Of a stretch of 64,000 nucleotides of DNA, positions 1 through 64,000 are shown in pieces. Every line of letters starts with the position of its first letter. Within the stretch, counting starts at the first letter, position 1. The DNA comes from Kutzneria buriramensis (GTDB lineage: Bacteria; Actinomycetota; Actinomycetes; Mycobacteriales; Pseudonocardiaceae). The position numbers and the translations under genes were made by a program. The notes beneath the pieces are model-generated. The model was given only the letters and a program-made list of their open reading frames with translations. It did not search any database and was not told the DNA's origin. The DNA is taken from contig NZ_QUNO01000021.1 in assembly GCF_003387475.1 (NCBI RefSeq), positions 171,897 through 235,896 of the forward strand, written 5' to 3'.

Positions 1-76
1 GGACAAGGCCGGACGGCTGTTCAACGCCCTGCGCACCGACGCCGAAGTGCCCCCGGACGTGCTCACCGGCCACTAG
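1..76 (+). CDS. C-terminal end of a truncated upstream gene
   Basis: An open frame runs in from the left edge (second base onward) and stops at TAG 74-76. Its last 24 residues are hydrophilic and end in VLTGH. Too little is present to identify a family. The stop codon is the first part of the TAGGCT box that probably serves as -10 of the next gene, so the two genes are only 10 nt apart. Confidence 0.5.
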   Translation, partial: DKAGRLFNALRTDAEVPPDVLTGH

Positions 77-79
77 GCT
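74..79 (+). promoter_or_regulatory. Leaderless-type -10 box TAGGCT
   Basis: TAGGCT lies 7 nt before the GTG start of the following gene, the spacing expected if transcription begins at the start codon. No convincing -35 is visible. The same layout recurs elsewhere in the window. Confidence 0.4.
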
Positions 80-86
80 CGACCGG

Positions 87-2369
87 GTGTCGTCCGAGCG
101 CCCGTTGTCCTTGCAGGACCTGATCCGCAGCCGCCAGGCCGGCGTCTTCGTCGGCCGGGAGCGGCAGCTGGCGCAGTTCTCGGAGAACCTGCGGCTGCCG
201 GTGACGGATCCCCGCCGCCGGTTCCTGTTCAGCGTGCACGGCGCCGCCGGCATCGGGAAGTCCTTCCTGGTACGGCAGTTCCGGCGGATCGCCGCGGATC
301 ATGGCTTCGCCACCGGCCAGGTCGACGAGTCCGCCTACGACGTGCCCGGCGCCCTGGCCGCGCTCGCCGCGGATCTGGGCCCGTGCAAGGAGTTCGGCAA
401 GCGGCTCGCCGCCTACCGCCAGCACCGCCAGGACCTCGACTCGGATCCGACCGCGCCCGAGGGCCTGTCGTCGCTGCTCACCCGCTCCACCGTCCGCGCC
501 GGCCTGGCCGCCGCCGGCGAGGTCCCCGTGGTCGGCGCGTTCACCAAGGCCATCGACGCCAAGTCCACGGCCGAGGACGTCGACAAGCTGCGGGTCTTCC
601 TGTCTCGCAAGCTCCGCAGCCGAGACGACGTCGAGCTGATGCTGTCCCCGGCCCGCGTCCTCACGCCGGCGCTGGTCAGCGACCTCAACGCCCTCAAGCA
701 GCCGCCGGTCCTGTTCTTCGACACGTACGAACGCACCTCGCCCTTCCTGGACCAGTGGCTCCGCGACCTCCTGGCCGGCGAGTACGGCGCCCTGCGGCCC
801 GACGTCGTGTTCGTGCTGGCCGGCCAGCGCCCCCTGGACCTGAACCTGTGGGGCGACTACCTCAGCATCCGCGCGGACCTCCCGCTGGACGTCTTCACCG
901 AGCAGGAGGCGGGCAGCTTCCTCGCCGCCCGCGGCGTCACGGATCCCCGGGTCGCGGAGGTCGTTCTCGGCCTGTCCGGCCGGCTGCCGGTGCTGGTCGC
1001 GATGCTGGCGGAAGCCCAGCCGACCAGCGTCGACGAGGTCGGCGATCCCAGTGGCAGTGCCGTGGAACGGTTCCTCAAGTGGGAGCCCGATCCCCGACGC
1101 CGAAATGCCGCGCTGCTGGGCGCGCTGCCGCGCAGGTTCTCCGCCGAGGTGTTCGCGGTCGCCGCCGGCTCCGACGAACATCTGCCCTGGTTGCTCCAGC
1201 AGCCGTTCGTGACCGAACAGTCCGACGGCTTCCAGTACCACGACGTCGTGCGCTCCCAGATGCTCCGTGCCCTGCAACGCCGATCACCCGCCGAGTGGCG
1301 CGCACGCCACCACGCCCTGGCCGAACACCACGGCGCGGCCACCTTGGAGCGGGCATACCACCGCCTCTGCGCCGATCGGGCCGCCGCGCTGCCGGAAGCG
1401 TTGCAGGGCTTGGTCCTGGCCTTCTCGGTACGGCGATCCCTGGCGCCGTCGTGGGCCCGGATGATCGTCCAGGCCGGTCGCGAGACCGACACCGCTGAGG
1501 TCGTGCAACGCGGCAGCGAACTGGTCGACGCCGACTACACAGTCATGATCGGCCTGCTCGTCGACGACCGATCCCTGCCCGCTGCGACCCGCGCGCTCGC
1601 CCATGCCGAACGGGGCGTCCTGCTCCGCGCGGCACGCGTCTTCGACGCCGCCCTCGCCGACTTCGAGGCAGCGGTTTCATTGGCTCCCGACGAACTTCGC
1701 TACGTCGCCGAGCGCGGCGAGACGCTCCGGAGAATGGGCCACCCCGCCGACGCCATCCCTGACCTCGACCGCGTCCTTACCGAAGAACCGAACAACGATT
1801 GGGCGCTCGGCTGCCGCGGAGCCGCCCATCATGCACTCGGCGACCTCGACAGGTCCCTCGCCGATCTCGTCAAAGCGATCGAACTACGGCCCAAATACAC
1901 CTGGGCCCTGGGTACCCGCGCTGAGACGCTGCGCCAGATGGAGCGGCTCCCCGAAGCCCTGGCCGATGCCGACCTCGCCATCGAACTGGAGCCCGACTAC
2001 GCGTACGGCCTGCTGTGCCGGGGCAGCATCCTCGCGTCCATGGGCGAGCTGGATCGTGCCGCCGCCGATCTCGAGCGGGCTGCCGAGCTCGGGTATCGCC
2101 CTGGCCACGCACGCTACCTGCTGGCGTTGATCAGCTTCAGGCGCGGGCAAGACCACGTGGCGATGGTCGAGTCCGTTCTGGCCGATGTCTCGGGCCGCTC
2201 GGATCGCGGGCTGTGCCTGCTGGTGCTCGGTCGCGAGGACGACGCCATCGCCGAGATCCGGTTGGCCCTGACCGCAGGCTTTCCCCCCAAGCTGCTGGCC
2301 GCCGATCTCCGGCAACTTCGCGCGATCATCGGTCTGGACGTCGACCCCGCGCTCGCGCTGCTGGACTAG
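87..2369 (+). CDS. STAND-like P-loop ATPase with C-terminal TPR repeats
   Basis: A 760-residue protein starting at GTG. A P-loop GAAGIGKS sits at residues 52-59 within an AAA/NACHT-type NTPase domain (about 20-330), followed by a probable Walker B (VLFFDTYE, about 207-214). Residues about 500-680 carry at least four tandem tetratricopeptide repeats with the usual A-L-xx-A-I-x-L-xP spacing. This order (NTPase, helical region, TPR) is typical of STAND signalling ATPases that oligomerise on sensing a partner. There is no recognisable DNA-binding or effector domain, so its output is unknown. The gene ends convergently on the next one, with a 4-nt overlap. Confidence 0.75.
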   Translation: MSSERPLSLQDLIRSRQAGVFVGRERQLAQFSENLRLPVTDPRRRFLFSVHGAAGIGKSFLVRQFRRIAADHGFATGQVDESAYDVPGALAALAADLGPCKEFGKRLAAYRQHRQDLDSDPTAPEGLSSLLTRSTVRAGLAAAGEVPVVGAFTKAIDAKSTAEDVDKLRVFLSRKLRSRDDVELMLSPARVLTPALVSDLNALKQPPVLFFDTYERTSPFLDQWLRDLLAGEYGALRPDVVFVLAGQRPLDLNLWGDYLSIRADLPLDVFTEQEAGSFLAARGVTDPRVAEVVLGLSGRLPVLVAMLAEAQPTSVDEVGDPSGSAVERFLKWEPDPRRRNAALLGALPRRFSAEVFAVAAGSDEHLPWLLQQPFVTEQSDGFQYHDVVRSQMLRALQRRSPAEWRARHHALAEHHGAATLERAYHRLCADRAAALPEALQGLVLAFSVRRSLAPSWARMIVQAGRETDTAEVVQRGSELVDADYTVMIGLLVDDRSLPAATRALAHAERGVLLRAARVFDAALADFEAAVSLAPDELRYVAERGETLRRMGHPADAIPDLDRVLTEEPNNDWALGCRGAAHHALGDLDRSLADLVKAIELRPKYTWALGTRAETLRQMERLPEALADADLAIELEPDYAYGLLCRGSILASMGELDRAAADLERAAELGYRPGHARYLLALISFRRGQDHVAMVESVLADVSGRSDRGLCLLVLGREDDAIAEIRLALTAGFPPKLLAADLRQLRAIIGLDVDPALALLD

Positions 2370-3226
2370 CTGGCCGCCGCTTCGGTCCTGGGGATCGGGG
2401 TGTGGCCGTGCCAGTCCAGAACCTCCCCGTCACGGACCAGTTCCCCGTACATCTCCGGCTTCATCGGCGACGCCAGGATGAAGTCGAGCAGGTCCCGGGC
2501 CGCCTGCTCCGGCGACTTGGCCCGGCTGAAGTCGGTGAACCAGGGGCGCGACGTGGCGGTGTCCACCAACCCCGGGCAGACTGCCGCGATCAGGCGGTCC
2601 GCGGCCAGGTCCTCGGCACGACGCTCCCGCGCGACGGCCCGCACCGCCGCGACCTGGGCGACCTTGGACGGGACGTTGAGCCACGCGGGCCAGCCGAGGG
2701 ACTGGTCCATGCCGGCGTGGATGGCGGCGAGCCACTCCGCGACGACGGTCTCGACCTCGGCCAGGGAGGCGTCCTCGAACAGGTGGTGCAGCTGGGAACC
2801 CAGGTTCCCCAGCGCGCCGAGGGAGCTGGCGACGATGATCAGCCGGCCGCCGGGGCGCATGATCGGGGCGAAGGACCGCAGCACGGCGTGGGTGGCGCCG
2901 TTGGCGACGGCGAGGAACTCGTCGGCCTGGTCCGCCTGGGAGCGGTCGGGGGTGAGTCGCATGGTGGCGTTGGAGATCATGACGTCGACCGCGCCCAGGG
3001 ACTCCGCGAGCGAGGCGATGGCGGCGGCGTCGCTGACGTCGAGGACCCGACCCTCGACCCGGGCCACGCCGCTGATCGACGACACGGCCGCCGACACCCG
3101 ATCGGGGTCCCGGCCGGTGAGCAGCACAAGATCGCCAGCGGTCCAGCGGAGAGCGATTTCCGACACGAGAGCGCGACCGATGCCCTGATTGGCCCCGGTC
3201 ACCAGCGCGATGCGTCCAGCAGTCAT
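2366..3226 (-). CDS. Short-chain dehydrogenase/reductase, catalytic Tyr replaced
   Basis: An SDR of the carbonyl-reductase-like group (286 residues from ATG 3226; the open frame extends further upstream). The N-terminal cofactor motif TGANQGIG and the active-site serine region (VASSLGALG) are present. Where the family has YxxxK the protein reads NVPSK, so the Tyr position is Asn (codon AAC, one base from TAC). It could therefore be catalytically impaired or use another acid. It is divergent from a LysR regulator across a 71-nt gap, the classic arrangement for a LysR-controlled oxidoreductase. NAD(P) binding is likely; the substrate cannot be inferred. Confidence 0.8.
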   Translation of the reverse strand: MTAGRIALVTGANQGIGRALVSEIALRWTAGDLVLLTGRDPDRVSAAVSSISGVARVEGRVLDVSDAAAIASLAESLGAVDVMISNATMRLTPDRSQADQADEFLAVANGATHAVLRSFAPIMRPGGRLIIVASSLGALGNLGSQLHHLFEDASLAEVETVVAEWLAAIHAGMDQSLGWPAWLNVPSKVAQVAAVRAVARERRAEDLAADRLIAAVCPGLVDTATSRPWFTDFSRAKSPEQAARDLLDFILASPMKPEMYGELVRDGEVLDWHGHTPIPRTEAAAS

Positions 3227-3270
3227 GACACCAACGCTAGGAACCGCCGGGCCATGAGTCCAACGAAAGT

Positions 3271-3287
3271 ATGGCAACCATGGTATG
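3271..3287. promoter_or_regulatory. Candidate LysR operator in divergent promoter
   Basis: Between the divergent SDR and LysR genes lies ATGGCAACCAT (an ATGG/CCAT dyad at 3271-3281) overlapping the perfect palindrome ACCATGGT (3277-3284). Position and symmetry fit a LysR site that controls both genes; binding is inferred. Confidence 0.35.
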
Positions 3288-3297
3288 CGTAAACGTC

Positions 3298-4200
3298 ATG
3301 GAGTTCACGCTGACGGGCCTGCGGGTCGTACGGGCGGTGGCCGAGTGCGGCACGTTCAGTGCCGCGGCGGAGTCGTTGGGCTACACGCAATCGGCGGTGT
3401 CCCGGCAGATCGCGGCGGTGGAGAAGGCCGCGGGCGCGGCGGTGTTCGAGCGCAAGCGCGAAGGCGCGGCGCCGACGGCGCAGGGCAGGGTGATCCTCAG
3501 GCACGCGGCACGAGTCCTCGACGAGATGGACGCGGTGGAACGCGAACTCCGCGGCCTGCCAACGGAAACGGGCCACGTGCGGCTGGGGGTGATCCCCAGC
3601 GCAGGTGCCGTCACGGTTCCCCGGGCGCTGACGATCCTGCGCCGCACCTATCCGGGCATCACCGTCACCACCCGCGAGGGTTCGACGCCGGCGCTGACCC
3701 GATCGCTGCGGGCCGGCACGATCGACCTGGCGCTGCTCGCGGCGGTGCCGCCGTTCCGCGCGCCCGACACGGAGAAGCCCGCGCTGGTGGTGGAAACCCT
3801 GATCGAGCGGCCGCTCCGGGTGGCGGTTCCCGTCACCGATCCGTTGGCCGACAACGACTCCGTCGACATCAAGGAGCTCGCCGGCCGGCGCTGGATCGCC
3901 AGCCGCAGCTCGGGCGACGAGCCGCTGCTGGGCGTCTGGCCGGGCCTGCCGGAACGGCCGGAGATCGCCCACCTGACCCGGGACTGGCTGGCGAAGTTGC
4001 AGTTGGTGGCGGCGGGCTTCGGCTTCACGACGGTGCCGGCGTCGATGGCCGAGGCGGTGCCGGTCGGTGTCCGCCTTCTGACGGTCCGTGGCGGCCCGGC
4101 GGAACTGCGCCGCCTTACCGTCGCCCACCTGCCGAAACACCGCACGGAGCCGGTCACCCGAGTGCTGGAGGCGCTGCGCGCGGCCACTCGGCAGTCGTGA
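3298..4200 (+). CDS. LysR-family transcriptional regulator
   Basis: A 300-residue protein from ATG 3298, chosen because MEFTLTGLR matches the usual family start; ATG 3271 is possible. The N-terminal winged helix-turn-helix (about residues 2-60) contains the characteristic GTFSAAAESLGYTQSAVSRQI core, and the rest (about 85-295) is a periplasmic-binding-like effector domain with the family pattern LRLGVIPSAG. It probably regulates the divergent short-chain dehydrogenase and itself; the inducer is unknown. Confidence 0.9.
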   Translation: MEFTLTGLRVVRAVAECGTFSAAAESLGYTQSAVSRQIAAVEKAAGAAVFERKREGAAPTAQGRVILRHAARVLDEMDAVERELRGLPTETGHVRLGVIPSAGAVTVPRALTILRRTYPGITVTTREGSTPALTRSLRAGTIDLALLAAVPPFRAPDTEKPALVVETLIERPLRVAVPVTDPLADNDSVDIKELAGRRWIASRSSGDEPLLGVWPGLPERPEIAHLTRDWLAKLQLVAAGFGFTTVPASMAEAVPVGVRLLTVRGGPAELRRLTVAHLPKHRTEPVTRVLEALRAATRQS

Positions 4201-4279
4201 GACACGCCGTCCGGCGGTGTCGATCGGCCCCGAACCGTCGAAGAATCCTGGGGACGTCCTCCGGAGGTGGTTCGCAGCC

Positions 4280-5950
4280 ATGCGCCCGCATCGGCACGCA
4301 CGGGCACCACGGCGCAGGCTGCTTCACTTCCTGCTGCCGGTTGTCGTCGCGCTCCTCGCGGTCGGCGCGGTCGTCGCCGGCACTCTGACCAACGCCGCGC
4401 ACACCTGTGGGGGAGAGCTGCCGCTGCGCGTCACGGTGACGCCGGCGATCGACCAGATCGTGCAGCAGACGGCGGACGCCTTCGAGCGGGACCGCGCCTC
4501 GGTGAACGGCGTGTGCATCAAGGTCACGGTCGTCTCGGAGCAGGCCGCGGACGTGGTGGCGGAGCTGCCGACCAAGCCGATCGACCCGCCGGCGCTGTGG
4601 ATCCCGGACTCCTCGCTGTGGGCGTCGACGGCCGGCCAGAAGGACTCCGGGGTGCCGGGCGTGACGCCGAAGGTCGCCGTGCACGGCTCGCTGGCGTCCT
4701 CGCCGCTGGTGGTGGTCGGCGGTCGCGACGAGGTGGCGAAGCTGGACTGGCCGCAGTCGAGCGTCAGCTGGCAGCGGCTGGTCGATCCGGGCGTGCCCGT
4801 GGACATCGCGGATCCGTTGACCAACACCGAGGGCATCGCCACGCTCGGCCTCGCCGAGGGCATGGCGCCGGCGCAGGACGGCGCCCCGCCGCCGCAGCTG
4901 ATCGCGGCCCTGCTCCGCCTGCGCGACTCGACGCAGCAGAGCATCGACGCCTGCTACCAGCTGATGGCGAAGAACCCGGCGACCGCGCCGCTGTTCACCG
5001 CCACCGAGCAGTCGGTGATCGCGCACAACAGCAGCTCGGCGGTGCCGGCCACGGCGCTGTACCCGAGCGAGGGTTCCGTGCTCTTCGACTACCCGGTGGT
5101 GCGGGTGACCTCCGGCACGGAGGTGTCCGGCACGGCCGCCGCGGCGGACGAGTTCGAGCGCCGGCTGCGGTCGGACGAGACGGCGAAGTGGCTGAGCGAC
5201 GCCGGTTTCCGCGAGCCGGGCGGCCGCGCGGCGTGGCCGATGCAGCAAGGTGTCCGGATCGACACGCCGAACCGGCTGCCCTCGCCCACGACGGCGCAGG
5301 TGGCGACGGTGCTGCGCGCGTGGGACGTGATCCACCTGGACGGCCGGACGCTGGCCGTGATCGACACGTCCGGCTCGATGAACGACCCGATGCCGGACGG
5401 CCAGAAACGCGTCGAGGTGGCCCGGGACGGCGCGCTGGCCGGCATGGCGCTGATGCCCGACAGCACGTCTGTCGGCCTGTGGACGTTCTCCGACCAGTGG
5501 CACGAGCTCGTGCCACTGGGGCCGCTGGGCGGCAAGAGCGCCGGGGCGTCGCAGCGGCAGGCGTTGCAGCAGGCGGCGGCCTCGCTGCCGAGCCTGGTCG
5601 GCGGCAGCACCGCCTTGTACGACACGGTGTTGCAGGCGTACCAGGCGCTGCGCGACGGCTTCGACGCGTCCAAGGTCAACTCGCTGGTGCTGATCACCGA
5701 CGGCCGCAACGAGATCAACGGCGGCACCGACCTGGACACCATGCTGGCCCGGCTGCACGCCGAGGTGGACGCGACCAAGCCGGTCCAGATCATCGGCATC
5801 GGACTCGGCCCGGACGCCGACATCGGCGTGCTCCAGCAGCTGGCCGGCGCCACCGGCGGCAAGGCGTACCAGGCGCTGAACGGGGCCGACTTCCGCAGCG
5901 TCCTGTTCGACGCGCTGAGCCGCCGCCCCTGCGTCACCTCCAACTGCTAG
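4280..5950 (+). CDS. Secreted/anchored solute-binding-like protein with VWA domain
   Basis: 556 residues from ATG 4280, which has GGAGG 12 nt upstream; a longer in-frame start lacks support. After a basic N-terminus comes one hydrophobic segment (about residues 14-36), a signal anchor or signal peptide. The middle (about 45-340) resembles an extracellular type 2 substrate-binding fold. A von Willebrand A domain follows (about 355-550) with an intact MIDAS (DTSGS near 361, plus later Thr and Asp in TDGRNE), so a divalent metal should be bound. Extracellular actinobacterial proteins with this substrate-binding plus VWA order are common but poorly characterised. Convergent with the next gene, sharing 4 nt. 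Confidence 0.8.
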   Translation: MRPHRHARAPRRRLLHFLLPVVVALLAVGAVVAGTLTNAAHTCGGELPLRVTVTPAIDQIVQQTADAFERDRASVNGVCIKVTVVSEQAADVVAELPTKPIDPPALWIPDSSLWASTAGQKDSGVPGVTPKVAVHGSLASSPLVVVGGRDEVAKLDWPQSSVSWQRLVDPGVPVDIADPLTNTEGIATLGLAEGMAPAQDGAPPPQLIAALLRLRDSTQQSIDACYQLMAKNPATAPLFTATEQSVIAHNSSSAVPATALYPSEGSVLFDYPVVRVTSGTEVSGTAAAADEFERRLRSDETAKWLSDAGFREPGGRAAWPMQQGVRIDTPNRLPSPTTAQVATVLRAWDVIHLDGRTLAVIDTSGSMNDPMPDGQKRVEVARDGALAGMALMPDSTSVGLWTFSDQWHELVPLGPLGGKSAGASQRQALQQAAASLPSLVGGSTALYDTVLQAYQALRDGFDASKVNSLVLITDGRNEINGGTDLDTMLARLHAEVDATKPVQIIGIGLGPDADIGVLQQLAGATGGKAYQALNGADFRSVLFDALSRRPCVTSNC

Positions 5951-7014
5951 CACATCGGGTACTCCATGAACTTGGCTGCGACTCGCGCGATGGTCGTGCC
6001 CTGCAACGCCGCGAGCTGCGACAACGCCCCGTCGTAGCCGTGCGGCAGGTCCAGCGTTCTGTCCACAGTGGAGTTGGCGATGACGAGAACCAGGCCGTGT
6101 CTCGTTGTCACGGTGGGATGCGGGCCGAGTGGGATCAGGCGGGCGGCGAAGGACGCCCCGCCGTAGGTCTCGAACGCGGCGGCGACGTCGATCTCGTCCG
6201 CCCGGTCGGCGAGTCGGATGCCCCAGGTCGGTTGGAACCAGGGGAAAGCGACGTTCCAGGCGTAGGGCAGATCGTCGAACGACATCTGTCGCACCGGGAT
6301 CGCCGTCGAACCGTGCAGCGACCAGCCCGGGTAGTTGATCATCGCGCCGACCCGGGAAGCCTCCTCGTCGCCGGCGAGCTGCGCCAGCACATGCAGCGCG
6401 CCGGCGATACCGGACGTCACGCCGGCGGTCGTCGTGATCAGGCCCCGGGCCACGTACCGCTGGCCGCTCACCCAGTGCACGGCCGGATAGGCGTCGGCGA
6501 ATCCGCCGATGTCCGACCAGAAAGTCGTCGCCGACAGGCCGTCGAGCAGGCCGGTCTTGGCCAGCAGTTCGGCGCCCGCGCACACGCCGAGGATGTGCGC
6601 CCCGCGGGCCGCCTGCCGCTTGATCCAGTCCCGCAGCGGCTGCTCGTCGGTGTCCACAACCGCCGGCACCACAACGACATCCGGTGTCAACGCCTCGTCG
6701 AAGGTGTGGTCCGGGATCGCGTGCAGGCCGCCGGACAGTGCCACCGGATCACGGCGCGAGGATACCGTGTAGGCGAAGAACCTGGGAGAGGAGGCGAAGA
6801 CGTCGAACGGTGCCAAGGCATCGCTCGTGACGGATCCCTGCGATCCCAGCGCGACCGCCACGGTCAACCGTCCACTGGGGATCGTCCTAAGTGGCGGAAT
6901 GGGGGCGCTCGAGGAGGAGAAGCTGCGGCCCATCGACACGGCCACGCCGGCGAAGCCGAGCCCGACGAGCAGGCCGATTCCGAGCACGACGAAGAGAGCT
7001 CTGCGCAAGAGCAT
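5947..7014 (-). CDS. Membrane-anchored DJ-1/PfpI family protein
   Basis: A 355-residue protein with a single N-terminal membrane segment (about residues 5-27) followed by a DJ-1/PfpI (class I glutamine amidotransferase-like) domain. The nucleophile elbow GVCAGAE places the reactive cysteine at residue 145. The C-terminal third (about 230-355) is not recognised. It lies 14 nt downstream of, and on the same strand as, the frameshifted GlxA-type regulator, which carries the same fold as its sensor domain. Such pairs may respond to the same metabolite. Enzymatic activity is not established by sequence. Confidence 0.75.
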   Translation of the reverse strand: MLLRRALFVVLGIGLLVGLGFAGVAVSMGRSFSSSSAPIPPLRTIPSGRLTVAVALGSQGSVTSDALAPFDVFASSPRFFAYTVSSRRDPVALSGGLHAIPDHTFDEALTPDVVVVPAVVDTDEQPLRDWIKRQAARGAHILGVCAGAELLAKTGLLDGLSATTFWSDIGGFADAYPAVHWVSGQRYVARGLITTTAGVTSGIAGALHVLAQLAGDEEASRVGAMINYPGWSLHGSTAIPVRQMSFDDLPYAWNVAFPWFQPTWGIRLADRADEIDVAAAFETYGGASFAARLIPLGPHPTVTTRHGLVLVIANSTVDRTLDLPHGYDGALSQLAALQGTTIARVAAKFMEYPMC

Positions 7015-7028
7015 GGGGGAACTCCCGG

Positions 7029-7951
7029 TCAGCGGTGGGCGGAGGGCGGAGCGCCGTGCGTGGTGGCGAACAGCCGGCGCAGGTGGCGGGCATCGTGGAA
7101 CCCGCAGCGGGCGGCGATCGCCTCGACCGTGAGATCCGTGCCGGACAACAACGTCCGGGCCAATTCCACCCGCAACTGCTGCCGGTACTTCAACGGCGTG
7201 ATGCCGATGGTCGTCACGAAGGCTCGGCTCAGGCCGCGCGGCGACAGGTGCGCGACCCCGGCGAGGTCGGTCAGCGTCAACGGATCGGCGAGGTGCTGGG
7301 CGACGTGATCCTGGACGCGATGTACCGCCGAGTTCAGGTGATCGCGGTGCGCCAGGAACGCGCTGACCTGCTCGGACGTGCCGCTGCGCCGCAGGTACAC
7401 CACCAGCTGCCGGGCGACCGCGGCGGTCAGCTCCGGCCCCTGGTCGCGTTCCACCAGCGACAACGCGAGGTCGATGCCGGCCGAGATGCCGGCGCTGGTG
7501 CTGATCGGCCCGTCGTGGACGTACAGCACCGCGTCCTGCACCCGCGCCGCCGGATACCGGGCCCGCATCGGCTCCAGCAGCTCCCAGTGCGTCGTGCAGC
7601 GGCGGCCGTCCAGCAGCCCGGCCTCACCAAGCGCAGCCGCGCCGCTACACACGGCGGCGATCCGTGTGCCGGCCGCGAGCGCCCGCCGGAGCCAGTCGAT
7701 CACCGCCGCCGACACCTGCGGCGGCCCTGTCAACCGAGGTCCCGGCACCAGGATCAGGTCGTCGGGGCCGGTCACGGGCAGCGGCTCGAGCCCGCCAGCA
7801 GCAGCCCCTGCGCCGACGACCGCTCTGGCGCGTCGGCGACGTACCGGATGCGGTAGTCCGCGCCGAGGTGCGCGGCGGCGTCGAACACCTGCACGGGACC
7901 GCCGAGGTCCAGCAGGTTGACGTATCGAAGCACCAGGACGAGCACTCGCAT
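7029..7951 (-). pseudogene. GlxA-type AraC regulator, frameshifted
   Basis: From ATG 7951 the N-terminal DJ-1-like sensor reads normally (MRVLVLVLRY, then LGGPVQVFDAA) but runs into a stop soon after LLLAG. The rest of the protein, starting LEPLPVTGPDD, continues in another frame to the stop at 7029: an AVCSGAAALGEAG amidotransferase-like elbow and a C-terminal AraC double helix-turn-helix (about the last 100 residues, with ARHLRRLFATTHG). The 923-nt span is one base short of a multiple of three. Adding one C/G near 7786-7796 restores a full-length protein. It is therefore either a pseudogene or a sequencing error. Confidence 0.75.
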
Positions 7952-8126
7952 GGCATGACGCTAACCGGCAGGTCAGGGCCCGCGACAGGGACGAACGCGC
8001 CGGCGGCCGGACGGATCCGGCACCGGCATTTCGGTCATGCGGGCATAAACAACCGACGTTTGAACCGAAGGTGAACGCGAGCCGTGTGGTGAAGTGGCAG
8101 CACCACCGCAAGGAAGGACGCTCGGC

Positions 8127-9812
8127 TTGTCGATCCTCACGCGCCTGCGCCGGACCCCGGAACCGGATACGGAAACCCGGACCGCGCCGTCGGGCACCCG
8201 CCGAGTCCTGGCCGTCGTGGCCTCCCTGCTGGCATTCCTGCTGGTCCTGTTCGCGCTGGTCGCGCCGGACGACCTGACCCAGCTGACGCCGCTGGCCTTC
8301 GTGCGCATCCCGGTGGAGGGCCTGGTCGGCGTGCTCGTGGTGCTGCTGCTGCCGAACGGCTGGCGCAAGCCCGTGGCGCTGATCGGCGGCGGCGCGCTGG
8401 GCGTGCTGACCATTCTCAAGCTCGCGAACATGGGCTTCTACGCCTCGCTGAACCGCCCGTTCGACCCGATCAACGACTGGAGCTTCCTCAGCCCGGGCCT
8501 GGAGTTCCTCCAGGGCGAGGTCGGCGACTTCCTCGGCTGGGTCGCGGTGGGCGTGGCGATCGTCGTCGCGACGGCCCTGATCGTGCTGATGGCGCTCGCG
8601 GCGGCACGGCTGAGCGGCCTGGCCGCACGGCACCGCACCGGCGCCTTCCGCGGCGTCGCGCTGCTCGCGGTGATCTGGATGGTGCTCGCCCCGACCGGCG
8701 CGCAACTCGCGGCCGGCCAGCCACTGGCCGCCAGCAACGCCGCCGCGCTCGCCGCCAGCGACGTGCGGCAGGTCAGCGCGGACCTCAAGGACCGGCAGGA
8801 ATTCGCGCACGAGATCGACACCGACGCCTACGTCGACACCGCGCACGACAAGCTGCTCAGCGGCCTGCGCGGCAAGAACGTGCTGCTGGTGTTCGTGGAG
8901 AGCTACGGCCGCTCCGCGGTGATGAACTCCAGCTTCTCGCCCGCCGTCGACGGCGTCCTCGACGACGGCACGCAGAAGCTGAACCAGGCCGGTTTCGCCG
9001 CGAAGTCCGGCTTCCTGACCTCGCCCACGTTCGGCGGCGGCAGCTGGCTGGCCCACTCCACGCTGGAGTCCGGTGTGGACGTCAACAGCCAGTTCCGGTA
9101 CACGAACCTGGTCAACGGCAACCGCTTCACGCTGGCGCGGGCGTTCAAGGACGCCGGCTGGCGCACCTTCGCCGACGACCCGGCCAACACCCGCGACTGG
9201 GTGCCGGAGACCCAGTTCTACGGCTACAACAGCGTCTACGACTCCCGCAACGTCGGCTACAAGGGCCCCAACTTCTCCTACGCCCCCGTGCCCGACCAGT
9301 ACACGATGAACTTCATCCGCCAGCACGAGCTGTCCAGGCCCGGGCCGGCCTTCGGCGAGATCGACCTGGTCTCCAGCCACGTGCCGTGGGCGCCGTGGCC
9401 GCAGGTGGTGGACTGGAACACCATCGGCGACGGCACGGTGTTCGCGCCGCAGGCGGCGAACGGCACGCAGGTCAAGGACGTCTGGCCGGACCCGGCCAAG
9501 GTGCAGCACGCGTACAGCGAGTCCATCCAGTACTCGCTGAGCACGCTGATCTCGTACCTCCAGAACTACGGCGACGACAACACCGTGATGGTGTTCCTCG
9601 GCGACCACCAGGCGCAGACCGTGGCCAGCGGCGTCGACGCCGACCACGACGTGCCGATCACCATCGTGGCCAAGGACAAGTCGGTGCTGGACCGGGTCGC
9701 CGGCTGGGGCTGGACCGACGGCCTGCGGCCCAGCCCGCACGCCCCGGTGTGGCCGATGAGCTCGTTCCGGGACAAGTTCCTGGCGGCGTTCGGCGACCAG
9801 GTGACCAAGTAG
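8127..9812 (+). CDS. Membrane sulfatase / LTA-synthase-like phosphotransferase
   Basis: 561 residues from TTG 8127, preferred because AAGGA lies 8 nt upstream; GTG 8094 would add 11 residues with no ribosome site. The first 210 residues hold about four or five membrane helices. The remainder is an extracellular alkaline-phosphatase-fold domain of the sulfatase/lipoteichoic-acid-synthase type: metal-ligand Glu in VFVESYGRS, the nucleophile region GGGSWLAHSTLESG, and the C-terminal GDHQAQ metal site. In this family such proteins transfer or hydrolyse phospho- or sulfo-groups on envelope polymers. The actual substrate is unknown. Confidence 0.75.
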   Translation: MSILTRLRRTPEPDTETRTAPSGTRRVLAVVASLLAFLLVLFALVAPDDLTQLTPLAFVRIPVEGLVGVLVVLLLPNGWRKPVALIGGGALGVLTILKLANMGFYASLNRPFDPINDWSFLSPGLEFLQGEVGDFLGWVAVGVAIVVATALIVLMALAAARLSGLAARHRTGAFRGVALLAVIWMVLAPTGAQLAAGQPLAASNAAALAASDVRQVSADLKDRQEFAHEIDTDAYVDTAHDKLLSGLRGKNVLLVFVESYGRSAVMNSSFSPAVDGVLDDGTQKLNQAGFAAKSGFLTSPTFGGGSWLAHSTLESGVDVNSQFRYTNLVNGNRFTLARAFKDAGWRTFADDPANTRDWVPETQFYGYNSVYDSRNVGYKGPNFSYAPVPDQYTMNFIRQHELSRPGPAFGEIDLVSSHVPWAPWPQVVDWNTIGDGTVFAPQAANGTQVKDVWPDPAKVQHAYSESIQYSLSTLISYLQNYGDDNTVMVFLGDHQAQTVASGVDADHDVPITIVAKDKSVLDRVAGWGWTDGLRPSPHAPVWPMSSFRDKFLAAFGDQVTK

Positions 9813-9836
9813 GCGCCCGCCGCTACGGTGATCGTC

Positions 9837-10829
9837 ATGCGCGCATTTCGGATCACCGAGTGGGGACGGCCGCCGCAGGTGGCGGAGGTGCCGAGGCCGT
9901 CGGCCGGTCCGGGGCAGGTGCTGGTCCGGGTGGCCGGCTGCGGGCTGTGCCACACGGACGTCACCCTGCCGCACATGCCCGCCGCGGTGGGGGAGCGGCT
10001 CGGCTGGCAGCTGCCGTTCACGCTGGGGCACGAGATCGCCGGCTGGGTCGCCGAGTCGCGCGTTCCCGGCTTCGCCGAGGGCGATGCCGTGGCGGTGGTG
10101 ACGCAGAATTCGTGTGGGCGGTGTTGGCACTGCCTCCATGGCCTGGATTCCTCCTGCCCCAACGCTTTGGCCGGTCGGGGCTATGGCCGTGACGGCGGGC
10201 TCGCGCCGTACGTGGTGGTCTCGGGAGAGCGTTCCCTGATCCGGTTGGACTCGCTGGATCCGGTGACCGCCGGGCCGTTGACGGACGCCGGGGCCACCGC
10301 GTACCACGCCGTCCGGCGGGTGCTGCCTCGGGTCTATCCCGGCGGTACCGTCGCCGTGATCGGCGTCGGTGGTCTCGGCTCCTTCGCCGTGCAGTTCCTC
10401 GGCCTGTTGACGGGCTGCCGGGTGGTTGCCGTCGACACCAATCCCTTGCGGCTCAAGGTGGCTGCTGAGCTCGGTGCCCACGACACCGCCGAGTCGTTGG
10501 GCCGGCTCGGCGCGGACGCCGTCCTCGACTTCGTCGGCACCGATGACACCATCGCCGCCGGCCTTCGCGCGCTGCGGGCCGGCGGGTCGTACGGGCTGAT
10601 CGGGGCCGCCGGCGGCAAGCTGGCCGGCCCGTGGTTCGGCGCGCTTCCCAAGGACGGCGAGGTCTTCACCTTCCAGGGCTCGTCCGTCGCCGACCTGCAC
10701 GACGTCATCGCGCTCGCCGGTTCGCTGCGCAACGACGTGCGGCGCTTCCCGTTCGACGACATCGAGGACGCCTACGCCCGCCTGGTCGCCGGTTCCCTCG
10801 ACGGCGGCCGCGGGCTCATCGTGTTCTGA
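9837..10829 (+). CDS. Zinc-dependent alcohol dehydrogenase (MDR family)
   Basis: 330 residues from ATG 9837 (GTG 9828 is a slightly longer alternative). Catalytic zinc ligands are visible in CGLCHTD and LGHE. The structural-zinc lobe is present as a cysteine cluster (NSCGRCWHC, then a fourth Cys seven residues later). The Rossmann motif GVGGLGSFA binds NAD(P). It should oxidise an alcohol or reduce an aldehyde; the substrate is not deducible. It starts 24 nt after the sulfatase stop and ends 2 nt before the convergent copper operon. Confidence 0.85.
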   Translation: MRAFRITEWGRPPQVAEVPRPSAGPGQVLVRVAGCGLCHTDVTLPHMPAAVGERLGWQLPFTLGHEIAGWVAESRVPGFAEGDAVAVVTQNSCGRCWHCLHGLDSSCPNALAGRGYGRDGGLAPYVVVSGERSLIRLDSLDPVTAGPLTDAGATAYHAVRRVLPRVYPGGTVAVIGVGGLGSFAVQFLGLLTGCRVVAVDTNPLRLKVAAELGAHDTAESLGRLGADAVLDFVGTDDTIAAGLRALRAGGSYGLIGAAGGKLAGPWFGALPKDGEVFTFQGSSVADLHDVIALAGSLRNDVRRFPFDDIEDAYARLVAGSLDGGRGLIVF

Positions 10830-10831
10830 GT

Positions 10832-12367
10832 TCAGGTCACCTCGATCTGCCGCACCACCGTCGTCTCGTCGAAGTCGGAGGTGCGCACCGTGATCGCCAG
10901 CCGCCACCGGCCGGCGAACGGCAGCTCCGTGCTGCCCGCGCGGTAGCCGCCCATGCCCATGCCGGTGTGCCGGATCGGCACCGTCATCGGGGCGATTCCC
11001 TTGTCCGGCAACGACAGCTGGGCGTTCAGCTCGGCGACGTCGATGCGCGTGCCGGCGCCGTTGGTGACCGTGACGGAGATGATGTTCGGGCCGACGGTGC
11101 TCGGTAGGACGCCGATCTGGAGCTTTCCCTTGCCGCCCGGGCCACCTGTGTCGAACGCCAGCGGTCCTTGGTCCGTTGTGGACGGTGCAGTCGGGTTGGT
11201 GGTGACGAGTGCCGCCGTCAGCGCGAGTACTGTCAGCGCACCGAGGCTCTCGACGAGCACCGAGCGCCGGACCCTTTCGGTTTTCAGCCACCGGCGGGAG
11301 AACCAGGCCGCGCCCAGGATCGCCAGCACCACACCGACCTTGACCGCCAGCAGCCTCGCGTAATCGGTGTCGAGGGCGCCAAGTTGTTGCCAGCTCTGAT
11401 AAATCCCGGTCGCGATGAGGACGCCGACGGTTGCCAGTGCGAGCCGGCTGAACCGGGCGATCGCCTCCGCCGGCGGCTTGGCCAGCAGGATCACGGCGAG
11501 GCCGCCCACCCACAGCGCCATCGCGTCGAGGTGCAGGATATCGGCGGGCAGCCTGGCGGCGCCGGCGTCGTGGCCGGAGATCGACCAGGTCGCCGCCAGG
11601 CCGTTCAGCAGCACCGCCGCGATCGTGCGCCGCCCGAACGGATAGGCGTCGGCGATCACCGGCGCGGTGAGCGCCAGCAACGACATTCGGACGGCGAGGC
11701 CGGTGCCGATCGGGATGCCCATGGTCACCGCGAGCAGGCCGCCGTCGAACGCGTGGTCCAGGCCGACTCCGGCGCCGTACGGGCCTTGCAGCACCGCGTC
11801 CGCGGCCGTGGCGACCGCCAGTGTCGCCCAGCTGCCCCAGATCAGCCTCTTCCTGATGGAACCGTTGGGCCAGCAGAGGAAGAGGAAGCCGAGCGAGCCC
11901 GCCAGGCCGGCGAACGCGACGTAGCCGAGCACGCGGAAGATCCAGTACAGCACGGCCACCGCTGGGCTGCCGACGGTTGCCGTGGCGGCGGCAACCGTCG
12001 CGTGGCCGACGGAGAAGGTGAACGCGCCCGACACCGGGTGCGAATCCGCCGAGACCACGTGCCAGGACACCGTGTACGTGCCCTGCCCCTGCGCCTTGAT
12101 CGCCACGCCGACCGTGTCGGAGCGGCCGCCCACCTGCCCGGCCTTCTGGTCGTCCACTGTGGACCCGTCGGGACCGAGCACGTGGATGCCCTGTGGCGTC
12201 ACCTGAACCGGCTCGCCGAAGTTCAGCGTGACACTCGTCGGCGGCGTGGCCAGCGTCGACGACGGCGCCGGCTGCGTGCCCAGCAGCGACGCGTGCGCGG
12301 CGGCCTGGCCGGCGCCCGCGAGCAATGCCGCGAGGACGCCGGCCAGCACCAACAGCACGGACCTCAT
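10832..12367 (-). CDS. CopC-CopD fusion copper protein with C-terminal YtkA/FixH-like domain
   Basis: A 511-residue protein. After a signal peptide (residues 1-25, cleaved near AAAHASL) comes a CopC cupredoxin-like domain in which the mature N-terminal His and a later HPVSGAF motif are the likely copper ligands. About eight membrane helices follow (130-380, CopD). The C-terminal 100 residues resemble the YtkA/FixH immunoglobulin-like domain. It probably binds and moves copper at the membrane. Its ATG overlaps the stop of the YcnI-like gene by 4 nt, and the operon begins with a multicopper oxidase, which strengthens the copper assignment. Confidence 0.85.
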   Translation of the reverse strand: MRSVLLVLAGVLAALLAGAGQAAAHASLLGTQPAPSSTLATPPTSVTLNFGEPVQVTPQGIHVLGPDGSTVDDQKAGQVGGRSDTVGVAIKAQGQGTYTVSWHVVSADSHPVSGAFTFSVGHATVAAATATVGSPAVAVLYWIFRVLGYVAFAGLAGSLGFLFLCWPNGSIRKRLIWGSWATLAVATAADAVLQGPYGAGVGLDHAFDGGLLAVTMGIPIGTGLAVRMSLLALTAPVIADAYPFGRRTIAAVLLNGLAATWSISGHDAGAARLPADILHLDAMALWVGGLAVILLAKPPAEAIARFSRLALATVGVLIATGIYQSWQQLGALDTDYARLLAVKVGVVLAILGAAWFSRRWLKTERVRRSVLVESLGALTVLALTAALVTTNPTAPSTTDQGPLAFDTGGPGGKGKLQIGVLPSTVGPNIISVTVTNGAGTRIDVAELNAQLSLPDKGIAPMTVPIRHTGMGMGGYRAGSTELPFAGRWRLAITVRTSDFDETTVVRQIEVT

Positions 12368-12975
12368 CGGGCTAGGCGATTCCGCCGCCAGGCCAGGGTC
12401 GCGATGGCCCCGGCGATCACCCCGATCGCCGTGCCGGTGACGCCGAACAGATCCGGCGCCTGCCGCGCCGGCTCCGCCAGCGACACAGTCGGGGCCGGGT
12501 GGTCGGACCCGGGCGCGGTGTCGATCCAGCGCACCACGTCGCCGTTGTCGTAGGTCTGGACCGCCTTGAACACCAACGAGTCCGCGTCGGCCGGCACCGG
12601 GTCGAGCAGCACGACGAAGTCGTCGTAGCTGCCCGGCGCGATGCTCCCTCCGTGCCAGGTGATCACCGAGACCGCGTCCGTGACCGGCCCGTCGTCCGAG
12701 CTCAGCGGCGTCGCCAGGCGGGTGGTCGTCATGTCGGCGGTCCAGCCGGGCATCGCTTTCGGTCGCACCGACGCGATCGGGTGGTCGGCCGGGAGGCTCA
12801 GCTGCACTTCCGTCGTGGCGGCCGACTTCTCCTCGTTCGGCACCCGGAAGGCGACCTCGGCCGTCGTGCCCTTGGTCGCCGTCGAGGGCTGGGCGGCGAC
12901 GTGGGCCGAGGCGGCCCCGGCGCTGGCCAGCAGCGCCAGGGCCGTGGCGGCCAGGACCGTGATCGTGCGGCGCAT
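12364..12975 (-). CDS. ycnI: YcnI-family copper-associated membrane protein (DUF1775)
   Basis: 203 residues from ATG 12975. A signal peptide ends in ASAHVAAQP, so the mature protein begins with His, as in YcnI where this histidine helps bind copper. A DUF1775 beta-sandwich domain (about 27-150) contains GWTADM and TWHGGSIAPG, and one C-terminal membrane helix (about 170-192) ends in a basic tail. It starts 3 nt downstream of the multicopper oxidase stop and overlaps the CopC-CopD gene by 4 nt, so the three are surely co-translated. Confidence 0.85.
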   Translation of the reverse strand: MRRTITVLAATALALLASAGAASAHVAAQPSTATKGTTAEVAFRVPNEEKSAATTEVQLSLPADHPIASVRPKAMPGWTADMTTTRLATPLSSDDGPVTDAVSVITWHGGSIAPGSYDDFVVLLDPVPADADSLVFKAVQTYDNGDVVRWIDTAPGSDHPAPTVSLAEPARQAPDLFGVTGTAIGVIAGAIATLAWRRNRLAR

Positions 12976-12977
12976 GG

Positions 12978-15185
12978 CTACTTGACCGGGATGTACGGAC
13001 GCATCATCTCGTTGTCCTCGTGGTCGAGGATGTGGCAGTGCCAGACGTACCCCGGCCCGGCGGTCGGGTCGAACGCGAACCGGTTCAGGCCCGGCTGCGC
13101 GTCGGCGATCGCCGTTTCCGTCGGCGCCCAGCGGATCAGCACCCGGTTCACCATGCCCGGGTTGATCTTGAACGTGTCCTTCCAGCCCGCCTCGGCCGGG
13201 TCCGGCGGCAGCACCGGTCCCGTCAGGAACGGGCCGATCCCCGGATTCCCACCCAGCGCGCCGTCCGCGTTCGGCGTCAGGTAGTCCCGCGGCGGGCCGT
13301 AGCCCGGGATGATCTGACCCGCCGGATACGTTGTGTGGCCGAAGGTTCCGTCGCACTGCTGGCCCGCGAAGGTCCCGCCCGGGAACGCCGCCGCCCACGC
13401 CGCTCGATAGCCGTCCACGTCCACGTTCTGGCGGTTGAGGACCTGGAACTGGATGAGGTGGATGTGGATCGGGTGCGCGTCGTCCGTGATGTCCAGCAGT
13501 TCCCACAGTTCCGTGGCGCCGACCCGAGGCAGCTCCGTGATGTACAGGCCGGTGTTGGCCTTCCCGCCCGCGATCGGCGTCGTGGTGCCGTCCCGCAGGC
13601 CGTTCCACTTGCTGTTGTTGAGGAACGCCTCCAGCGGGCCGTCATTGGTGTCCGACACCGCGCAGTCCACAGTCTCCTGCTCGAAGACGACCAGCTGCCG
13701 CTTCACCGTCGGCCGCACGCCCGCGGCCACCGCACCCGTCGTCGGATTCGCCAGCCGCACGATCGCTGCCGGCTGGTTCTGACCGCCGCGCAGCGCGGCG
13801 CCGGTCGCGGGATTGTAGGTGGTGTCCGTGCTCGAAAGCCGTTGTGTCACGTCGAAACGCATCAGCTGGCCGTCGAGGTTCGGGTCCGGCGGGCCGCCGC
13901 TCGGGTACGGGAACAGGCCGTCGTTGGTCAGGATCAGCGACCGGCCGCGCAGGCCGCTGAAGTCGATGATCACGTCCGCCCGCTCCGACGGCGCCAGGAA
14001 CAGCTTCGGCGCGTTCGGGTCCGCCGGGTCGTTCAGCCTCACCGGCCGGTCCAGCAGGCCGCCGTCGGTGCCGATCTGCCAGCACGCCACCGCCGACGGC
14101 GGCGTCGTCGAGGACGCGTTCGCCGGGTCCGTCAGGTTCATCCGCAGGAAGCGCGCGTTGCAGGCGTTGACGATCCTGAACCGGTAGCGCCTCGGCTCCA
14201 CCGCCAGCGTCGGCCAGGTGCGGCCGTTGACCACCATCGCGTCGCCGAAGAACTCCGGGATCCAGAACGGGTGCGAGCTCGGGTTCGACGGCGGGCCGTT
14301 CAGGTCCGCGTCCGGGTTGCTGCCGTCCGGGAAGCGCAGCTGGCCGTTCGTGTCGAACAGCCGGTCCTGGAGCATCAGCTCGATCTCGAATGCGCCCGCC
14401 GGCAGTCGCAGCGGGTTGTCCGGCCGGCCCGTGTCGAACTTGTCGCGGACCAGGTAGAACGCCGCCATGCCGCTCAGGACGTTGATCCTCGTGATGCCCA
14501 GCGCGTGGTCGTGGTACCAGAGCGTCGTCGCCGGCTGAGTGTTCGGGTAGCAGTACACCGTCGCGTTCTGCGCTGTCGCCGAACCCGTCGTGTAGGCCGG
14601 GCCGTGCCGGCCGTCCGCCGTGAACCACGCCTCCGGCAACCCGTCGGCCGCCGACTGGACCTCCGCTCCGTGCAGGTGCACCACCGTCGGCACCGGTCCC
14701 GTGTAGGGCTGCGACGGCTTGCTCGCGTTCAGCGGGTCCGCCCAGTGGATCGTCTGGTCCACCGTCAGCAGCGGCTGCACCCTCGAGCTCCTCGGCAGCG
14801 CGTTCACGTACGTCACCGTCGTCGGCGTGCCCCTCGTCGCCTCCACCGACACCCCCGGCCAGCTCGGCGGCCGACCGTCCACCTGGTACGCCCACACCCA
14901 GGTGCCGTCCGTGTGGTCCGGCGGGTACATCCCGCTCGGCAGCACCAGCTGCGGCGCCTCCACCAGCCGCGTCGTGAAGCTCGCCCCCGACACGCGGCTC
15001 GGGAAGGTTCGCAGCGCCGTCACGTACTTCGGGATCCTCGCGCTGGGCAACGGCGTCTGTGCCTGCGTCACCGCTTCCGGCGCCGCCGTTCCGCTTCCCG
15101 CCGCCAGCACCCGCGCCGCCGGGAACCCCACAGCCCCCACCGCCGCTCCCGCGACGAGCAATTGCCTTCTGCTGATCCTCGCCAT
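12978..15185 (-). CDS. Tat-exported multicopper oxidase
   Basis: 735 residues from ATG 15185, chosen because GGAGG lies 6 nt upstream; an adjacent ATG at 15188 is the alternative. The N-terminus is a Tat signal (SRRQLLVAGAAVG, cleavage near VLAAG), consistent with export of a folded copper enzyme. All four copper-ligand motifs are present: HLHG (about residue 170), WYHDHALG (about 224), HPIHIHL (about 571) and HCHILDHEDNEMM (about 715), giving type 1 and trinuclear sites. It resembles CotA/phenoxazinone-synthase-like oxidases. With CopCD and YcnI downstream, a role in periplasmic Cu(I) oxidation is plausible; phenolic substrates are an alternative. Confidence 0.9.
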   Translation of the reverse strand: MARISRRQLLVAGAAVGAVGFPAARVLAAGSGTAAPEAVTQAQTPLPSARIPKYVTALRTFPSRVSGASFTTRLVEAPQLVLPSGMYPPDHTDGTWVWAYQVDGRPPSWPGVSVEATRGTPTTVTYVNALPRSSRVQPLLTVDQTIHWADPLNASKPSQPYTGPVPTVVHLHGAEVQSAADGLPEAWFTADGRHGPAYTTGSATAQNATVYCYPNTQPATTLWYHDHALGITRINVLSGMAAFYLVRDKFDTGRPDNPLRLPAGAFEIELMLQDRLFDTNGQLRFPDGSNPDADLNGPPSNPSSHPFWIPEFFGDAMVVNGRTWPTLAVEPRRYRFRIVNACNARFLRMNLTDPANASSTTPPSAVACWQIGTDGGLLDRPVRLNDPADPNAPKLFLAPSERADVIIDFSGLRGRSLILTNDGLFPYPSGGPPDPNLDGQLMRFDVTQRLSSTDTTYNPATGAALRGGQNQPAAIVRLANPTTGAVAAGVRPTVKRQLVVFEQETVDCAVSDTNDGPLEAFLNNSKWNGLRDGTTTPIAGGKANTGLYITELPRVGATELWELLDITDDAHPIHIHLIQFQVLNRQNVDVDGYRAAWAAAFPGGTFAGQQCDGTFGHTTYPAGQIIPGYGPPRDYLTPNADGALGGNPGIGPFLTGPVLPPDPAEAGWKDTFKINPGMVNRVLIRWAPTETAIADAQPGLNRFAFDPTAGPGYVWHCHILDHEDNEMMRPYIPVK

Positions 15186-15220
15186 CATCGGCCTCCGGCC
15201 ATCGCTTTCCCCGGCCGGCA

Positions 15221-15226
15221 ACGCTA
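15221..15226 (-). promoter_or_regulatory. -10 box TAGCGT of the copper operon
   Basis: On the minus strand TAGCGT lies 35 nt before the oxidase start. The CTAGG array begins about 37 nt further upstream, where an activator or repressor could act. No -35 match at standard spacing is clear. Confidence 0.35.
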
Positions 15227-15260
15227 ATCCTGTCACCGGTTTCCAGGTATGGCCGGAAAT

Positions 15261-15349
15261 CCCTAGGAGTGAGCTGAATTTCCTAGGGACAGGGCGTTCC
15301 ACTAGGTAATTGAATCGGTATCACCTAGGCATTTCCGTCTGACTAGGTA
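15261..15349. promoter_or_regulatory. Five-fold CTAGG operator array upstream of the copper operon
   Basis: CTAGG occurs at 15263, 15283, 15302, 15325 and 15343, spacings of 20, 19, 23 and 18 nt, close to two helical turns each. The first two form a perfect inverted repeat (CCCTAGGA ... TCCTAGGG). The third and fourth form CTAGGT ... ACCTAG, and CTAGGTAA occurs twice. CTAG is usually rare in bacterial DNA, so this clustering is unlikely to be chance. It sits 78-162 nt upstream of the oxidase start with no other gene to serve. The rest of the 415-nt gap holds the terminator at 15518 and no gene. Confidence 0.6.
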
Positions 15350-15517
15350 ATCCCCACGATTTCCGATTTACCGTGGTCACGGCCTCGGTGTACCCACCGC
15401 CGCCTGGCGCGGGACAACGGCCTCGGCTACGACGACCGGGGCTGTGGGCGTGCTTACTGCATTCGCCGCGATCGGCGACCAGAAGGTGACCGCGTCGAGG
15501 CTCCGGAGAAGTGTGAC

Positions 15518-15559
15518 GGATCCTCGCCGACCTCGGGGAATTCGAGGCGGCGAGGATCC
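15518..15559 (-). terminator. Hairpin terminator after the L,D-transpeptidase
   Basis: Perfect 12-bp arms GGATCCTCGCCG / CGGCGAGGATCC, continued by an inner CCTCG / CGAGG stem with a 7-nt loop. It begins about 40 nt beyond the stop of the minus-strand transpeptidase. No T-tract, as is common in high-GC actinomycetes. Confidence 0.6.
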
Positions 15560-15600
15560 TGCGGAGTTGGCCCTCGCGGAGGGTGAAACCCGCCTGACTT

Positions 15601-16872
15601 TTACGCCGCGGCGGCGTTGTTCGCGGCGGGCATCCAGGTGGGGGCGGTGGCGGCGGAGGCGGCGACCGACGCCGGGGCGACGAAGGTGCTGCCGCTGGGC
15701 CCGGCCTGCAGGGCCATGTGGGTGGCGCTCTTGCCGAGCAGGTCCTGCCACGAGTCGAACCAGTCGGTCCAGCCGTCGCCACGGGTGCCGGCGAGCGGGC
15801 TGCCGTTGATGGTCACCGGATCGCCGGGCAGCTCCTCCTCGTAGTACGCCTGCGCGGCCTCGGGCGGCATGTTGACGCAACCGTGGCTGACGTCGGAGTT
15901 GCCCTGATCGCCGACGGACCAGTACGCGTCGTGCAGGTAGTCGCCGCTCCAGGTGAACCGCACGGACCACGGCACCTTCAGGTCGTAGTAGCCGGGACCG
16001 CCGGGAGCGATGTCGGCGGGCTTCATCTCGACGGGGTTGCCTTTTTCGATGGTGAGGTAGGTGCCGTTGGGGGTGTCGTGGCCCGGCTTGCCGGTGCTGA
16101 TGGGCCAGTCGTACTGGAGCGCCCCGTTCTTGTACACCTGCATGTGGTGGCTGGCCGCGCCGGCGACGACGACGATCGAGTCGCCGATGCTGAACGTCTG
16201 GGTGAGGTCGGCGGCCCCGTACACGCCGGGCGACACCTGCACGCCGTTGAGGTGACCGGCGAAGCTGACGGTGGTGTTCGCGGGCCAGTAGTCCCGGGGC
16301 CGGAAGTCGACGTGCGTGTCGTCGGCCCAGGCCCACGCCCCGACGACGGGCTGCGAGGTGGTCAGCGACAGCGCCTGCTCGACGGCCGCCTTGTTGGCCA
16401 CGGGCTTGTCGAAGGTGAGCATGATCGGCATGCCGACGCCGTAGGCGGTGTTCTCGGCCTCGAAGATGTGGGTGTGCTCGACGCTGGTCGGCGTGAGCGT
16501 GGTGAACGAGCTGGTGGCGGTGGAGCTCTTGCCGGCCGAGTTCACCACGGTCGCGTTGACGGTGTAGGTGGCCGACACGTTCAGGGTGCCGGTGCTGGTC
16601 CAGGTCTTCTTGTCGGGACTGAGACTGCCAGAGACCTTGCCCCCGCCGGTGATCTCGACGTCGGTGATGGTGCCGCCGCTCGCGGTGACCGTGATGGGGC
16701 TGTCCGTCGCGACGTTCTGCCCGCCGGCGGCCGGCGCGATGGCGGCCTTGGCCGGCGGAGGCGGCGGCGTGGTGGTCGTGGTCAGCGCGCTGCCCACGCC
16801 GCCCCCGCCGGGTGAGCACGCCGCGACCAGCAGGCCGCTGGCGGCCATCACGATCGCCGGCCACTTCTTCAT
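15601..16872 (-). CDS. L,D-transpeptidase lipoprotein (YkuD) with Ig-like domains
   Basis: 423 residues from ATG 16872 (GGAAGGG 9 nt upstream). A lipoprotein signal ends at LVAAC (Cys 19), followed by a Pro/Thr-rich linker. Two immunoglobulin-like domains (about 40-250) precede a YkuD catalytic domain with the signature SHGCVNM (Cys near 330). This is the architecture of actinobacterial Ldt enzymes that form 3-3 cross-links in peptidoglycan outside the membrane and are relatively insensitive to penicillins. The C-terminal tail is alanine-rich. It is transcribed alone, with a hairpin downstream. Confidence 0.92.
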   Translation of the reverse strand: MKKWPAIVMAASGLLVAACSPGGGGVGSALTTTTTPPPPPAKAAIAPAAGGQNVATDSPITVTASGGTITDVEITGGGKVSGSLSPDKKTWTSTGTLNVSATYTVNATVVNSAGKSSTATSSFTTLTPTSVEHTHIFEAENTAYGVGMPIMLTFDKPVANKAAVEQALSLTTSQPVVGAWAWADDTHVDFRPRDYWPANTTVSFAGHLNGVQVSPGVYGAADLTQTFSIGDSIVVVAGAASHHMQVYKNGALQYDWPISTGKPGHDTPNGTYLTIEKGNPVEMKPADIAPGGPGYYDLKVPWSVRFTWSGDYLHDAYWSVGDQGNSDVSHGCVNMPPEAAQAYYEEELPGDPVTINGSPLAGTRGDGWTDWFDSWQDLLGKSATHMALQAGPSGSTFVAPASVAASAATAPTWMPAANNAAAA

Positions 16873-16965
16873 CACAACACGCCCTTCCGATGCCACCGCC
16901 ACTGTTCGATCATGCCGCGCCGCGGGCCGGATCGCACAGTCCTTTCATGGGATCGGACGCGCCCG

Positions 16966-16997
16966 GGGCCGGGCGGGTTGCTCCGCCCGCCCGGCCC
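16966..16997 (-). terminator. GC-rich hairpin after the GH30 gene
   Basis: Perfect 12-bp arms GGGCCGGGCGGG / CCCGCCCGGCCC with an 8-nt loop, starting 9 nt after the GH30 stop on the minus strand. No T-tract. Confidence 0.6.
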
Positions 16998-17006
16998 GTC
17001 ACAATG

Positions 17007-18437
17007 TCACCGCCAGGTAAAGGTGGCGACCGCCTTCGCGGGCAGGGTGTAGCTGAACGATCGGCCGTGCTCCGACACGGTGAAAGTACGTGCGTTCGAG
17101 GCGTCGGCGTTCAACACGATCAGCGCGGTGGAGCCGTCCGGATTGCGGAAAGCGACGTCCTCGACGTCGCCCGGGCCGAACGTGTTCGAGTCGATCCGCA
17201 CGGCCCCGGGCTTGACGAACTTGCTGGCCTGCCCGAGCACGTAGTACTCGGCGTTGTAGGACACGGTGTTCGCGGCGTCGTCGACGGTGACGGCCCCGGT
17301 GCACGTGGTGCAGTGCATGGTGGGCCCGCCCTTCGGGTCCAGCGCGACGTTCCACGTGACGACCGACTTGGCCCAGTTCCGGGTGCCGCCGATGATCAGG
17401 TGCTCGGTCTGCCAGTCCAGCGAGTCGGCGAACGTGGTGGCGGGATTGGACGACTGTGACCCGGAGCACTCGGTGAAGTACGCGTCCTTGGCCGGGAAGG
17501 CGTCGTGCACGGTGGACTGCGCGTCGGGGTTGCCGCCGTAGCAGTGCCAGGCGACGCCGGACGTGTACTTGGCGGCCTGGGGGTCGCCGAGCACCGCGGA
17601 CGGGTACTTGGTGTCGTCCCAGTTGTGGTCGTAGGCCAGGATCCCGGTGCGCAGGCCGGCGGCGCGCAGTGCGGGGCCGAGGTAGTCGCCGATGAACCGG
17701 GCCTCGTCGGCGGCGCTCATGGTGGCGCCGGGGTAGTCGGCGGGGGAGTACTCGGGCTCGTTCTGCGCGGACAGCAACGACACCGGCACGCCGGCCTTTC
17801 GGTACGCCTGAACGAACTTCACCAGATAGTTCGCGTACGTCCGAAGTGTCTGGTCGTCGGTCCTGACCGACCCGCCGATCATCGAGCCGCTGGTCTTCAT
17901 CCAGCCGGGCATGCTCCACGGCGTGGCCATCACGGTGGTCGCCGGGTTCAGCCGCAGCGCCTCGCGCAGCACCGGCAGGATGTAGTCCCGGTCGTGCGCG
18001 ACGGAGAACCGCGAGAGCGACGGATCGGCGGCGCCGTCGTCGTAGCTGAACAGCGAGCGGGAGAAGTCCGAGGCGCCGATCGGCTGGCGCAGGAAGTTCA
18101 ACCCGATGCCGCGCCGCGGGTCGAACAGCTTGGTCATGATCGCGTCGCGCTGCGGCGAGTTCGCCACCAGCCAGGCCGACGAGTCGGTGAACGACGCGCC
18201 GAACCCGGTGATGGACTGGTACTTCTTGGTCTGGTCGATGGTGATGGTCGGTCCGCCTGCGGTCTCGCGGCCGAACCTGGCGCCGGGTAACTGGGTCAGC
18301 AGTCTGCTCTGGTCGGCGGTGGTCTCCCACACCGACACCGAGGTCCACGGCGTGGCCTGTGCGGCGACGGAACCCGCGGTCGTGCCGAGCACGAGCGTCG
18401 CGGCGACGGCCGCGGCGAGGTTGGCACGGGACGTCAT
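17007..18437 (-). CDS. Secreted glycoside hydrolase family 30 enzyme
   Basis: 476 residues from ATG 18437, preceded by GAGGAGG. A signal peptide (1-33) is followed by a (beta/alpha)8 barrel of the glucosylceramidase/GH30 type: YQSITGFGASFTDSSAW near the start, the acid/base in QNEPEY (about residue 225) and the nucleophile in TECSGS (about 322). A beta-sandwich closes the C-terminus. It should hydrolyse beta-linked glucans, for example beta-1,6-glucan or glucosylceramide-like substrates, outside the cell. A LacI-family regulator is divergent and probably controls it. Confidence 0.9.
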   Translation of the reverse strand: MTSRANLAAAVAATLVLGTTAGSVAAQATPWTSVSVWETTADQSRLLTQLPGARFGRETAGGPTITIDQTKKYQSITGFGASFTDSSAWLVANSPQRDAIMTKLFDPRRGIGLNFLRQPIGASDFSRSLFSYDDGAADPSLSRFSVAHDRDYILPVLREALRLNPATTVMATPWSMPGWMKTSGSMIGGSVRTDDQTLRTYANYLVKFVQAYRKAGVPVSLLSAQNEPEYSPADYPGATMSAADEARFIGDYLGPALRAAGLRTGILAYDHNWDDTKYPSAVLGDPQAAKYTSGVAWHCYGGNPDAQSTVHDAFPAKDAYFTECSGSQSSNPATTFADSLDWQTEHLIIGGTRNWAKSVVTWNVALDPKGGPTMHCTTCTGAVTVDDAANTVSYNAEYYVLGQASKFVKPGAVRIDSNTFGPGDVEDVAFRNPDGSTALIVLNADASNARTFTVSEHGRSFSYTLPAKAVATFTWR

Positions 18438-18456
18438 CGGCCCCTCCTCAGATTCT

Positions 18457-18486
18457 GAAACAATTGAAACAGAACTGGAACAATTG
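18457..18486. promoter_or_regulatory. Paired CAATTG operator-like repeats in the GH30/LacI promoter
   Basis: GAAACAATTG and GGAACAATTG are direct repeats exactly 20 nt apart, each centred on the palindrome CAATTG (18461 and 18481), just upstream of the GH30 ribosome site. A further palindrome CACATATGTG lies at 18629-18638. They are candidates for the divergent LacI-type regulator. Confidence 0.4.
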
Positions 18487-18705
18487 CCGGCGCGGACAGC
18501 AAAGCAGCCGACGCTCGGCAGTGTCAACGGCGTGCCGGGTGACCGGGCTCGAGCGTCGCGGCGAAACCGTCATCGCTGTTGGGCGGTGTGAAGTGGACCC
18601 ATTCGGGACCGCGGGGCCGGTCGTGGTGCACATATGTGATCGGATTTGGTTCCGGAAAGCGTATTCCCGGTTACACTCCTTGCGTGAAACAAAGGCCTGT
18701 AACAA

Positions 18706-19746
18706 ATGGCTAGGCGGTCGGACGGTCGGGCCACCGTGCGGGACATCGCGGCCAGCGCCGGGGTGTCCATCGCGACCGTGTCGCGCGTCCTCAACGACAG
18801 CGAGGACGTGGCGCCGGGCACCCGTGATCTGGTGCTGGCGGCGATCGAGCGGCTCGGCGGCCTCGCCCCGGTGCCGCGCGCCCGTCGCAACCGCGTCGCC
18901 GAGGGCGCGGTCTACGTGCACTGCCCGTACGTGCTCTCGGACTACTTCGGTCTGATCGTCTCCTCCGTGGCGGAGACCCTGGACCTGCACGGCCGCCGGC
19001 TCGTGCTCAACGCCGGCGAGGCCGCCCAGAACAAGCCGGTGCTGTCGGGCCTGCCGCTGCTCGGCGGCGTCGCCGGCGCGATCATGCTGCTGCCGCCGGA
19101 ACCGGGCGAGCAGCTGGTGGCCCTGCGCGGCACCGGCTTCCCGTTCGTCGTGATCGACCCCCGTACGACGCTGCCGAGGGACATCGCCGCCGTGTCGGCC
19201 GCGCACTTCACCGGCGCCCGCCGCCTGACCCAGCACCTGGTCGAACTCGGCCACCGCCGCATCGGCGTGATCGCCGGCCCGGACAACTGGCTCGCCGCCG
19301 ACGCCCGTCGAGCCGGGCACGCCGCCGCCCTGACGGAGGTCGGCGTGCTGACGCCGCCGTCGTTGATCCGCAGCGGTGAGCCGACCGCCGACGAGGGCTT
19401 CCGTGCCGCCTCCGAGCTGCTCGACCTGCCGGATCGTCCGACCGCGCTGATCGGCTTCAACGACAAGATGGCCGTGGGTGCCATGGCTGCGGCGGCCCGT
19501 CGTGGGCTGCGGGTGCCGGAGGACCTGTCCGTCGCCGGCTTCGACGACATCGACCTGGCCCGCGCGACCAAGCCGATGCTCACCACCGTGCGGCAGCCGC
19601 TCGGGGAGATGGGGCGGATGGCCGTCACGCTGCTGATGCGCCTGCTCGAGCGCCACCAGTTGGAGGCCCTGCACGTCGAGCTGGCCACCGAGCTCATCGT
19701 TCGCGCCTCCACCGGCCCGGTGCCGACTCCCGCGAGTCCCGCCTAA
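18706..19746 (+). CDS. LacI-family transcriptional regulator
   Basis: 346 residues. The N-terminal helix-turn-helix (VRDIAASAGVSIATVSRVLN, about residues 11-30) is canonical, and the remainder is a sugar-binding periplasmic-protein-like domain with GHRRIGVIAG and a C-terminal AGFDDIDLA region. It is divergent from the GH30 gene with a 268-nt gap containing paired CAATTG repeats, so repression of GH30 relieved by a sugar product is the likely role. Its stop codon is immediately followed by a repeated intergenic hairpin. Confidence 0.9.
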   Translation: MARRSDGRATVRDIAASAGVSIATVSRVLNDSEDVAPGTRDLVLAAIERLGGLAPVPRARRNRVAEGAVYVHCPYVLSDYFGLIVSSVAETLDLHGRRLVLNAGEAAQNKPVLSGLPLLGGVAGAIMLLPPEPGEQLVALRGTGFPFVVIDPRTTLPRDIAAVSAAHFTGARRLTQHLVELGHRRIGVIAGPDNWLAADARRAGHAAALTEVGVLTPPSLIRSGEPTADEGFRAASELLDLPDRPTALIGFNDKMAVGAMAAAARRGLRVPEDLSVAGFDDIDLARATKPMLTTVRQPLGEMGRMAVTLLMRLLERHQLEALHVELATELIVRASTGPVPTPASPA

Positions 19747-19747
19747 C

Positions 19748-19848
19748 GTCACACCGAAATGCGGTTTCACACAGAAACGGGCCCAGGGTCTCGGAGCTGC
19801 GCGAAACCGCATTTCGGTGTGTCTGTGAGCGCGACTCGCGGGGGTTCA
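19748..19848. repeat. Intergenic hairpin repeat, copy A
   Basis: A perfect 19-bp inverted repeat (CACACCGAAATGCGGTTTC at 19750-19768 and its complement at 19803-19821), then GAGCGCGACTCGCGGGGG (19827-19844) abutting the stop codon of the minus-strand ThuA-like gene. It fills the gap between two convergent genes. The same 100-nt unit recurs at 59109-59207. It could act as a bidirectional terminator. Confidence 0.75.
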
Positions 19849-20574
19849 GCCGGGGATGGTGCGGCCGTTGCCGAGGGGCCAGCGGGTGGACCAGGACTGG
19901 ATGTCCTCGTCGGGGACGCCGGCGGCCCAGAGGACGGCCTGCCGCGCCAGTTGCCGGAACCAGGGGTTGCCCCAGGCTCGGGGGTCGTGGCCGAGGGCGG
20001 TGTAGAAGACCCGGCCCTGCCCGTGCTGCCGGACGTATGCGATGGGCTGTGGCCCCTCCGGAGTGTCCCGCTCGGCCAGAACCTCGACATCCGGCGCGCA
20101 GTCGATGAGGTAGTACTCGTCGTCGATGGCGAAGTCGCCGAGGTGGCGGGTGACGGCGTGCCCGGGGCGCACCCGCACGTCGAACCGCCCCTCGGAGCCG
20201 GCGTTGCCGTGCGAGAGATACCGCGAACCGATCAGGTCGATGCCGGCGCGGTCCGCCTCGACGCCGCCGGGGCCGAAGCCGAACAGGTTGCTCGCGTGCA
20301 CGGCGACCACGCCCTTGCCGGCGGCGACCAGGTCGGAGAGCGCTTTCTGCTCCTCGGGGTCGAACCGCGGTCCGGACAGGTACAGCACGTAGACGTCGGC
20401 CTCGGCGGTGGCGGGCATGGGATCGGCGAACCGGTTCACGCCCACGCCCCGTGCGGCCGGCAGCCCGCCCTCGGTGACGATCTCCTGCAACGCCAGGGCG
20501 GCGCCGATCAGATCGTGGTGCAGGTCGGTGCCGTCGACGAGGACGAGCGTGGACGGGACGGCGCGCAGCTTCAC
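19846..20574 (-). CDS. ThuA-like domain protein
   Basis: 242 residues from GTG 20574, chosen because a TAGCTT -10 box lies 8 nt upstream; GTG 20580 is possible. The sequence matches the ThuA fold (class I glutamine-amidotransferase-like): GKGVVAVHASNLFGFG, ISHG-like YLSHGNAGSEGRFDV, and the conserved GRVFYTALGHDPRAWGNP near the C-terminus. ThuA-type proteins occur in disaccharide-utilisation loci, but their biochemistry is uncertain. It is divergent from the GH9 gene and part of the carbohydrate locus. Its stop codon borders the hairpin repeat shared with 59 kb. Confidence 0.8.
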   Translation of the reverse strand: MKLRAVPSTLVLVDGTDLHHDLIGAALALQEIVTEGGLPAARGVGVNRFADPMPATAEADVYVLYLSGPRFDPEEQKALSDLVAAGKGVVAVHASNLFGFGPGGVEADRAGIDLIGSRYLSHGNAGSEGRFDVRVRPGHAVTRHLGDFAIDDEYYLIDCAPDVEVLAERDTPEGPQPIAYVRQHGQGRVFYTALGHDPRAWGNPWFRQLARQAVLWAAGVPDEDIQSWSTRWPLGNGRTIPG

Positions 20575-20582
20575 GAACACCG

Positions 20583-20588
20583 AAGCTA
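20583..20588 (-). promoter_or_regulatory. -10 box TAGCTT of the ThuA-like gene
   Basis: Minus-strand TAGCTT, 8 nt from GTG 20574, fits a leaderless transcript. It lies back to back with the GH9 promoter. Confidence 0.35.
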
Positions 20589-20616
20589 CCGACAATACAA
20601 AGGGCAGTCCAGAGCC

Positions 20617-20652
20617 ATACCAGTTGAACCATGGCGGACCGTGGGCTAGCGT
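20617..20652 (+). promoter_or_regulatory. Promoter of the GH9 gene with adjacent ATACCA motif
   Basis: TTGAAC (20624-20629), a 17-nt spacer, TAGCGT (20647-20652), then 7 nt to GTG 20660: a complete sigma-70-type promoter for a leaderless mRNA. An ATACCA element (20617-20622) abuts the -35 box and matches the half-site of the palindrome at 25077, suggesting GntR control. Confidence 0.55.
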
Positions 20653-20659
20653 CGGACCG

Positions 20660-22348
20660 GTGCCGACCACGATCCTGACCAGTCACCTCGGCTACGACAC
20701 CGCCGGCAGCAAGAAGGCCGTGCTGCTGCACCGGAACCCCACCGAAGTCCGCGCCGCGGCGCTGGTGGGGGAGGACGGCGCCCGGGTCGAGCTGACGCCG
20801 GGCCCCGAGGTGACCGTGGATCGCTGGTCGCTCGGCGCCTTCCGCCGTCTCGACTTCAGCGATGTCCGCGAGCCGGGCACGTACCAGGTGGAGATCGAGA
20901 CGGCGGAGGGCACCCAGCGCTCGGAGCCGTTCCCCATCGCGGACAAGCGGATTCCCGCCACCGGGATCTCCGACTGCGTCAACTACTTCCGGGCCGTGCG
21001 CTCCACCGGCGAGATCGACCGCAAGGACCGCGCCGCCAGGTTCTACAACGACGACTCGGGCCGCACGGTCGACGCCCGCGGCGGCTGGCTGGACGCGTCC
21101 GGCGACTTCAGCAAGTTCCTCAGCCATCTCACGTACACACGGATGATGAGCCCGCAGCAGATCCCGTTGTGCGCGTGGGCTTTCTTCGCCGCCCGCGACA
21201 ACCTCCGCGCCGACCCGACCCTGGACGGCGCGCTCGGCGCGAAGCTGCGTGACGAAGGTCTGCACGGCGCCGACTTCCTGGTGCGATTCCAGTCGCCCGA
21301 GGGCTACTTCTACACCGGCATCTTCGACGCGCTGACCAAGGACCTGAACGAACGCGTGATCAACGCGCCGTTGCAGGACAGTGTGCGCACCCAGCGCTGG
21401 CAGGCCGCCTACCGCCACGGCGGCGGCCTCGCCGTCGCCGCACTGGCCCGCGCCTCGCTGGCCGAGGTCAGCGGCGACTTCGCCCAGGCCGAGTACCTGC
21501 GCGCCGCCCGCCGCGGCTTCGATCACCTGGAGCACCACAACACCGACTACAGCTTCGACGGCACCGAGAGCGTCATCGACGACTACTGCGCGCTGCTCGC
21601 CGCGACCGAGCTGGTCAACGCCGGCGAAGGCGTTGTCGCGCAGGCGGAATCCCGCGCCCTGTCGCTGATCGCCCGCTACACCGGCGGTCCGGGCTTCGGC
21701 TACCTCATCGGCGACGTCGAGGGCCGGCCGTTCTTCCACGCCGCCGAGCCCGGCCTGCCGATCATCGCCCTGCTGCGGTTCGCCGAGGTCTGCCCCGGCT
21801 CGCCGGTGAGTCCCCAGGCGCGCGTCACCGCACTCGCGCTCGCCCGCGACGCCGTGCACCTCAACGAGGAAGTGGCCAATCCTTTCGGCCTCAACCGGCA
21901 GTACGCGCAGCCCAAGGGCGAGGAGCCTCGTACCACCTTCTTCTTCCCGCACGGCAACGAGACCGGCTACTGGTGGCAGGGCGAGAACGCCGGCATCTGC
22001 TCCGCCGCCTACGCCGCGCTGGTCACCGCCGGCCAGCCCGAGTGCGACGACGAGCTCCGGCAACGGCTCCAGGTGCTGGCCGACGACCAGGTGCACTGGG
22101 TGCTCGGCCTCAACCCGTTCGACAGCTGCCTGCTGCAAGGTCGCGGCCGCAACACCCCCGAATACCACGCGATCTTCAAGAACGTGCCCGGCGGCATCCT
22201 CAACGGCATCACCGCCGGCTTCGAGGACGAGCACGACATCGACTTCATGCCGGCAGGTCCGGTCGCCGCGGGCAACGCGTGGCGGTGGGCCGAGCAGTGG
22301 ATCCCGCACTCGGCCTGGTTCCTGCTGGCGGCCTCGCTGATGCGTTGA
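20660..22348 (+). CDS. Glycoside hydrolase family 9 enzyme, no signal peptide
   Basis: 562 residues from GTG 20660. An N-terminal CelD-like immunoglobulin domain (about 1-85) precedes an alpha/alpha-barrel GH9 catalytic domain. WLDASGDFSKF corresponds to the GH9 catalytic-base Asp motif, and the C-terminal WAEQWIPHSAWFL carries the probable acid Glu. There is no export signal, so it probably acts on imported oligosaccharides, as do intracellular GH9 exo-glucosaminidases and cellodextrinases. Beside an ABC oligosaccharide-type importer, kinase and SIS genes, it likely trims beta-linked oligomers in the cytoplasm. Confidence 0.85.
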   Translation: MPTTILTSHLGYDTAGSKKAVLLHRNPTEVRAAALVGEDGARVELTPGPEVTVDRWSLGAFRRLDFSDVREPGTYQVEIETAEGTQRSEPFPIADKRIPATGISDCVNYFRAVRSTGEIDRKDRAARFYNDDSGRTVDARGGWLDASGDFSKFLSHLTYTRMMSPQQIPLCAWAFFAARDNLRADPTLDGALGAKLRDEGLHGADFLVRFQSPEGYFYTGIFDALTKDLNERVINAPLQDSVRTQRWQAAYRHGGGLAVAALARASLAEVSGDFAQAEYLRAARRGFDHLEHHNTDYSFDGTESVIDDYCALLAATELVNAGEGVVAQAESRALSLIARYTGGPGFGYLIGDVEGRPFFHAAEPGLPIIALLRFAEVCPGSPVSPQARVTALALARDAVHLNEEVANPFGLNRQYAQPKGEEPRTTFFFPHGNETGYWWQGENAGICSAAYAALVTAGQPECDDELRQRLQVLADDQVHWVLGLNPFDSCLLQGRGRNTPEYHAIFKNVPGGILNGITAGFEDEHDIDFMPAGPVAAGNAWRWAEQWIPHSAWFLLAASLMR

Positions 22349-22372
22349 CCGGGTCCAGCGCCGGCGGCGGAG

Positions 22373-23269
22373 TCAGCGTTGAGGAGATAAGCGCCGTAGC
22401 GCCAGGATCACGCCGCCGGCCACTGGCGGCACCTCCAGCAGGCGCAGCTTGAGCGACGGATAGAAGTCCGCGAGCTTGGAGCGGAAACGGTCGGCCAGGC
22501 GGGGCTGGTGGACGATCACGCTGCCGGCCGCAACCACGGTGTCGCCGATGGCGCCGCGGGCGATGAGCTGGCTCACCAGCAACTTGAGGCCGCGGGCGGC
22601 CTCGTCGATGACGCGGGCTGCGAGGGTGGAGCCGGCGTCGGCGGCCTCGAACACCGCGACGGCGGCGGGGCCCCAATTCTCGGGCGTGGGGGTGTCGTTG
22701 ACAGCGCGGGCCAGGGCGGGCGGGTCGGGAACGGCGTAGTGCTGGAGCAACGCCCGCATCAGGCCGTCGTCCGGACGGCGGTCGTCGTACGCAGCGAGGG
22801 CGGCCTTGGTGGCCTCACGCAGGATGGCGGGCGCACTCGCTTCGTCGCCGAGCACCCAGCCCCACCCGCCGGCGAACAGCACCTCTCCGGCGGCGTCCGT
22901 GCCGACGGCGATCGAGCCGGTGCCGGCGATGACGCCGATGCCCGCGTCGAGACCGGCGGCCGGCACCAGCAGGGCAGCATCGTTGACGACGGTCGCGTGC
23001 ACCCCCAGTGCCGCGACCGCCGCCGCCAACGCCTCGCAGTGCTCCTGTGTGTCGCACCCCTGCGCGCCCACGCCCACCGCGACGATCTCGTGGTCGGCCG
23101 GCACCGCCAGCGACAACAGCGACCGCAGCCACCGCGCGGCCTTCGCCGCCGGCGTCGCCGACCAGCCGTCCGCCGGCCACTGGTGGTCGCTGACCACCTC
23201 GCCGTCCAGCGTCGCGATCCGCACCGCGACCTTCGTGCCTCCGACGTCGACCCCGACCACAACTCTCAT
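22373..23269 (-). CDS. BadF/BadG-type sugar kinase (N-acetylglucosamine-kinase-like)
   Basis: 298 residues. Actin-fold ATPase motifs are clear: phosphate loop DVGGTK (residues 8-13), GAQGCDT, VVNDAAL, a second phosphate loop GTGSIAVG and GWGWVLGDEAS. Closest in style to eukaryotic-type N-acetylglucosamine kinases of the BcrA/BadF ATPase family. It is the last gene of the gntR-SIS-kinase group and overlaps the SIS gene by 4 nt. A role in phosphorylating an amino sugar is an inference from family and partner. Confidence 0.85.
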   Translation of the reverse strand: MRVVVGVDVGGTKVAVRIATLDGEVVSDHQWPADGWSATPAAKAARWLRSLLSLAVPADHEIVAVGVGAQGCDTQEHCEALAAAVAALGVHATVVNDAALLVPAAGLDAGIGVIAGTGSIAVGTDAAGEVLFAGGWGWVLGDEASAPAILREATKAALAAYDDRRPDDGLMRALLQHYAVPDPPALARAVNDTPTPENWGPAAVAVFEAADAGSTLAARVIDEAARGLKLLVSQLIARGAIGDTVVAAGSVIVHQPRLADRFRSKLADFYPSLKLRLLEVPPVAGGVILALRRLSPQR

Positions 23270-24276
23270 AGCCCCGGCACCTTGATGTCGTTGTTGTGGA
23301 ACACGAATTCCTCGATCGCCACGTCCCGCACGGCCGCGACTGCCTCGACCAGGATCTGCACGGCGACGATCTGCGCGATGGCGGCCTGCGCGGGCGGCAG
23401 GTCCGGGATGCGCACGGGGTGCACGAGCGGCCCGGCGTCCACGTCGTCGCTGGTGATCAGGATGGCCGGATGCCCTGCCCCGGCAAGGGTTTCGGCGATG
23501 ACGAGCTCCCGGTCGGAGCCGAACAGCACGTGCACGCCACCGCCGGCGGACTCCATGGCGCCGTGCAGGAACTGCCGCGTGCTCATACCGGTGGCGGGTA
23601 TGCGGGCCACCTCGCGGAACAGCAGCGCGCCGGCCTCGGCGGAGCCGACGGACGGCCCGGCGCCGACGAAGTCGGCGGACGTCGCGGCGGCGAAGAGCGG
23701 GGCCAGTGCACGGATCCGCGGCCCCAGGTCCCGGTCGACGAGATCGACGACATCGCCGACGCGCGACCAGCCGTCGTCGATCCGGCCGCCGTGCCAGGCG
23801 TCCGCGATCAGGCCGAGGGCGGCGATGGTCGCGGTGAAGCCGATGGTGGACGCGTAGCTGTCGGCGATGTTGCCGAGGTCGACCAGGCCGGACGCGAGGT
23901 CGGCGATCGGCGACGGCACGACGTTGACCACGGCGAACCGCCGCGGCTCGGGAATGGTCTCCAGCACGGCCAGCGTCTCGGCGCTGCGGCCGCTCTGCGA
24001 CACCGCGAAGATCGGGTGGCTGCTCGGCGGGAACGGCAGCGGATGGTCGCCCGCCCCCAGCCGCCACGAGTGGATGCCGCGCGAGCGCAGCGCCCACACC
24101 GGCGCGCACGCGGCGGCCAGGCTCGCGCCGATGCCGACGAAAACCGGTCCAGGACCGGAAAAACGACCCCCAGCGGCCAGCTCGGTCACCGAGCCGGCCA
24201 GACGGTCGACCGCCGCCGCGAGGTCCGCCGCCTGGGTGGCGCGGGCCCGCGTGTAGGCGATGAAGCCGTCGATCAT
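23266..24276 (-). CDS. SIS-domain sugar isomerase/deaminase-like protein
   Basis: 336 residues with two SIS (sugar isomerase) domains. The first contains the phosphosugar-binding pattern SQSGRSAETLA; the second starts near residue 190 and includes the VGAGPSVGSAEAGAL region. The C-terminus FHNNDIK resembles the active-site tail of AgaS/GlmS-type isomerases. Such proteins act on phosphorylated (amino)sugars or bind them as effectors. It shares 4-nt overlaps with both gntR and the kinase gene, implying that the kinase product is its substrate. Confidence 0.8.
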   Translation of the reverse strand: MIDGFIAYTRARATQAADLAAAVDRLAGSVTELAAGGRFSGPGPVFVGIGASLAAACAPVWALRSRGIHSWRLGAGDHPLPFPPSSHPIFAVSQSGRSAETLAVLETIPEPRRFAVVNVVPSPIADLASGLVDLGNIADSYASTIGFTATIAALGLIADAWHGGRIDDGWSRVGDVVDLVDRDLGPRIRALAPLFAAATSADFVGAGPSVGSAEAGALLFREVARIPATGMSTRQFLHGAMESAGGGVHVLFGSDRELVIAETLAGAGHPAILITSDDVDAGPLVHPVRIPDLPPAQAAIAQIVAVQILVEAVAAVRDVAIEEFVFHNNDIKVPGL

Positions 24277-25034
24277 GTCTGCTCCGTTCCCGCATTTCTG
24301 GTGAAGGACGTGCGCAGTCGGTAGCGATCGCCCGCGTACCGGATGGTCGAGGACAGCAGCGGGCGCTGGACGCGGTCCCGCACCACCTGCCGCATCTGGA
24401 GAATCGGCGTCGCCTCCGGGATGGCCAGGTGCCCGGCGACCGCTGCGGTCGCCGGCCGCGCCTCGATGGTGGTGTCCGCCTGCGCCAGCTGGAAACCGCG
24501 GCCGGTGACGATCTCGTAAAGCGACGCGGTGGTGAAGTCGACGCTCTCGAAGCCCTCGGCCACGTCCGCGGGCAGCAGCGACTCGTCCACCGCGATCGGC
24601 ACGCCGTCGAGCAGCCGCACCCGGTCCAGCCGGAACAACGGCGTGCCCGGCGCGATCTGGAACGTCTCCGCCTCGTCGAAGCTGGCCGGCGCGGCCTCGG
24701 CCCGCAGCACCATGGAGGTGGAGGCCAGCCCCATCCGCCGGGCCGTCTCGGAGAACGACTCCAGCGTGTTGGGCCAGTCGCCGCGTTCCGGCGCGGTGAC
24801 GTACCAGCCGCGGCCGTGGGCCGAGCGCAGCACGCCCTCGTCGACCAGCGCGGACAGCGCCTTGCGCAGCGTCACCCGGGAGATCTCCAGCTGCTGGCAC
24901 AGGTCCCGCTCCGGCGGCAGCCGTGTGCCCGGGCGCAGCTCGCCGTCCGAGATGCGGGTGCGCAGCAGCGTCGCGGCCTGCGTCCACAGCGGCTCGGGAT
25001 AGGCGGCGGGCAGCACCGGCTGTTCGGCGGTCAC
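24273..25034 (-). CDS. GntR/HutC-family regulator 1
   Basis: 253 residues from GTG 25034. This start is chosen because the N-terminus then aligns without gaps at the start with its paralogue at 33574-34326 (both reach LP at residue 9). A winged HTH (about 15-80, with LCQQLEISRVTLRKALSALVD) precedes a UTRA effector domain (about 95-250, ending RYRLRTSF). It heads the SIS-kinase operon. A short leader ORF with a perfect Shine-Dalgarno overlaps the start, and a palindrome lies upstream. It probably responds to a phosphosugar. Confidence 0.85.
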   Translation of the reverse strand: MTAEQPVLPAAYPEPLWTQAATLLRTRISDGELRPGTRLPPERDLCQQLEISRVTLRKALSALVDEGVLRSAHGRGWYVTAPERGDWPNTLESFSETARRMGLASTSMVLRAEAAPASFDEAETFQIAPGTPLFRLDRVRLLDGVPIAVDESLLPADVAEGFESVDFTTASLYEIVTGRGFQLAQADTTIEARPATAAVAGHLAIPEATPILQMRQVVRDRVQRPLLSSTIRYAGDRYRLRTSFTRNAGTEQT

Positions 25035-25062
25035 ACGGGCCCCTGCATCGGCTTTACCTCCT
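25031..25062 (-). promoter_or_regulatory. Leader mini-ORF with perfect Shine-Dalgarno ahead of GntR 1
   Basis: On the minus strand AGGAGGT (25062-25056) stands 7 nt before ATG 25048, which opens a five-codon ORF (Met-Gln-Gly-Pro-Val). Its TGA stop overlaps the GTG start of the regulator as GTGA. AGGAGGT itself is 21 nt from that GTG, too far for direct use. Translational coupling through the leader peptide is suggested. The alternative is initiation at ATG 25070, with the SD being mere coding sequence. Confidence 0.4.
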
Positions 25063-25070
25063 GTCGGCAT

Positions 25071-25101
25071 GACCAGAATACCAAGTGGTATTACTTTGGT
25101 C
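25071..25101. promoter_or_regulatory. GntR operator: nested palindrome AATACCA-AG-TGGTATT
   Basis: Perfect 7-bp arms at 25077-25083 and 25086-25092, framed by outer arms GACCA (25071) and TGGTC (25097). It overlaps a minus-strand TATTCT -10 box and the stop codon of the epimerase gene, so binding here would block GntR 1 transcription (autoregulation). The half-site recurs upstream of GH9 and in the ABC/dehydrogenase promoter region. Confidence 0.6.
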
Positions 25102-26080
25102 TTGCATCGGTCTGCTCGATGAGGCGATCGAACGCGGAGTTCAGCTCGGCGTCGACGGCGCGCAACCGGGGTTCCTTGTCGTGGTGCGCGACGAGCTCCC
25201 GGGCGCCCTCGGCGAACGACACCGTCGGCGCGAAGCCCGGCACCAGGGCGCGCAGCTTGCCGGGGTCGAAGAGCATCGAGTGCCGGAAGTCGTGTTCCAG
25301 CACGTCCCGCCAGCCGGGCAGCACCTCGGCGATGGACTCGCTGGACCGGTGCCGCAGCACCGGTTCCCGCACGCCGGCCGCCTCGGCCAGGGTGAGGTGG
25401 ATCTGGTCCCAGGTCAGGATGTCGCCGGACACGACGTTGACGGACTCGCCGACCGCGTGCCCGTTGCCGAGCAGCGGCACGAACGCCCGGGCGAAGTCCC
25501 GGGAGTGCATCAAGGTCCACAGCGAGGTGCCGTCGCCGTGCACGACCACCGGTCTACCGGCGCGCATCCGGTCGATGGCGGTCCAGCCGGCCAGCACCGG
25601 CACCACGGTCCGGTCGTACACGTGCGCCGGCCGCACGATGGTCAGCGGGAAACCGCCCTCCCGGTAAGCGTTCTCCAGGAACACCTCGCAGGCGATCTTG
25701 TTGCGCGGGTAGTCGAACACCGGCTGCCGGCGTGGCGTCGACTCGGTGACCGGCAGCTGTGGCACCGGTCGCGCGAACACCGAACAGGTGCTGATGAAGA
25801 CGTACTGCCCGGTCCGCCCGGCGAACACCTCGGGATGGGCCCGCACGTCGTCCGGGGTGAAGCCGACCCAGTTCACGACCGCGTCGAACTCCGCGCCGCC
25901 CAACGCCTCCCGCAGCTGGTCGCCGTCACGGACGTCGGCCCGCAGCTCGCGGACGCCCGGCGGCGGCTGCCGGCGAGGCTCGGTGCGCGTGACGATGGTG
26001 ACGTCCAGGCCGGACGCCACCGCCTCGTCCGCGCAGGCGGAGCCGATCATGCCGGCCCCGCCCAGGAACAGCACCTTCAT
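25091..26080 (-). CDS. NAD-dependent epimerase/dehydratase family protein
   Basis: 329 residues of the extended short-chain dehydrogenase type. The N-terminal Rossmann motif is GGAGMIGS, the catalytic pair is YPRNK (YxxxK), and the Ser/Thr partner lies in VFISTCSVF. It likely oxidises, epimerises or dehydrates a sugar or sugar derivative. Its ATG overlaps the stop of the TIM-barrel gene by 4 nt, placing it at the end of the import operon, and its own stop lies inside the GntR operator. Confidence 0.85.
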   Translation of the reverse strand: MKVLFLGGAGMIGSACADEAVASGLDVTIVTRTEPRRQPPPGVRELRADVRDGDQLREALGGAEFDAVVNWVGFTPDDVRAHPEVFAGRTGQYVFISTCSVFARPVPQLPVTESTPRRQPVFDYPRNKIACEVFLENAYREGGFPLTIVRPAHVYDRTVVPVLAGWTAIDRMRAGRPVVVHGDGTSLWTLMHSRDFARAFVPLLGNGHAVGESVNVVSGDILTWDQIHLTLAEAAGVREPVLRHRSSESIAEVLPGWRDVLEHDFRHSMLFDPGKLRALVPGFAPTVSFAEGARELVAHHDKEPRLRAVDAELNSAFDRLIEQTDARPK

Positions 26081-26841
26081 CGCGCCCCCAGCGAGAGTCC
26101 GTTGCCGACCAGATGGTCATAGCTGCGTCGCAGCGCCTCGAACGTGTCGATGTGCAGGCGCTCCAGCTCGACGATGTGCCAGCGCAGCCCGGACGGCACG
26201 GAAAGCGTTCGCCGCCAGTCGATCCGCCCCTCGCCGATCGGCACCATCACGTCGTCGGAGTAGCTCACCGCCGGGCCGTCCTTGACGTGCACGAACCGGG
26301 CCCGCTCGCCCAGCCGGGCGAGGATCTCCGCCGGATCCGCGCCGCCCAGCACGGCCCAGTACGCGTCCAGCTCCACCAGCACCCGGTCGTCCAGCTCCGC
26401 GAGCAGCAGGTCGTAGGCCTGCACGCCGTCGAAGAACTGCGAGAACTCGGCGAAGTGGTTGTGGTAAGCGATTTCCATGCCCCGCGCCGCCGCGTGCTCG
26501 GCGGCCACGTTCACCCGCTCCACGCCGCGCTTGACCGCGTCGGGGGAGTCGAACTCCTTCCGTTCCATGCTCCACACCAGGACCTCGGCGCCCAGCTCCT
26601 GGTTCTGGTCGAGGATGGCCTCCGCGTCCGGGCCGGCCGGGAACGGCGCGTGCGCGCTCGTCACGGCCAGCCCGGACGCGGCCAGCGCGTCCCGCACGCG
26701 CGCCGGTCCGAAGTGCTCGACCAGGCCGTAGGTCTCGACGCCCCGATAGCCGATCTCGGCCAGCCGGGCGAACGTGCCGTCGAGATCGGCGCGGGCCTGG
26801 TCGAGCACGGTGTACGCCATCACGGCGATGTCCGCGGTCAC
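26077..26841 (-). CDS. Sugar phosphate isomerase/epimerase (xylose-isomerase-like TIM barrel)
   Basis: 254 residues from GTG 26841, chosen because it overlaps the binding-protein stop as GTGA; ATG 26820 is a shorter alternative. AP-endonuclease-2/xylose-isomerase-like TIM barrel with probable metal ligands in [22 protein letters not shown] and HVKDG. Such enzymes isomerise or epimerise free or keto sugars. It is co-translated with the importer and the epimerase gene, so it likely acts early on the imported sugar. Confidence 0.85.
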
Positions 26842-28481
26842 GCCGGCTTCAACCTCAGCGCCACCACGACGTTGGGCACCGCGGTGAAGTAGGGGTTGTC
26901 CGGGTCGGGAAAGCCGGTCACCCGCTTGGTGCTCCAGCTGCTGTAGGAGCCCCAGTAGAACATCGGGATCCACGGCAGCTTCTCGACGAACACCGTCTCG
27001 ATCTTGTCCAGGATCTGCTGCCGCTGCTCGTCGGTGGTGGCGAGCGGGTACTGCTTGAACAGCGCGGCCGCCTCGTCGTCCTTGAACCGCTCGATGTTCT
27101 GGAACGACGGCGTGGCCTGCCCGATCGGGTAGTACAGGTTCGGGTTCATCGTGTCGTTGTAGAAGGAGAACGCACGCGGCGGCGAGCTCACCGGATAGCC
27201 CATCGTCGAGTCGAAGTCGCCCTTGGCCGTGCGCGGGTTGATGTCGTCGACGGTGGTCGTGTCGATGTTCAGCTTGATGCCGATGTCCTTGAGCTGCGAC
27301 ACCAGCACCTGCACGCGTGCGGCGATCTCCGTGTAGGAGGCCGGGAAGCTGCAGCTGAACTCGACCCGCTTGCCGTCCTTGGCGTAGTAGCCGTCGCTGC
27401 CCTTGGCGTAGCCGGCGGCCTGGAGCGTCTGCTCCGCCTTCGCCTTGTCCTCCACGAAACCCACGCTCTTGTACTGCGCGGACACCGCCGACTGGTAGGT
27501 CGGCAGCGGCAGGCCGGTGATGCTCGTCGCGGGCTGCTCACCGCTGGCCGCGGCCACCTGCTTCCGGTTCACGCCGAGGCTGATCGCCTTGCGCACCGCG
27601 ATGTCCGACAGCGGCCACCGCTCCAGGTTCGGGATCAGACCGTCGGTGCCGGCCCGCGGCGCCCAGAAGTGGTAGTTCGGGCTCTTGGACGTGAAGGTCT
27701 TGTCCGCGTTGGCGATGTAGGCGCCGGCCCAGTCGGCCTGGCCCTGCACCATCGCGTTGGTGATGGTGGAGTTGTCCTTGTACGGCACGAACCGAATGGC
27801 CGAGATCTGCGCCTTGTCCTGCCAGTAGTCGTCGTTGCGCACCAGCAGCAGGCTCTGCGGGGAGAACTGGCCGACCTTGAACGCGCCGGTGCCGACCGGA
27901 TTCGGGTCCTGGTAGGTGGTCGGGTCCTTGACCGACTCCCACAGGTGCTTGGCCACGATCGGCGCGGACACGATGCTCGGGAACAGCTGCTCGGACGGGT
28001 CCTTGAAGGTGAACACGACCTTGTTCGGGGCCGGCGAGCTGACGTCGCCGGCCGGCACGCCCTGGAGGTTCAGCGCCGGGTACTTGGCCAGCAGCTGGTA
28101 GGAGAACACCACGTCGTCGGCGGAGAACTCCTTGCCGTCGGTCCACTTCACCTTGTCCTGCAAGGTGACCGTGAGCGTCTTGTTGTCGTCGGACCACGCC
28201 CACGACCTGGCCAGCCAGGGGATGTCCTTGCCGATGTCGGCGGTGTTGATCTGCACCAGCGGCTCGTAGATGAAGGAGCCGTTGTAGGTGACGCCGAGCG
28301 CGGTGTTCTCCAGGAACGGGTTGAACACCTGGGTGAGGTTGTCGGACTGGCCGGCGACGGTGATCGTCGAAGTGCCGCCGGACGACGAGCCGCCGCCCGA
28401 CGAGCAGGAGGCCAGCGCGAGACCGCCCGCGGTGGCGATCATCCCCGCCAGCAGGCTCCTTCTGGTGATCTGGGTGTTCAC
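26838..28481 (-). CDS. ABC transporter substrate-binding lipoprotein, family 5
   Basis: 547 residues. The N-terminus combines a twin-arginine pair (TRRSLLAG) with a lipobox (LASC, Cys near 26) and a Gly/Ser linker. The body is a family-5 (DppA/OppA-like) extracellular binding protein with typical motifs such as [18 protein letters not shown] and [11 protein letters not shown]. Family-5 proteins bind peptides, nickel or oligosaccharides. Surrounded by glycosidase, kinase and isomerase genes, this one is likelier to bind an oligosaccharide, which is inference. It overlaps the ATPase gene by 4 nt. Confidence 0.9.
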
Positions 28482-29494
28482 GAGGCATCAGGCCTTTCTG
28501 ACGCGGCGGGCTCAGGCTTGTCCGCGTACAGCCAGCACCGCGTGGTGTGGCCGTCGGCGAGTTCGAAGGTCGGCGGCGTTTCCTGCTTGCAGCGATCCAG
28601 GGCGAACGGGCAGCGCGGGTGGAACCGGCAGCCGCTCGGCGGCGTGATCAGGCTCGGCGGCTGGCCGATGTCCCGGATCCGCTCGGTGTCCACACGGGAC
28701 GGGTCCGGCGCGGAGGAGATCAGCAGCTTGGTGTACGGGTGCGCGGCCTGCTGGGTGACGGTCTCCGACGGGCCGGTCTCCACGATCTCGCCGGCGTACA
28801 TCACGGCGGTGTCGGTGGCGAAGTACCGGGCGGAGGCGATGTCGTGGGTGACGTAGAGCATCGCCACCTCGCGCTCCTCGGTGAGACGCCGCAACAGGTT
28901 CAGGATCCCCAGCCGGATGGAGACGTCCAAACTGGACACCGGCTCGTCGGCGAGGAACACCTCCGGGCTGGCGGCCAGGGCACGGGCGATGGACACCCGC
29001 TGGAGCTGTCCGCCGGACAGCTCGTGCGGGAACTTCTCGGTGAACTGCCGTGGCGGCACCAGATTGGTCTGCGTCAGCAGGTCGTCGATCACCGCGAGCT
29101 GCGCGTCGCCGCGCTTGTCGGCGTGGTGGATCGACACCGCCCGCTTGAGCGTGCTGGCGATGGAGGCGACCGGGTTGAAGGAGGCGAACGGGTCCTGAAG
29201 GATCAGCTGCACCTTGCTGACGTGGTCACGGAACGCCTTGCCGCTGGTGGCGCGCACCGGCTGGCCGTGCAGCCGGATCTCGCCGCTGGTCACCGGGTAC
29301 AGCTGGGCCAGCAGCCTGGCCAAAGTGGACTTTCCGGAGCCGGATTCACCCACCAGCGCGGTGATCCGGCCGGCGTACAGCTTCAGCGACACGTTGTCCA
29401 CGGCGTGCACGACCCGCCCGGCGCCGCGCTTGAGCAGGCCACGGACCGGGAAGTGCTTCGTGACGTCGACGGCCTCCAGCACCGGGGCGCTCAT
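28478..29494 (-). CDS. ABC transporter ATP-binding protein, OppF/DppF type
   Basis: 338 residues. Walker [10 protein letters not shown], signature LSGGQLQR, Walker B VFLADEP and the H-loop THD are all intact. The C-terminal oligopeptide-transporter extension (about 250-320) has the cysteine pattern [14 protein letters not shown] associated with an iron-sulfur or structural site. It powers the importer together with the ATPase half of the upstream fusion protein and is linked to both neighbours by 4-nt overlaps. Confidence 0.92.
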
Positions 29495-31482
29495 GCGGTC
29501 TCACCAATCGTGACGGCGTGCTCCTCGTCGTACCGCAGGCAGGCCGCCGACGAGGAGCCGATCTGGTACAGGCTCGGCGAACGCTCGGCGCAGGCGTCGA
29601 ACGCGACCGGGCAACGCGGCCGGAACGAGCAGCCGCTGGGCAGTCGCCGCAGGTCCGGCGGCGAGCCGGGAATGCCGGTGAGCTCCTTCTTGGGGCCGCT
29701 GAGCGTGGGGAAGGAGGCCAGCAGGCCGCGGCTGTACGGGTGCTGCGGGCGCTCGTGGAAGTCCTGCGCGGGAGCCAGCTCGACGATCCGGCCGCCGTAC
29801 ATCACGGCGATGGTGTCGGACATCTCGATCAGCAGCGACAGGTCGTGGGTGATGAACACGACGGAGAAGCCGAGCCGATCCTTCAGCTCCATGATCTTGT
29901 CGATGATCTGCCGCTGGATCACCACGTCCAGCGCGGTGGTCGGCTCGTCCATGACGATGATCTCCGGGTCGAGGGCCAGCCCGACCGCGATCATCGCCCG
30001 CTGCCGCATGCCGCCGGACAGCTCGTGCGGGTAGGAATTGGCGCGGTCGGCCGGAATTCCCACGATGCCCAGCAGCTCGACCACGCGGGCGGCCCGCTCC
30101 GGGGCGGTGCTGCCCGGCCGGTGCGCGACGAGTGCGTCCTCGATCTGGGCGCCGATCCGCATCACCGGGTTCAGGGCGTGCATCGCGGACTGGAAGACGA
30201 TGGACAGTTCCTCCCAGCGGAAGGAGCGCAGCTCGTCGGAGTCCATCGCGAGCACGTCCACAGTGGACCCGTCCGGCTGCGTGTACCGGATCTCGCCCTG
30301 CGGGATCTCCGCCGGCGGCTTGTGCAGCCGGGTGATCGCGTAGGCCAGCGTGGACTTGCCGGAGCCGGACTCGCCGGCGATGCCGAGGACTTCCCCCCGC
30401 CTCAAGGTGAACGAGACATCGTCGACGGCGGTGACGACGCCGTAGTTCACCTTGAGGTGGCGGACGTCCAGGATCACGTCCGTGCTGCCGGCCGGACGAA
30501 GTCGACGATCCTGGACGCCGCGCCTGACCCGCTTGCCGCGACCAGCGCGTTTGCGGGACACCTGGGCACGCTGCGCCTTCAACGTGGCGATGCCGGCCTG
30601 GCGCAGTCGGGGGTTGATGAACTCGTCGATGCCGAAGTTGACCAGCGACAGGGCGGTGCCGATCAGCGCGATCGCCAGCCCGGCCGGGCCGAACCACCAC
30701 CAGGAGCCGGTCAGCAGCGCGCTGTCGGCCTGCGCCCAGTAGAGGATCGTGCCCCAGGACCACTGGGTGACGTCGGTCAGGCCGAGGAACGCGAGGCTGG
30801 CCTGGGTGAGGATGGCGGCGGTCACCGTGCCCAGGAACGACGCCGCGATCACCGCGAGCTGGTTGGGCAGGATGTCCCGCAGGATGATCTTCGACGTGCG
30901 CTCGCCGGTGGCCCGCGCCGCCTCCACGAAGTCCCGCTTGCGCAACGACAACGTCTGGGCGCGCAGCACCCGCGCGCCCCAGGCCCAGCCGGTCAGCGAG
31001 ATCACCAGGATGATGCCGAGCGACCCGCTGTGCGGCAGGTAGGCGGCGAGGATGATGGTCAGCGGCAGGCCCGGCAGCACCAGGAACACGTTGGCCAGCA
31101 AGGAAAGGAGCTCGTCGCTGACGCCGCCGAGGTAGCCGGCGGTGACGCCGACCAGCACGGACAGCACGGTCGTGACCACCGCCGAGCCGAGGCCGACGAA
31201 CATGGACGCCTGCGCCCCGTAGAGCATCTGGGACAGGATGTCCTGGCCGTTCTGGGTGGTGCCCAGCCAGTGGTCGAACGACGGGGGAGCGGTGGCCGCG
31301 TCGGTGACCGCGGACGGGTCGTACGGCGCGATCCACGGCCCGATCACCGCCAGCACGCAGAAGATCAGGGTGATGACCACGCCGGTCAGGGTCAGCGGCG
31401 AGCGCAGGGCGCGCAGCCACAGCCGGCCGGCCCGCGGCTCGACCTGGTCGGCCTCGGCGAGGACCGCGGGTTGCATGGCCAT
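29491..31482 (-). CDS. DppC-DppD fusion: ABC permease joined to ATP-binding protein
   Basis: 663 residues in one uninterrupted frame. The N-terminal 315 residues form a DppC-type permease with about six membrane helices and the EAA loop ([25 protein letters not shown]). A basic linker follows (about 315-345), then a DppD-type ATPase with [24 protein letters not shown] and THD plus the CSFRPRCP cysteine tail. No ribosome site precedes any internal start, so a true fusion is likely; actinobacteria are known to have this arrangement. The start overlaps the upstream permease stop (TGATG). Confidence 0.88.
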
Positions 31483-32456
31483 CAGCCCTCCCTCGTCCTC
31501 GGGTCGAGGAACACGTAGACGACGTCGGCGATCAGGTTGGCGATCAGCACCATCACCGTGATCAGCAGGAAGATGGCCGACATCAGCGGGTAGTCCGCGG
31601 CCTGCGCGGCTTTGAACAGGGTCGTGCCGAGACCCGGGTAGTTGAAGACGACCTCGGTGACGATGGAGCCGCCGATCACGAAGCCCAGCGACATCGCGAA
31701 GCCCGACAGCGACGGCAGCATGGCGTTGCGGGCGGCGTAGGAGTACATGATCCGGCGCCGCGACAGGCCCTTGGCCTCGGCCAGCCGGACGTAGTCCTCG
31801 GACAGCGTGGTCACCATCATGTTCCGCATGCCGATCAGCCAGCCGCCGACCGAGGTGATCACGATGGTGGCCGCCGGCAGCACCGCGTAATACAGCACGC
31901 TGGCGACGAAGTCGCCGGAGAAGCCGATGGTGGTGTCCACGGAGTAGCCGCCGGACAGCGGGAACCAGTTCAGCGTGATGGCGAAGACCAGCACGATGAT
32001 GATGGCGAACCAGAAGTAGGGGATGGACGACAGGAAGGTCGTCGCCGGGATCAGCGAGTCCAGCCAGCTGCCGCGCCTCCAGCCGGCGAGGATGCCCAGG
32101 CCGGTGCCGATCACGAAGCCGAGCACGGTGCAGGCGGTGATCAGGCCCAGCGTCCAGAACATGCTCTGGCCCAGGACGGTGCCGACGTCGGCCGGGTAGT
32201 AGGCGTAGGAGATGCCGAAGTCGCCGGTCAGGATGCTGTGCCAGTAGCTGAGGTACTGGCTCCACAGGCTGGCGTCGGGCTGGCCGAACAGCACGCGCAG
32301 CGCCTGGATGGCGGCCGGGTTGAGCTTGCCGTGGAACTGGTTGATCAGGTGTTCGGCCGGGTCGCCGGGCATGATCCGCGGGATCAGGAAGTTCAGGCTG
32401 ATCGCGACCCACGCCGTGAGCACGTAGAAGCCGAGCTTCCTGAGCACCGTGCGCAT
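31482..32456 (-). CDS. ABC transporter permease, DppB type
   Basis: 324 residues from ATG 32456, with GGGAG upstream at suitable distance; the open frame extends further without support. Six membrane helices, the N-terminal family pattern FLIPRIMPGDPAE, and the EAA-type loop VRLAEAKGLSRRRIMYSYAARNA. It is the first gene of the minus-strand import operon that runs through to the epimerase. The promoter region is shared with a divergent dehydrogenase and contains repeated ATACCA motifs. Confidence 0.92.
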   Translation of the reverse strand: MRTVLRKLGFYVLTAWVAISLNFLIPRIMPGDPAEHLINQFHGKLNPAAIQALRVLFGQPDASLWSQYLSYWHSILTGDFGISYAYYPADVGTVLGQSMFWTLGLITACTVLGFVIGTGLGILAGWRRGSWLDSLIPATTFLSSIPYFWFAIIIVLVFAITLNWFPLSGGYSVDTTIGFSGDFVASVLYYAVLPAATIVITSVGGWLIGMRNMMVTTLSEDYVRLAEAKGLSRRRIMYSYAARNAMLPSLSGFAMSLGFVIGGSIVTEVVFNYPGLGTTLFKAAQAADYPLMSAIFLLITVMVLIANLIADVVYVFLDPRTREG

Positions 32457-32491
32457 GGCTCGGCTCCCTTCCCGCCCGGACGGACGACGTA

Positions 32492-32637
32492 CCAGATGCA
32501 TACCACGGCATACCAGACTGGCCAGGCGGCAGGCCGGTGTCTAGCGGCCGAACAGAGTAGTGACGCTCCGAAAACGCGGTGCGAGGATCGTCGGCGGCGC
32601 TCGGGCGTGCGACAGGTCACCAATCCACCGCATACCA
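32492..32637. promoter_or_regulatory. ATACCA repeats between importer operon and dehydrogenase
   Basis: The half-site ATACCA occurs at 32500, 32510 (10 nt apart, same helical face) and 32632, within GCATACCA in each case. The first two lie just upstream of the permease start, the third 24 nt before the dehydrogenase ATG. They match the arm of the palindrome at 25077, indicating common control by one or both GntR proteins. Confidence 0.5.
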
Positions 32638-32660
32638 CTTCAAACCACTCGGAGACGAGC

Positions 32661-33569
32661 ATGAGACTCAGCCAGCTGGTCGGCCCGCGCACGTCGAAGG
32701 TCGTGGAGTTGCCGGATCCGGCGCCGGCGGCGGACCAGGTGCTGGTCGAGGTGCTGGCGTGCGGCGTGTGCACCTCGGACCTGTCGGCCTGGCAGGACCA
32801 CGACTCGGGCTCACCCCCGACGCGGCTCGGGCACGAGATCGCCGGCCGGATCGCCGCCGTCGGATCCGATGCCACGCGATGGTCCGTCGGCGATTTGGTC
32901 ACCGGCCTGGGCGGCGAGGGCTTCGCGTCGCGGGCCGTGATGGATGCCCACACGGTCCTGCCGATTCCCGTCGGCATCGAGCCCGCGCACGCGCTGGGCG
33001 AACCCGTCGCCGTGCTGGAGGAAGCGCTCTCCCGGTCGCCCATCACCGCTGGTAGTCGCGTTGCGGTGGTCGGCCTCGGCTTCATGGGGCTCGGCCTGGT
33101 GCAGCTGGCCAAGCGGCACGCCCCGGGCCTGCTCGTCGGCGTCGACCCCGATCCGGCTCGCCGTGGGAGGGCACTCTCCCTGGGCGCGGACGCCACCTAC
33201 GGCCTGGACGACCTGCCCGCCGACTTCGACGTGGTGCTGGAGGCCACCGGCGTGACCCCGGGCCTGACCACCGCCGGCAGCCTGGTCCGGTCGTTCGGCA
33301 CCCTCAACGTGATCGGCTACCACCACAGCGGCGACGCCAAGATGGACATGAACCTCTGGTACAAGGCCGTCACCGTGGTCAACGGGTTCTGCCCGGACCG
33401 GACCCGGACCATCGCCGCCATGGCCACCGCGCTGGACCTGATCGCCCAGCGGCGGTTCAGCTACGCCCCGCTGGTGACCCACCGATACCGCCTGGACCAG
33501 GTGGACGAGGCCTTCGCCGCGATGGAGGCGGCCGGTCCGGGCTTCGTGAAGGCTGTGGTGGGGGCCTGA
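32661..33569 (+). CDS. MDR-family dehydrogenase lacking the structural-zinc lobe
   Basis: 302 residues from ATG 32661 (GGAG 6 nt upstream). Catalytic-zinc motifs CGVCTSD and LGHE are present and the NAD-binding motif is GLGFMGLG. The four-cysteine structural-zinc cluster typical of sorbitol and alcohol dehydrogenases is absent, and the protein is correspondingly short. It may oxidise the sugar or polyol handled by this locus, in the manner of inositol- or sorbitol-dehydrogenase-like proteins. Divergent from the importer, and convergent with GntR 2 with a 4-nt gap. Confidence 0.85.
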   Translation: MRLSQLVGPRTSKVVELPDPAPAADQVLVEVLACGVCTSDLSAWQDHDSGSPPTRLGHEIAGRIAAVGSDATRWSVGDLVTGLGGEGFASRAVMDAHTVLPIPVGIEPAHALGEPVAVLEEALSRSPITAGSRVAVVGLGFMGLGLVQLAKRHAPGLLVGVDPDPARRGRALSLGADATYGLDDLPADFDVVLEATGVTPGLTTAGSLVRSFGTLNVIGYHHSGDAKMDMNLWYKAVTVVNGFCPDRTRTIAAMATALDLIAQRRFSYAPLVTHRYRLDQVDEAFAAMEAAGPGFVKAVVGA

Positions 33570-33573
33570 AACC

Positions 33574-34326
33574 TCACTGCGGCGCCCGGCTGAACGAGGT
33601 GCGCAGCCGGTAGCGCTCGCCGGCGTACCGGATGCTCGACATGAACAGCGGTTCCTGGTCCGCGTCGAGGGCGAGCTGGTGCATGACCAGCAGCGGCTCG
33701 CCCGGGGCGACCTCCAGGTGCCGGGCGGTCCGGTCGTCGGCCTTGGTGGCCTCGATGGTGGAGTCCGCGCGCACCGGCTCGACGCCCGCCTCGGCCAGCG
33801 TGGCGTACAGCGACCGTTCGGTGAAGTCGAGCTCGCCGAGCTCCGGCACCAGACCGAGCGGCAGCCGGGTGAGGTCCAGCCCGATCGGCACGTCGTTGAG
33901 CAGCCGGACCCGTTCGAGGCTGAACAGCGGCGTGCCGGGGGCGATGCCGAGCCGCTCGGCCTGGTCGATCGTCGCCGGGTCGATGCGGTTCTGCAGCACC
34001 CGCGAGTGCGGGGTGAGGCCCATCCGGGCGGCGGTCTCGGTGAAGGACTCGAGGGTGTTGGGCCATTCCTTCTTGGGCTGCGCGGTCTGGCTGACGTACC
34101 AGCCGCGGCCACGGGACGCGCTCAGCACGCCCTCCTCGACCAGGTGGCCGAGCGCGCGGCGCAGCGTCACCCGGCTGATGCCGAGCTGCTGGCAGAGCTC
34201 GCGTTCGGGGGCCAGCCGCATGCCGGGCTTGAGCACCCCGCGCTCGATCTCGCCCCGCACCAGCGCGACCGCCTGAATCCACAGCGGATCCGGATAGCCC
34301 GGCAGGACGGCGGAGGAGTCGCTCAT
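33574..34326 (-). CDS. GntR/HutC-family regulator 2
   Basis: 250 residues from ATG 34326. A close paralogue of the regulator at 24273: both contain LCQQL-ISRVTLR in the HTH, a GRGWYV wing, WPNTLESF at the linker and the UTRA ending RYRLRTSF. The locus thus carries two related repressors, one at each end of the importer. Conserved HTH residues suggest overlapping operator recognition (ATACCA sites), while differences in the UTRA domain suggest different effectors. Confidence 0.87.
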   Translation of the reverse strand: MSDSSAVLPGYPDPLWIQAVALVRGEIERGVLKPGMRLAPERELCQQLGISRVTLRRALGHLVEEGVLSASRGRGWYVSQTAQPKKEWPNTLESFTETAARMGLTPHSRVLQNRIDPATIDQAERLGIAPGTPLFSLERVRLLNDVPIGLDLTRLPLGLVPELGELDFTERSLYATLAEAGVEPVRADSTIEATKADDRTARHLEVAPGEPLLVMHQLALDADQEPLFMSSIRYAGERYRLRTSFSRAPQ

Positions 34327-34426
34327 GCTTCGGGAACCCCAAGTTCGGCGGCAGGTGTGGCGGGCGCTCCAGGATAGCGGCGGCGCAGGGCGCGTTCCAG
34401 CAGGCGCGCGGCCGGTCAACTAGGGT

Positions 34427-36748
34427 GTGACTCGTGCCGTCCTTCGCCTCTCCCCGTTCGTGACCGGCGCGCTGCCCGCGTCGCTGACGAGCTTCGTCGG
34501 CCGGGACTCGGTGCTGACGGACATCGCCGACCTGCTGGCCACCGCCCGCCTGGTCACCCTGTACGGCCCGAGCGGCATGGGCAAGACCCGCCTGGCCGAG
34601 GAGGCCGCGCGCCGGCTGCGTCCCGCGTACGGGCACGGCGTCGCCCTGATCGACCTCACCCAGCTGGAACAGCGCGACCGGCTGGCGCGGTTCGTCGCCG
34701 AGTCGCTGCCGCGCCCGCTGCACGACCAGTCCGCGCGCCCGGGCCGGGAGGCGCTGCTGGCGACGTTGGCGGAGCTGCCCGAGGACGAGCGCGTGCTGCT
34801 GGTGCTGGACAACTGCGAGGACATCGTCGAGGACGTGGCGGCCCTGTGTGTGGACGTGCTGCGGGCCGCCCCGGCGGTGCGGATCCTCGCCACCAGCCGG
34901 ATTCCGCTGCGGGTGCCGGGCGAGCGGTGGCTTCGGGTGCCGCCGCTGAGCATGCCGTCGTCGGAGGACGACCCGGACGGCGAGGCGTTGCAGCTGCTGG
35001 TCGAGCGGACCCGCGAGCAGATGCCGGACTTCGCCGTGACGCCGACGAACCGGGCCGACCTCATCCGGCTGTGCCGGACGCTGGACGGCATTCCGCTGGC
35101 GATCGAGATGGCCGCGCCGTGGCTGCGCATGGTGAAGGCCGCCGACCTGCCGCAGCACCTGGACCTGTTGGGGCAGGCCGGTTCTCAGGTCGGCCGGCGG
35201 GAGAGCCACCGGTCGCTTGCGGCGATGGTCGGCGCCACCTGGAAGGACTGCACGCCGGCGCAGCGCGCCGTATGGATGCGGCTGTGGGTGCTGGTCGGCG
35301 AGTGGGATCTCGACGCGGCGCGGGCGGTCGGCGCGTGCGAGGAGGTGTCCGCCGCCGGCGTGCTGGAAGTGTTGGAACAGTTGGAGTTCCGCAGTGTCGT
35401 GGTGGCCGACCTGACCGGCGGCTCGCCCCGGTTCCGCATGCGCGAGACGTTCCGCCAGGAAGGTCGCCGGGCGGCGGAGCAGGCGGGTCTGGTCGACGAC
35501 GTGCGCCGCCAGCACACTCAACACTTCGGTTACGGCGTAAGGGAAACGACCCAGCTCTACTACACCGCCGGGGAACTCGACGGCATGCGGTGGTTCGGCA
35601 CGCATCTGCCGAACATCCGCGCGGCCCTGACAGCGTCCTGCGAGGTGTCGGGCCTGGCGCCGATCGGGCTGGAGATGGCCACCGGCCTGGGCGCCTACCT
35701 GGCGTGGTGGTTCCACGGCAGCCTGAACGAGGGCAAGACCTGGCTGGCCCGCACGGCCGCGCTCAACGAGCCGGGCCCGGGGCTGGCGGTCGCGTTGGCG
35801 CAGCAGGGTTTCTTCACGACCTGCCAGGGCGACCACGCGCAGGCGCGTGTCCTGCTGACGCAGGCGGCCGAGGTCCCCGTGGCCGACGACGATCCGCAGG
35901 CCCCGTACGTCGCTGCGGTCCTGGCCGGGATCGAGGGCGCGCACCGTTGGCTGAGCGGCCATGCGGACAGCGTCGACATGCTGCTGCGCGCCGCCGACCG
36001 CTGGGAGGAACTGGGCCAGCGCGGGCCGTGTTACTTCGTGCGCAACCTGGCGGTGTTCGCCGGCGCGACGTACTCCGCCGACTCGGCGGGGATGCTGCGC
36101 CTGGCGAACTGGCTCCTCACCGACACGGCCGATGCCGGCTATCCGGCGTGGAACCGGAGTTGGGCGCTGGCCACCGCCGGTCTCACCGAGCTGCGGCACG
36201 GCGATCCGCCCAAGGCCGTCGAGTTGCTGCGCAACGGTTTGCAGCAGCAGTTGGCCGCCGGCGACAAGTGGGGACCGGGTCTGGTCGGGCTGGAACTGGC
36301 GGAGGCACTGGCCGTGGTCGGCCAGCAGGAGAGCGCGGCGACCGTGCTGCACGCCTCGCTGGTGCTGGTCGAACGGTCCGGCATGCGGCTGGCGGCGATG
36401 GTCCCGCTGGCCGAGGGGGCCGCCCGCGCCGCCCGCATCCTGGGCGACCAGCGGGCCGACGACGTCGGCGCGGATCCGGAGGCGACGCTGCTGGCCTTCG
36501 TCAGCCTAGGTGACGACAACCGCGGGGCGCCGGCCGTCGAGGCGGAGCGGGGAGCGCTCTCCGATCGTGAGGCGACGGTCGCCGAGCTGGTGGCCGAGGG
36601 GCTGACCTACCGGGAGATCGCCGAGAAGCTGTTCATCTCGACGCGGACGGTGGAGAGCCATTCGGCGAACATCATGAGCAAGCTGGGCCTGCGCAACCGC
36701 GCCGAGGTCGCCCGGTGGTGGCACCGGCGGCTAGCGTCGAGCCCGTGA
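34427..36748 (+). CDS. LuxR-family regulator with N-terminal ATPase domain
   Basis: 773 residues from GTG 34427; GTG 34460 is an equally plausible start close to the conserved LPASLTSFVGR. An NB-ARC-like ATPase has Walker A GPSGMGKT (about residues 46-53) and Walker B LLVLDNCED. A helical, TPR-like middle follows. The C-terminal LuxR helix-turn-helix (about 705-765) reads LSDREATVAELVAEGLTYREIAEKLF. This is the LAL-type architecture of large ATP-dependent activators. The stop overlaps the next gene as GTGA, so it may be co-expressed with the aldo-keto reductase. Confidence 0.87.
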   Translation: MTRAVLRLSPFVTGALPASLTSFVGRDSVLTDIADLLATARLVTLYGPSGMGKTRLAEEAARRLRPAYGHGVALIDLTQLEQRDRLARFVAESLPRPLHDQSARPGREALLATLAELPEDERVLLVLDNCEDIVEDVAALCVDVLRAAPAVRILATSRIPLRVPGERWLRVPPLSMPSSEDDPDGEALQLLVERTREQMPDFAVTPTNRADLIRLCRTLDGIPLAIEMAAPWLRMVKAADLPQHLDLLGQAGSQVGRRESHRSLAAMVGATWKDCTPAQRAVWMRLWVLVGEWDLDAARAVGACEEVSAAGVLEVLEQLEFRSVVVADLTGGSPRFRMRETFRQEGRRAAEQAGLVDDVRRQHTQHFGYGVRETTQLYYTAGELDGMRWFGTHLPNIRAALTASCEVSGLAPIGLEMATGLGAYLAWWFHGSLNEGKTWLARTAALNEPGPGLAVALAQQGFFTTCQGDHAQARVLLTQAAEVPVADDDPQAPYVAAVLAGIEGAHRWLSGHADSVDMLLRAADRWEELGQRGPCYFVRNLAVFAGATYSADSAGMLRLANWLLTDTADAGYPAWNRSWALATAGLTELRHGDPPKAVELLRNGLQQQLAAGDKWGPGLVGLELAEALAVVGQQESAATVLHASLVLVERSGMRLAAMVPLAEGAARAARILGDQRADDVGADPEATLLAFVSLGDDNRGAPAVEAERGALSDREATVAELVAEGLTYREIAEKLFISTRTVESHSANIMSKLGLRNRAEVARWWHRRLASSP
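36732..36737 (+). promoter_or_regulatory. Leaderless-type -10 box TAGCGT
   Basis: TAGCGT 7 nt before GTG 36745, inside the 3' end of the LuxR-ATPase gene. The reductase could be read both by coupling and from this internal promoter. Confidence 0.35.
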
Positions 36749-37674
36749 CCTTGATCTACGGCTGCATGGGCCTCGGCGGCTCGTGGGACGACGCGTCCTT
36801 CACCGACGCCGACGTCGACCACGCGGAACGGGCCGTGCACGCGGCGCTGGACATCGGCATCACCTGGTTCGACCACGCCGACATCTACACCAACGGCAAG
36901 GCCGAGCAGGTGTTCGGCGAGGTGCTGCGCCGTGATCCGGCGCTGCGCGACCGGGTGAAGATCCAGACCAAGTGTGGCATCAGGCTGGGGGAGAACGGTC
37001 TCCGGGCGTACTACGACCTGTCCCGGGCGGCGATCCTGGAGCGGGTGGACGCCAGCCTGCGCCGGCTCGGCGTGGACAGCGTGGACGTCCTGTTGCTGCA
37101 CCGGCCCGACCCGCTGATGGATCCCGCCGAGGTCGCCGACGCGTACGGGGAGCTGCGCGCCGCCGGCAAGGTGCGGGCGCTGGGCGTGTCGAACATGTCG
37201 GCGGCGCAGATGGCCCTGCTCCAGCGGCACCTCGACGAGCCGCTGGTCGCCAACCAGCTGGAGATGAGCCTGCACCGGCGGGACTGGCTGGAGGCCGGCG
37301 TGCTGGTCAACCACCCCGAGGGCAGCGGCCTGTCCTTCCCGGAGGGCACGATCGAGTACTGCCGGGCCAATGATGTGCGGATCCAGGCGTGGGGCTCGCT
37401 GGCCCAGGGCATCTACAGCGGCGCCCGTCGGTCGCAGGCCGACGACGCGGCGTACGAGCTGGTCAACGCCATTGCGGCGGAGAAGGGCACCACCGCCGAG
37501 GCGATCGTGCTGGGCTGGCTGCTGCGCCACCCGGCCCGCATCGAGCCGGTGGTCGGCACGGCCAACCCGGACCGGATCCGGGCCTGCGCGGACGCCGAGG
37601 CGCAGGCGGCGGCCATGACCAACGTCGAGTGGTACGCCCTCTACACCGCCGCTCGGGGGAAGGCGGTGCCATAA
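36745..37674 (+). CDS. Aldo-keto reductase 1
   Basis: 309 residues from GTG 36745. The catalytic tetrad of the aldo-keto reductase barrel is visible: Asp and Tyr in HADIYTNG, Lys in IQTKCGI and His in LLLHRPDP. The C-terminal GTANPDRI region binds the NADPH phosphate. It resembles YdhF-like oxidoreductases. It should reduce a carbonyl compound; the substrate is unknown. Translationally coupled to the LuxR-ATPase upstream. Confidence 0.88.
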   Translation: MTLIYGCMGLGGSWDDASFTDADVDHAERAVHAALDIGITWFDHADIYTNGKAEQVFGEVLRRDPALRDRVKIQTKCGIRLGENGLRAYYDLSRAAILERVDASLRRLGVDSVDVLLLHRPDPLMDPAEVADAYGELRAAGKVRALGVSNMSAAQMALLQRHLDEPLVANQLEMSLHRRDWLEAGVLVNHPEGSGLSFPEGTIEYCRANDVRIQAWGSLAQGIYSGARRSQADDAAYELVNAIAAEKGTTAEAIVLGWLLRHPARIEPVVGTANPDRIRACADAEAQAAAMTNVEWYALYTAARGKAVP

Positions 37675-37700
37675 CGTTCCGCTGGAACCGTCGGACCTGG

Positions 37701-37706
37701 TAGCAC
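37701..37706 (+). promoter_or_regulatory. Leaderless-type -10 box TAGCAC
   Basis: TAGCAC 7 nt before GTG 37714. A weak TTCCGC stands 18 nt further upstream as a possible -35. Confidence 0.3.
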
Positions 37707-37713
37707 AGGTGGT

Positions 37714-38373
37714 GTGGACTTCGAGACCGTGCGGGCCAAGCTCCGCACGCACGGGCGCGCGGTGCCCTTCCGCAACGGGGACCTGCTCTGCGTGGCCGGC
37801 GACGACAGCGACGAGGTGCTGTTGATCGAGGCCGGGTCGGTGAAGGTGGTGCTGCCGGGTCAGAACGGCGTCGACTCGATCCTCGGCTTCTACGGGCCCG
37901 GCGACGTGCTGGGGGAGATGGGCGTGCTGTGGGACCGGCAGCGGTCGGCCAGCATCGTCGCCCGCACCCACGGCCGCGCCGTGCACGTGGACGGCGCGCG
38001 GTTCCTGGCGCTGGCCGCCGAGGATCCCGAGGTGCTGCGGTTCGTCACGGATCTGTTGCGGGAAAGGCTGTGGCGGGCCGACAAGCGGCTGGAGTACCGG
38101 GCGTCGATGGACGTACAGGCGCGGCTGGCGCGGGTGCTGCTCGACCTGGCCCGCGAGTTCGGCGAGCCGGTCGGGCCGGGATTCGGCGTGCGCGGGGTGA
38201 CGCAGGCGGAGCTGGCGCAGTTGGTGACGGCCTCGCAGAAGTCCATCGAGCACGCGGTGCACCTGCTGCGGCAGGACGGCGTGCTGATCACCGACCGGCG
38301 CTATTACCAGATCGTGGACGCCGATGCGTTGGAGCGCAAGCTCGCCGACCCCGGCTGGCGGCCCGGCGGTTAG
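37714..38373 (+). CDS. Crp/Fnr-family transcriptional regulator
   Basis: 219 residues. An N-terminal cyclic-nucleotide-binding-like beta-roll (about 15-125) includes GPGDVLGEMGVL, and a C-terminal Crp-type winged HTH (about 150-205) includes TQAELAQLVTASQKSIEHAVHLLRQDG. There are no N-terminal cysteines for an iron-sulfur cluster. It lies between two aldo-keto reductase genes and may control one or both. The effector is not evident. Confidence 0.87.
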   Translation: MDFETVRAKLRTHGRAVPFRNGDLLCVAGDDSDEVLLIEAGSVKVVLPGQNGVDSILGFYGPGDVLGEMGVLWDRQRSASIVARTHGRAVHVDGARFLALAAEDPEVLRFVTDLLRERLWRADKRLEYRASMDVQARLARVLLDLAREFGEPVGPGFGVRGVTQAELAQLVTASQKSIEHAVHLLRQDGVLITDRRYYQIVDADALERKLADPGWRPGG

Positions 38374-38415
38374 GATCCGGTCGGGTGTTTTTCCAGTACT
38401 GACGGGGAGAGTCGA

Positions 38416-39402
38416 ATGCCGTACGTCGCCGATGGCGCGCGCTACACCACGATGCCCTACCGCCGCACCGGTCGCAGCGGCCTGAAGCTGCCGGCCGTGT
38501 CGCTGGGGCTGTGGCACAACTTCGGCGACGTGAACCGGATCGACACCCAGCGGGCGATCCTGCGGCGCGCCTTCGACCTGGGCGTCACGCACTTCGACCT
38601 GGCCAACAACTACGGCCCGCCGCCCGGTTCCGCCGAGGAGAACTTCGGCCGGCTGTTCGCCGAGGACCTCAGGCCGTACCGGGACGAGATCCTGGTGTCC
38701 ACCAAGGCCGGCTACCTGATGTGGGACGGCCCGTACGGCGAGTGGGGCTCCCGCAAGTACCTGGTGTCCAGTTTGGACGCCAGTCTGCGGCGGATGGGCC
38801 TGGACTACGTGGACGTGTTCTACCATCACCGGCCGGACCCGGAGACGCCGCTCGACGAGACCATGGGAGCGCTGCATTCCATTGTGCAGCAGGGAAAGGC
38901 GCTCTACGTCGGCGTCTCGAACTATTCCGCCGAGCAGACCCGTGAGGCCGCGGCGGTGCTGGAGCGGCTGGGCACGCCGCTGCTGATCCACCAGCCGTCG
39001 TACTCGATGGTGAACCGCTGGGTGGAGGAGGGCCTGCTGGACGTGCTCGACGAGGTGGGCGCCGGCGCGATCGCGTTTTCCCCGCTGGCACAGGGTTTGC
39101 TGACGAATCGGTACCTCAACGGCATTCCCGAGGACTCGCGGGCGGCCAGCGACAGCCCCTTCCTGACGGGCGAAGGCGTTGCGGCGCAACTGGATCGTAT
39201 TCGCGCGTTGAACGAGGTCGCCCAGGGGCGGGGGCAGACGTTGGCGCAGATGGCGATCGCGTGGATCCTGCGCGGCGGCCGGGTGACGTCGGCGTTGGTC
39301 GGCGCGAGCAGTGTGCGTCAGATCGAGGACAGCGTCGGCGCCGCGGCCAACCTCGACTTCAGCGACGAGGAGCTCGCGCTGATCGAGAAGCTGCTGGCGT
39401 GA
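38416..39402 (+). CDS. Aldo-keto reductase 2 (YghZ/Gpr-like)
   Basis: 328 residues from ATG 38416, with GGGGAG upstream. Strong resemblance to the L-glyceraldehyde-3-phosphate reductase group: YRRTGRSGLKLPAVSLGLW at the start, HFDLANNYGPPPGSAEENFG, Lys in VSTKAGY and the tetrad His in FYHHRPDP. The C-terminal GASSVRQIEDSV fits NADPH binding. Probable role: detoxifying reduction of small aldehydes such as methylglyoxal or L-glyceraldehyde phosphate. The stop is 2 nt from the convergent thioesterase stop. Confidence 0.9.
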   Translation: MPYVADGARYTTMPYRRTGRSGLKLPAVSLGLWHNFGDVNRIDTQRAILRRAFDLGVTHFDLANNYGPPPGSAEENFGRLFAEDLRPYRDEILVSTKAGYLMWDGPYGEWGSRKYLVSSLDASLRRMGLDYVDVFYHHRPDPETPLDETMGALHSIVQQGKALYVGVSNYSAEQTREAAAVLERLGTPLLIHQPSYSMVNRWVEEGLLDVLDEVGAGAIAFSPLAQGLLTNRYLNGIPEDSRAASDSPFLTGEGVAAQLDRIRALNEVAQGRGQTLAQMAIAWILRGGRVTSALVGASSVRQIEDSVGAAANLDFSDEELALIEKLLA

Positions 39403-39403
39403 A

Positions 39404-39793
39404 CTAGGCGAGGACGGACTGCGTCTGGGTGATGGTCGCGACCGTGCGCAGTTCGTCGTCGTGCAGGTCGGTCCGGATGACGATGGTGGAGCGGCCGACG
39501 TGCAGGGGTTGGCTGACGGCGGTGACGGTGCCGGAGCGGACCGCGCGGAAGAAGTTGGTGCCGGACTGGATCGTCGAGGTCGTCGCGCCAGGTGGCAGGT
39601 TGAGGAAGGCGTTGACGGCGGCGACGGTGTCCGCGAAGGCCATCAGCGCGCCGCCGTGCATGATGTTGGCGGCCGTGCAGCGTTGCGGTGCCCAGGTCAT
39701 GCGGCCGCGGGCTTCTTCGGGGCTTGCCGCGTCGAGGGTGATGCCGAGCTGGGTTGCGAACGGCATGAGTTTGATCAGTTCGTCGAGGTTCAC
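39404..39793 (-). CDS. PaaI-family hotdog thioesterase
   Basis: 129 residues from GTG 39793, which gives the usual (M/V)NLDEL..LMPFA start; GTG 39820 would add nine residues. A single hotdog fold with the PaaI signature NIMHGGALMAFADTVAAVNA and a C-terminal GRSTIVIRTDL strand. It likely hydrolyses acyl- or aryl-CoA thioesters in the cytoplasm. Divergent from a small cysteine-rich gene with a short gap. Confidence 0.88.
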   Translation of the reverse strand: MNLDELIKLMPFATQLGITLDAASPEEARGRMTWAPQRCTAANIMHGGALMAFADTVAAVNAFLNLPPGATTSTIQSGTNFFRAVRSGTVTAVSQPLHVGRSTIVIRTDLHDDELRTVATITQTQSVLA

Positions 39794-39828
39794 GGTCGCC
39801 GAGCGTAGTCGCCGCTTCACGGGACGCC

Positions 39829-39834
39829 TATGAT
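39829..39834 (+). promoter_or_regulatory. -10 box TATGAT for the small cysteine-rich gene
   Basis: A near-consensus -10 box 8 nt before GTG 39843, fitting a leaderless transcript. It supports the short ORF being a real gene. Confidence 0.45.
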
Positions 39835-39842
39835 CTGGTGTC

Positions 39843-39992
39843 GTGGCAGCGGATCCGATGTGCGAGTGCGGTCATGTGCTCGCTGCGCATGAGCACTACC
39901 GGCCCGGCAACGACTGCGCTTTGTGCTCGTGTGAGCGGTTTCGTGCCGCCGGCGGCTGGTGGGCGCGGCTGCGGAAACTCTTCCGGCGCTGA
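39843..39992 (+). CDS. Small cysteine-rich (zinc-ribbon-like) protein, 49 aa
   Basis: A short ORF from GTG 39843. Five cysteines and several histidines are arranged C-x-C-G-H, then H-x-H-Y-R-P-G-x-D-C-xx-C-x-C, a plausible zinc or metal site. A tryptophan and a strongly basic C-terminal tail follow (RLRKLFRR). A -10 box is correctly placed. The HYRPGxDC pattern looks like that of small conserved actinobacterial proteins of unknown role. No function is claimed. Immediately downstream the G-quadruplex and G/T-rich repeat tract begins. Confidence 0.65.
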   Translation: MAADPMCECGHVLAAHEHYRPGNDCALCSCERFRAAGGWWARLRKLFRR

Positions 39993-40235
39993 GGCGTTTC
40001 GGGGTCGTTCTTGGGGGCGGGGTTTAGTGGGGCGGGGTCGTTGGGATTTTCGGCTGTGTGGTTCTGGGCCGTTTGGTGTGGGGGTGGTTTGGTTCGGGGT
40101 CGTTTGAGGTGCGGGTGATGCGGTTTTTGGGCGGGGGTGCTGCGTGGTTTCGGGGTGGGCGGCGTGGGTTTTAGGGCGGCGCGGTTCGGGTTCGTTTGAG
40201 GCTGGTGGTGGCCCGGTTTTTGGGCGGCGGTGTTC
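39993..40235 (+). repeat. G/T-rich degenerate repeat tract
   Basis: About 240 nt strongly depleted of C and A on the plus strand. Units related to GGTTCGGGGTCGTTTGAGG recur at 40060, 40091 and 40183. CGGTTTTTGGGCGG recurs at 40121 and 40214, a period of 92-93 nt. The last related unit runs into the left arm of the structured element at 40236. No open reading frame looks real here. The 40358-40518 stretch beyond the element shows nothing recognisable. Confidence 0.55.
40013..40037 (+). other. G-quadruplex motif
   Basis: Four runs of at least four G (40013-40017, 40019-40022, 40029-40032, 40034-40037) with loops of 1, 6 and 1 nt: an ideal intramolecular quadruplex sequence on the plus strand. 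Confidence 0.6.
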
Positions 40236-40355
40236 GGGTCGATTTGGTGTGGAGCCTCTGGACGATGGCCTTCGAGGAGCCTTTCCGGGGCAGGTTACGC
40301 CTGCCCCTCGCGCGGAAAGCTTAGGCCATCGTCCACCTCCACACAAAATCGACCC
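40236..40355 (+). repeat. 120-nt structured inverted element, left copy (L)
   Basis: A 120-nt self-complementary element. The outer stem is 19 pairs with one G-A mismatch (40236-40254 with 40337-40355), extendable by two pairs. The middle stem is TGGACGATGGCCT (40259-40271) with its complement at 40323-40335. The inner hairpin is GGGGCAGG-TTACG-CCTGCCCC (40287-40307). About 85% identical to an opposite-orientation copy at 41769-41888 (103 of 121 aligned columns by eye), with three compensatory base-pair changes in the outer stem. It lies 164 nt beyond the stop of the DUF222-HNH gene. Confidence 0.8.
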
Positions 40356-40518
40356 GAGGCGGTGGTTGCAGGTGGTGTGTTGGCGAATTTTCGGTCGCTG
40401 TGGAATTGTCAAGGAACATGGCGCGTGGTGAGGCGGTTGGGAATGGAGTCGGTGCGGTGATCGGTAGTGCGGCGGGATGGATGGCCGGCGGGGCGGAGCC
40501 ATGTGGCCGGTTGGCCGG

Positions 40519-41661
40519 TCAGTATTGGTGGGGTGTGGTGGTGTAGGTGCGGCCGTGTGGGGTGGTCCAGTGCAGGGTGCCGTCGTCGTCGACGGTGACC
40601 TTGTGGGTGTCGTGCTTCAAGTGGTGGTGGCGGGTGCAGAGGCCTTTGACGTTGGCGAGTGTGGTGTGGCCTTTGGGCCACGGCGTGACGTGGTCGCCTT
40701 CCTGAACCGACCGGGTGCAGCCGGGGGCCGAGCAGACGTTGCCGGCGCGGACGCCGACGAGTTCTTTGAGGCGGCGGCCTGGTCGGTAGGTGTGTTTGCC
40801 GATCGCTTCGGCTTGGTCGTGTTCGTCGAGCAGGATCGCCCGCCAGATGCCGTGCATGGCGAGTTCGCGGGCGGTGTCGGCGGAGATGGGGCCGTAGCCC
40901 TCGAGTAGGGCGGGGTCTTCGGTCAACCCCATGAGGGTTTCCATGGAGATGGTGACGTGGACCTGGACATCGCGCTTCCGGACGTTGCCCAGGAAGCGGT
41001 CGAGGAAGGCGTCGGCGCGTTTCTGGTCGGTGGTGCGCTCGTCTGTGGGGAGGTCTTTGGCGTCGGCGCAGAGCAGGTCGTGGACCATGCGGGCGTCGAC
41101 TGCGGGCAGGATGGCGGTGAGGTGGGCCATGCCGTCCGGGCGCGGCCGGATCTCCACGCGACGCTCGGTTTTGGCTTTCTGGTGGCGTTGTTCGTAGCCG
41201 GTGGGGTCGGCTTGCGCGACCAGGGCGGTGGTCCGCCGGCCCAACTGCGAGTGGGTGAGTCCTGGGGCGATGTCGAGCAGGGCGTCTTCGACCTCGGCGA
41301 TGAGCGCCACGGACGGCAGATTGCAGACCCGATCACGGACCGCTTCCAGCCGCCGCAGGTCCAGGCGCCCCTCCCGCAACTGGTCCATCAGGCGGGGCAG
41401 GGTCCGCAGATCCTCGGTCAACACCTTACGCCGGGCCACGGTCTGCTCGGGTTCGGTGATGGCCATCGCCAACTCGGCGGTGTCCTCGACACCCCGCAGC
41501 ACAGTCAACTCCACGTAGTCGGCGAAGGCCCGGATCTTGCGGGCGAGAATGGTGACGGTGACCCGCTCGTCGGCGGAAAGGGCGTCCAGATCGAGGCCCG
41601 CGAGAAGATCGAGCAGGGCCCCGCTGGGCTCCGCTCTCTCCAACTCCCGGGTGAGTTCCAT
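40519..41661 (-). CDS. DUF222 / HNH endonuclease (13E12-repeat type)
   Basis: 380 residues from ATG 41661, chosen because TATTCT lies exactly 7 nt upstream (leaderless). The first 290 residues are the DUF222 helical domain. The C-terminus is an HNH nuclease (about 320-370): GNVCSAPGCTRSVQEGDHV, then Asn in LANVKG and CTRHHHLKHD, with cysteines for a structural zinc. Family members exist in many copies per actinobacterial genome (REP13E12 in Mycobacterium) and behave like selfish DNA, but their mechanism is unknown. Here the intact gene is bracketed by inverted 120-nt structured elements. Confidence 0.9.
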   Translation of the reverse strand: MELTRELERAEPSGALLDLLAGLDLDALSADERVTVTILARKIRAFADYVELTVLRGVEDTAELAMAITEPEQTVARRKVLTEDLRTLPRLMDQLREGRLDLRRLEAVRDRVCNLPSVALIAEVEDALLDIAPGLTHSQLGRRTTALVAQADPTGYEQRHQKAKTERRVEIRPRPDGMAHLTAILPAVDARMVHDLLCADAKDLPTDERTTDQKRADAFLDRFLGNVRKRDVQVHVTISMETLMGLTEDPALLEGYGPISADTARELAMHGIWRAILLDEHDQAEAIGKHTYRPGRRLKELVGVRAGNVCSAPGCTRSVQEGDHVTPWPKGHTTLANVKGLCTRHHHLKHDTHKVTVDDDGTLHWTTPHGRTYTTTPHQY

Positions 41662-41668
41662 ACCTCTA

Positions 41669-41674
41669 AGAATA
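41669..41674 (-). promoter_or_regulatory. -10 box TATTCT of the DUF222-HNH gene
   Basis: Minus-strand TATTCT, 7 nt from ATG 41661. There is no convincing -35. It lies between the right structured element and the gene. Confidence 0.45.
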
Positions 41675-41768
41675 CCGACCTGCAAGATCCAAATCGAATC
41701 CCTAACGGGTGAACTGTTTCATGCATAATCGAGCGATCGGTCGCACAGAACCGCCAACAACACGATAA

Positions 41769-41888
41769 GCGTGGATTTTGCGTGGAGGGGGACGATGGCC
41801 TAAGCTTTACTGCGTGAGGGGCAGGCGTAGCCTGCCCCGGAGATGCCCCTCATGGCCATCGTCCAGAGGCTCCACGCAAAATCCACGC
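41769..41888 (-). repeat. 120-nt structured inverted element, right copy (R)
   Basis: Inverted copy of the element at 40236-40355. The outer stem is a perfect 19 bp (GCGTGGATTTTGCGTGGAG at 41769-41787 with 41870-41888). The middle stem is GGACGATGGCC (41790-41800 with 41854-41864). The inner hairpin is GGGGCAGGC-GTA-GCCTGCCCC (41818-41838). An alternative pairing of TGAGGGGCA (41815-41823) with TGCCCCTCA (41844-41852) competes with the inner hairpin. It sits 107 nt upstream of the HNH gene start. Confidence 0.8.
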
Positions 41889-41951
41889 GACATACACACG
41901 ATAAAACCCGGCAACCGGTCCCAAAGGTTCCATCCCGGGCAACACAACCAC

Positions 41952-42284
41952 TCAAACCGCCGCGATCTGGAAAACGTTCCCGTAAGGATCCCGCACCATC
42001 GCACGCCGCTGCCCGTACGGCGTCTGCGTCGGCTCCTCCAGCACCTCGGCCCCAGCACCCACCGCCCGACCGAACGCCGCATCCGTGTCACCCACGTACA
42101 CATACAGAAACACCGGGAACCGCCCACGGTCAGCAGTCCCGGACACCAGCACCACGCTGTCCCCGATCACCATCTCCGCCGGCCGGTCGCCAACAAACGC
42201 CCCCTCAGCGCCGAAAACCTCACGCAGGAACCGAACCGCGCCAGCAGGATCGTCCACGAACATCCGAGGCAGCACCGTCGCCAT
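41952..42284 (-). CDS. VOC-family (glyoxalase-like) protein
   Basis: 110 residues. Two beta-alpha-beta-beta-beta half-modules of the vicinal-oxygen-chelate fold, with PhnB-like features: MFVDDPAGAVRFLREVFG at the start and the closing YGQRRAMVRDPYGNVFQI. Such proteins are metal-dependent lyases or dioxygenases, or drug-binding resistance proteins. The assignment stops at fold level. It lies 9 nt downstream of the SARP gene on the same strand. Confidence 0.85.
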   Translation of the reverse strand: MATVLPRMFVDDPAGAVRFLREVFGAEGAFVGDRPAEMVIGDSVVLVSGTADRGRFPVFLYVYVGDTDAAFGRAVGAGAEVLEEPTQTPYGQRRAMVRDPYGNVFQIAAV

Positions 42285-42293
42285 GGCGACACC

Positions 42294-45200
42294 CTAGCCC
42301 CGCACTGCCGCCTCAGCCCGGCGAATGTCCCACACCGCCCCAAACCCCCGGTACAGCTCCAGACATTCCCCCAACACAGCCTCGGCCTCCCCAGCACGGC
42401 CCATCGAAGCCAGCAACCCCGCCCGTTCCTCCAACGTCTGGGCCAGCTCGAACACCCGTCCCACGGCCCGGTAATGCGTAGCCACCGACACCAACGCATC
42501 AGTGTCACGCTCGAAAACCGCCCGACACCGCTCCGCCGCCGCAGCCGCCCGAGCCGGCGTCGTCTCCCGGTGCGCCTCCGCCGAACACGCGGCAACCGCC
42601 TCCCGCGCGGTCGCCATGTCCCCGACACCAATCGCCATCCGAACCAACTCCGGCAACCACTGGTGCCGCAGCATCATCCCCTCGAACCGCGGATCGAGAA
42701 TGACACCCAATTCCGCCACAGCGTCCCCAGCCCGGCCCTCCCGCGCGGCAGCCATCGACTTCGCCGCCACCAGGAAATCGCTGTTCTCACGGTCGGACTC
42801 GCTGAGCACGGGCAGCGTAAGCCCGGCCTCCAGGTGCTTACGGATGCGCTCCTCGTCATCCCGGTGCGCGGCGATCAACGCCCCACACCCGTGCAGCAGC
42901 AGCACCGGACCGCCCTCGCGCAGCCCGTACCCGGTGAAGTCAGGCGAATCCCCGAGTGCCCGCGAAAGATCGCTGAGGGCGTCATCCCACTGCCCCAGCC
43001 AATACCGGTGCACCGCCCCGGCGACGTGCAGGCTGGCCAGCGGCGTGTTGTGGGCGGCGATCTCGAACGCCATGCGCAGGTCCTCGCCGGCCTCGGCGAG
43101 GCGGTCCAGGCATTGCAGCGTGAACATGCGGTTGTCCAGCAGCACCAGCCTCAGGTCGGTGAGACTGATGTCGGTGCCGACAATGTCCATCGCACGGTTG
43201 AGGTACTCGACGCCACGGGCGTAGTCGCGCCGCACGGCCTCCACCTGCCACAGCACTTCCAGCGACTGTCCCACGGTGAAGGCGTCGCCGACCTGTTCAC
43301 CAAGCGCCACCGCGCGGTGCGCCGTCTCCTGCGACACCTCCAGCTCGCCCGCGCTGGCCCGTTGCACCAGCGCTTGCAGCGACAGCAGCCGCGCGCGCCA
43401 CAATTGCGGCAGGTCGGAGTCGGCGAGCGCTTCGTCCAACATGGCCAGCGCCTTCTCCGCGTGCGACGCCCGGTACGGCACATACGCCAGCACCCACCGC
43501 ACCTCGGCGGCCAGGTTCGCGTCATGGAGGTGCGCCAACGCCTTGCGGCCCCACTGCTCGGCCTCGGCGTCACGGCCGATACGGAACAGCACGCTGGTGA
43601 GGTGCGCCATCAGCGCCGCCCGCGCGGAGTCGGCGATGTGCACGGTCTCCAGCACACGTTGCAGCAACTCCACGACCACCAGCGGCGCACGGTGGTGCAG
43701 CACCGACGCGGCCTGCGCCAACCACTCCGCCGCCCACGGCCCCATGCCGGACTCGGCCGCCAGCAACTGCTCCGCCACGTGCTCCTCGGGCCCGCCGGCT
43801 GCCGCGAGTGCCTGCGCCGCCTGGTAGTGCAGCCCCACGCGCAGCGCCGCCGGCATGCCCTCGTACAGCGACTGCCTGATCAGCGGGTGCCGGAACGCGA
43901 GCCGCAGGCCGGCGTCGCGCAGCACACCAGCGGCGATCGCCTCCTCGAACGGCTGCACCAGCGCCGACACCGACTTGCCCACGACCACCGACAGGTCGAC
44001 CACGCCGAACTCGCCGCCGAGCAGCGCCGCCCATCGCAGCACCTCGCGGGTCGCCTCCGACAGGAAGCCGAGACGCCCGGTCACCGCCGACACCAGCGAC
44101 ACCGGCACGCGCTCGAACGCCTCCGCCGTCACCTCCGCGGTGTCGTCGTCGACGTGCACGATCCGCTCGCGGACCAACGCGTCGGCCATCTCCCGCACGT
44201 ACAGGGGATTGCCGCCGGACCGGCCCGCGATCTCACGTAGTCGCGGCCCCGGCGGGGCGCCCACCAGCTCGCCGACCATGCCGGCGACGTCGTCGATGGT
44301 CAGCGGCGCCAAGCGCAGCACCGCGCCGCCCAGGCTCTCGGTGTCGCGGCGCAGCTGGTCCACCTCGGGCCGCTGGTGTGCCGGCCGCGTCGCGCCGATC
44401 AGCAGCAGCGGCAGCTTCGCGGTGAGCAGGCACAGCCGGTGCCACACCTCGAGGCTGGACTCGTCGGCCCACTGCACGTCGTCGAGGCCGACCGCGAGCG
44501 GGCCGTCCGCGCACAGCTCCTCGACCAGCGCCACGAGGCGGTCGATGGTGCTGAAGATGCTGTTGCCGCCGCCGACGATCGACTGATTGGCCTCGCTGTC
44601 GCGCAGCGCGTGCGCCAGCGCCACGCGGCGCGGGTCCGTCGACTGCGGCGTCACGTCCAGGCAGTCCAGCATCGCCCGCAGCGGGAACCGTTGCCCCAGG
44701 GTGTCCGCCACTGCGTGCGCCACCTGGCAGCCGGCCCACTCGGCATGCGCGAGACCGGCCATGAGCAGGGCGGACTTGCCGATGCCCATCTCGCCCTCGA
44801 TCCACACCGTCTGCCCGCGGCCGGCGCTGACCTCCGTGACGGCGGCGCGCAGCGCGTCCATCTCGGTCTCACGGCCGACGAGCGCGGCGGCAGGTGGGGG
44901 AGTGGTCGGAGCCGGTGCACGCGTCGTCGTCTGCACGGGGACAGTCGGCGTGAGCAGCAGCGTGGGGTCGTTGGCGAGGATCCGCTCGTGCAGTTCTTGC
45001 AGCTGCCGGCTCGGATCCACGCCCAGCTCGTCGATCAGCACCTGTCTGGCCTCGCGGAACGCCGTCAGCGCCTCCGCCTGCCGGCCGCACCGGTAGAGCG
45101 CCAGCATCAGCAGCCAGCGCGGGCGTTCACGGATCGGGTGCTCGTGCACCAGCGCCGCGATGTCGGCCACCGCCGTCGCGTGCTGACCGTTCGCGAGCGC

Positions 45201-45737
45201 CGCCTCCGCGCTCAGCTCGCGGGCCACTAAACGCAGCTCGCCCAGGCGGTAGCGCTGCGCCTGTGCGTACGGGCCGGTGACGCCCGACAGCGCCTCGCCC
45301 TGCCACAGCCCCAGCGCGTCGTCGAGGGAGCGCTGCGCGCCCACGGCGTCGCCGTCGGCGAGTTGGTGCTGGCCGTGTTCCCGCAGGCGTTCGAACTCCA
45401 CCACGTCCAGGTTCGCCGCCGGCAGCAGCAGCCGGTAGCCGGCGCCCTCCGACACGAGCAGCCCCGACGACTCGCGGCGCCCCCGGTCCGGCTCCAGCGC
45501 CTTGCGCAGCGAGGAGATGTACGTGTACAGGCTGCCCTCGACCGTCGCCGGCGGGTTCTCGCCCCACACGCCGTCGATCAGTTCCTCACGGGACACCACA
45601 TTCGTCGACCGCATGGCCAGCATCGCGATGACGGCGCGGGGGAGCGGCGAGCCGAGCGTCACCTCGCGGGGCCCCACCCAGACGCGCACCGGCCCGAGCA
45701 GCTTGGCCCGCAGCTCGGGTGTCGGTTGACTCGTCAT
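42294..45737 (-). CDS. SARP/AfsR-type regulator with BTAD and AAA ATPase domains
   Basis: 1147 residues. The OmpR-type winged HTH (about 10-95: AVIAMLAMRSTNVVSREELIDGVWG) is followed by a bacterial transcriptional activator domain (about 105-250, ending ELGVDPSRQLQELHERIL). After a Pro/Thr linker comes a large AAA ATPase domain with GEMGIGKSALL (near 315) and a helical, TPR-like C-terminus. This is the architecture of large SARPs that switch on specialised metabolism. It is divergent from a TIM-barrel-like gene, and 11-nt-spaced repeats lie between them. Likely pathway activator for the 46-51 kb genes. Confidence 0.88.
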   Translation of the reverse strand: MTSQPTPELRAKLLGPVRVWVGPREVTLGSPLPRAVIAMLAMRSTNVVSREELIDGVWGENPPATVEGSLYTYISSLRKALEPDRGRRESSGLLVSEGAGYRLLLPAANLDVVEFERLREHGQHQLADGDAVGAQRSLDDALGLWQGEALSGVTGPYAQAQRYRLGELRLVARELSAEAALANGQHATAVADIAALVHEHPIRERPRWLLMLALYRCGRQAEALTAFREARQVLIDELGVDPSRQLQELHERILANDPTLLLTPTVPVQTTTRAPAPTTPPPAAALVGRETEMDALRAAVTEVSAGRGQTVWIEGEMGIGKSALLMAGLAHAEWAGCQVAHAVADTLGQRFPLRAMLDCLDVTPQSTDPRRVALAHALRDSEANQSIVGGGNSIFSTIDRLVALVEELCADGPLAVGLDDVQWADESSLEVWHRLCLLTAKLPLLLIGATRPAHQRPEVDQLRRDTESLGGAVLRLAPLTIDDVAGMVGELVGAPPGPRLREIAGRSGGNPLYVREMADALVRERIVHVDDDTAEVTAEAFERVPVSLVSAVTGRLGFLSEATREVLRWAALLGGEFGVVDLSVVVGKSVSALVQPFEEAIAAGVLRDAGLRLAFRHPLIRQSLYEGMPAALRVGLHYQAAQALAAAGGPEEHVAEQLLAAESGMGPWAAEWLAQAASVLHHRAPLVVVELLQRVLETVHIADSARAALMAHLTSVLFRIGRDAEAEQWGRKALAHLHDANLAAEVRWVLAYVPYRASHAEKALAMLDEALADSDLPQLWRARLLSLQALVQRASAGELEVSQETAHRAVALGEQVGDAFTVGQSLEVLWQVEAVRRDYARGVEYLNRAMDIVGTDISLTDLRLVLLDNRMFTLQCLDRLAEAGEDLRMAFEIAAHNTPLASLHVAGAVHRYWLGQWDDALSDLSRALGDSPDFTGYGLREGGPVLLLHGCGALIAAHRDDEERIRKHLEAGLTLPVLSESDRENSDFLVAAKSMAAAREGRAGDAVAELGVILDPRFEGMMLRHQWLPELVRMAIGVGDMATAREAVAACSAEAHRETTPARAAAAAERCRAVFERDTDALVSVATHYRAVGRVFELAQTLEERAGLLASMGRAGEAEAVLGECLELYRGFGAVWDIRRAEAAVRG

Positions 45738-45823
45738 CAGGAATCACTCCGCCGGTCGTCGTCACGATCACCGAACAGTCTCACGTATCAGGCGCCGCCT
45801 CGGCCACAGCCGCGCTGAGCGGG

Positions 45824-45853
45824 TCTGGAGACGGCGTCTAGATCATTTGGAGA
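45824..45853. promoter_or_regulatory. Possible SARP site: 11-nt periodic repeats
   Basis: TCTGGAGA (45824), CGTCTAGA (45835) and TTTGGAGA (45846) are in register every 11 nt, ending in AGA each time. SARP proteins bind direct repeats at one-helical-turn spacing. The site sits between the SARP gene and the divergent plus-strand gene. Confidence 0.35.
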
Positions 45854-45871
45854 TCGGGCGACGACCCTGTT

Positions 45872-46591
45872 GTGGTGGGTGGATGTGGATTGTGCGTGGG
45901 GGTGGGCGGCGCGGTGGAGTGGCCCGGGGACGGCCGGCAGTACGGGCACGGTTTTCTGACCGGTCGGACGACGCTCGGGGATGTCGTCGGCTTCTCCACC
46001 GCCTGCTTCACGTCGGGAGACTTCCCGGTCGCGGCCCTGGCCTGCAAGGCCTACGGCGGCAACGCCGTGGAGCTCGCCTGCGCCGGCTCCACCCGCACCG
46101 AGGTCCTGGCCCACGCTGTCGAGCAGCTGCGCGCCCACGGCCTGCGGCCCTCCGTCCTCCTCCGTGACGGCTGCACGCGCCCGATCGACGTCGACGCGCC
46201 GCTGATCGTGCCGGCCGACCAGCCACTGCTGGACATCCCCAAGCTGCTGACGTTCCGCAACACGGCCGAACCTGAGCTGCTCGACCAGGCGCTGGCGGCC
46301 CACCCCGCCGCGTCGCTCTGCCTGGACGCCTCGCTGGCCTTCGCCACCGGCGGCCACCTCCTGCTGCGGGCCCTGGCCGGCGACCACGCCGACCGCCTCA
46401 GCCAGGTCAACGTCGGCACCGTCGACACCGAGCCGTCGCTGGTAGAGCTGGTCTCCGCCGCCTTCGACGCGGCCGGGCGGGCGGTGCCGGTGATCATCGA
46501 ACGGCCGGGTCCGGTGTGGGAGGAGGGCCTCGCCGAGGAGGTCGCCCGCCTGCGCGCGCTGGCCCGCCGCTTCCTCACGCCGTACCGGTGA
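45872..46591 (+). CDS. Unrecognised protein, possibly xylose-isomerase-like TIM barrel
   Basis: Up to 239 residues from GTG 45872; several in-frame GTG/TTG codons follow (to GTG 45914) and the glycine-rich N-terminus may not be translated. The conserved-looking part starts at VGFSTACFTSGDFPVAALACKAYGG. This resembles the first strand and helix of sugar phosphate isomerase/epimerase barrels, but the later metal-ligand motifs are not evident and the protein is short. No function is assigned. It is divergent from the SARP gene and convergent with the methyltransferase, so it may belong to the same island. Confidence 0.55.
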   Translation: MVGGCGLCVGVGGAVEWPGDGRQYGHGFLTGRTTLGDVVGFSTACFTSGDFPVAALACKAYGGNAVELACAGSTRTEVLAHAVEQLRAHGLRPSVLLRDGCTRPIDVDAPLIVPADQPLLDIPKLLTFRNTAEPELLDQALAAHPAASLCLDASLAFATGGHLLLRALAGDHADRLSQVNVGTVDTEPSLVELVSAAFDAAGRAVPVIIERPGPVWEEGLAEEVARLRALARRFLTPYR

Positions 46592-46620
46592 GCCCCGGGC
46601 CGAGGGCTCACCGGTTGCAG

Positions 46621-48291
46621 TCATCGCGCGGCCGGGATCAGTGGCTTGCGCGCCCGCAGGACGTAGGTGTCCAGCGGGAGCCCGACCGTCGCCGTGAGCT
46701 CGAAGCCCGCCTCCGCCAGCAGCGCGCGGTAGTGGGACTCGGTCCGTTCCCGCCCGCCGACGTTGCACAGCATGTGCACGTCCCACGCCACGGCCAGCGA
46801 CTCGCCACCCTCGACGTCCGGCAGCAGGCGCTCGATCACCAGCAGCTCGGCGTGGTCGGGCATCGCGTCGGCGATGGTCGCCAGGATGGACCGGCACTGG
46901 GCGTCGTCCCAGTCGTGCAGGACCCGCGACAGCAGGTAGACGTCGCCGGTGGACGGCACGCTCTCGGTGAAGTCGCCGGCGACGAGCGTGCAGCGGTCGG
47001 CGACCGGCGCCAGCGTGGTCTCGGCGACGGCCAGCGCGTGCGGGCGTTCCAGCAGCACGCCGTGCAGGGGCGGGTTGGCGGCGAGCACCCGTGACAGCAG
47101 CGCGCCGTTGCCGCCGGCGATGTCGACGACGGTCTTCGCCCGACCGAAGTCGATCATCCGGGCCAGGTCGGTGAAGACGGCGTTGCTGGCCGCCATCGAG
47201 GCGTGGAACAGCTCGGCCAGCTCGGGGTCGGCGGCCATGTGCGCGAAGTGGTGCTCGCCGAAGACCTTCGCGTACGACTCCTCGCCCGTCCGGACGGCGG
47301 CGGTGAGCTCGGCGAACGACCGGTAGAACGGCCCGCCGTACATCAGGGCCAGCGGCCGCAGCGATCCGTCCACATCGGACCGCAGCAGTGAGCCGAGTTC
47401 GGTCAGCGCGTGGCCGCCCTCCGACGCGCGGACCAGGCCGAGGGTGGCCAGGTAGCGCAGCAGGCGGCCGAGGCTGTCGCCGTCGGTGCCGGTCGCGGCG
47501 GCCAGGCTCGGCAGGTCGGACATGGTCACCAGGTGGTCCGGCAGGCACAGCTCCGCGGCGGCGGCGATGGCCTGCGTGGCCCATGCGCCGGTCATCAGCC
47601 GCAGCACGTGCGTGCCGGCGGCGGACTCCCGCCGGTGCAGGTCCAGCAGCTGGGGGAACTTGCCGGCGCTGATCAGCTCGAGCCGGCGGAACGCCGGCTG
47701 CGGGTGCTGGGCGTCGCGGAAGTACAGGATCGTGTTGTCCTCGTGGCCGTTGTAGCCGCCGCCGTCCGGCCGCATCCGGCCGGCCACGATCTCCCGCAGT
47801 CCACACAGGACGATCGCGTCGGCGCGCGGCACGGCCAGCGCGAAGTGGTTCTCCCGGCCGTGCCGCCGCTCGTCCTCGGCCACGTGCACCAGCGCCGGCG
47901 GCGTGGCCATGGCGAAGATCTCGAGCTCACAGGGGTTCCCCAGGCGGTCGGTGACCGCGGCGCGCAGGATGCCCACCGTCAGCTCCTCGACCGGCAGGCC
48001 GTACCGGCCGCTGAGCCGGTCGCGCACCACCACGCTCGGGATCGTCTGTCCGACCTGGATGCCCCGGCGGGCGAGCTCCGCACCCAGGCCGTCCAATGTT
48101 CGGGGAAACACCAGCACGGCGGCGTGTGTGAAGCGCGTGTGCGCGGCCAGCGCCGCGCGCTCGGCCTCGTCCAGCGACGGCATGGCCGCAGCCAGCACGG
48201 AAGCGGTGTCGTTGGCTCGGATGAGCGTGGTCACCGCGGTGAGGCGAGCGAGGTCCTCCGGGGCGAGCGCGGGCGCGATCGTCACGGTCAT
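46621..48291 (-). CDS. O-methyltransferase with unrecognised N-terminal domain
   Basis: 556 residues from ATG 48291 (GGAG 9 nt upstream). The C-terminal 340 residues are a class I O-methyltransferase of the plant-OMT/acetylserotonin type: dimerisation HTH (about 220-300), SAM motif VVDIAGGNGALL, GDFTESVP, and the catalytic His in RVLHDWDD. The first 210 residues form a separate domain I do not recognise (GQTIPSVVVRDRL, ERRHGRENHFALAVP, GGGYNGHEDNTILYF). The pair with the PobA-like monooxygenase 18 nt upstream suggests hydroxylation then O-methylation of an aromatic compound. Confidence 0.82.
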   Translation of the reverse strand: MTVTIAPALAPEDLARLTAVTTLIRANDTASVLAAAMPSLDEAERAALAAHTRFTHAAVLVFPRTLDGLGAELARRGIQVGQTIPSVVVRDRLSGRYGLPVEELTVGILRAAVTDRLGNPCELEIFAMATPPALVHVAEDERRHGRENHFALAVPRADAIVLCGLREIVAGRMRPDGGGYNGHEDNTILYFRDAQHPQPAFRRLELISAGKFPQLLDLHRRESAAGTHVLRLMTGAWATQAIAAAAELCLPDHLVTMSDLPSLAAATGTDGDSLGRLLRYLATLGLVRASEGGHALTELGSLLRSDVDGSLRPLALMYGGPFYRSFAELTAAVRTGEESYAKVFGEHHFAHMAADPELAELFHASMAASNAVFTDLARMIDFGRAKTVVDIAGGNGALLSRVLAANPPLHGVLLERPHALAVAETTLAPVADRCTLVAGDFTESVPSTGDVYLLSRVLHDWDDAQCRSILATIADAMPDHAELLVIERLLPDVEGGESLAVAWDVHMLCNVGGRERTESHYRALLAEAGFELTATVGLPLDTYVLRARKPLIPAAR

Positions 48292-48309
48292 GGTGTGCAC
48301 TCCAACTTG

Positions 48310-49470
48310 TCAGATGCCGACGTAGTTCTCAGCGAAGAAGTCCTGGTGGGAGCGGCTGTCCCGGAGGCTCGAGAGCCGGGCGCGCCGCAGCACGCGCTGG
48401 AAGCCGGCGTCCGGCTCGGCGGCGGCCGGGCCGTGCAGCAGGGTGATCATCCAGTGCGAGAACTCCTGGGCCCGCCAGATGCGGGGCAGGCAGGTCCGCG
48501 AGTAGGCGCGCAGCGCGGCTTCGTCCTCGCGGGTCACCGCGTCGGTGAGGGCGCGGGCGAGCACCTCCGCCTGCATGATCGCCAGGTTGGCTCCCTTGGC
48601 CGCGGACGGGCTGATCAGGCTGGCGGCGTCGCCGGCCAGGAACAGGCGGCCGTGCTGCATCGGGTCGACGACGTCGGAGCGCAGCCGCACCATCCGGCGC
48701 TCGGTGACCGGTCCCTCGCGCAGCGGCCCGAACCTGTCCACCCGCATCCGGATGGCCAGCTCGGACCAGATCCGCTCGTCGGGCCAGGCCGCCGGGTCGT
48801 CGTCGGCGCAGACCTGGAGGTAGTAGCGGGTGACCTGCGGGCTGCGGGCCATGTGGCCGGCGAATCCGTTGTCGTGCAAGGCATAGGTCACCGCGGTCAT
48901 GCTCTGCGGGGCCTCCGTGAGCACGGCCAGCCAGGCGATGCCGTGGTCGCGGGCGTGGCGGGTGGCCAGGTCCGCCGGCAGGGCCCGGCGGGAGACGCCG
49001 TTGCTGCCGTCGCAGCCGACCACGAACCGCCCGCGGGACTCGCCGCCGTTGTGACGGACCGTGGCCGTTGCCGCGTCTATTTCCGTGACGGTCACGTCGA
49101 ACCGGATCCGGCCGCCACGGTGCAGGTACTCGGCGATGAGGTCGGTGACGAGGTGCTGCTGCGGGTAGACGGTGTGCACCTCGCCGCGGCCCAGCTCGCC
49201 GTAGTTGAGCTCGAATTCGCCTTCGGCGTCGCGGAAGGCGCACGTGTCGTGCGACTGTCCACTTCGGAGCATGCCGGCGGCCAGGCCGTGCTCGGTGAGC
49301 ACGCGGGCGCTGTTCGCGCCGAGAAAGCCCGCCCTGGCCCGGGTCTGCACCCGCTCGCGGCTGCCCCGCTCCAGAATGAGTGTGTCGATTCCGTTGGCTC
49401 GCAACAGATTGCCCAGCACGAGCCCGGCTGGCCCCGCGCCCACGATGAGCACGGTCGCCCGATCGGCCAT
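48310..49470 (-). CDS. FAD-dependent aromatic hydroxylase, PobA-like
   Basis: 386 residues. The FAD-binding motifs are GAGPAGLVLG at the N-terminus, DG in GCDGSNGVSR, and GDAASLISPSAAKGANLA. Features of 4-hydroxybenzoate 3-monooxygenase are visible: QTRARAGFL and TRYYLQV. It likely hydroxylates a 4-hydroxybenzoate-like aromatic acid with NAD(P)H and oxygen. The context is not a beta-ketoadipate operon; the downstream O-methyltransferase and nearby SARP suggest a biosynthetic use. Confidence 0.85.
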   Translation of the reverse strand: MADRATVLIVGAGPAGLVLGNLLRANGIDTLILERGSRERVQTRARAGFLGANSARVLTEHGLAAGMLRSGQSHDTCAFRDAEGEFELNYGELGRGEVHTVYPQQHLVTDLIAEYLHRGGRIRFDVTVTEIDAATATVRHNGGESRGRFVVGCDGSNGVSRRALPADLATRHARDHGIAWLAVLTEAPQSMTAVTYALHDNGFAGHMARSPQVTRYYLQVCADDDPAAWPDERIWSELAIRMRVDRFGPLREGPVTERRMVRLRSDVVDPMQHGRLFLAGDAASLISPSAAKGANLAIMQAEVLARALTDAVTREDEAALRAYSRTCLPRIWRAQEFSHWMITLLHGPAAAEPDAGFQRVLRRARLSSLRDSRSHQDFFAENYVGI

Positions 49471-49506
49471 GATCGCCCTAGTCCTAACGCTGCGTCACGA
49501 CCGTCG

Positions 49507-49535
49507 CCGACAGTGTTTGCGCGGACAACTGTCGG
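49507..49535. promoter_or_regulatory. Inverted repeat in the monooxygenase/aldehyde dehydrogenase promoter region
   Basis: CCGACAGT (49507) and ACTGTCGG (49528), 13-nt spacer, directly upstream of the PobA-like gene. A third GACAGTCGG half-site lies at 49659 and a GTATAC palindrome at 49677, near the aldehyde dehydrogenase. Candidate operators for the 253-nt divergent gap. Confidence 0.35.
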
Positions 49536-49723
49536 GAGGTCTGGAGATGATCTTCCGGGCGCAGAGATAACAACGCGGACGGGAGCCAGTCCAGTCGAGG
49601 GGGCCGGTGGCGCACTTAATCACCTGACCGGGTGCTTTAGCGGACGGGAGCAGCCGCTGACAGTCGGCTGCATACGGTATACAGTAGGCGCAGGCAGGTG
49701 AGTGAACGGAGGCGCGCGTCCCC

Positions 49724-51085
49724 ATGTACACAGTCACCAACCCGGCCACGGGCGAGCTCGTGGAGGAGATCCCGAACGCGACCGATGCCGAGGTCCGGGC
49801 GGCCGTCGGCCGGGTCCACGCCGGCTTCGCCGACTGGCGCCGCCGGCCGGCCACCGAGCGGGCGAAGATCGTGCTGCGGGCCGCCGAGCTGTTCGCCGAG
49901 CGCGCCGACGAACTGGCCGCGATCATGACCCTGGAGATGGGCAAGCGGATCAACGAGGGCCGCGGCGAGATCGGCATCGTGGTCGACATCTTCCGCTACT
50001 ACGGCGAGCACGGCCCCGACCTGATCGCCGACCAGCCGCTGGCCATCCGCGGCGGCGAGGCCGTCATCCAGAAGACGCCGCTGGGCGCGCTGCTGGGCGT
50101 CATGCCGTGGAACTTCCCGTGCTACCAGGTGGCCCGCTTCGTCGCGCCGAACCTGGTGCTGGGCAACACCATCCTGCTCAAGCACGCGTCGATCTGCCCG
50201 CGCTCGGCGCTGGCCATCGAGCGGCTGCTGCACGACGCCGGAGTGCCGGAGGACGTGTACGTCAACACCTTCGCGTCCAGCCGCCAGGTCCCGGCGATCC
50301 TCGCCGATCCCCGCATCCAGGGCGTGTCCCTGACCGGCAGCGAGCAGGCCGGCATCGCGGTCGCCGCCGACGCCGGGCGCAACCTCAAGAAGGCCGTGCT
50401 CGAACTCGGCGGCTCGGACCCGCTGATCGTGCTCGACACCGCCGACATGGACGAGACCGTCAGCCGGACGGCGACCGCGCGCATGCGCAACTGCGGCCAG
50501 TCCTGCAACGCGCCCAAGCGCATGATCGTCATGGCCGACCTCTACGACGAGTTCGTGGACAAGCTGACCAAGCGCGTCGGCGACTACTACCAGCCCGGCG
50601 ACCCTTCCGACCCCGCCACCAAGCTGCCGCCGCTCGCCTCGACCGCGGCCCGCGACGAGGTCGCCGGGCAGGTGGCCAAGGCGATCGAGCAGGGCGCGAC
50701 GCTGCGCACCGGCGGCCACCCCATCGACCGGCCCGGCGCCTACCTGGAGGCCACCGTCCTCACCGACGTCACGCCGGACATGGACGCGTACCACGAGGAG
50801 ATCTTCGGGCCGGTCGTGCTGGTGTTCCGCGCCGAGACCGAGGAACAGGCGATCGCCATCGCCAACGATTCGCCGTTCGGGCTGGGCGCGAGCGTCTGGG
50901 GCACGGATCCGGACCGAATGCGCCGGGTGGCCGAGCGGATCGAGTCCGGAATGGTCTACCTCAACAGCGCCGGCGGTTCGCAGGCCGATCTGCCGTTCGG
51001 CGGCATCAAGCGGTCCGGCATGGGCCGTGAGCTGGGCCCTGCCGGTATCGAGGAATTCATGAACCAGAAAAGCATCCGGCTTTAG
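49724..51085 (+). CDS. NAD(P)-dependent aldehyde dehydrogenase, succinate-semialdehyde type
   Basis: 453 residues from ATG 49724 (GGAGG upstream). Aldehyde dehydrogenase hallmarks: PWNFPCYQ, catalytic Glu in LELGGSDP, catalytic Cys in NCGQSCNAPKR and EIFGPVV. Length and the short N-terminus match the GabD/Sad subgroup that oxidises succinate semialdehyde; other aliphatic aldehydes are possible. It is divergent from the PobA-like gene and followed by a hemerythrin gene in the same direction. Confidence 0.9.
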   Translation: MYTVTNPATGELVEEIPNATDAEVRAAVGRVHAGFADWRRRPATERAKIVLRAAELFAERADELAAIMTLEMGKRINEGRGEIGIVVDIFRYYGEHGPDLIADQPLAIRGGEAVIQKTPLGALLGVMPWNFPCYQVARFVAPNLVLGNTILLKHASICPRSALAIERLLHDAGVPEDVYVNTFASSRQVPAILADPRIQGVSLTGSEQAGIAVAADAGRNLKKAVLELGGSDPLIVLDTADMDETVSRTATARMRNCGQSCNAPKRMIVMADLYDEFVDKLTKRVGDYYQPGDPSDPATKLPPLASTAARDEVAGQVAKAIEQGATLRTGGHPIDRPGAYLEATVLTDVTPDMDAYHEEIFGPVVLVFRAETEEQAIAIANDSPFGLGASVWGTDPDRMRRVAERIESGMVYLNSAGGSQADLPFGGIKRSGMGRELGPAGIEEFMNQKSIRL

Positions 51086-51180
51086 GCCGTTCGGGTAACA
51101 CTTGCGGGACCTTCGCACCCTCGGGTCGGCCGGTTCGCCGAAAATTGCGTGTGTCAGGACATCCGAACGAGGAGGGTGTC

Positions 51181-51726
51181 ATGACAGCCGCCACCGACCG
51201 TCGCGCTTTCGACGGCCGCCGAGTGTTCCGCCTGCACGCGATTTTCCGCCGCGAGCTCGCCCGCAATGTCGAATTGACGCGCGCGGTCGCCGACGACGAC
51301 AGCGTCGCCGCACAACTCGTCGCCGACCGGATCCGGCTGGTCGACAACGCCATCTACCGGCACAACTGCGCCGAGGACGCCGTGCTGTGGCCGCGCCTGG
51401 TCGGGGACCGGCCCAGCGAGGCCGACATCATGGTCGACGTCATGCACAAGCAGCACCGCGCCCTCGACGCGATGTCGCTCGGCGTGCAGGCCGCGATCCT
51501 CGCCTGGGAGGACGAGCCGACCCGGCACCGGCGGGAGATGCTCGCCGACGCGCTGGAACGCTTCGAGCAGGCCCACGGCGAGCACGTCTGCGCCACCGAG
51601 CTGTTCGTCGTGCCGCTGCTGGAGCGGCACCTGAGCACGGCCGACTGGACCGACGTGCTGCGGGGCGGCATCGAGGACTGCGACTCGGACACGGTCGCCG
51701 CCCTGTCGGCGCTGCTGCGGAAGTGA
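51181..51726 (+). CDS. Hemerythrin-like HHE domain protein
   Basis: 181 residues from ATG 51181 (GAGGAGG 5-6 nt upstream). A four-helix hemerythrin domain with His/Glu iron ligands in RLHAIFRREL, RHNCAEDAVLWP, MHKQHRALD and HGEHVCATELFVVPLLE. It probably binds a di-iron centre and senses or handles oxygen or nitric oxide; the function in actinobacteria is unsettled. Followed by a strong hairpin. Confidence 0.85.
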   Translation: MTAATDRRAFDGRRVFRLHAIFRRELARNVELTRAVADDDSVAAQLVADRIRLVDNAIYRHNCAEDAVLWPRLVGDRPSEADIMVDVMHKQHRALDAMSLGVQAAILAWEDEPTRHRREMLADALERFEQAHGEHVCATELFVVPLLERHLSTADWTDVLRGGIEDCDSDTVAALSALLRK

Positions 51727-51740
51727 TGCCGCGCGGAGGT

Positions 51741-51786
51741 CCGGTCACCTTGATCGACGACCGTGGCATCGATCAAGGTGAGCCGG
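51741..51786. terminator. Hairpin after the hemerythrin gene
   Basis: CCGG plus TCACCTTGATCGA (51741-51757) pairs with TCGATCAAGGTGA (51769-51781) and CCGG after one bulged base; loop 11 nt. It lies 15 nt after the stop. No T-tract. Confidence 0.65.
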
Positions 51787-51832
51787 CCGGCGCGGCCTAC
51801 CGGCGGTCGTGGTGTCCGCGCATACTGCCGGC

Positions 51833-52066
51833 ATGGCCACGCTCAGCTGGTCGCTACCCGTCCTGATCTGGTGCCTCGCGCTCGCCACCGACCTGTGGGT
51901 CTACGTGGACGCCAAGGCCCGCGCCGACCAGGGTGACCCGGTGGTGGTGACGATCGGCGCGTGGCGGATCGACAACCCGGTCACCTGGTTCCTGTGCTGT
52001 CTGGTGCTGTGGATCCTGTTCCTACCGCTCTACCTGCGCAGCCGTCAGGACAAGGCGCCGTTGTAG
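51833..52066 (+). CDS. Small two-helix membrane protein, unknown
   Basis: 77 residues from ATG 51833, with a CATACT -10-like box 6 nt upstream. Two hydrophobic helices (about 4-25 and 46-68) flank a short loop containing VYVDAKARADQGDPV, with a basic C-terminus. The VYxDA..R..G pattern recurs in small actinobacterial membrane proteins without known role. Its 3' end overlaps the convergent phosphatase gene by 22 nt. Confidence 0.65.
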   Translation: MATLSWSLPVLIWCLALATDLWVYVDAKARADQGDPVVVTIGAWRIDNPVTWFLCCLVLWILFLPLYLRSRQDKAPL

Positions 52067-52623
52067 TCGGGCAGCTTGAAGGTGCGCTCTGCGTGCCCGC
52101 CGTCCAGGTCGGTGGTGTTGTTGCCGATGTTGGCGACGATCGTGTAGCCCTGCGCCTCGATCGCGGCCCGGGCCTTGGTCTTGTTGACCTGCGCCGGGTC
52201 GAAGTTGAACAGCGGCCGCATGGACAGGCCGTCCACCGGATAGCCGACGTCGGTCAGGTTGTCCGCGGTGACCGAGCGGATCAGCTCGGTGCGGTCGGTG
52301 ACGAAGAAGACCGCCGCGCCGTCGGCCTTGGCCAGCTTGGCCAGCTCCAGCACGGGCGGCGTCGCCGGCGTCGTCCACTGCGGGTGGTAGTAGGTCTCCA
52401 GCGACGTGTTGTCGATGTCGAGCACGATCGCGTTGCGGCCGGGGTTGGCCAGGCGCTGCTGGAGGTAGGCCGTCGCCTGGTCGGTCACGGTGGTGACGTC
52501 GGCGATCCAGACGGACTCGCTGGGTGCGGCGGCGGCCGCGGGGGCGGCTTCGGCGGTGCCGGCCCCCAGGACCAGCATGCCGGCGGCGAGCCCGACGGCG
52601 GCGAAACGAAGGGTGATCGTCAT
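52045..52623 (-). CDS. Secreted HAD-family acid phosphatase (class B/LppC-like)
   Basis: 192 residues with a signal peptide (1-26, cleaved near AEAAP). HAD motifs: DIDNTSLET (nucleophile and acid Asp), VTDRTE (motif II) and NIGNNTTDLDGG (motif III/IV). It likely dephosphorylates small phosphoesters outside the membrane, as in HAD subfamily IIIB phosphatases. It overlaps the convergent small membrane gene at its 3' end. Confidence 0.88.
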   Translation of the reverse strand: MTITLRFAAVGLAAGMLVLGAGTAEAAPAAAAAPSESVWIADVTTVTDQATAYLQQRLANPGRNAIVLDIDNTSLETYYHPQWTTPATPPVLELAKLAKADGAAVFFVTDRTELIRSVTADNLTDVGYPVDGLSMRPLFNFDPAQVNKTKARAAIEAQGYTIVANIGNNTTDLDGGHAERTFKLPDYNGALS

Positions 52624-52689
52624 GCCCGGCAGTCCAGCAGCTCGCCGCCCGCCGACACGAGGGCCGATAGGTGAATTTTCTTCGTATCT

Positions 52690-53331
52690 TCAGCCGCAGT
52701 GGCCGGGACGGGCCGCGGCCAGCAGCGGCGCGGCCAGCTTGGGCAGGGCCTGGCTCTGGGTGAGCAGGCCGCCCGGGGCCGGCGGGTGATCGTGCGCCCA
52801 GTCCGACAGCTGGGACACCACCTGCTGCGCGTACCGGTTCACCAGCAGGCCGTTGAAGTTCGTGCCGATCGCGAAGTCGACGCTCGTGTCCTGCCGGTTG
52901 TCCCGCACGAGCTGCGCGCACGGCACCAGCATGCTCATCAGCCGGGCGCCCGCCGCGCCCTGCGCGCCGAACCTGATCTGACCGACACACGTCATGTTGC
53001 CCAGCGGATAGGCCGGGTCGTCACCCGCCGGGGCGGCGGTCGGGAAGCCCAGTCTGGCCAGCTCGGCGGTCATCAGGGTGGCCGCCCCGCGTAAGTCGCT
53101 GGCGTTGAGCACGCGCACCGGCACCTGCGACGGCGGCAGCGGGCCGACCGCGTCCAGATCGTGGTAGCCGACGGCGGTGGCGCCCTTGATCTTGGCGGCC
53201 GGCGTGCAGCCCACGGTCTGGTCGATCGTGGGCACCTCCTGGAACACCCGCACCCAGACCACCACCGAGGCGAGCATCAGCAGGCTCAGCAGCACCAGCG
53301 ACCGAGTCCGCCGCCATCGTTTCGACCGCAC
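52690..53331 (-). CDS. cei: Cei-like envelope integrity protein (LytR C-terminal domain)
   Basis: 213 residues. A basic N-terminus and one membrane helix (about 10-30) are followed by an extracellular part with a LytR_C domain (VPVRVLNASDLRGAATLMTAELARLGF) and conserved features of mycobacterial Cei (IRFGAQGAAGARLMSMLVPCAQLVRDNRQD). Cei proteins are needed for envelope integrity in mycobacteria. The gene symbol is by resemblance only. Confidence 0.75.
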   Translation of the reverse strand: MRSKRWRRTRSLVLLSLLMLASVVVWVRVFQEVPTIDQTVGCTPAAKIKGATAVGYHDLDAVGPLPPSQVPVRVLNASDLRGAATLMTAELARLGFPTAAPAGDDPAYPLGNMTCVGQIRFGAQGAAGARLMSMLVPCAQLVRDNRQDTSVDFAIGTNFNGLLVNRYAQQVVSQLSDWAHDHPPAPGGLLTQSQALPKLAAPLLAAARPGHCG

Positions 53332-53438
53332 GTCACCACCCTCGCCCGCCAGAGGAGATCACCGACGCGTGCGCCGCCGAATCGTAGCGACTGTTGATCA
53401 CACTCAGGTGACGATCCGGCATGTGACGACAGGTTCGC

Positions 53439-53452
53439 ACGCGTCGACGCGT
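53439..53452. repeat. 14-bp perfect palindrome ACGCGTCGACGCGT
   Basis: It lies in the 318-nt gap between the Cei-like and G1 peptidase genes. It could be an operator; apart from it and the ribosome site GGAGG before ATG 53650, the gap shows nothing recognisable. Confidence 0.35.
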
Positions 53453-53649
53453 CATCGCGGGCGGAATCCGACAATACCTCACGAACGTGACAACCGGACC
53501 TGCGGAAATCAACAGTCAAAGGGGGTACCCACCGGCGATAACCGAGAAACCCTCCGATCGCAGGGTGCCCGGGGACTGCCCGTTCGGTCAGAGTTCGGGA
53601 CACCGGCGGGGCCACCCGGCCCCAACCCTGCCTCCGGAGGTTTCCCATC

Positions 53650-54387
53650 ATGCGAGCACGCCCCGGTTTACTCGCGTTCGCGGCGGTCGGCGCCGCCACC
53701 CTGCTCGCCGGCGCCGCACCCGCCGCCGCGACCGCGTCGGCCGGCTTCGCTCCCCAGCACGCCACCCATCCAGGCCACGCCCACCCCAGGGTCGGCGGCA
53801 CCTTCAACCAGGACGGCGGCAACTGGTCCGGCTGGGTGTCCACCGGCAGCGGCTTCAGCTCCGTCAGCGCGAGCTGGACCGAGCCCGAGGTCACCTGCAA
53901 CTCGTCCAACGACCTGTACGCGCCGTGGGTCGGCATCGACGGCTACGGCAGCCAGTCCGTCGAGCAGACCGGCGTGGCCACCGACTGCTCGTCCGGCTCG
54001 CCGAACTACCAGGCGTGGTACGAGATGTACCCGGACTCCCCGGTCTACTACAACGACCCGGTGTCGGCCGGCGACAACTTCACCGGCACCGTCCAGCGCA
54101 GCGGCACCAACTACACGCTGACCATCACCGACAACACCCAGGGCTGGACCGAGCACGTCACCAAGTCCTACAACGGCGCCAACTCCTCGGCCGAGTTCAT
54201 CCTGGAGTCGCCGACCGGCGCCTACCCGAACTTCGGCACCGTGCACTTCAGCGGCGCCACCGTGGACGGCTCCACGTACAACGGGGAGGGCGGCGTCGCC
54301 CTGGACGCCAGCAACAACTCCGGTTTCGAGGACCACACCAGCGAGGTCTCCAACGGTTCCTTCGACGTGAACTACGTCCAGGAGTGA
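53650..54387 (+). CDS. Secreted G1-family (glutamic) endopeptidase
   Basis: 245 residues from ATG 53650 (GGAGG 8 nt upstream). A signal peptide (1-27) is followed by an eqolisin beta-sandwich. The catalytic Gln lies in WVGIDGYGSQSVEQTG and the Glu in AEFILESPTG, matching the Gln-Glu pair of G1 peptidases. YQAWYEMYPD is another family landmark. It should be an extracellular acid-active protease. Followed by a very stable hairpin terminator. Confidence 0.9.
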   Translation: MRARPGLLAFAAVGAATLLAGAAPAAATASAGFAPQHATHPGHAHPRVGGTFNQDGGNWSGWVSTGSGFSSVSASWTEPEVTCNSSNDLYAPWVGIDGYGSQSVEQTGVATDCSSGSPNYQAWYEMYPDSPVYYNDPVSAGDNFTGTVQRSGTNYTLTITDNTQGWTEHVTKSYNGANSSAEFILESPTGAYPNFGTVHFSGATVDGSTYNGEGGVALDASNNSGFEDHTSEVSNGSFDVNYVQE

Positions 54388-54397
54388 CCGCCTGACC

Positions 54398-54439
54398 GAG
54401 CGGACCGTTCGCGACAGCGTTGTCGGGAACGGTCCGCTC
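54398..54439 (+). terminator. Strong hairpin after the G1 peptidase
   Basis: Perfect 13-bp arms GAGCGGACCGTTC / GAACGGTCCGCTC continued, after one mismatch, by CGACA / TGTCG around a 4-nt loop. It starts 11 nt after the stop. No T-tract. Confidence 0.75.
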
Positions 54440-54530
54440 ACCGGCAATTCGGACAGGAATCGGGTTCCGCCGCCGACCATTTCGAGGGTCGCGGCTTTTT
54501 CCGGCGACCGCCTTACGGGACGCTTTCGGC

Positions 54531-55580
54531 GTGCGAAACCTGTCCACATTCCGTCGGTGTGGCGTGATCGCGGCGGCCGTGCTGGCCGCTTCGTCCACAC
54601 TCGCCGGCGCGGCGGAAGCCACGACCGCCCATTACGGCCCCGCGCCGATTCCGCCCCATGTGTTCGCCCCCTATTTCCAGGCGTACCTGCCGGGTGATCC
54701 GGCGGAGATGGCCGCGCAGTCGGGCGCGCGTTTCCAGAACCTCGCGTTCTTGGAGACGGACAAGCCCGGATCGTGCCAGGTGTATCCCAATGGCGTGGCG
54801 AACGGCCCCGATTACGCGGACGCCGCCGCGAAGCTGCGCGCGACCGGCGGCCAGTTGATCCCGTCCTTCGGCGGGGCCTGGGCCGGCGACAACGGGATCG
54901 AGATCGCCGACAGCTGCGCCGACGTGCACGCCATCGCGCTGGCCTACGAGCAGGCGCTGGTCAGGTACGGCGCCACCCAGCTCGACATGGACATCGAGGA
55001 CAACTCCCTGACCAACGCGGTCGGCATCGACCGCCGCAACAAGGCGCTGCTGGAGACCGAGCGGTGGGCGGCGGCGCAGGGCCGGCCGCTGAAGGTCGTC
55101 TACACGATCGGGACCGGGCCGACCGCGCCCAACGGCGACGCGGTCAAGATGCTCCAGAACGCGGTGGCCAACGGCACCCGGGTCGACGTCGTCAACGTCA
55201 TGACCTTCGACTACTACGACGACAAGCAGCACGAGATGGCCGCCGACGCGAAGTCGGCCGCGGCGGCGCTCGTGACCACCCTGCACGGCCTGTGGCCGGA
55301 CAGGACGCCGTCGCAGCTCTGGGCCATGGTCGGCATCACCGCGATGATCGGGCTGGACGACTACGGCTCCGGCGGCGAGGCCGGGCCGGTGGAGGAGTTC
55401 ACCCCCGACGACGCCTTCACGCTGACGTTCTGGGCCTGGCAGCACGGCATCGCGCTGCTGTCGTTCTGGGGGCTCAACCGCGACAACGGCACCTGCGTGG
55501 GGCGGCACACCGACGGCTGCTCCGGCATCGAGCAGCTGCCGTGGGAGTTCTCGAAGATCATGGGGACCTTCACCCGCTGA
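54531..55580 (+). CDS. Secreted GH18 chitinase-like protein
   Basis: 349 residues from GTG 54531, which opens directly on a signal peptide (1-30, ending GAAEA). The body is a GH18 TIM barrel: FGGAWAGDNGIEI (strand 3) and LDMDIEDN, which corresponds to the DxxDxDxE catalytic motif with Glu as proton donor; VNVMTFDYYDD holds the conserved substrate-orienting residues. Resembles bacterial single-domain chitinases or endo-N-acetylglucosaminidase-like GH18 proteins. No chitin-binding module. A true intrinsic terminator follows. Confidence 0.88.
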   Translation: MRNLSTFRRCGVIAAAVLAASSTLAGAAEATTAHYGPAPIPPHVFAPYFQAYLPGDPAEMAAQSGARFQNLAFLETDKPGSCQVYPNGVANGPDYADAAAKLRATGGQLIPSFGGAWAGDNGIEIADSCADVHAIALAYEQALVRYGATQLDMDIEDNSLTNAVGIDRRNKALLETERWAAAQGRPLKVVYTIGTGPTAPNGDAVKMLQNAVANGTRVDVVNVMTFDYYDDKQHEMAADAKSAAAALVTTLHGLWPDRTPSQLWAMVGITAMIGLDDYGSGGEAGPVEEFTPDDAFTLTFWAWQHGIALLSFWGLNRDNGTCVGRHTDGCSGIEQLPWEFSKIMGTFTR

Positions 55581-55656
55581 CCGTTCCACCGGGACGGACA
55601 GCGGGTGACCGAGACCGGTTCCGAGGTCTACAGGGCGGACCTCGGGACCGTCACGG

Positions 55657-55704
55657 GTCGTCCGGCGGCCACACGTGGACGGTGGCCGCCGGGCGACCTT
55701 TTTT
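55657..55704 (+). terminator. Rho-independent terminator with T-tract after the GH18 gene
   Basis: A 16-bp stem (55657-55672 with 55682-55697, one G-T wobble) with a 9-nt loop, followed by six T (55699-55704). The only canonical T-tract terminator noticed in this window. A smaller hairpin, CCGAGGTC / GACCTCGG, lies just upstream. Confidence 0.85.
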
Positions 55705-55795
55705 CATATGTGAAACGGATTGTTTGGCCCTGAACGAACGGGTGGGCTTTCGCCGCCCGAATGGCCGGTTCGCCACCGGCCGTTGCGCCCATTCG

Positions 55796-55801
55796 TATAG
55801 T
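55796..55801 (+). promoter_or_regulatory. -10 box TATAGT before the second SARP gene
   Basis: TATAGT 42 nt before GTG 55844, downstream of the terminator. No standard -35 at 16-18 nt. Confidence 0.3.
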
Positions 55802-55843
55802 TTGTTTCCAAGGTCGTCGTGTGGGATTCGATGGGACGGGACC

Positions 55844-58405
55844 GTGGAGACGTCCATCTGGTGGACCGTGCTGGGGCCGGTGCGCGGGCGGCGGTCGGGC
55901 CGCGAGGCGCGCCTCGGCTCGCCGCAGCGGCGGGCCCTGATGGCGCTGCTGCTGGCCCGCGCCGGCCGGCCGGTGACGATGACCGAGATCACCCGGGCGC
56001 TGTGGCGGGGCGAGCCGCCGGAGCTCGCGGCCAACGTGGTGCAGGGACACGTCGGCGCGATCCGGCGGACGCTGGAGCCGGACCTGCCGCGGCGGGCCAC
56101 CGGCCGCTGGCTGCTCCCCGCACCCGGCGGCTACCGGCTGGCGATGACGTCGGAAACCCTTGACCTGCTGCGGTTTCGCGAGTTGGCGGCCGGTCGGCCG
56201 TCGCTGCGCGACCTAGTGACGGCGCTGTCGCTGGCCACCGGCGAGGTCGCCGAGGACGTGCCGATCGAGGTTCGCTCACATCCCATTTTCACCGCCGTGG
56301 CCGAGGAAATCGACGCGGTGCTGCGCACTGCGGCCGACCGCGCGCTGGCCGAGGGCATGGCCGCCGTGGTGCTGCCGATGGTCCGCGCCGCCGCGAGCCG
56401 TCGTCCGCTGGACGAGGAACTCCACGCCCGGTTGATGTTGCTGCTGCACGCGGACGGCCAGCAGGCCGCCGCTGTCGAGCTGTTCGGCGAGGTGCGCGAC
56501 CGGCTGCGGCAGGAGCTCGGCGTGCACCCGGGCCGGGCGCTGCGCGACGCGTACCAACACGTGCTGGCCGACGCGGAACCGGTGCGGCAGCCCGTGTTCG
56601 TCGGCCGCGCGGAGGAGTTGGCGTCGCTGCTGGACCGGTTGCCGGAGTCGGACGAGCCGGCGGCGGTGATCGCGCTGACCGGCATGGCGGGCGTCGGCAA
56701 GACGTCGCTGGCGATGCAGGCGGCGCGGCTGGTCGCCGACCGCTTTCCGGACGGCGTCCTGCACGTCGACCTGCACGGGTTCACCGCGGGACGGCCGCCG
56801 CTGAGCGCGTCCGAGGCGGTGCGGGCGCTGCTCGGCGTGCAGGATCCGTGCGATCCGGCGGCGCTGTACCGCAGCACGCTGGCCGGTCGGCGGGTCCTGG
56901 TGGTGCTGGACAACGCCCGCGACGCCGCGCAGGCGCGGGACCTGCTGCCGGGTTCGGCAGGCTGCGCCGCGATCGTGACGAGTCGGGACGCCCTGTCGGG
57001 TCTGGTGGCGTTCAACGACGCCTACCCGATCCGGCTCGGCCCGCTGCCGCCCACCTCGGCGCGGGAACTGACGATCGCTCAGTTCGGGGTGAGCCGGGCG
57101 GTGGACGAGATCGTGCGCCGCTCCGGCGGTTTACCCCTGGCGTTGATCACCGCGCGGCCGGAGCAGCCGCTCACCGACGACGTGCGGACGTCGTTCGCGC
57201 GGTCGTACGAGGCGCTGACGCCGTCGGCGGCCGCCCTGTTCCACGTGCTGTCGCTGTACCCCGCGCGGGACATCGGTCCGGAGGAGGCCGCCAGCCTGAT
57301 CGGCGAGACGCCGTCGGGCGCCCGGCGGCTGCTGAGCGAGCTGACGACGCAGAACCTGCTCGACGAATACCGGCCCGGCCGGTACACCTGGCACGGGCTC
57401 GTGCACGACTACGGCGCCGAGCTGGCGGCGGTGCGGCTGCCGGCGGCGGAGCGGGACTTGGTGTGCCGCCGGATGTTCGACCACTACCTGTTCAACAACC
57501 GGCAGACCGGCGCGGTCGCCCGGATGCGGCTGGCGACCGTGCCGCCGGAGACGCCGGTGCGGCCGGCGTCCGCCGGGTACGAGGCCGAGCGCCGGATGCT
57601 GCGGGTGATGCTGCGGCGGGCACTTGTCGACGGCTACGGCGACTACGTCTGGCGGCTCGCCGGCGTGGTCGAGGACTACCTGGACAACACCGGCGCCTGG
57701 CCCGAGCTGCTGGCCGCCGGCACCGCGGCGCTGGCCGGCGCCGAGCAGGCTGGGGAGCGGGAGAAGGCGGCGCAGATCCGCCGCGGCCTGGCCCGTGTGC
57801 ACGCCGGCCTGCGCGACTACGTCGCCGCGATCGACCACATGTCCCGGGCCACGCCGGTGTTCGTGGAGCTGGACGACCGCAAGTCGCTGGCCGGCATCCA
57901 CCTGGGATCCGCGTGGCTGCGGGCCCGCGCCGGCCGGCCGGCCGCCGGCGGGCTGCACGCCGACCGGATGCTGTCGATCACCCGTGCGGGCGCCGAGCCC
58001 GTCGACGTCGCGTCCGCGCTGAACGCGCTCGGCTGGTACCAGGCCGTGCAGGCCAAGCACGACGCCGCCATCGGCCACTGCCGGGAGGCGCTGACGATCC
58101 TGCACGGGCTCGGCGCCCGGCGGGCGCAGGCCGACACCTGGGACACCCTGGGCTACGTCAACCACCGGCGCGGCCGGCACCGTGAATCGCTGCTGAGCTA
58201 CCGGCGGGCGCTGGCGCTGCACCGGGAGTTCGGCGCGCGGGCCGCCGAGGCGGAGACGCTGCGGCGGATCGCCGCCGTCGCGATCGACGACTACGACATC
58301 GCCACCGCCAAGGACGCCCTCGACCAGGCCGTGGACATCCGGCGTGAGCTGGGCGACCCGGCCGCGGCCCGGATGGTGTCCGCCGCTGACAGTCACGATT
58401 GCTGA
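55844..58405 (+). CDS. SARP/AfsR-type regulator with NB-ARC and TPR domains
   Basis: 853 residues from GTG 55844; the frame is open further upstream across the GH18 gene, but a terminator intervenes. Domains: OmpR-type HTH (about 5-90), BTAD (about 95-240, ending ELGVHPGRALRDAYQHVLA), NB-ARC ATPase with GMAGVGKTSLA (near 280) and VLVVLDNARD, and TPR-like repeats (about 640-850). AfsR-like global or pathway activator. Downstream is a MarR gene with a 55-nt gap. The target is not evident. Confidence 0.87.
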   Translation: METSIWWTVLGPVRGRRSGREARLGSPQRRALMALLLARAGRPVTMTEITRALWRGEPPELAANVVQGHVGAIRRTLEPDLPRRATGRWLLPAPGGYRLAMTSETLDLLRFRELAAGRPSLRDLVTALSLATGEVAEDVPIEVRSHPIFTAVAEEIDAVLRTAADRALAEGMAAVVLPMVRAAASRRPLDEELHARLMLLLHADGQQAAAVELFGEVRDRLRQELGVHPGRALRDAYQHVLADAEPVRQPVFVGRAEELASLLDRLPESDEPAAVIALTGMAGVGKTSLAMQAARLVADRFPDGVLHVDLHGFTAGRPPLSASEAVRALLGVQDPCDPAALYRSTLAGRRVLVVLDNARDAAQARDLLPGSAGCAAIVTSRDALSGLVAFNDAYPIRLGPLPPTSARELTIAQFGVSRAVDEIVRRSGGLPLALITARPEQPLTDDVRTSFARSYEALTPSAAALFHVLSLYPARDIGPEEAASLIGETPSGARRLLSELTTQNLLDEYRPGRYTWHGLVHDYGAELAAVRLPAAERDLVCRRMFDHYLFNNRQTGAVARMRLATVPPETPVRPASAGYEAERRMLRVMLRRALVDGYGDYVWRLAGVVEDYLDNTGAWPELLAAGTAALAGAEQAGEREKAAQIRRGLARVHAGLRDYVAAIDHMSRATPVFVELDDRKSLAGIHLGSAWLRARAGRPAAGGLHADRMLSITRAGAEPVDVASALNALGWYQAVQAKHDAAIGHCREALTILHGLGARRAQADTWDTLGYVNHRRGRHRESLLSYRRALALHREFGARAAEAETLRRIAAVAIDDYDIATAKDALDQAVDIRRELGDPAAARMVSAADSHDC

Positions 58406-58460
58406 CGTCTCGCCGTATGGGATGATCACTCGGGGGTGGGCCGAGTGTGAGGAGACGCGG

Positions 58461-58913
58461 GTGGCGACGCGGGCGGAGCGCAACGAGACCAACCCCGACC
58501 TGGGGATACTCTCCGGGCGCCTGCTGTTCGCGATCCAGCGGGAGCTGTTCGAGGGGCTGGCCGCGCAGGGCTTCGACGACCTGCACCCGCGGCACGGCTC
58601 CGTGATGGCCTACCTCGACGTGGACGGCGTGCGGGCCACCGACCTGTCCCGGCTGTCCGGCCAGCACAAGCAGGTGATCGGCACGATCATCGACGAGCTG
58701 GAGGCGCTCGGCTACGTGGAGCGGCGGCCCGATCCGGCCGACCGGCGGGCCAAGCGGGTCTGCCCCACCGAGCGCGGCCTGGCCCAGATGCGCGCCGCCG
58801 ACAAGATCATGGCCGCCATCCAGGACCGCCACGCCCGCCGCCTCGGCCGCGACGCCTACGCCGCCTTCAAAACCGCCTTCATGGACGTCACCACCCACCA
58901 ACGCCGCCGCTGA
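58461..58913 (+). CDS. MarR-family transcriptional regulator
   Basis: 150 residues from GTG 58461, chosen for GAGGAG 6 nt upstream; ATG 58422 is a longer option. Winged HTH of the MarR type: HPRHGSVMAYLDVDGVRATDLSRLSGQHKQVIGTIIDELEALGYVERRPDPADRRAK contains the recognition helix and the wing DPADRRAK. It likely represses a neighbouring or its own promoter in response to a small phenolic or lipophilic ligand. Its stop codon is joined directly to a terminal-inverted-repeat element. Confidence 0.9.
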   Translation: MATRAERNETNPDLGILSGRLLFAIQRELFEGLAAQGFDDLHPRHGSVMAYLDVDGVRATDLSRLSGQHKQVIGTIIDELEALGYVERRPDPADRRAKRVCPTERGLAQMRAADKIMAAIQDRHARRLGRDAYAAFKTAFMDVTTHQRRR

Positions 58914-59207
58914 ACCCCCGCGAGTCGCGCTCTCAGGCACACCGAATGCAGGTCTCGGGCACACCCCGCGAGTCCCGCGTGAGGTCGCGCCGGTCTGAAG
59001 GACCGCGGGCTCAGCTCGATCGAGTCCGTTCATCGATCGAGCTGAGACCAGGGAAGAGACCGGATCTTCAGGGACCTCACCCCGCGCGGAACGCGCGGCA
59101 CAAGCAGCGTCACACCGAAATCCGGTTTCGGGAGAGCTGAGCCTTGGAGCTCGTTTGTGCCTGAGATTGACATTCGGTGTGTCCCAGAGCGCGACTCGCG
59201 GGGGTCA
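58911..59207. repeat. MITE-like intergenic element with terminal inverted repeats
   Basis: The 18-bp ends CCCCCGCGAGTCGCGCTC (58915-58932) and its exact complement (59187-59204) are followed, after 5 unmatched nt on each side, by CACACCGAAT (58938-58947) and its complement (59172-59181). Inside are nested stems: GTGAGGTC/GACCTCAC (58979, 59073), CTGAAG/CTTCAG (58995, 59066) and a perfect 14-bp hairpin CTCAGCTCGATCGA (59010-59023) with 59033-59046. The right third (59109-59207) is the same unit as 19748-19848. Both ends abut stop codons of convergent genes. No coding capacity. Confidence 0.75.
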
Positions 59208-59828
59208 GATCAGGCCGGATTGGAGGGCGTGGGCGACCACGTGGGCGCGGTTGCGGGCTTGGTAGCGCTGGAGGAGGTCCGCCACCAGGCGCTTGACGGT
59301 GTGGCTGGAACAGTGCAGCGCCCGGGCGATGGTGGCGGTGTCGGCCCCGTCGGCCAACAGGTTCAGCAGCCGGGTCTCGCGCTCGTCCAGGCCACGTGGC
59401 CGGTCGGCGTCCTCCCGCCGGAACTCGGCCAGCAGCCGGTCCAGGTGCGGCGCGGCCGGCTCGTACGGCAGTGAACGCCCCGCGGCCGCCTCGTACAGCA
59501 GGGTCGCGACACCGGCCATCGTCACGTCGCGGCGCGGAATCAGCCGCACCGGCCCGGACACCAGCTCCCGCGTGAGCGGCCGCCCGGCGACCGTCCCGGT
59601 CACCACCAGCACCGCCGGCCGCCGCCGGGACATCGCGGCGAACGCCAGGTTGGACAGCATCTCGTCGGTCAGGTCCAGGGTCACCGCGAGCAGAGCGTCG
59701 GCCTGTTCCGGCGCGGCCGCCACGAAACGCAGCCGCGCGCCCGCGGCGGCGACGCCCTCCGCGGCGAGCATGTCGTCCCCGAACAGCGTGAACCACACCG
59801 TCGGTTCCTTGCGCAGCACGGTCTCCAC
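59205..59828 (-). CDS. LuxR-family helix-turn-helix regulator
   Basis: 207 residues from GTG 59828 (GGAGG 5 nt upstream); the frame extends to 59909. The N-terminal 125 residues are not recognised, though they contain a strand-rich pattern. The C-terminus (about 140-205) is a LuxR/FixJ HTH: LDERETRLLNLLADGADTATIARALHCSSHTVKRLV. No receiver domain is apparent, so signal input is unclear. It is divergent from the thioesterase/P450 pair and may regulate it. Confidence 0.82.
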   Translation of the reverse strand: METVLRKEPTVWFTLFGDDMLAAEGVAAAGARLRFVAAAPEQADALLAVTLDLTDEMLSNLAFAAMSRRRPAVLVVTGTVAGRPLTRELVSGPVRLIPRRDVTMAGVATLLYEAAAGRSLPYEPAAPHLDRLLAEFRREDADRPRGLDERETRLLNLLADGADTATIARALHCSSHTVKRLVADLLQRYQARNRAHVVAHALQSGLI

Positions 59829-60002
59829 CTGATCCTCCCAACGTCCACTGCCGACGGTAGGCGCGCGAAGTGAGGATCGAGTGACCGCCGCACGCACGCG
59901 CGTGTGCACCGCGCGGATCGGTTCGCGTACCCGTTGGTCGTCACCCCTGTCCGGCGGCCGACGCCCTGTGGCCTGATCGGGTCAGGACACGGGAGGGAGC
60001 CG

Positions 60003-60413
60003 ATGGAGGCCGTCGACCAGCCGTCCGGTCTGGACCTGCTGCGGACGACAACCCGCCCGCCGCTGCCGGCCAACGGCCAACCCCGCTGGGTGTGCGTCGA
60101 GGAGGGTGACGTGGTCATCGCCACCGTGCCGCGCCACACGCACACCGTGGCCGGCCTGCTCGAGGCGGTGCTGGGGTACGCCGTGCGCAGCACGCTCGGC
60201 CCCGGCGGCGACTACGTGATGCTCGACCTGCGAGTCAGCTACGTGCGCCCGGTGACACCCGCCGTCGGCGAGGTCTACGCCCGCGGCTGGGTACGGGAGT
60301 CCTGCCGCCAGGTCCAGTTCGCCGAGGCCGACGTCTGCGACGCGGCCGGCGCCGTGCTGGCCACCGCTTCCACCACCTGCCTCGTGGTGTCCACCGAGGA
60401 GAGGACCCGATGA
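60003..60413 (+). CDS. PaaI/hotdog-fold thioesterase-like protein
   Basis: 136 residues from ATG 60003 (GGGAGGGAG 5 nt upstream). Hotdog fold similar to PaaI thioesterases: VAGLLEAVLGYAVRSTLGPGGDYVMLDLRVSYVRPV and a C-terminal strand ending LATASTTCLVVS. The usual HGG motif before the long helix is replaced by TVAG, so catalysis is uncertain. Its TGA overlaps the P450 ATG (ATGA), so the two are translationally coupled. Confidence 0.78.
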   Translation: MEAVDQPSGLDLLRTTTRPPLPANGQPRWVCVEEGDVVIATVPRHTHTVAGLLEAVLGYAVRSTLGPGGDYVMLDLRVSYVRPVTPAVGEVYARGWVRESCRQVQFAEADVCDAAGAVLATASTTCLVVSTEERTR

Positions 60414-61495
60414 ACACGATGCCGCTGCGCCGCAACGCGCAATGCCCGTTCGACCCGCCACCAGAGTTCGCCCGGATGCGGCGCGACGACCCGGTGTCGT
60501 ACGTGATGACGCCGGCGGGCACACCCGCCTGGCTGGTCACCCGGCACGAGGACGCGCGCACGGTGCTGTCCGACCCGCGGTTCAGCGTGCGCGGCCCCGG
60601 CGAGCCGCGCCGCCTGTCGGACTTCGACGACCCGGACCACGCCCGACTGCGCCGGCTGATCGTGCCGGAGCTGACGATCCGCCGCTCGGAGGGCTGGCGG
60701 CCGCGGATCCGCGCGGTGGCCGAGGACCGTGCCGAGGCCCTGAAGTCCCCGGCCGAACTCGTCACGGAGTACGCCCGCCCGCTGGCCGCGAAGGTGATCG
60801 GCGACGTCGTCGGGCTGCCCGACGGCGTCCCGATGGGCCTGGAGCCCACGCTGCTCCGGCCGATGCTCGTCGACCTGGTCGACCAGCGCCGCCGCGAGCC
60901 GGCCGCCGACATGATCAGCGGCATGCTGCGGCAGGCGGCGGTGTGGGCGACCCCGCCGACCACCGCCGAGATGGTCACCCTCGCGCTGAGCGTGCTGCTG
61001 GCCGGCTACGAGACGTCGGTGGGCATGCTGTCGCTGAGCATCCTGGTGATGCTGGACGACCCGCAGCGCGTGCAGGCGCTGACCGAGGGTGAGGTCGGCG
61101 TCTCGGTGGCGGTCGAGGAGTTGCTGCGCTACCTGTCCGTCGTGCAGCACGGCCTGCCGCGCTACGCCACCGAGGACGTCCGGATCGGGGATCACCTGGT
61201 GCGCAAGGGGGAGTGCGTGGTGGTGTCGGTCAGCGCCGCCAACCGCGACCCGGCCGTCTTCCACCACCCCGATGATCTGCGGCTGGTCCGGCCGACTTCC
61301 CGAGCACACCTCGCTTTCGGCTACGGCGCCCACCAGTGCGCCGGCAGCCAGCTGGCCCGCGTGCTCGTGCAGGAGGGGCTGACGACCCTGTTCGGCCTGC
61401 GCCCGACCGTGCGGTTGGCGAAGCCGCGCAGCGAGCTGCTGTTCACGGATCGGTCGCCGGTGCACGGATTGCGGGCGCTGCCGGTGGTGTGGTGA
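60410..61495 (+). CDS. Compact cytochrome P450
   Basis: 361 residues, 35-45 shorter than typical bacterial P450s. All core motifs are intact: I-helix LLAGYETS, ExxR in EELLRYL, and the heme loop FGYGAHQCAGSQLAR with the Cys ligand. By comparison with ordinary actinobacterial P450s, the shortening lies between DPRFSV and DHARLRRL (B-C region) and before DLVDQRRREP (F-G region), which would reshape substrate access. The frame is continuous. Coupled to the thioesterase gene; redox partners are not encoded here. Confidence 0.88.
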   Translation: MNTMPLRRNAQCPFDPPPEFARMRRDDPVSYVMTPAGTPAWLVTRHEDARTVLSDPRFSVRGPGEPRRLSDFDDPDHARLRRLIVPELTIRRSEGWRPRIRAVAEDRAEALKSPAELVTEYARPLAAKVIGDVVGLPDGVPMGLEPTLLRPMLVDLVDQRRREPAADMISGMLRQAAVWATPPTTAEMVTLALSVLLAGYETSVGMLSLSILVMLDDPQRVQALTEGEVGVSVAVEELLRYLSVVQHGLPRYATEDVRIGDHLVRKGECVVVSVSAANRDPAVFHHPDDLRLVRPTSRAHLAFGYGAHQCAGSQLARVLVQEGLTTLFGLRPTVRLAKPRSELLFTDRSPVHGLRALPVVW

Positions 61496-61557
61496 CGAGG
61501 TCGTCACGGCCACTGACTGTCCGATCGGGTGACGGCCGTTCGGCGGGTCGGTCCGAC

Positions 61558-61563
61558 TAGACT
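61558..61563 (+). promoter_or_regulatory. Leaderless-type -10 box TAGACT
   Basis: TAGACT 6 nt before GTG 61570. No clear -35. Confidence 0.4.
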
Positions 61564-61569
61564 CGCAGG

Positions 61570-63903
61570 GTGCTGACGTTCACGGTGCTCGGCCCGGTGA
61601 CGGCCGCCCGGGACGGCAAGCCCGTCGAGCTGGGCCCGCCGCAGCAGCGGGCCGTGCTCGCCCTGCTGCTGGCCAAGGCGGGCAAGCCGGCGGGGCAGTC
61701 CGAGCTGATCGACCTGGTCTGGGGCGACCGCGCCCCGACCAGCGCCGCCAACCTGGTGCACCGCTACGTCGGAGCGCTGCGGCGGGCCCTGGAACCCGGG
61801 CTCACCACGCGCAGCCAGGGCGAACTGCTGACCAGGCAGGCCGGCGGCTACGAGCTCATCGTCGACGCGGAGGCGTCCGACCTCTCCCGGTTCCGCGCGC
61901 TGGTCGCACGGGCCAGCATGTCGACGGGTCTCGACGACTACGTTGCGGCGCTGGATCTCGTGCGCGGCCGGTGCGCCGCCGAGGTCGGCCGGGCGCACCC
62001 CGTGTTCGCCGAGGTCGACCACGAGATCGCCGACGTGGCCCGGGCCGCCGCCGACCGGGCGCTCGACCTCGGGCAGCCCACGGCGGTGCTGGGCGCCGTG
62101 CACCGCATCGCCGGCCTCATGCCGTTGGACGAGGCGCTGCACGTGCGGCTGATGCGGATCCTCATCGCGATGGGCCGGCCCAGCGTCGCCGAGGACGTCT
62201 ACCGGGACATCGCGCTGCGGCTGGTGGACCAGCTCGGCCTGGATCCCGGCAAGGAACTCCGCGCCGCGCTGCGGATGGCCGACGTGCGGTCCGCCGTGCT
62301 GCGGCCCGCCCAGCTGCCGGCCGACGTGCGCTCCTTCGCCGGCCGCGACGAGGAACTGGCCGCGCTGGACGCCATGGTCGAGGAGCGGCCGGAAATCCTG
62401 TGCCTGGAAGGAATGCCCGGCTCCGGAAAGTCCACTGTGGCCGTTCACTGGGCGCACCGGCAGCGGCTCCGCTACCGCGACGGGCAGCTGTACGCCGACA
62501 TCCAGTGCTCCGGCGCCGAGGCCGCGGAGACGACGCTGCGCTCCTTCCTGCGCGCGCTGGGCCTGCCGGCCGACCAGGTGCCGGACACCCGTGACGAATT
62601 GGTCGCCGAGTACCGGCGGATGACCGCCGGCAAGCAGCTGCTGGTGCTGCTCGACTGCGTCAGCGACGCCGAGCAGGTGCGGTTGCTGCTGCCGGCGATG
62701 CCCGGCTCGCTGGTGCTCGTGACGACCCGGAAACGGTTGCCGGGCCTGGCTTCCGTCGGCAGGACCGGGCAGCTTTCCATCGGCATGTTGCGGCCCGAGC
62801 AGTCCCGGGAGCTCCTCGTGCGGCGGCTCGGCGAGGGCCGTCTCGACGCGGAGCCGGCGGCCGCGGACCAGATCGTGCTGGCGTGCGGCGGATTGCCGCT
62901 CGCGCTGTCGCTGGTTGCCGCGCGGCTGCTGATGAATCCCGGCTTCACCCTCGCCGCCGTCGTCGACGACCTCACGACGGTGTTCGGCGGCGACTGCGGC
63001 GGCGAGCTGCAAACCGTGTTCTCGTGGTCGTACGAGCAGCTCGGGCCGGTCGCCGCGCGCCTGTTCCGCTTGCTGAGCCTGCATCCCGTGGTCGGCTTCT
63101 CGGCGCCGGTCACCGCGCGGCTGCTGGACGTCGACCAGGCGACCGCCGACGCGGCGCTCGCCGAACTCGTCGACGCGTGGCTGGTCGACCAGGTGCAACC
63201 GGGCCGCTACCGGGTGTACGAGCTGGCGTTGTCGCACGCGCAGGAACTCAGCGCGCAGCTCGACACCGCGGCGGAACGCGCCGCCGCCCGCACGCGGATG
63301 GTCGACTACTACGTCGAAGGAACGCAGTGGGCGCACGACAGCCTCGCCGCCGACCGTGACGAGCTGGAGGCCGTTGCCTGGTACACGCGGGAGTACGACG
63401 TCGTCGAGACGCTGATCCGGCGGATCGACGAGCCGTGGCGGCTCACCGTTCCCATGCAGCGGTTCTATCTGCGCCGGGGATTGCTCCAGGACTGGGAGAA
63501 CAGCGTCCGGTACAGCCTGGCCAAGGCCACCGAGCCCGGGCCGCGGGCGCGGCTGCTGATGGGGCTGGCCGGGGTGGCGCAGTGCACCGGCCGGTTCGAC
63601 GAGGCCGTCACCCTGTACCGGGAATCCCTGATCGTCGGCAAGGACGTCGACGATCCGCGCCGGGTCGTCATCACCCTGATCGGCCTCGCCGGCGTGGAGG
63701 AGACCCGCGGCGACCGCAAGACCGCCGGCATCGTGCTCGCGGAAGCGTGGCAGGTCATGGAAACCCGGCTCGGCGTCGCCGGCGGTCCCATCTCCGACGA
63801 CACCCGGATCCTGCTGCGCTACCTGCTCGAGGCCGGCGAGGAGCTCGGCCTGCTGGAGGCCGAGGTCGTCCGCGAGCGGCTGGCCATCGCCGCCGAGGAC
63901 TAG
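61570..63903 (+). CDS. SARP/AfsR-type regulator with NB-ARC domain, short C-terminus
   Basis: 777 residues from GTG 61570. OmpR-type HTH (about 1-90: QQRAVLALLLAKAGKPAGQSELIDLVWG), BTAD (about 97-235, ending GLDPGKELRAALRMA), NB-ARC ATPase with GMPGSGKSTVA (about 279-289) and LLVLLDCVSD, a winged-helix-like region and a short helical tail with few TPRs. Compared with AfsR the TPR sensor is reduced. It follows the P450 by 74 nt and is the best candidate regulator of the thioesterase/P450 pair, though this is inferred from position. Confidence 0.87.
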   Translation: MLTFTVLGPVTAARDGKPVELGPPQQRAVLALLLAKAGKPAGQSELIDLVWGDRAPTSAANLVHRYVGALRRALEPGLTTRSQGELLTRQAGGYELIVDAEASDLSRFRALVARASMSTGLDDYVAALDLVRGRCAAEVGRAHPVFAEVDHEIADVARAAADRALDLGQPTAVLGAVHRIAGLMPLDEALHVRLMRILIAMGRPSVAEDVYRDIALRLVDQLGLDPGKELRAALRMADVRSAVLRPAQLPADVRSFAGRDEELAALDAMVEERPEILCLEGMPGSGKSTVAVHWAHRQRLRYRDGQLYADIQCSGAEAAETTLRSFLRALGLPADQVPDTRDELVAEYRRMTAGKQLLVLLDCVSDAEQVRLLLPAMPGSLVLVTTRKRLPGLASVGRTGQLSIGMLRPEQSRELLVRRLGEGRLDAEPAAADQIVLACGGLPLALSLVAARLLMNPGFTLAAVVDDLTTVFGGDCGGELQTVFSWSYEQLGPVAARLFRLLSLHPVVGFSAPVTARLLDVDQATADAALAELVDAWLVDQVQPGRYRVYELALSHAQELSAQLDTAAERAAARTRMVDYYVEGTQWAHDSLAADRDELEAVAWYTREYDVVETLIRRIDEPWRLTVPMQRFYLRRGLLQDWENSVRYSLAKATEPGPRARLLMGLAGVAQCTGRFDEAVTLYRESLIVGKDVDDPRRVVITLIGLAGVEETRGDRKTAGIVLAEAWQVMETRLGVAGGPISDDTRILLRYLLEAGEELGLLEAEVVRERLAIAAED

Positions 63904-64000
63904 ATCCAATGCCGTTCAGTTAAGGCGCGGGCAGCGGCTGTCAAGCCGGCCGAGACGGACAACGGAGCTCCTGCTAGAACAGCGTCGACCAAGATCGATG
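63904..64000. other. Right-edge sequence without a recognised gene
   Basis: 97 nt with no credible ORF. It begins with CCAATGCCGTTCAGTTAAGG, which looks like sequences I associate with insertion-sequence ends in actinomycetes; the memory is vague and the window stops too soon to tell. Confidence 0.2.

What the first reader, a model, noticed from the sequence alone, without database searches (positions are those of the whole stretch)
40234..41888. DUF222-HNH endonuclease gene bracketed by inverted 120-nt structured elements with compensatory base changes
L (40236-40355) and R (41769-41888) are both 120 nt, about 85% identical in opposite orientation (103 of 121 aligned columns by eye), and lie on either side of an intact DUF222-HNH gene. 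Each folds into a three-tier stem. In the outer stem, pairs 40237-40354, 40240-40351 and 40248-40343 are G-C, C-G and T-A in L but C-G, G-C and C-G in R, and a G-A mismatch in L is T-A in R. The structure is therefore conserved, not just the sequence. DUF222-HNH genes are known to be repeated and selfish-like, but I know of no described flanking RNA or DNA structure. This could be a mobile or homing unit whose ends or transcripts are recognised by the nuclease.
Basis: partly seen in the sequence, partly recalled or inferred. Interest (0 to 1): 0.85.

Follow-up and report, generated by a model that had tools for sequence, protein, structure and literature searches.

The report
Mobile nuclease gene between paired hairpins
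In Kutzneria soil bacteria a roughly 2-kb DNA unit, a predicted DNA-cutting (HNH) gene between two inverted hairpin-forming repeats, occurs in chromosomal places that lack it in related species, and it likely spreads by breaking DNA and being copied in during repair.

Summary
In detail: L and R are 120 nt each, 104 of 121 columns identical in inverted orientation, with real compensatory changes. The genome is a Kutzneria. Across 7 Kutzneria genomes a covariance model lists 131 distinct hairpins in 6; 129 lie within 1 kb of a DUF222 gene, all 129 pointing inward. One related hairpin lies beside such a gene in another genus. Sites lacking the unit exist in other species for four copies examined, including the window's. 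Hairpins are usually the best-conserved part; the protein is under purifying selection. At shared sites flanks are 79-89% identical but element genes 63-76%, suggesting that lineages replace each other in place. Occupied flanks carry a strand-specific scar, C lost to T and G on the strand whose 3' end faces the element, as expected from resected breaks; it is strong at two of four sites, and neighbouring-gene orientation is not excluded as its kilobase-scale cause. My reading: a hairpin-bracketed HNH mobile unit spreading by break repair. Cleavage, movement and hairpin recognition are untested.

The parts
39989..40235 (+). G/T-rich outer tail on the L side, not present at the corresponding site of G004 (Kutzneria sp. 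CA-103260)
   Evidence: homology to G004 runs up to window 39988 and resumes at 41962; in G004 3 nt lie between
40236..40355 (+). L hairpin (downstream end of the unit with respect to the gene)
40356..40518 (-). spacer between gene and L hairpin, C/A-rich on the gene strand, variable in length among copies
40519..41661 (-). DUF222-HNH gene, 380 aa
40600..40770 (-). C-terminal HNH-like motif (Cys pair, Asp-His, Asn, Cys, His-His, Lys), about residues 298-353 (boundaries approximate)
   Evidence: Pfam HNH residues about 313-354 at E=0.1, below cut-off
41662..41768 (-). upstream spacer between R hairpin and gene
41769..41888 (-). R hairpin (upstream end of the unit), inverted relative to L
41889..41961 (+). 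C/A-rich outer tail on the R side, not present at the G004 site (junction uncertain by several bases)

Best explanation
The locus is one copy of a multicopy insertion unit of Kutzneria, made of hairpin, DUF222-HNH gene and inverted hairpin, which likely spreads when its predicted nuclease breaks DNA and the cell's repair copies the unit into the site or over a resident copy. Shown by the sequences: a unit with two inverted, structure-conserved ends around a single gene; species-specific families of copies; orthologous sites without the unit; different element lineages at the same site in different species; a protein under purifying selection; and a strand-specific loss of C next to the unit. 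Inferred: that the HNH domain cuts DNA; that the hairpins (as extruded DNA hairpins or palindromic duplex) are what the protein binds or cuts; that breaks are resected 5' to 3' so that 3' single strands facing the element collect cytosine damage; and that gene conversion from another copy completes the spread.
For: Unit and ends: in the own genome 7 L-type and 8 R-type hairpins and a 30-nt fragment, around 8 copies of the gene at 87-100% protein identity. Of 131 distinct hairpins listed for 7 genomes, 129 lie within 1 kb of a DUF222 gene (those surroundings are 0.4% of the sequence) and 129 of 129 point inward; of the other two, one sits at a contig start and one beside the N-terminal piece of a gene split by about 3 kb. 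A diverged hairpin with the same polarity lies 324 nt after a DUF222 gene of another genus (46 bits, DNA fold z -6.4). Presence/absence: sites without the unit for 4 copies, A, B, C and the window's. Constraint: within-genome hairpin p-distance 0.005-0.081, gene 0.070-0.148, spacers 0.058-0.253; dN/dS 0.08-0.20 over 50 copies in 6 sets. Replacement: 11 pairs of loci at shared sites, flanks 79-89%, genes 63-76%; genes group by genome, not by site. Scar: C 0.13-0.14 and T 0.33 in the first 25 nt against 0.34 and 0.155 beyond 2.4 kb, on both sides and with neighbouring genes pointing to or away; 67 other intergenic regions show none. Polarised substitutions within 2 kb at sites A-C: C>T plus C>G 395 against G>A plus G>C 110 in occupied lineages, 365 against 591 in empty ones, gone by 3.5-6 kb (89 against 83).
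Against: No cleavage, binding or movement was observed. No target-site duplication was seen. The substitution signal comes mostly from site B (254 against 32) and C (70 against 29), both in one genome; site A, whose gene is frameshifted, is weak (71 against 49), and the window's site is clear only on the R side within 1 kb (23 against 4; 60 against 43 over 0-2 kb). At the strong flanks the neighbouring gene points at the element, so transcription running into it is not excluded as the cause. Rare variants inside the element show no sign switch that would mark a break point. Other DUF222-HNH clades are multicopy without this hairpin (0 of 9 copies of G004 and 0 of 8 of G003 examined match the model), so such genes can multiply without it. 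38 of 87 gene entries lack one or both hairpins. No solved fold matches the models.
Confidence: 0.6

Rival explanations
1. The DUF222-HNH protein acts as a true transposase: it binds the two end hairpins, probably on single-stranded DNA, cuts the unit out and joins it elsewhere, as REP-associated transposases are thought to do.
For: Two inverted palindromic ends of fixed polarity around one gene, with an unpaired conserved stretch on the outer arm of the 34 aligned hairpins; flanks unrelated between most copies.
Against: HNH domains are known to nick or cut, not to join strands (general knowledge, no call); no target-site duplication or fixed target was seen; different lineages at the same site fit conversion better than random insertion.
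Confidence: 0.2
2. The hairpins themselves make the breaks: extruded palindromes are cut by host enzymes such as SbcCD (recalled, no call), and ordinary recombination spreads and homogenises the copies; the gene is a passenger.
For: Long stems next to the scars; the scar has opposite polarity on the two sides of the whole unit.
Against: The listed hairpins are almost never without the gene (129 of 131), and the gene is kept under purifying selection, which a passenger would not need.
Confidence: 0.12
3. The hairpins are transcription terminators or insulators around a resident gene, and transcripts stalled at them expose the coding strand of neighbouring genes to deamination.
For: Copies lie between genes, more often at convergent than divergent pairs (28 against 11 of 77 copies); the strong substitution flanks have genes pointing at the element.
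Against: The skew within about 300 nt is equally strong where the neighbouring gene points away (47 flanks against 72); termination does not explain empty sites, fixed inverted polarity or different lineages at one site.
Confidence: 0.06
4. The hairpins act as RNA, for example as a guide or regulator of the nuclease, as the omega RNA does for IscB.
For: Covarying stems; a very weak profile match of the C-terminus to IscB (E=0.9).
Against: No Rfam match in the window; both ends carry the structure in opposite orientation; in the two long helices 74 cells change on both sides and 4 on one side, as expected for DNA, where G-T is a mismatch.
Confidence: 0.04

Closest known systems
REP-associated tyrosine transposases (RAYT) flanked by two inverted REPs (PMC2817692; abstract and passages seen)
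   Same: One gene between two palindromes in inverted orientation; palindromes preserve their pairing and vary with the protein lineage.
   Different: The protein here is DUF222-HNH, not an IS200/IS605-type transposase; hairpins are about 120 nt (REPs 20-40 bp per the abstract of PMC3733652, seen in the listing) and are hardly ever found without the gene.
Free-standing intergenic HNH homing endonucleases of T4-like phages, mob genes (PMC2988022; passages seen)
   Same: Single HNH genes between conserved genes; spread through break repair with resection and co-conversion.
   Different: The passages seen describe no paired inverted hairpins; here there are up to 27 matching rows in one bacterial genome. 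The cleavage site is unknown here.
13E12 / REP13E12 repeats of Mycobacterium tuberculosis (DUF222-HNH; PMC10589994 and PMC13061034; passages seen)
   Same: Same protein family, multicopy, and among the categories with most detected gene conversion in M. tuberculosis (87 events, Table 1 of PMC13061034).
   Different: The passages seen describe no flanking hairpins; I did not examine M. tuberculosis sequence.
Other DUF222-HNH clades of Kutzneria, other Pseudonocardiaceae and Arthrobacter
   Same: Same protein domain, several copies per genome.
   Different: The hairpin model matches 0 of 17 loci of other clades in G003 and G004, 1 of 12 loci of other Pseudonocardiaceae genera, and 0 of 44 loci outside Kutzneria from the named genome scan, most of them Arthrobacter.

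Membership tests
DUF222 (PF02720) / 13E12 repeat family | PF02720 match above the curated cut-off | tested here: met
   73.7 bits against 24.4
DUF222 (PF02720) / 13E12 repeat family | several copies per genome | tested here: met
   8 rows in G000, 16 in G001, 17 in G002, 27 in G004
RAYT / REP units | gene flanked by two palindromes in inverted orientation | tested here: met
   49 of 87 gene entries have hairpins on both sides, 31 on one, 7 on none; 129 of 129 adjacent hairpins point inward
RAYT / REP units | IS200/IS605-type Y1 transposase domain | tested here: not met
   DUF222 is the only Pfam family above cut-off
RAYT / REP units | palindromes also dispersed in high number without the gene | tested here: not met
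   129 of 131 listed hairpins lie within 1 kb of a DUF222 gene
HNH homing endonuclease | HNH nuclease motif | tested here: inconclusive
   conserved Cys, Asp-His and His-His, but Pfam HNH only E=0.1, no NCBIfam family, no fold match
HNH homing endonuclease | presence and absence at orthologous sites | tested here: met
   four sites
HNH homing endonuclease | cleavage of the empty allele | not testable with these tools
   needs biochemistry
DDE insertion sequence | target-site duplication of fixed length | tested here: inconclusive
   none visible by eye at site A and at the window's site; outer tails have drifted
IscB / OMEGA | RuvC and HNH domains with a structured omega RNA | tested here: not met
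   only DUF222 above cut-off in Pfam; no Rfam match in the window

The most novel reading that the evidence does not exclude
This is a new class of selfish element, a hairpin-bracketed HNH drive: a DUF222 nuclease that recognises long DNA hairpins at its own ends, breaks the chromosome there, and is copied in and over rival copies by repair, leaving on both flanks a kilobase-scale, strand-specific record of exposed 3' single strands that can be read from the genome sequence.
Probability: 0.42. Interest if true: 0.92.

Novelty: new variant of a known kind. Interest (0 to 1): 0.82.

Why it matters
DUF222-HNH genes are multicopy in several Actinobacteria, and as REP13E12 they are gene-conversion hotspots in M. 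tuberculosis, yet their function is unassigned. A clade with sharply defined, covarying ends and sites without the unit gives a substrate to test what the protein does. The one-sided loss of C next to the unit, if caused by break resection, would let recurrent chromosome breakage be mapped from sequence alone.

Tried and rejected
A symmetric palindrome scan of 79 loci found nothing because the stems have asymmetric loops; it was replaced by an outer-stem scan. An RNA role: no Rfam match and few one-sided changes. A pre-existing G/T-rich target as cause of the skew: not supported, at site A the three empty sites are short and not skewed by eye. Neighbour-gene transcription as cause of the short-range skew: not supported by stratification (the ORF caller is unreliable in skewed sequence); for the kilobase-scale asymmetry it stays open. 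A break point located by a sign switch of rare variants inside the element: not seen; the flank rows of that script compare unrelated sequence and were ignored. NCBIfam: no family for 4 proteins. Solved structures: chance-level matches only; the C-terminal model was poor (pLDDT 65.5). A stem scan outside Kutzneria gave scattered low-score stems; the covariance model then found one true relative, in L134, among them, so my first impression that the hairpin is confined to Kutzneria was wrong. Phage records: 7 with distant matches, at most 62% of the query covered. Papers: DUF222 (15 of 15 listed), 13E12 (25 of 43), HNH with palindromes (20 of 163), Kutzneria with transposon (4 of 4), RAYT terms (10 of 19,617), break mutagenesis (10 of 32), combined terms (10 of 19, 4 of 4). 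No listed title or abstract start describes hairpins around DUF222 genes; I saw passages of five papers and the abstract of a sixth, no whole text. The hit in PMC10123090 is DUF2220.

Full report
Check of the observation. L (40236-40355) and R (41769-41888) are present as described: 120 nt each, 104 of 121 columns identical when R is inverted, 84 of 130 in direct orientation. The 124-nt stretches around them fold as DNA and as RNA, on both strands, with z from -9.06 to -11.36 against 200 shuffles each. The window holds no tRNA and no Rfam family above its gathering score.

What it is: a multicopy unit. In the window's own genome (11.97 Mb, 65 contigs) the L sequence finds 23 rows: 7 L-type hairpins, 8 R-type hairpins, one 30-nt fragment and 7 opposite-strand rows of the L-type. 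They surround 8 copies of the same gene, 87-100% identical in protein. One copy is cut by a contig end (C27, and by its position at a contig start probably C15) and one lacks its downstream hairpin. At E up to 1e-60 the gene has 8, 16, 17, 3, 27, 0 and 4 rows in G000, G001, G002, G003, G004, G005 and G006.

Association of hairpin and gene. I aligned 34 hairpins left after removing near-duplicates from 121 found next to genes, all read from outside inwards. With the three-tier structure 96.2% of cells pair and 74 cells change on both sides; sliding the partners by 1-3 columns drops this to 42-48% and 0-11. In the two long helices only 4 cells change on one side, so G-U steps are nearly absent, which fits pairing in DNA. 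The sequences are related, so these counts are not independent events. A covariance model searched against 7 whole genomes gives 267 rows in 6 genomes (none in G005); the listed rows contain 131 distinct hairpins, which with their opposite strands would account for 262 of the 267. Of the 131, 129 lie within 1 kb of a DUF222 gene, where those surroundings are 0.4% of the sequence, and all 129 have the same polarity towards the gene. The other two sit at a contig start and beside the N-terminal piece of a split gene. Of 87 gene entries in that comparison 49 have a hairpin on both sides, 31 on one and 7 on none; four K. viridogrisea genes entered that list because hairpins lay beside them. In K. 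viridogrisea the 10 listed hairpins are all upstream, and four lie beside genes that score like a different DUF222 clade.

Beyond Kutzneria. The model was run on 82 further loci. It matches 7 K. viridogrisea loci and one locus of another genus of the family, L134 from G072: 46 bits, full length, inward polarity, 324 nt after the DUF222 match, folding as DNA with z -6.4. It matches none of the other 11 loci of other Pseudonocardiaceae genera, none of 44 loci outside Kutzneria from the named genome scan (most of them Arthrobacter), and none of 17 loci of other DUF222 clades in G003 and G004 (a chosen part of those clades).

Ends. Beyond the hairpin the copies of G004 share a further 8-10 nt that are inverted between the two ends (about GGNTGGCTC outside the upstream hairpin, GAGCCANCC outside the downstream one), after which flanks diverge. 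An unpaired stretch, mostly CCTCTG, lies on the outer arm of the 34 aligned hairpins; I note it as a candidate contact or cutting site, untested.

Sites without the unit. Site A: occupied in G002, empty in G000, G001 and G003, where 38-51 nt lie between the homologous ends. Site B: occupied in G001, empty in G000, G002 and G003. Site C: occupied in G001, lacking in G002 and G003 (a second unknown insert lies beside it in G001). The window's site: homology to G004 runs up to 39988 and resumes at 41962; in G004 3 nt lie between, in the window 1,973 nt. That G004 locality has other changes: most of the glyoxalase-like gene right of the junction is missing there, and sequence left of the small CxxC ORF differs. 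In these cases the insert is larger than the hairpin-to-hairpin unit: it carries G/T-rich sequence on one side and C/A-rich sequence on the other. Copies lie between genes, 28 of 77 at convergent and 11 at divergent pairs, by a simple ORF caller that is unreliable in skewed sequence.

Different lineages at shared sites. Five sites look occupied in more than one species. Over 11 pairs of loci the flanks are 79-89% identical and the element genes 63-76%; in 3 of the 11 only the left flank could be matched. The protein is under purifying selection (dN/dS 0.08-0.20, 50 copies in 6 within-genome sets). On a tree of 69 gene copies the copies group by genome, not by site; G002 forms two groups and the two G003 rows are long. 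Copies overwritten by other lineages, repeated arrival at the same sites, or old insertions homogenised within each genome would all give this; the first and third need conversion between copies. The two flanks of one G002 copy match two different G000 copies, as recombination between copies would leave.

Constraint. Within six sets of related copies the hairpins differ by 0.005-0.081 per site, the gene by 0.070-0.148, the upstream spacer by 0.058-0.253 and the downstream spacer by 0.074-0.214. In the G000 set the upstream hairpin (0.079) is no better conserved than the gene; two sub-types are visible in the alignment.

The flank scar. Reading each flank towards the element, 70 left and 51 right flanks start at A 0.07-0.09, C 0.13-0.14, G 0.46, T 0.33 and come near genome values over some 300-400 nt; 72 flanks with the next gene pointing at the element and 47 with it pointing away behave alike. 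Sixty-seven other intergenic regions in the same loci show no skew. At sites A, B and C, with the empty species as outgroup, the occupied lineage has C>T 212 and C>G 183 against G>A 45 and G>C 65 within 2 kb, on the strand whose 3' end faces the element; sums are 179 against 114 at 2-3.5 kb, 89 against 83 at 3.5-6 kb and 30 against 55 at 6-9.5 kb. The empty lineages show 365 against 591 within 2 kb, an excess the other way that I do not explain. Per site within 2 kb: A 71 against 49, B 254 against 32, C 70 against 29. The window's site gives 23 against 4 on the R side within 1 kb but 60 against 43 overall. Clustered cytosine changes in resected single strands are known from yeast expressing a deaminase (PMC6786661, abstract seen); C to T together with C to G as their form is general knowledge. 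Limits: four sites, the two strong ones in one genome, and at the strong flanks the neighbouring gene points at the element, so its coding strand is the strand in question. The empty lineages control for coding-strand bias as such but not for transcription changed by the insertion.

Protein. DUF222 is clear. The C-terminus keeps CxxPGC, Asp-His, a late Cys, His-His and Lys across nearly all of 21 sequences including Arthrobacter, the order of an HNH motif as I recall it; four of the other proteins found carry a precomputed Pfam HNH domain (PF01844). Pfam's HNH model gives only E=0.1 here. The full-length model is fair (pLDDT 86.4, pTM 0.74) and matches no solved fold.

Comparison with what is known. 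The anatomy is that of REP-associated transposase genes, described as always flanked by two inverted REPs (PMC2817692), with a different enzyme and much longer ends that are hardly ever found alone. The presumed mode is that of free-standing HNH homing genes of T4-like phages (PMC2988022), with structured ends added. The protein family is that of the 13E12 repeats, which often take part in gene conversion in M. tuberculosis (PMC13061034). I found no description of hairpins around DUF222 genes in the searches named in Tried and rejected, which cover open-licence papers only.

Verdict. A hairpin-bracketed DUF222-HNH unit that has come to sit at different sites in different Kutzneria species is well supported. 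That the nuclease cuts at, or is guided by, the hairpins and spreads by break repair is the best single mechanism, at 0.6.

Noticed in passing
L073, L075, L084 (G002, K. kofuensis): An insertion of about 1.4 kb, 99.9-100% identical among three places and with 30-nt inverted ends (TAATACTACAGCCGCA...), has landed at three copies of the unit: just outside the downstream hairpin in L075 and L084, inside it in L073. It may favour these palindromes.
   Followed up: partly
L224-L232 (G004) and L233-L240 (G003): Other DUF222-HNH clades form their own repeated units of about 1.5 kb without this hairpin; several copies carry an upstream motif containing GTCCGCACCGCGCGGT.
   Followed up: partly
L134:2721-2839 (G072, another genus of the family): A diverged hairpin of the same model beside a DUF222 gene; most further G072 copies of the gene were not fetched.
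   Followed up: partly
G000 L003 and L009 against G002 L085: The left flank of one G002 copy matches one G000 copy and its right flank another, suggesting rearrangement by recombination between copies.
   Followed up: no
L120:1560-2890: A further 1.3-kb segment next to site C is absent from the G003 site and resembles G000:C21:34144-35451 at 72%; not identified.
   Followed up: no
window 39858-39992: A small Cys-rich ORF (44 aa) next to the unit's left junction, also present in Kutzneria sp. CA-103260.
   Followed up: no
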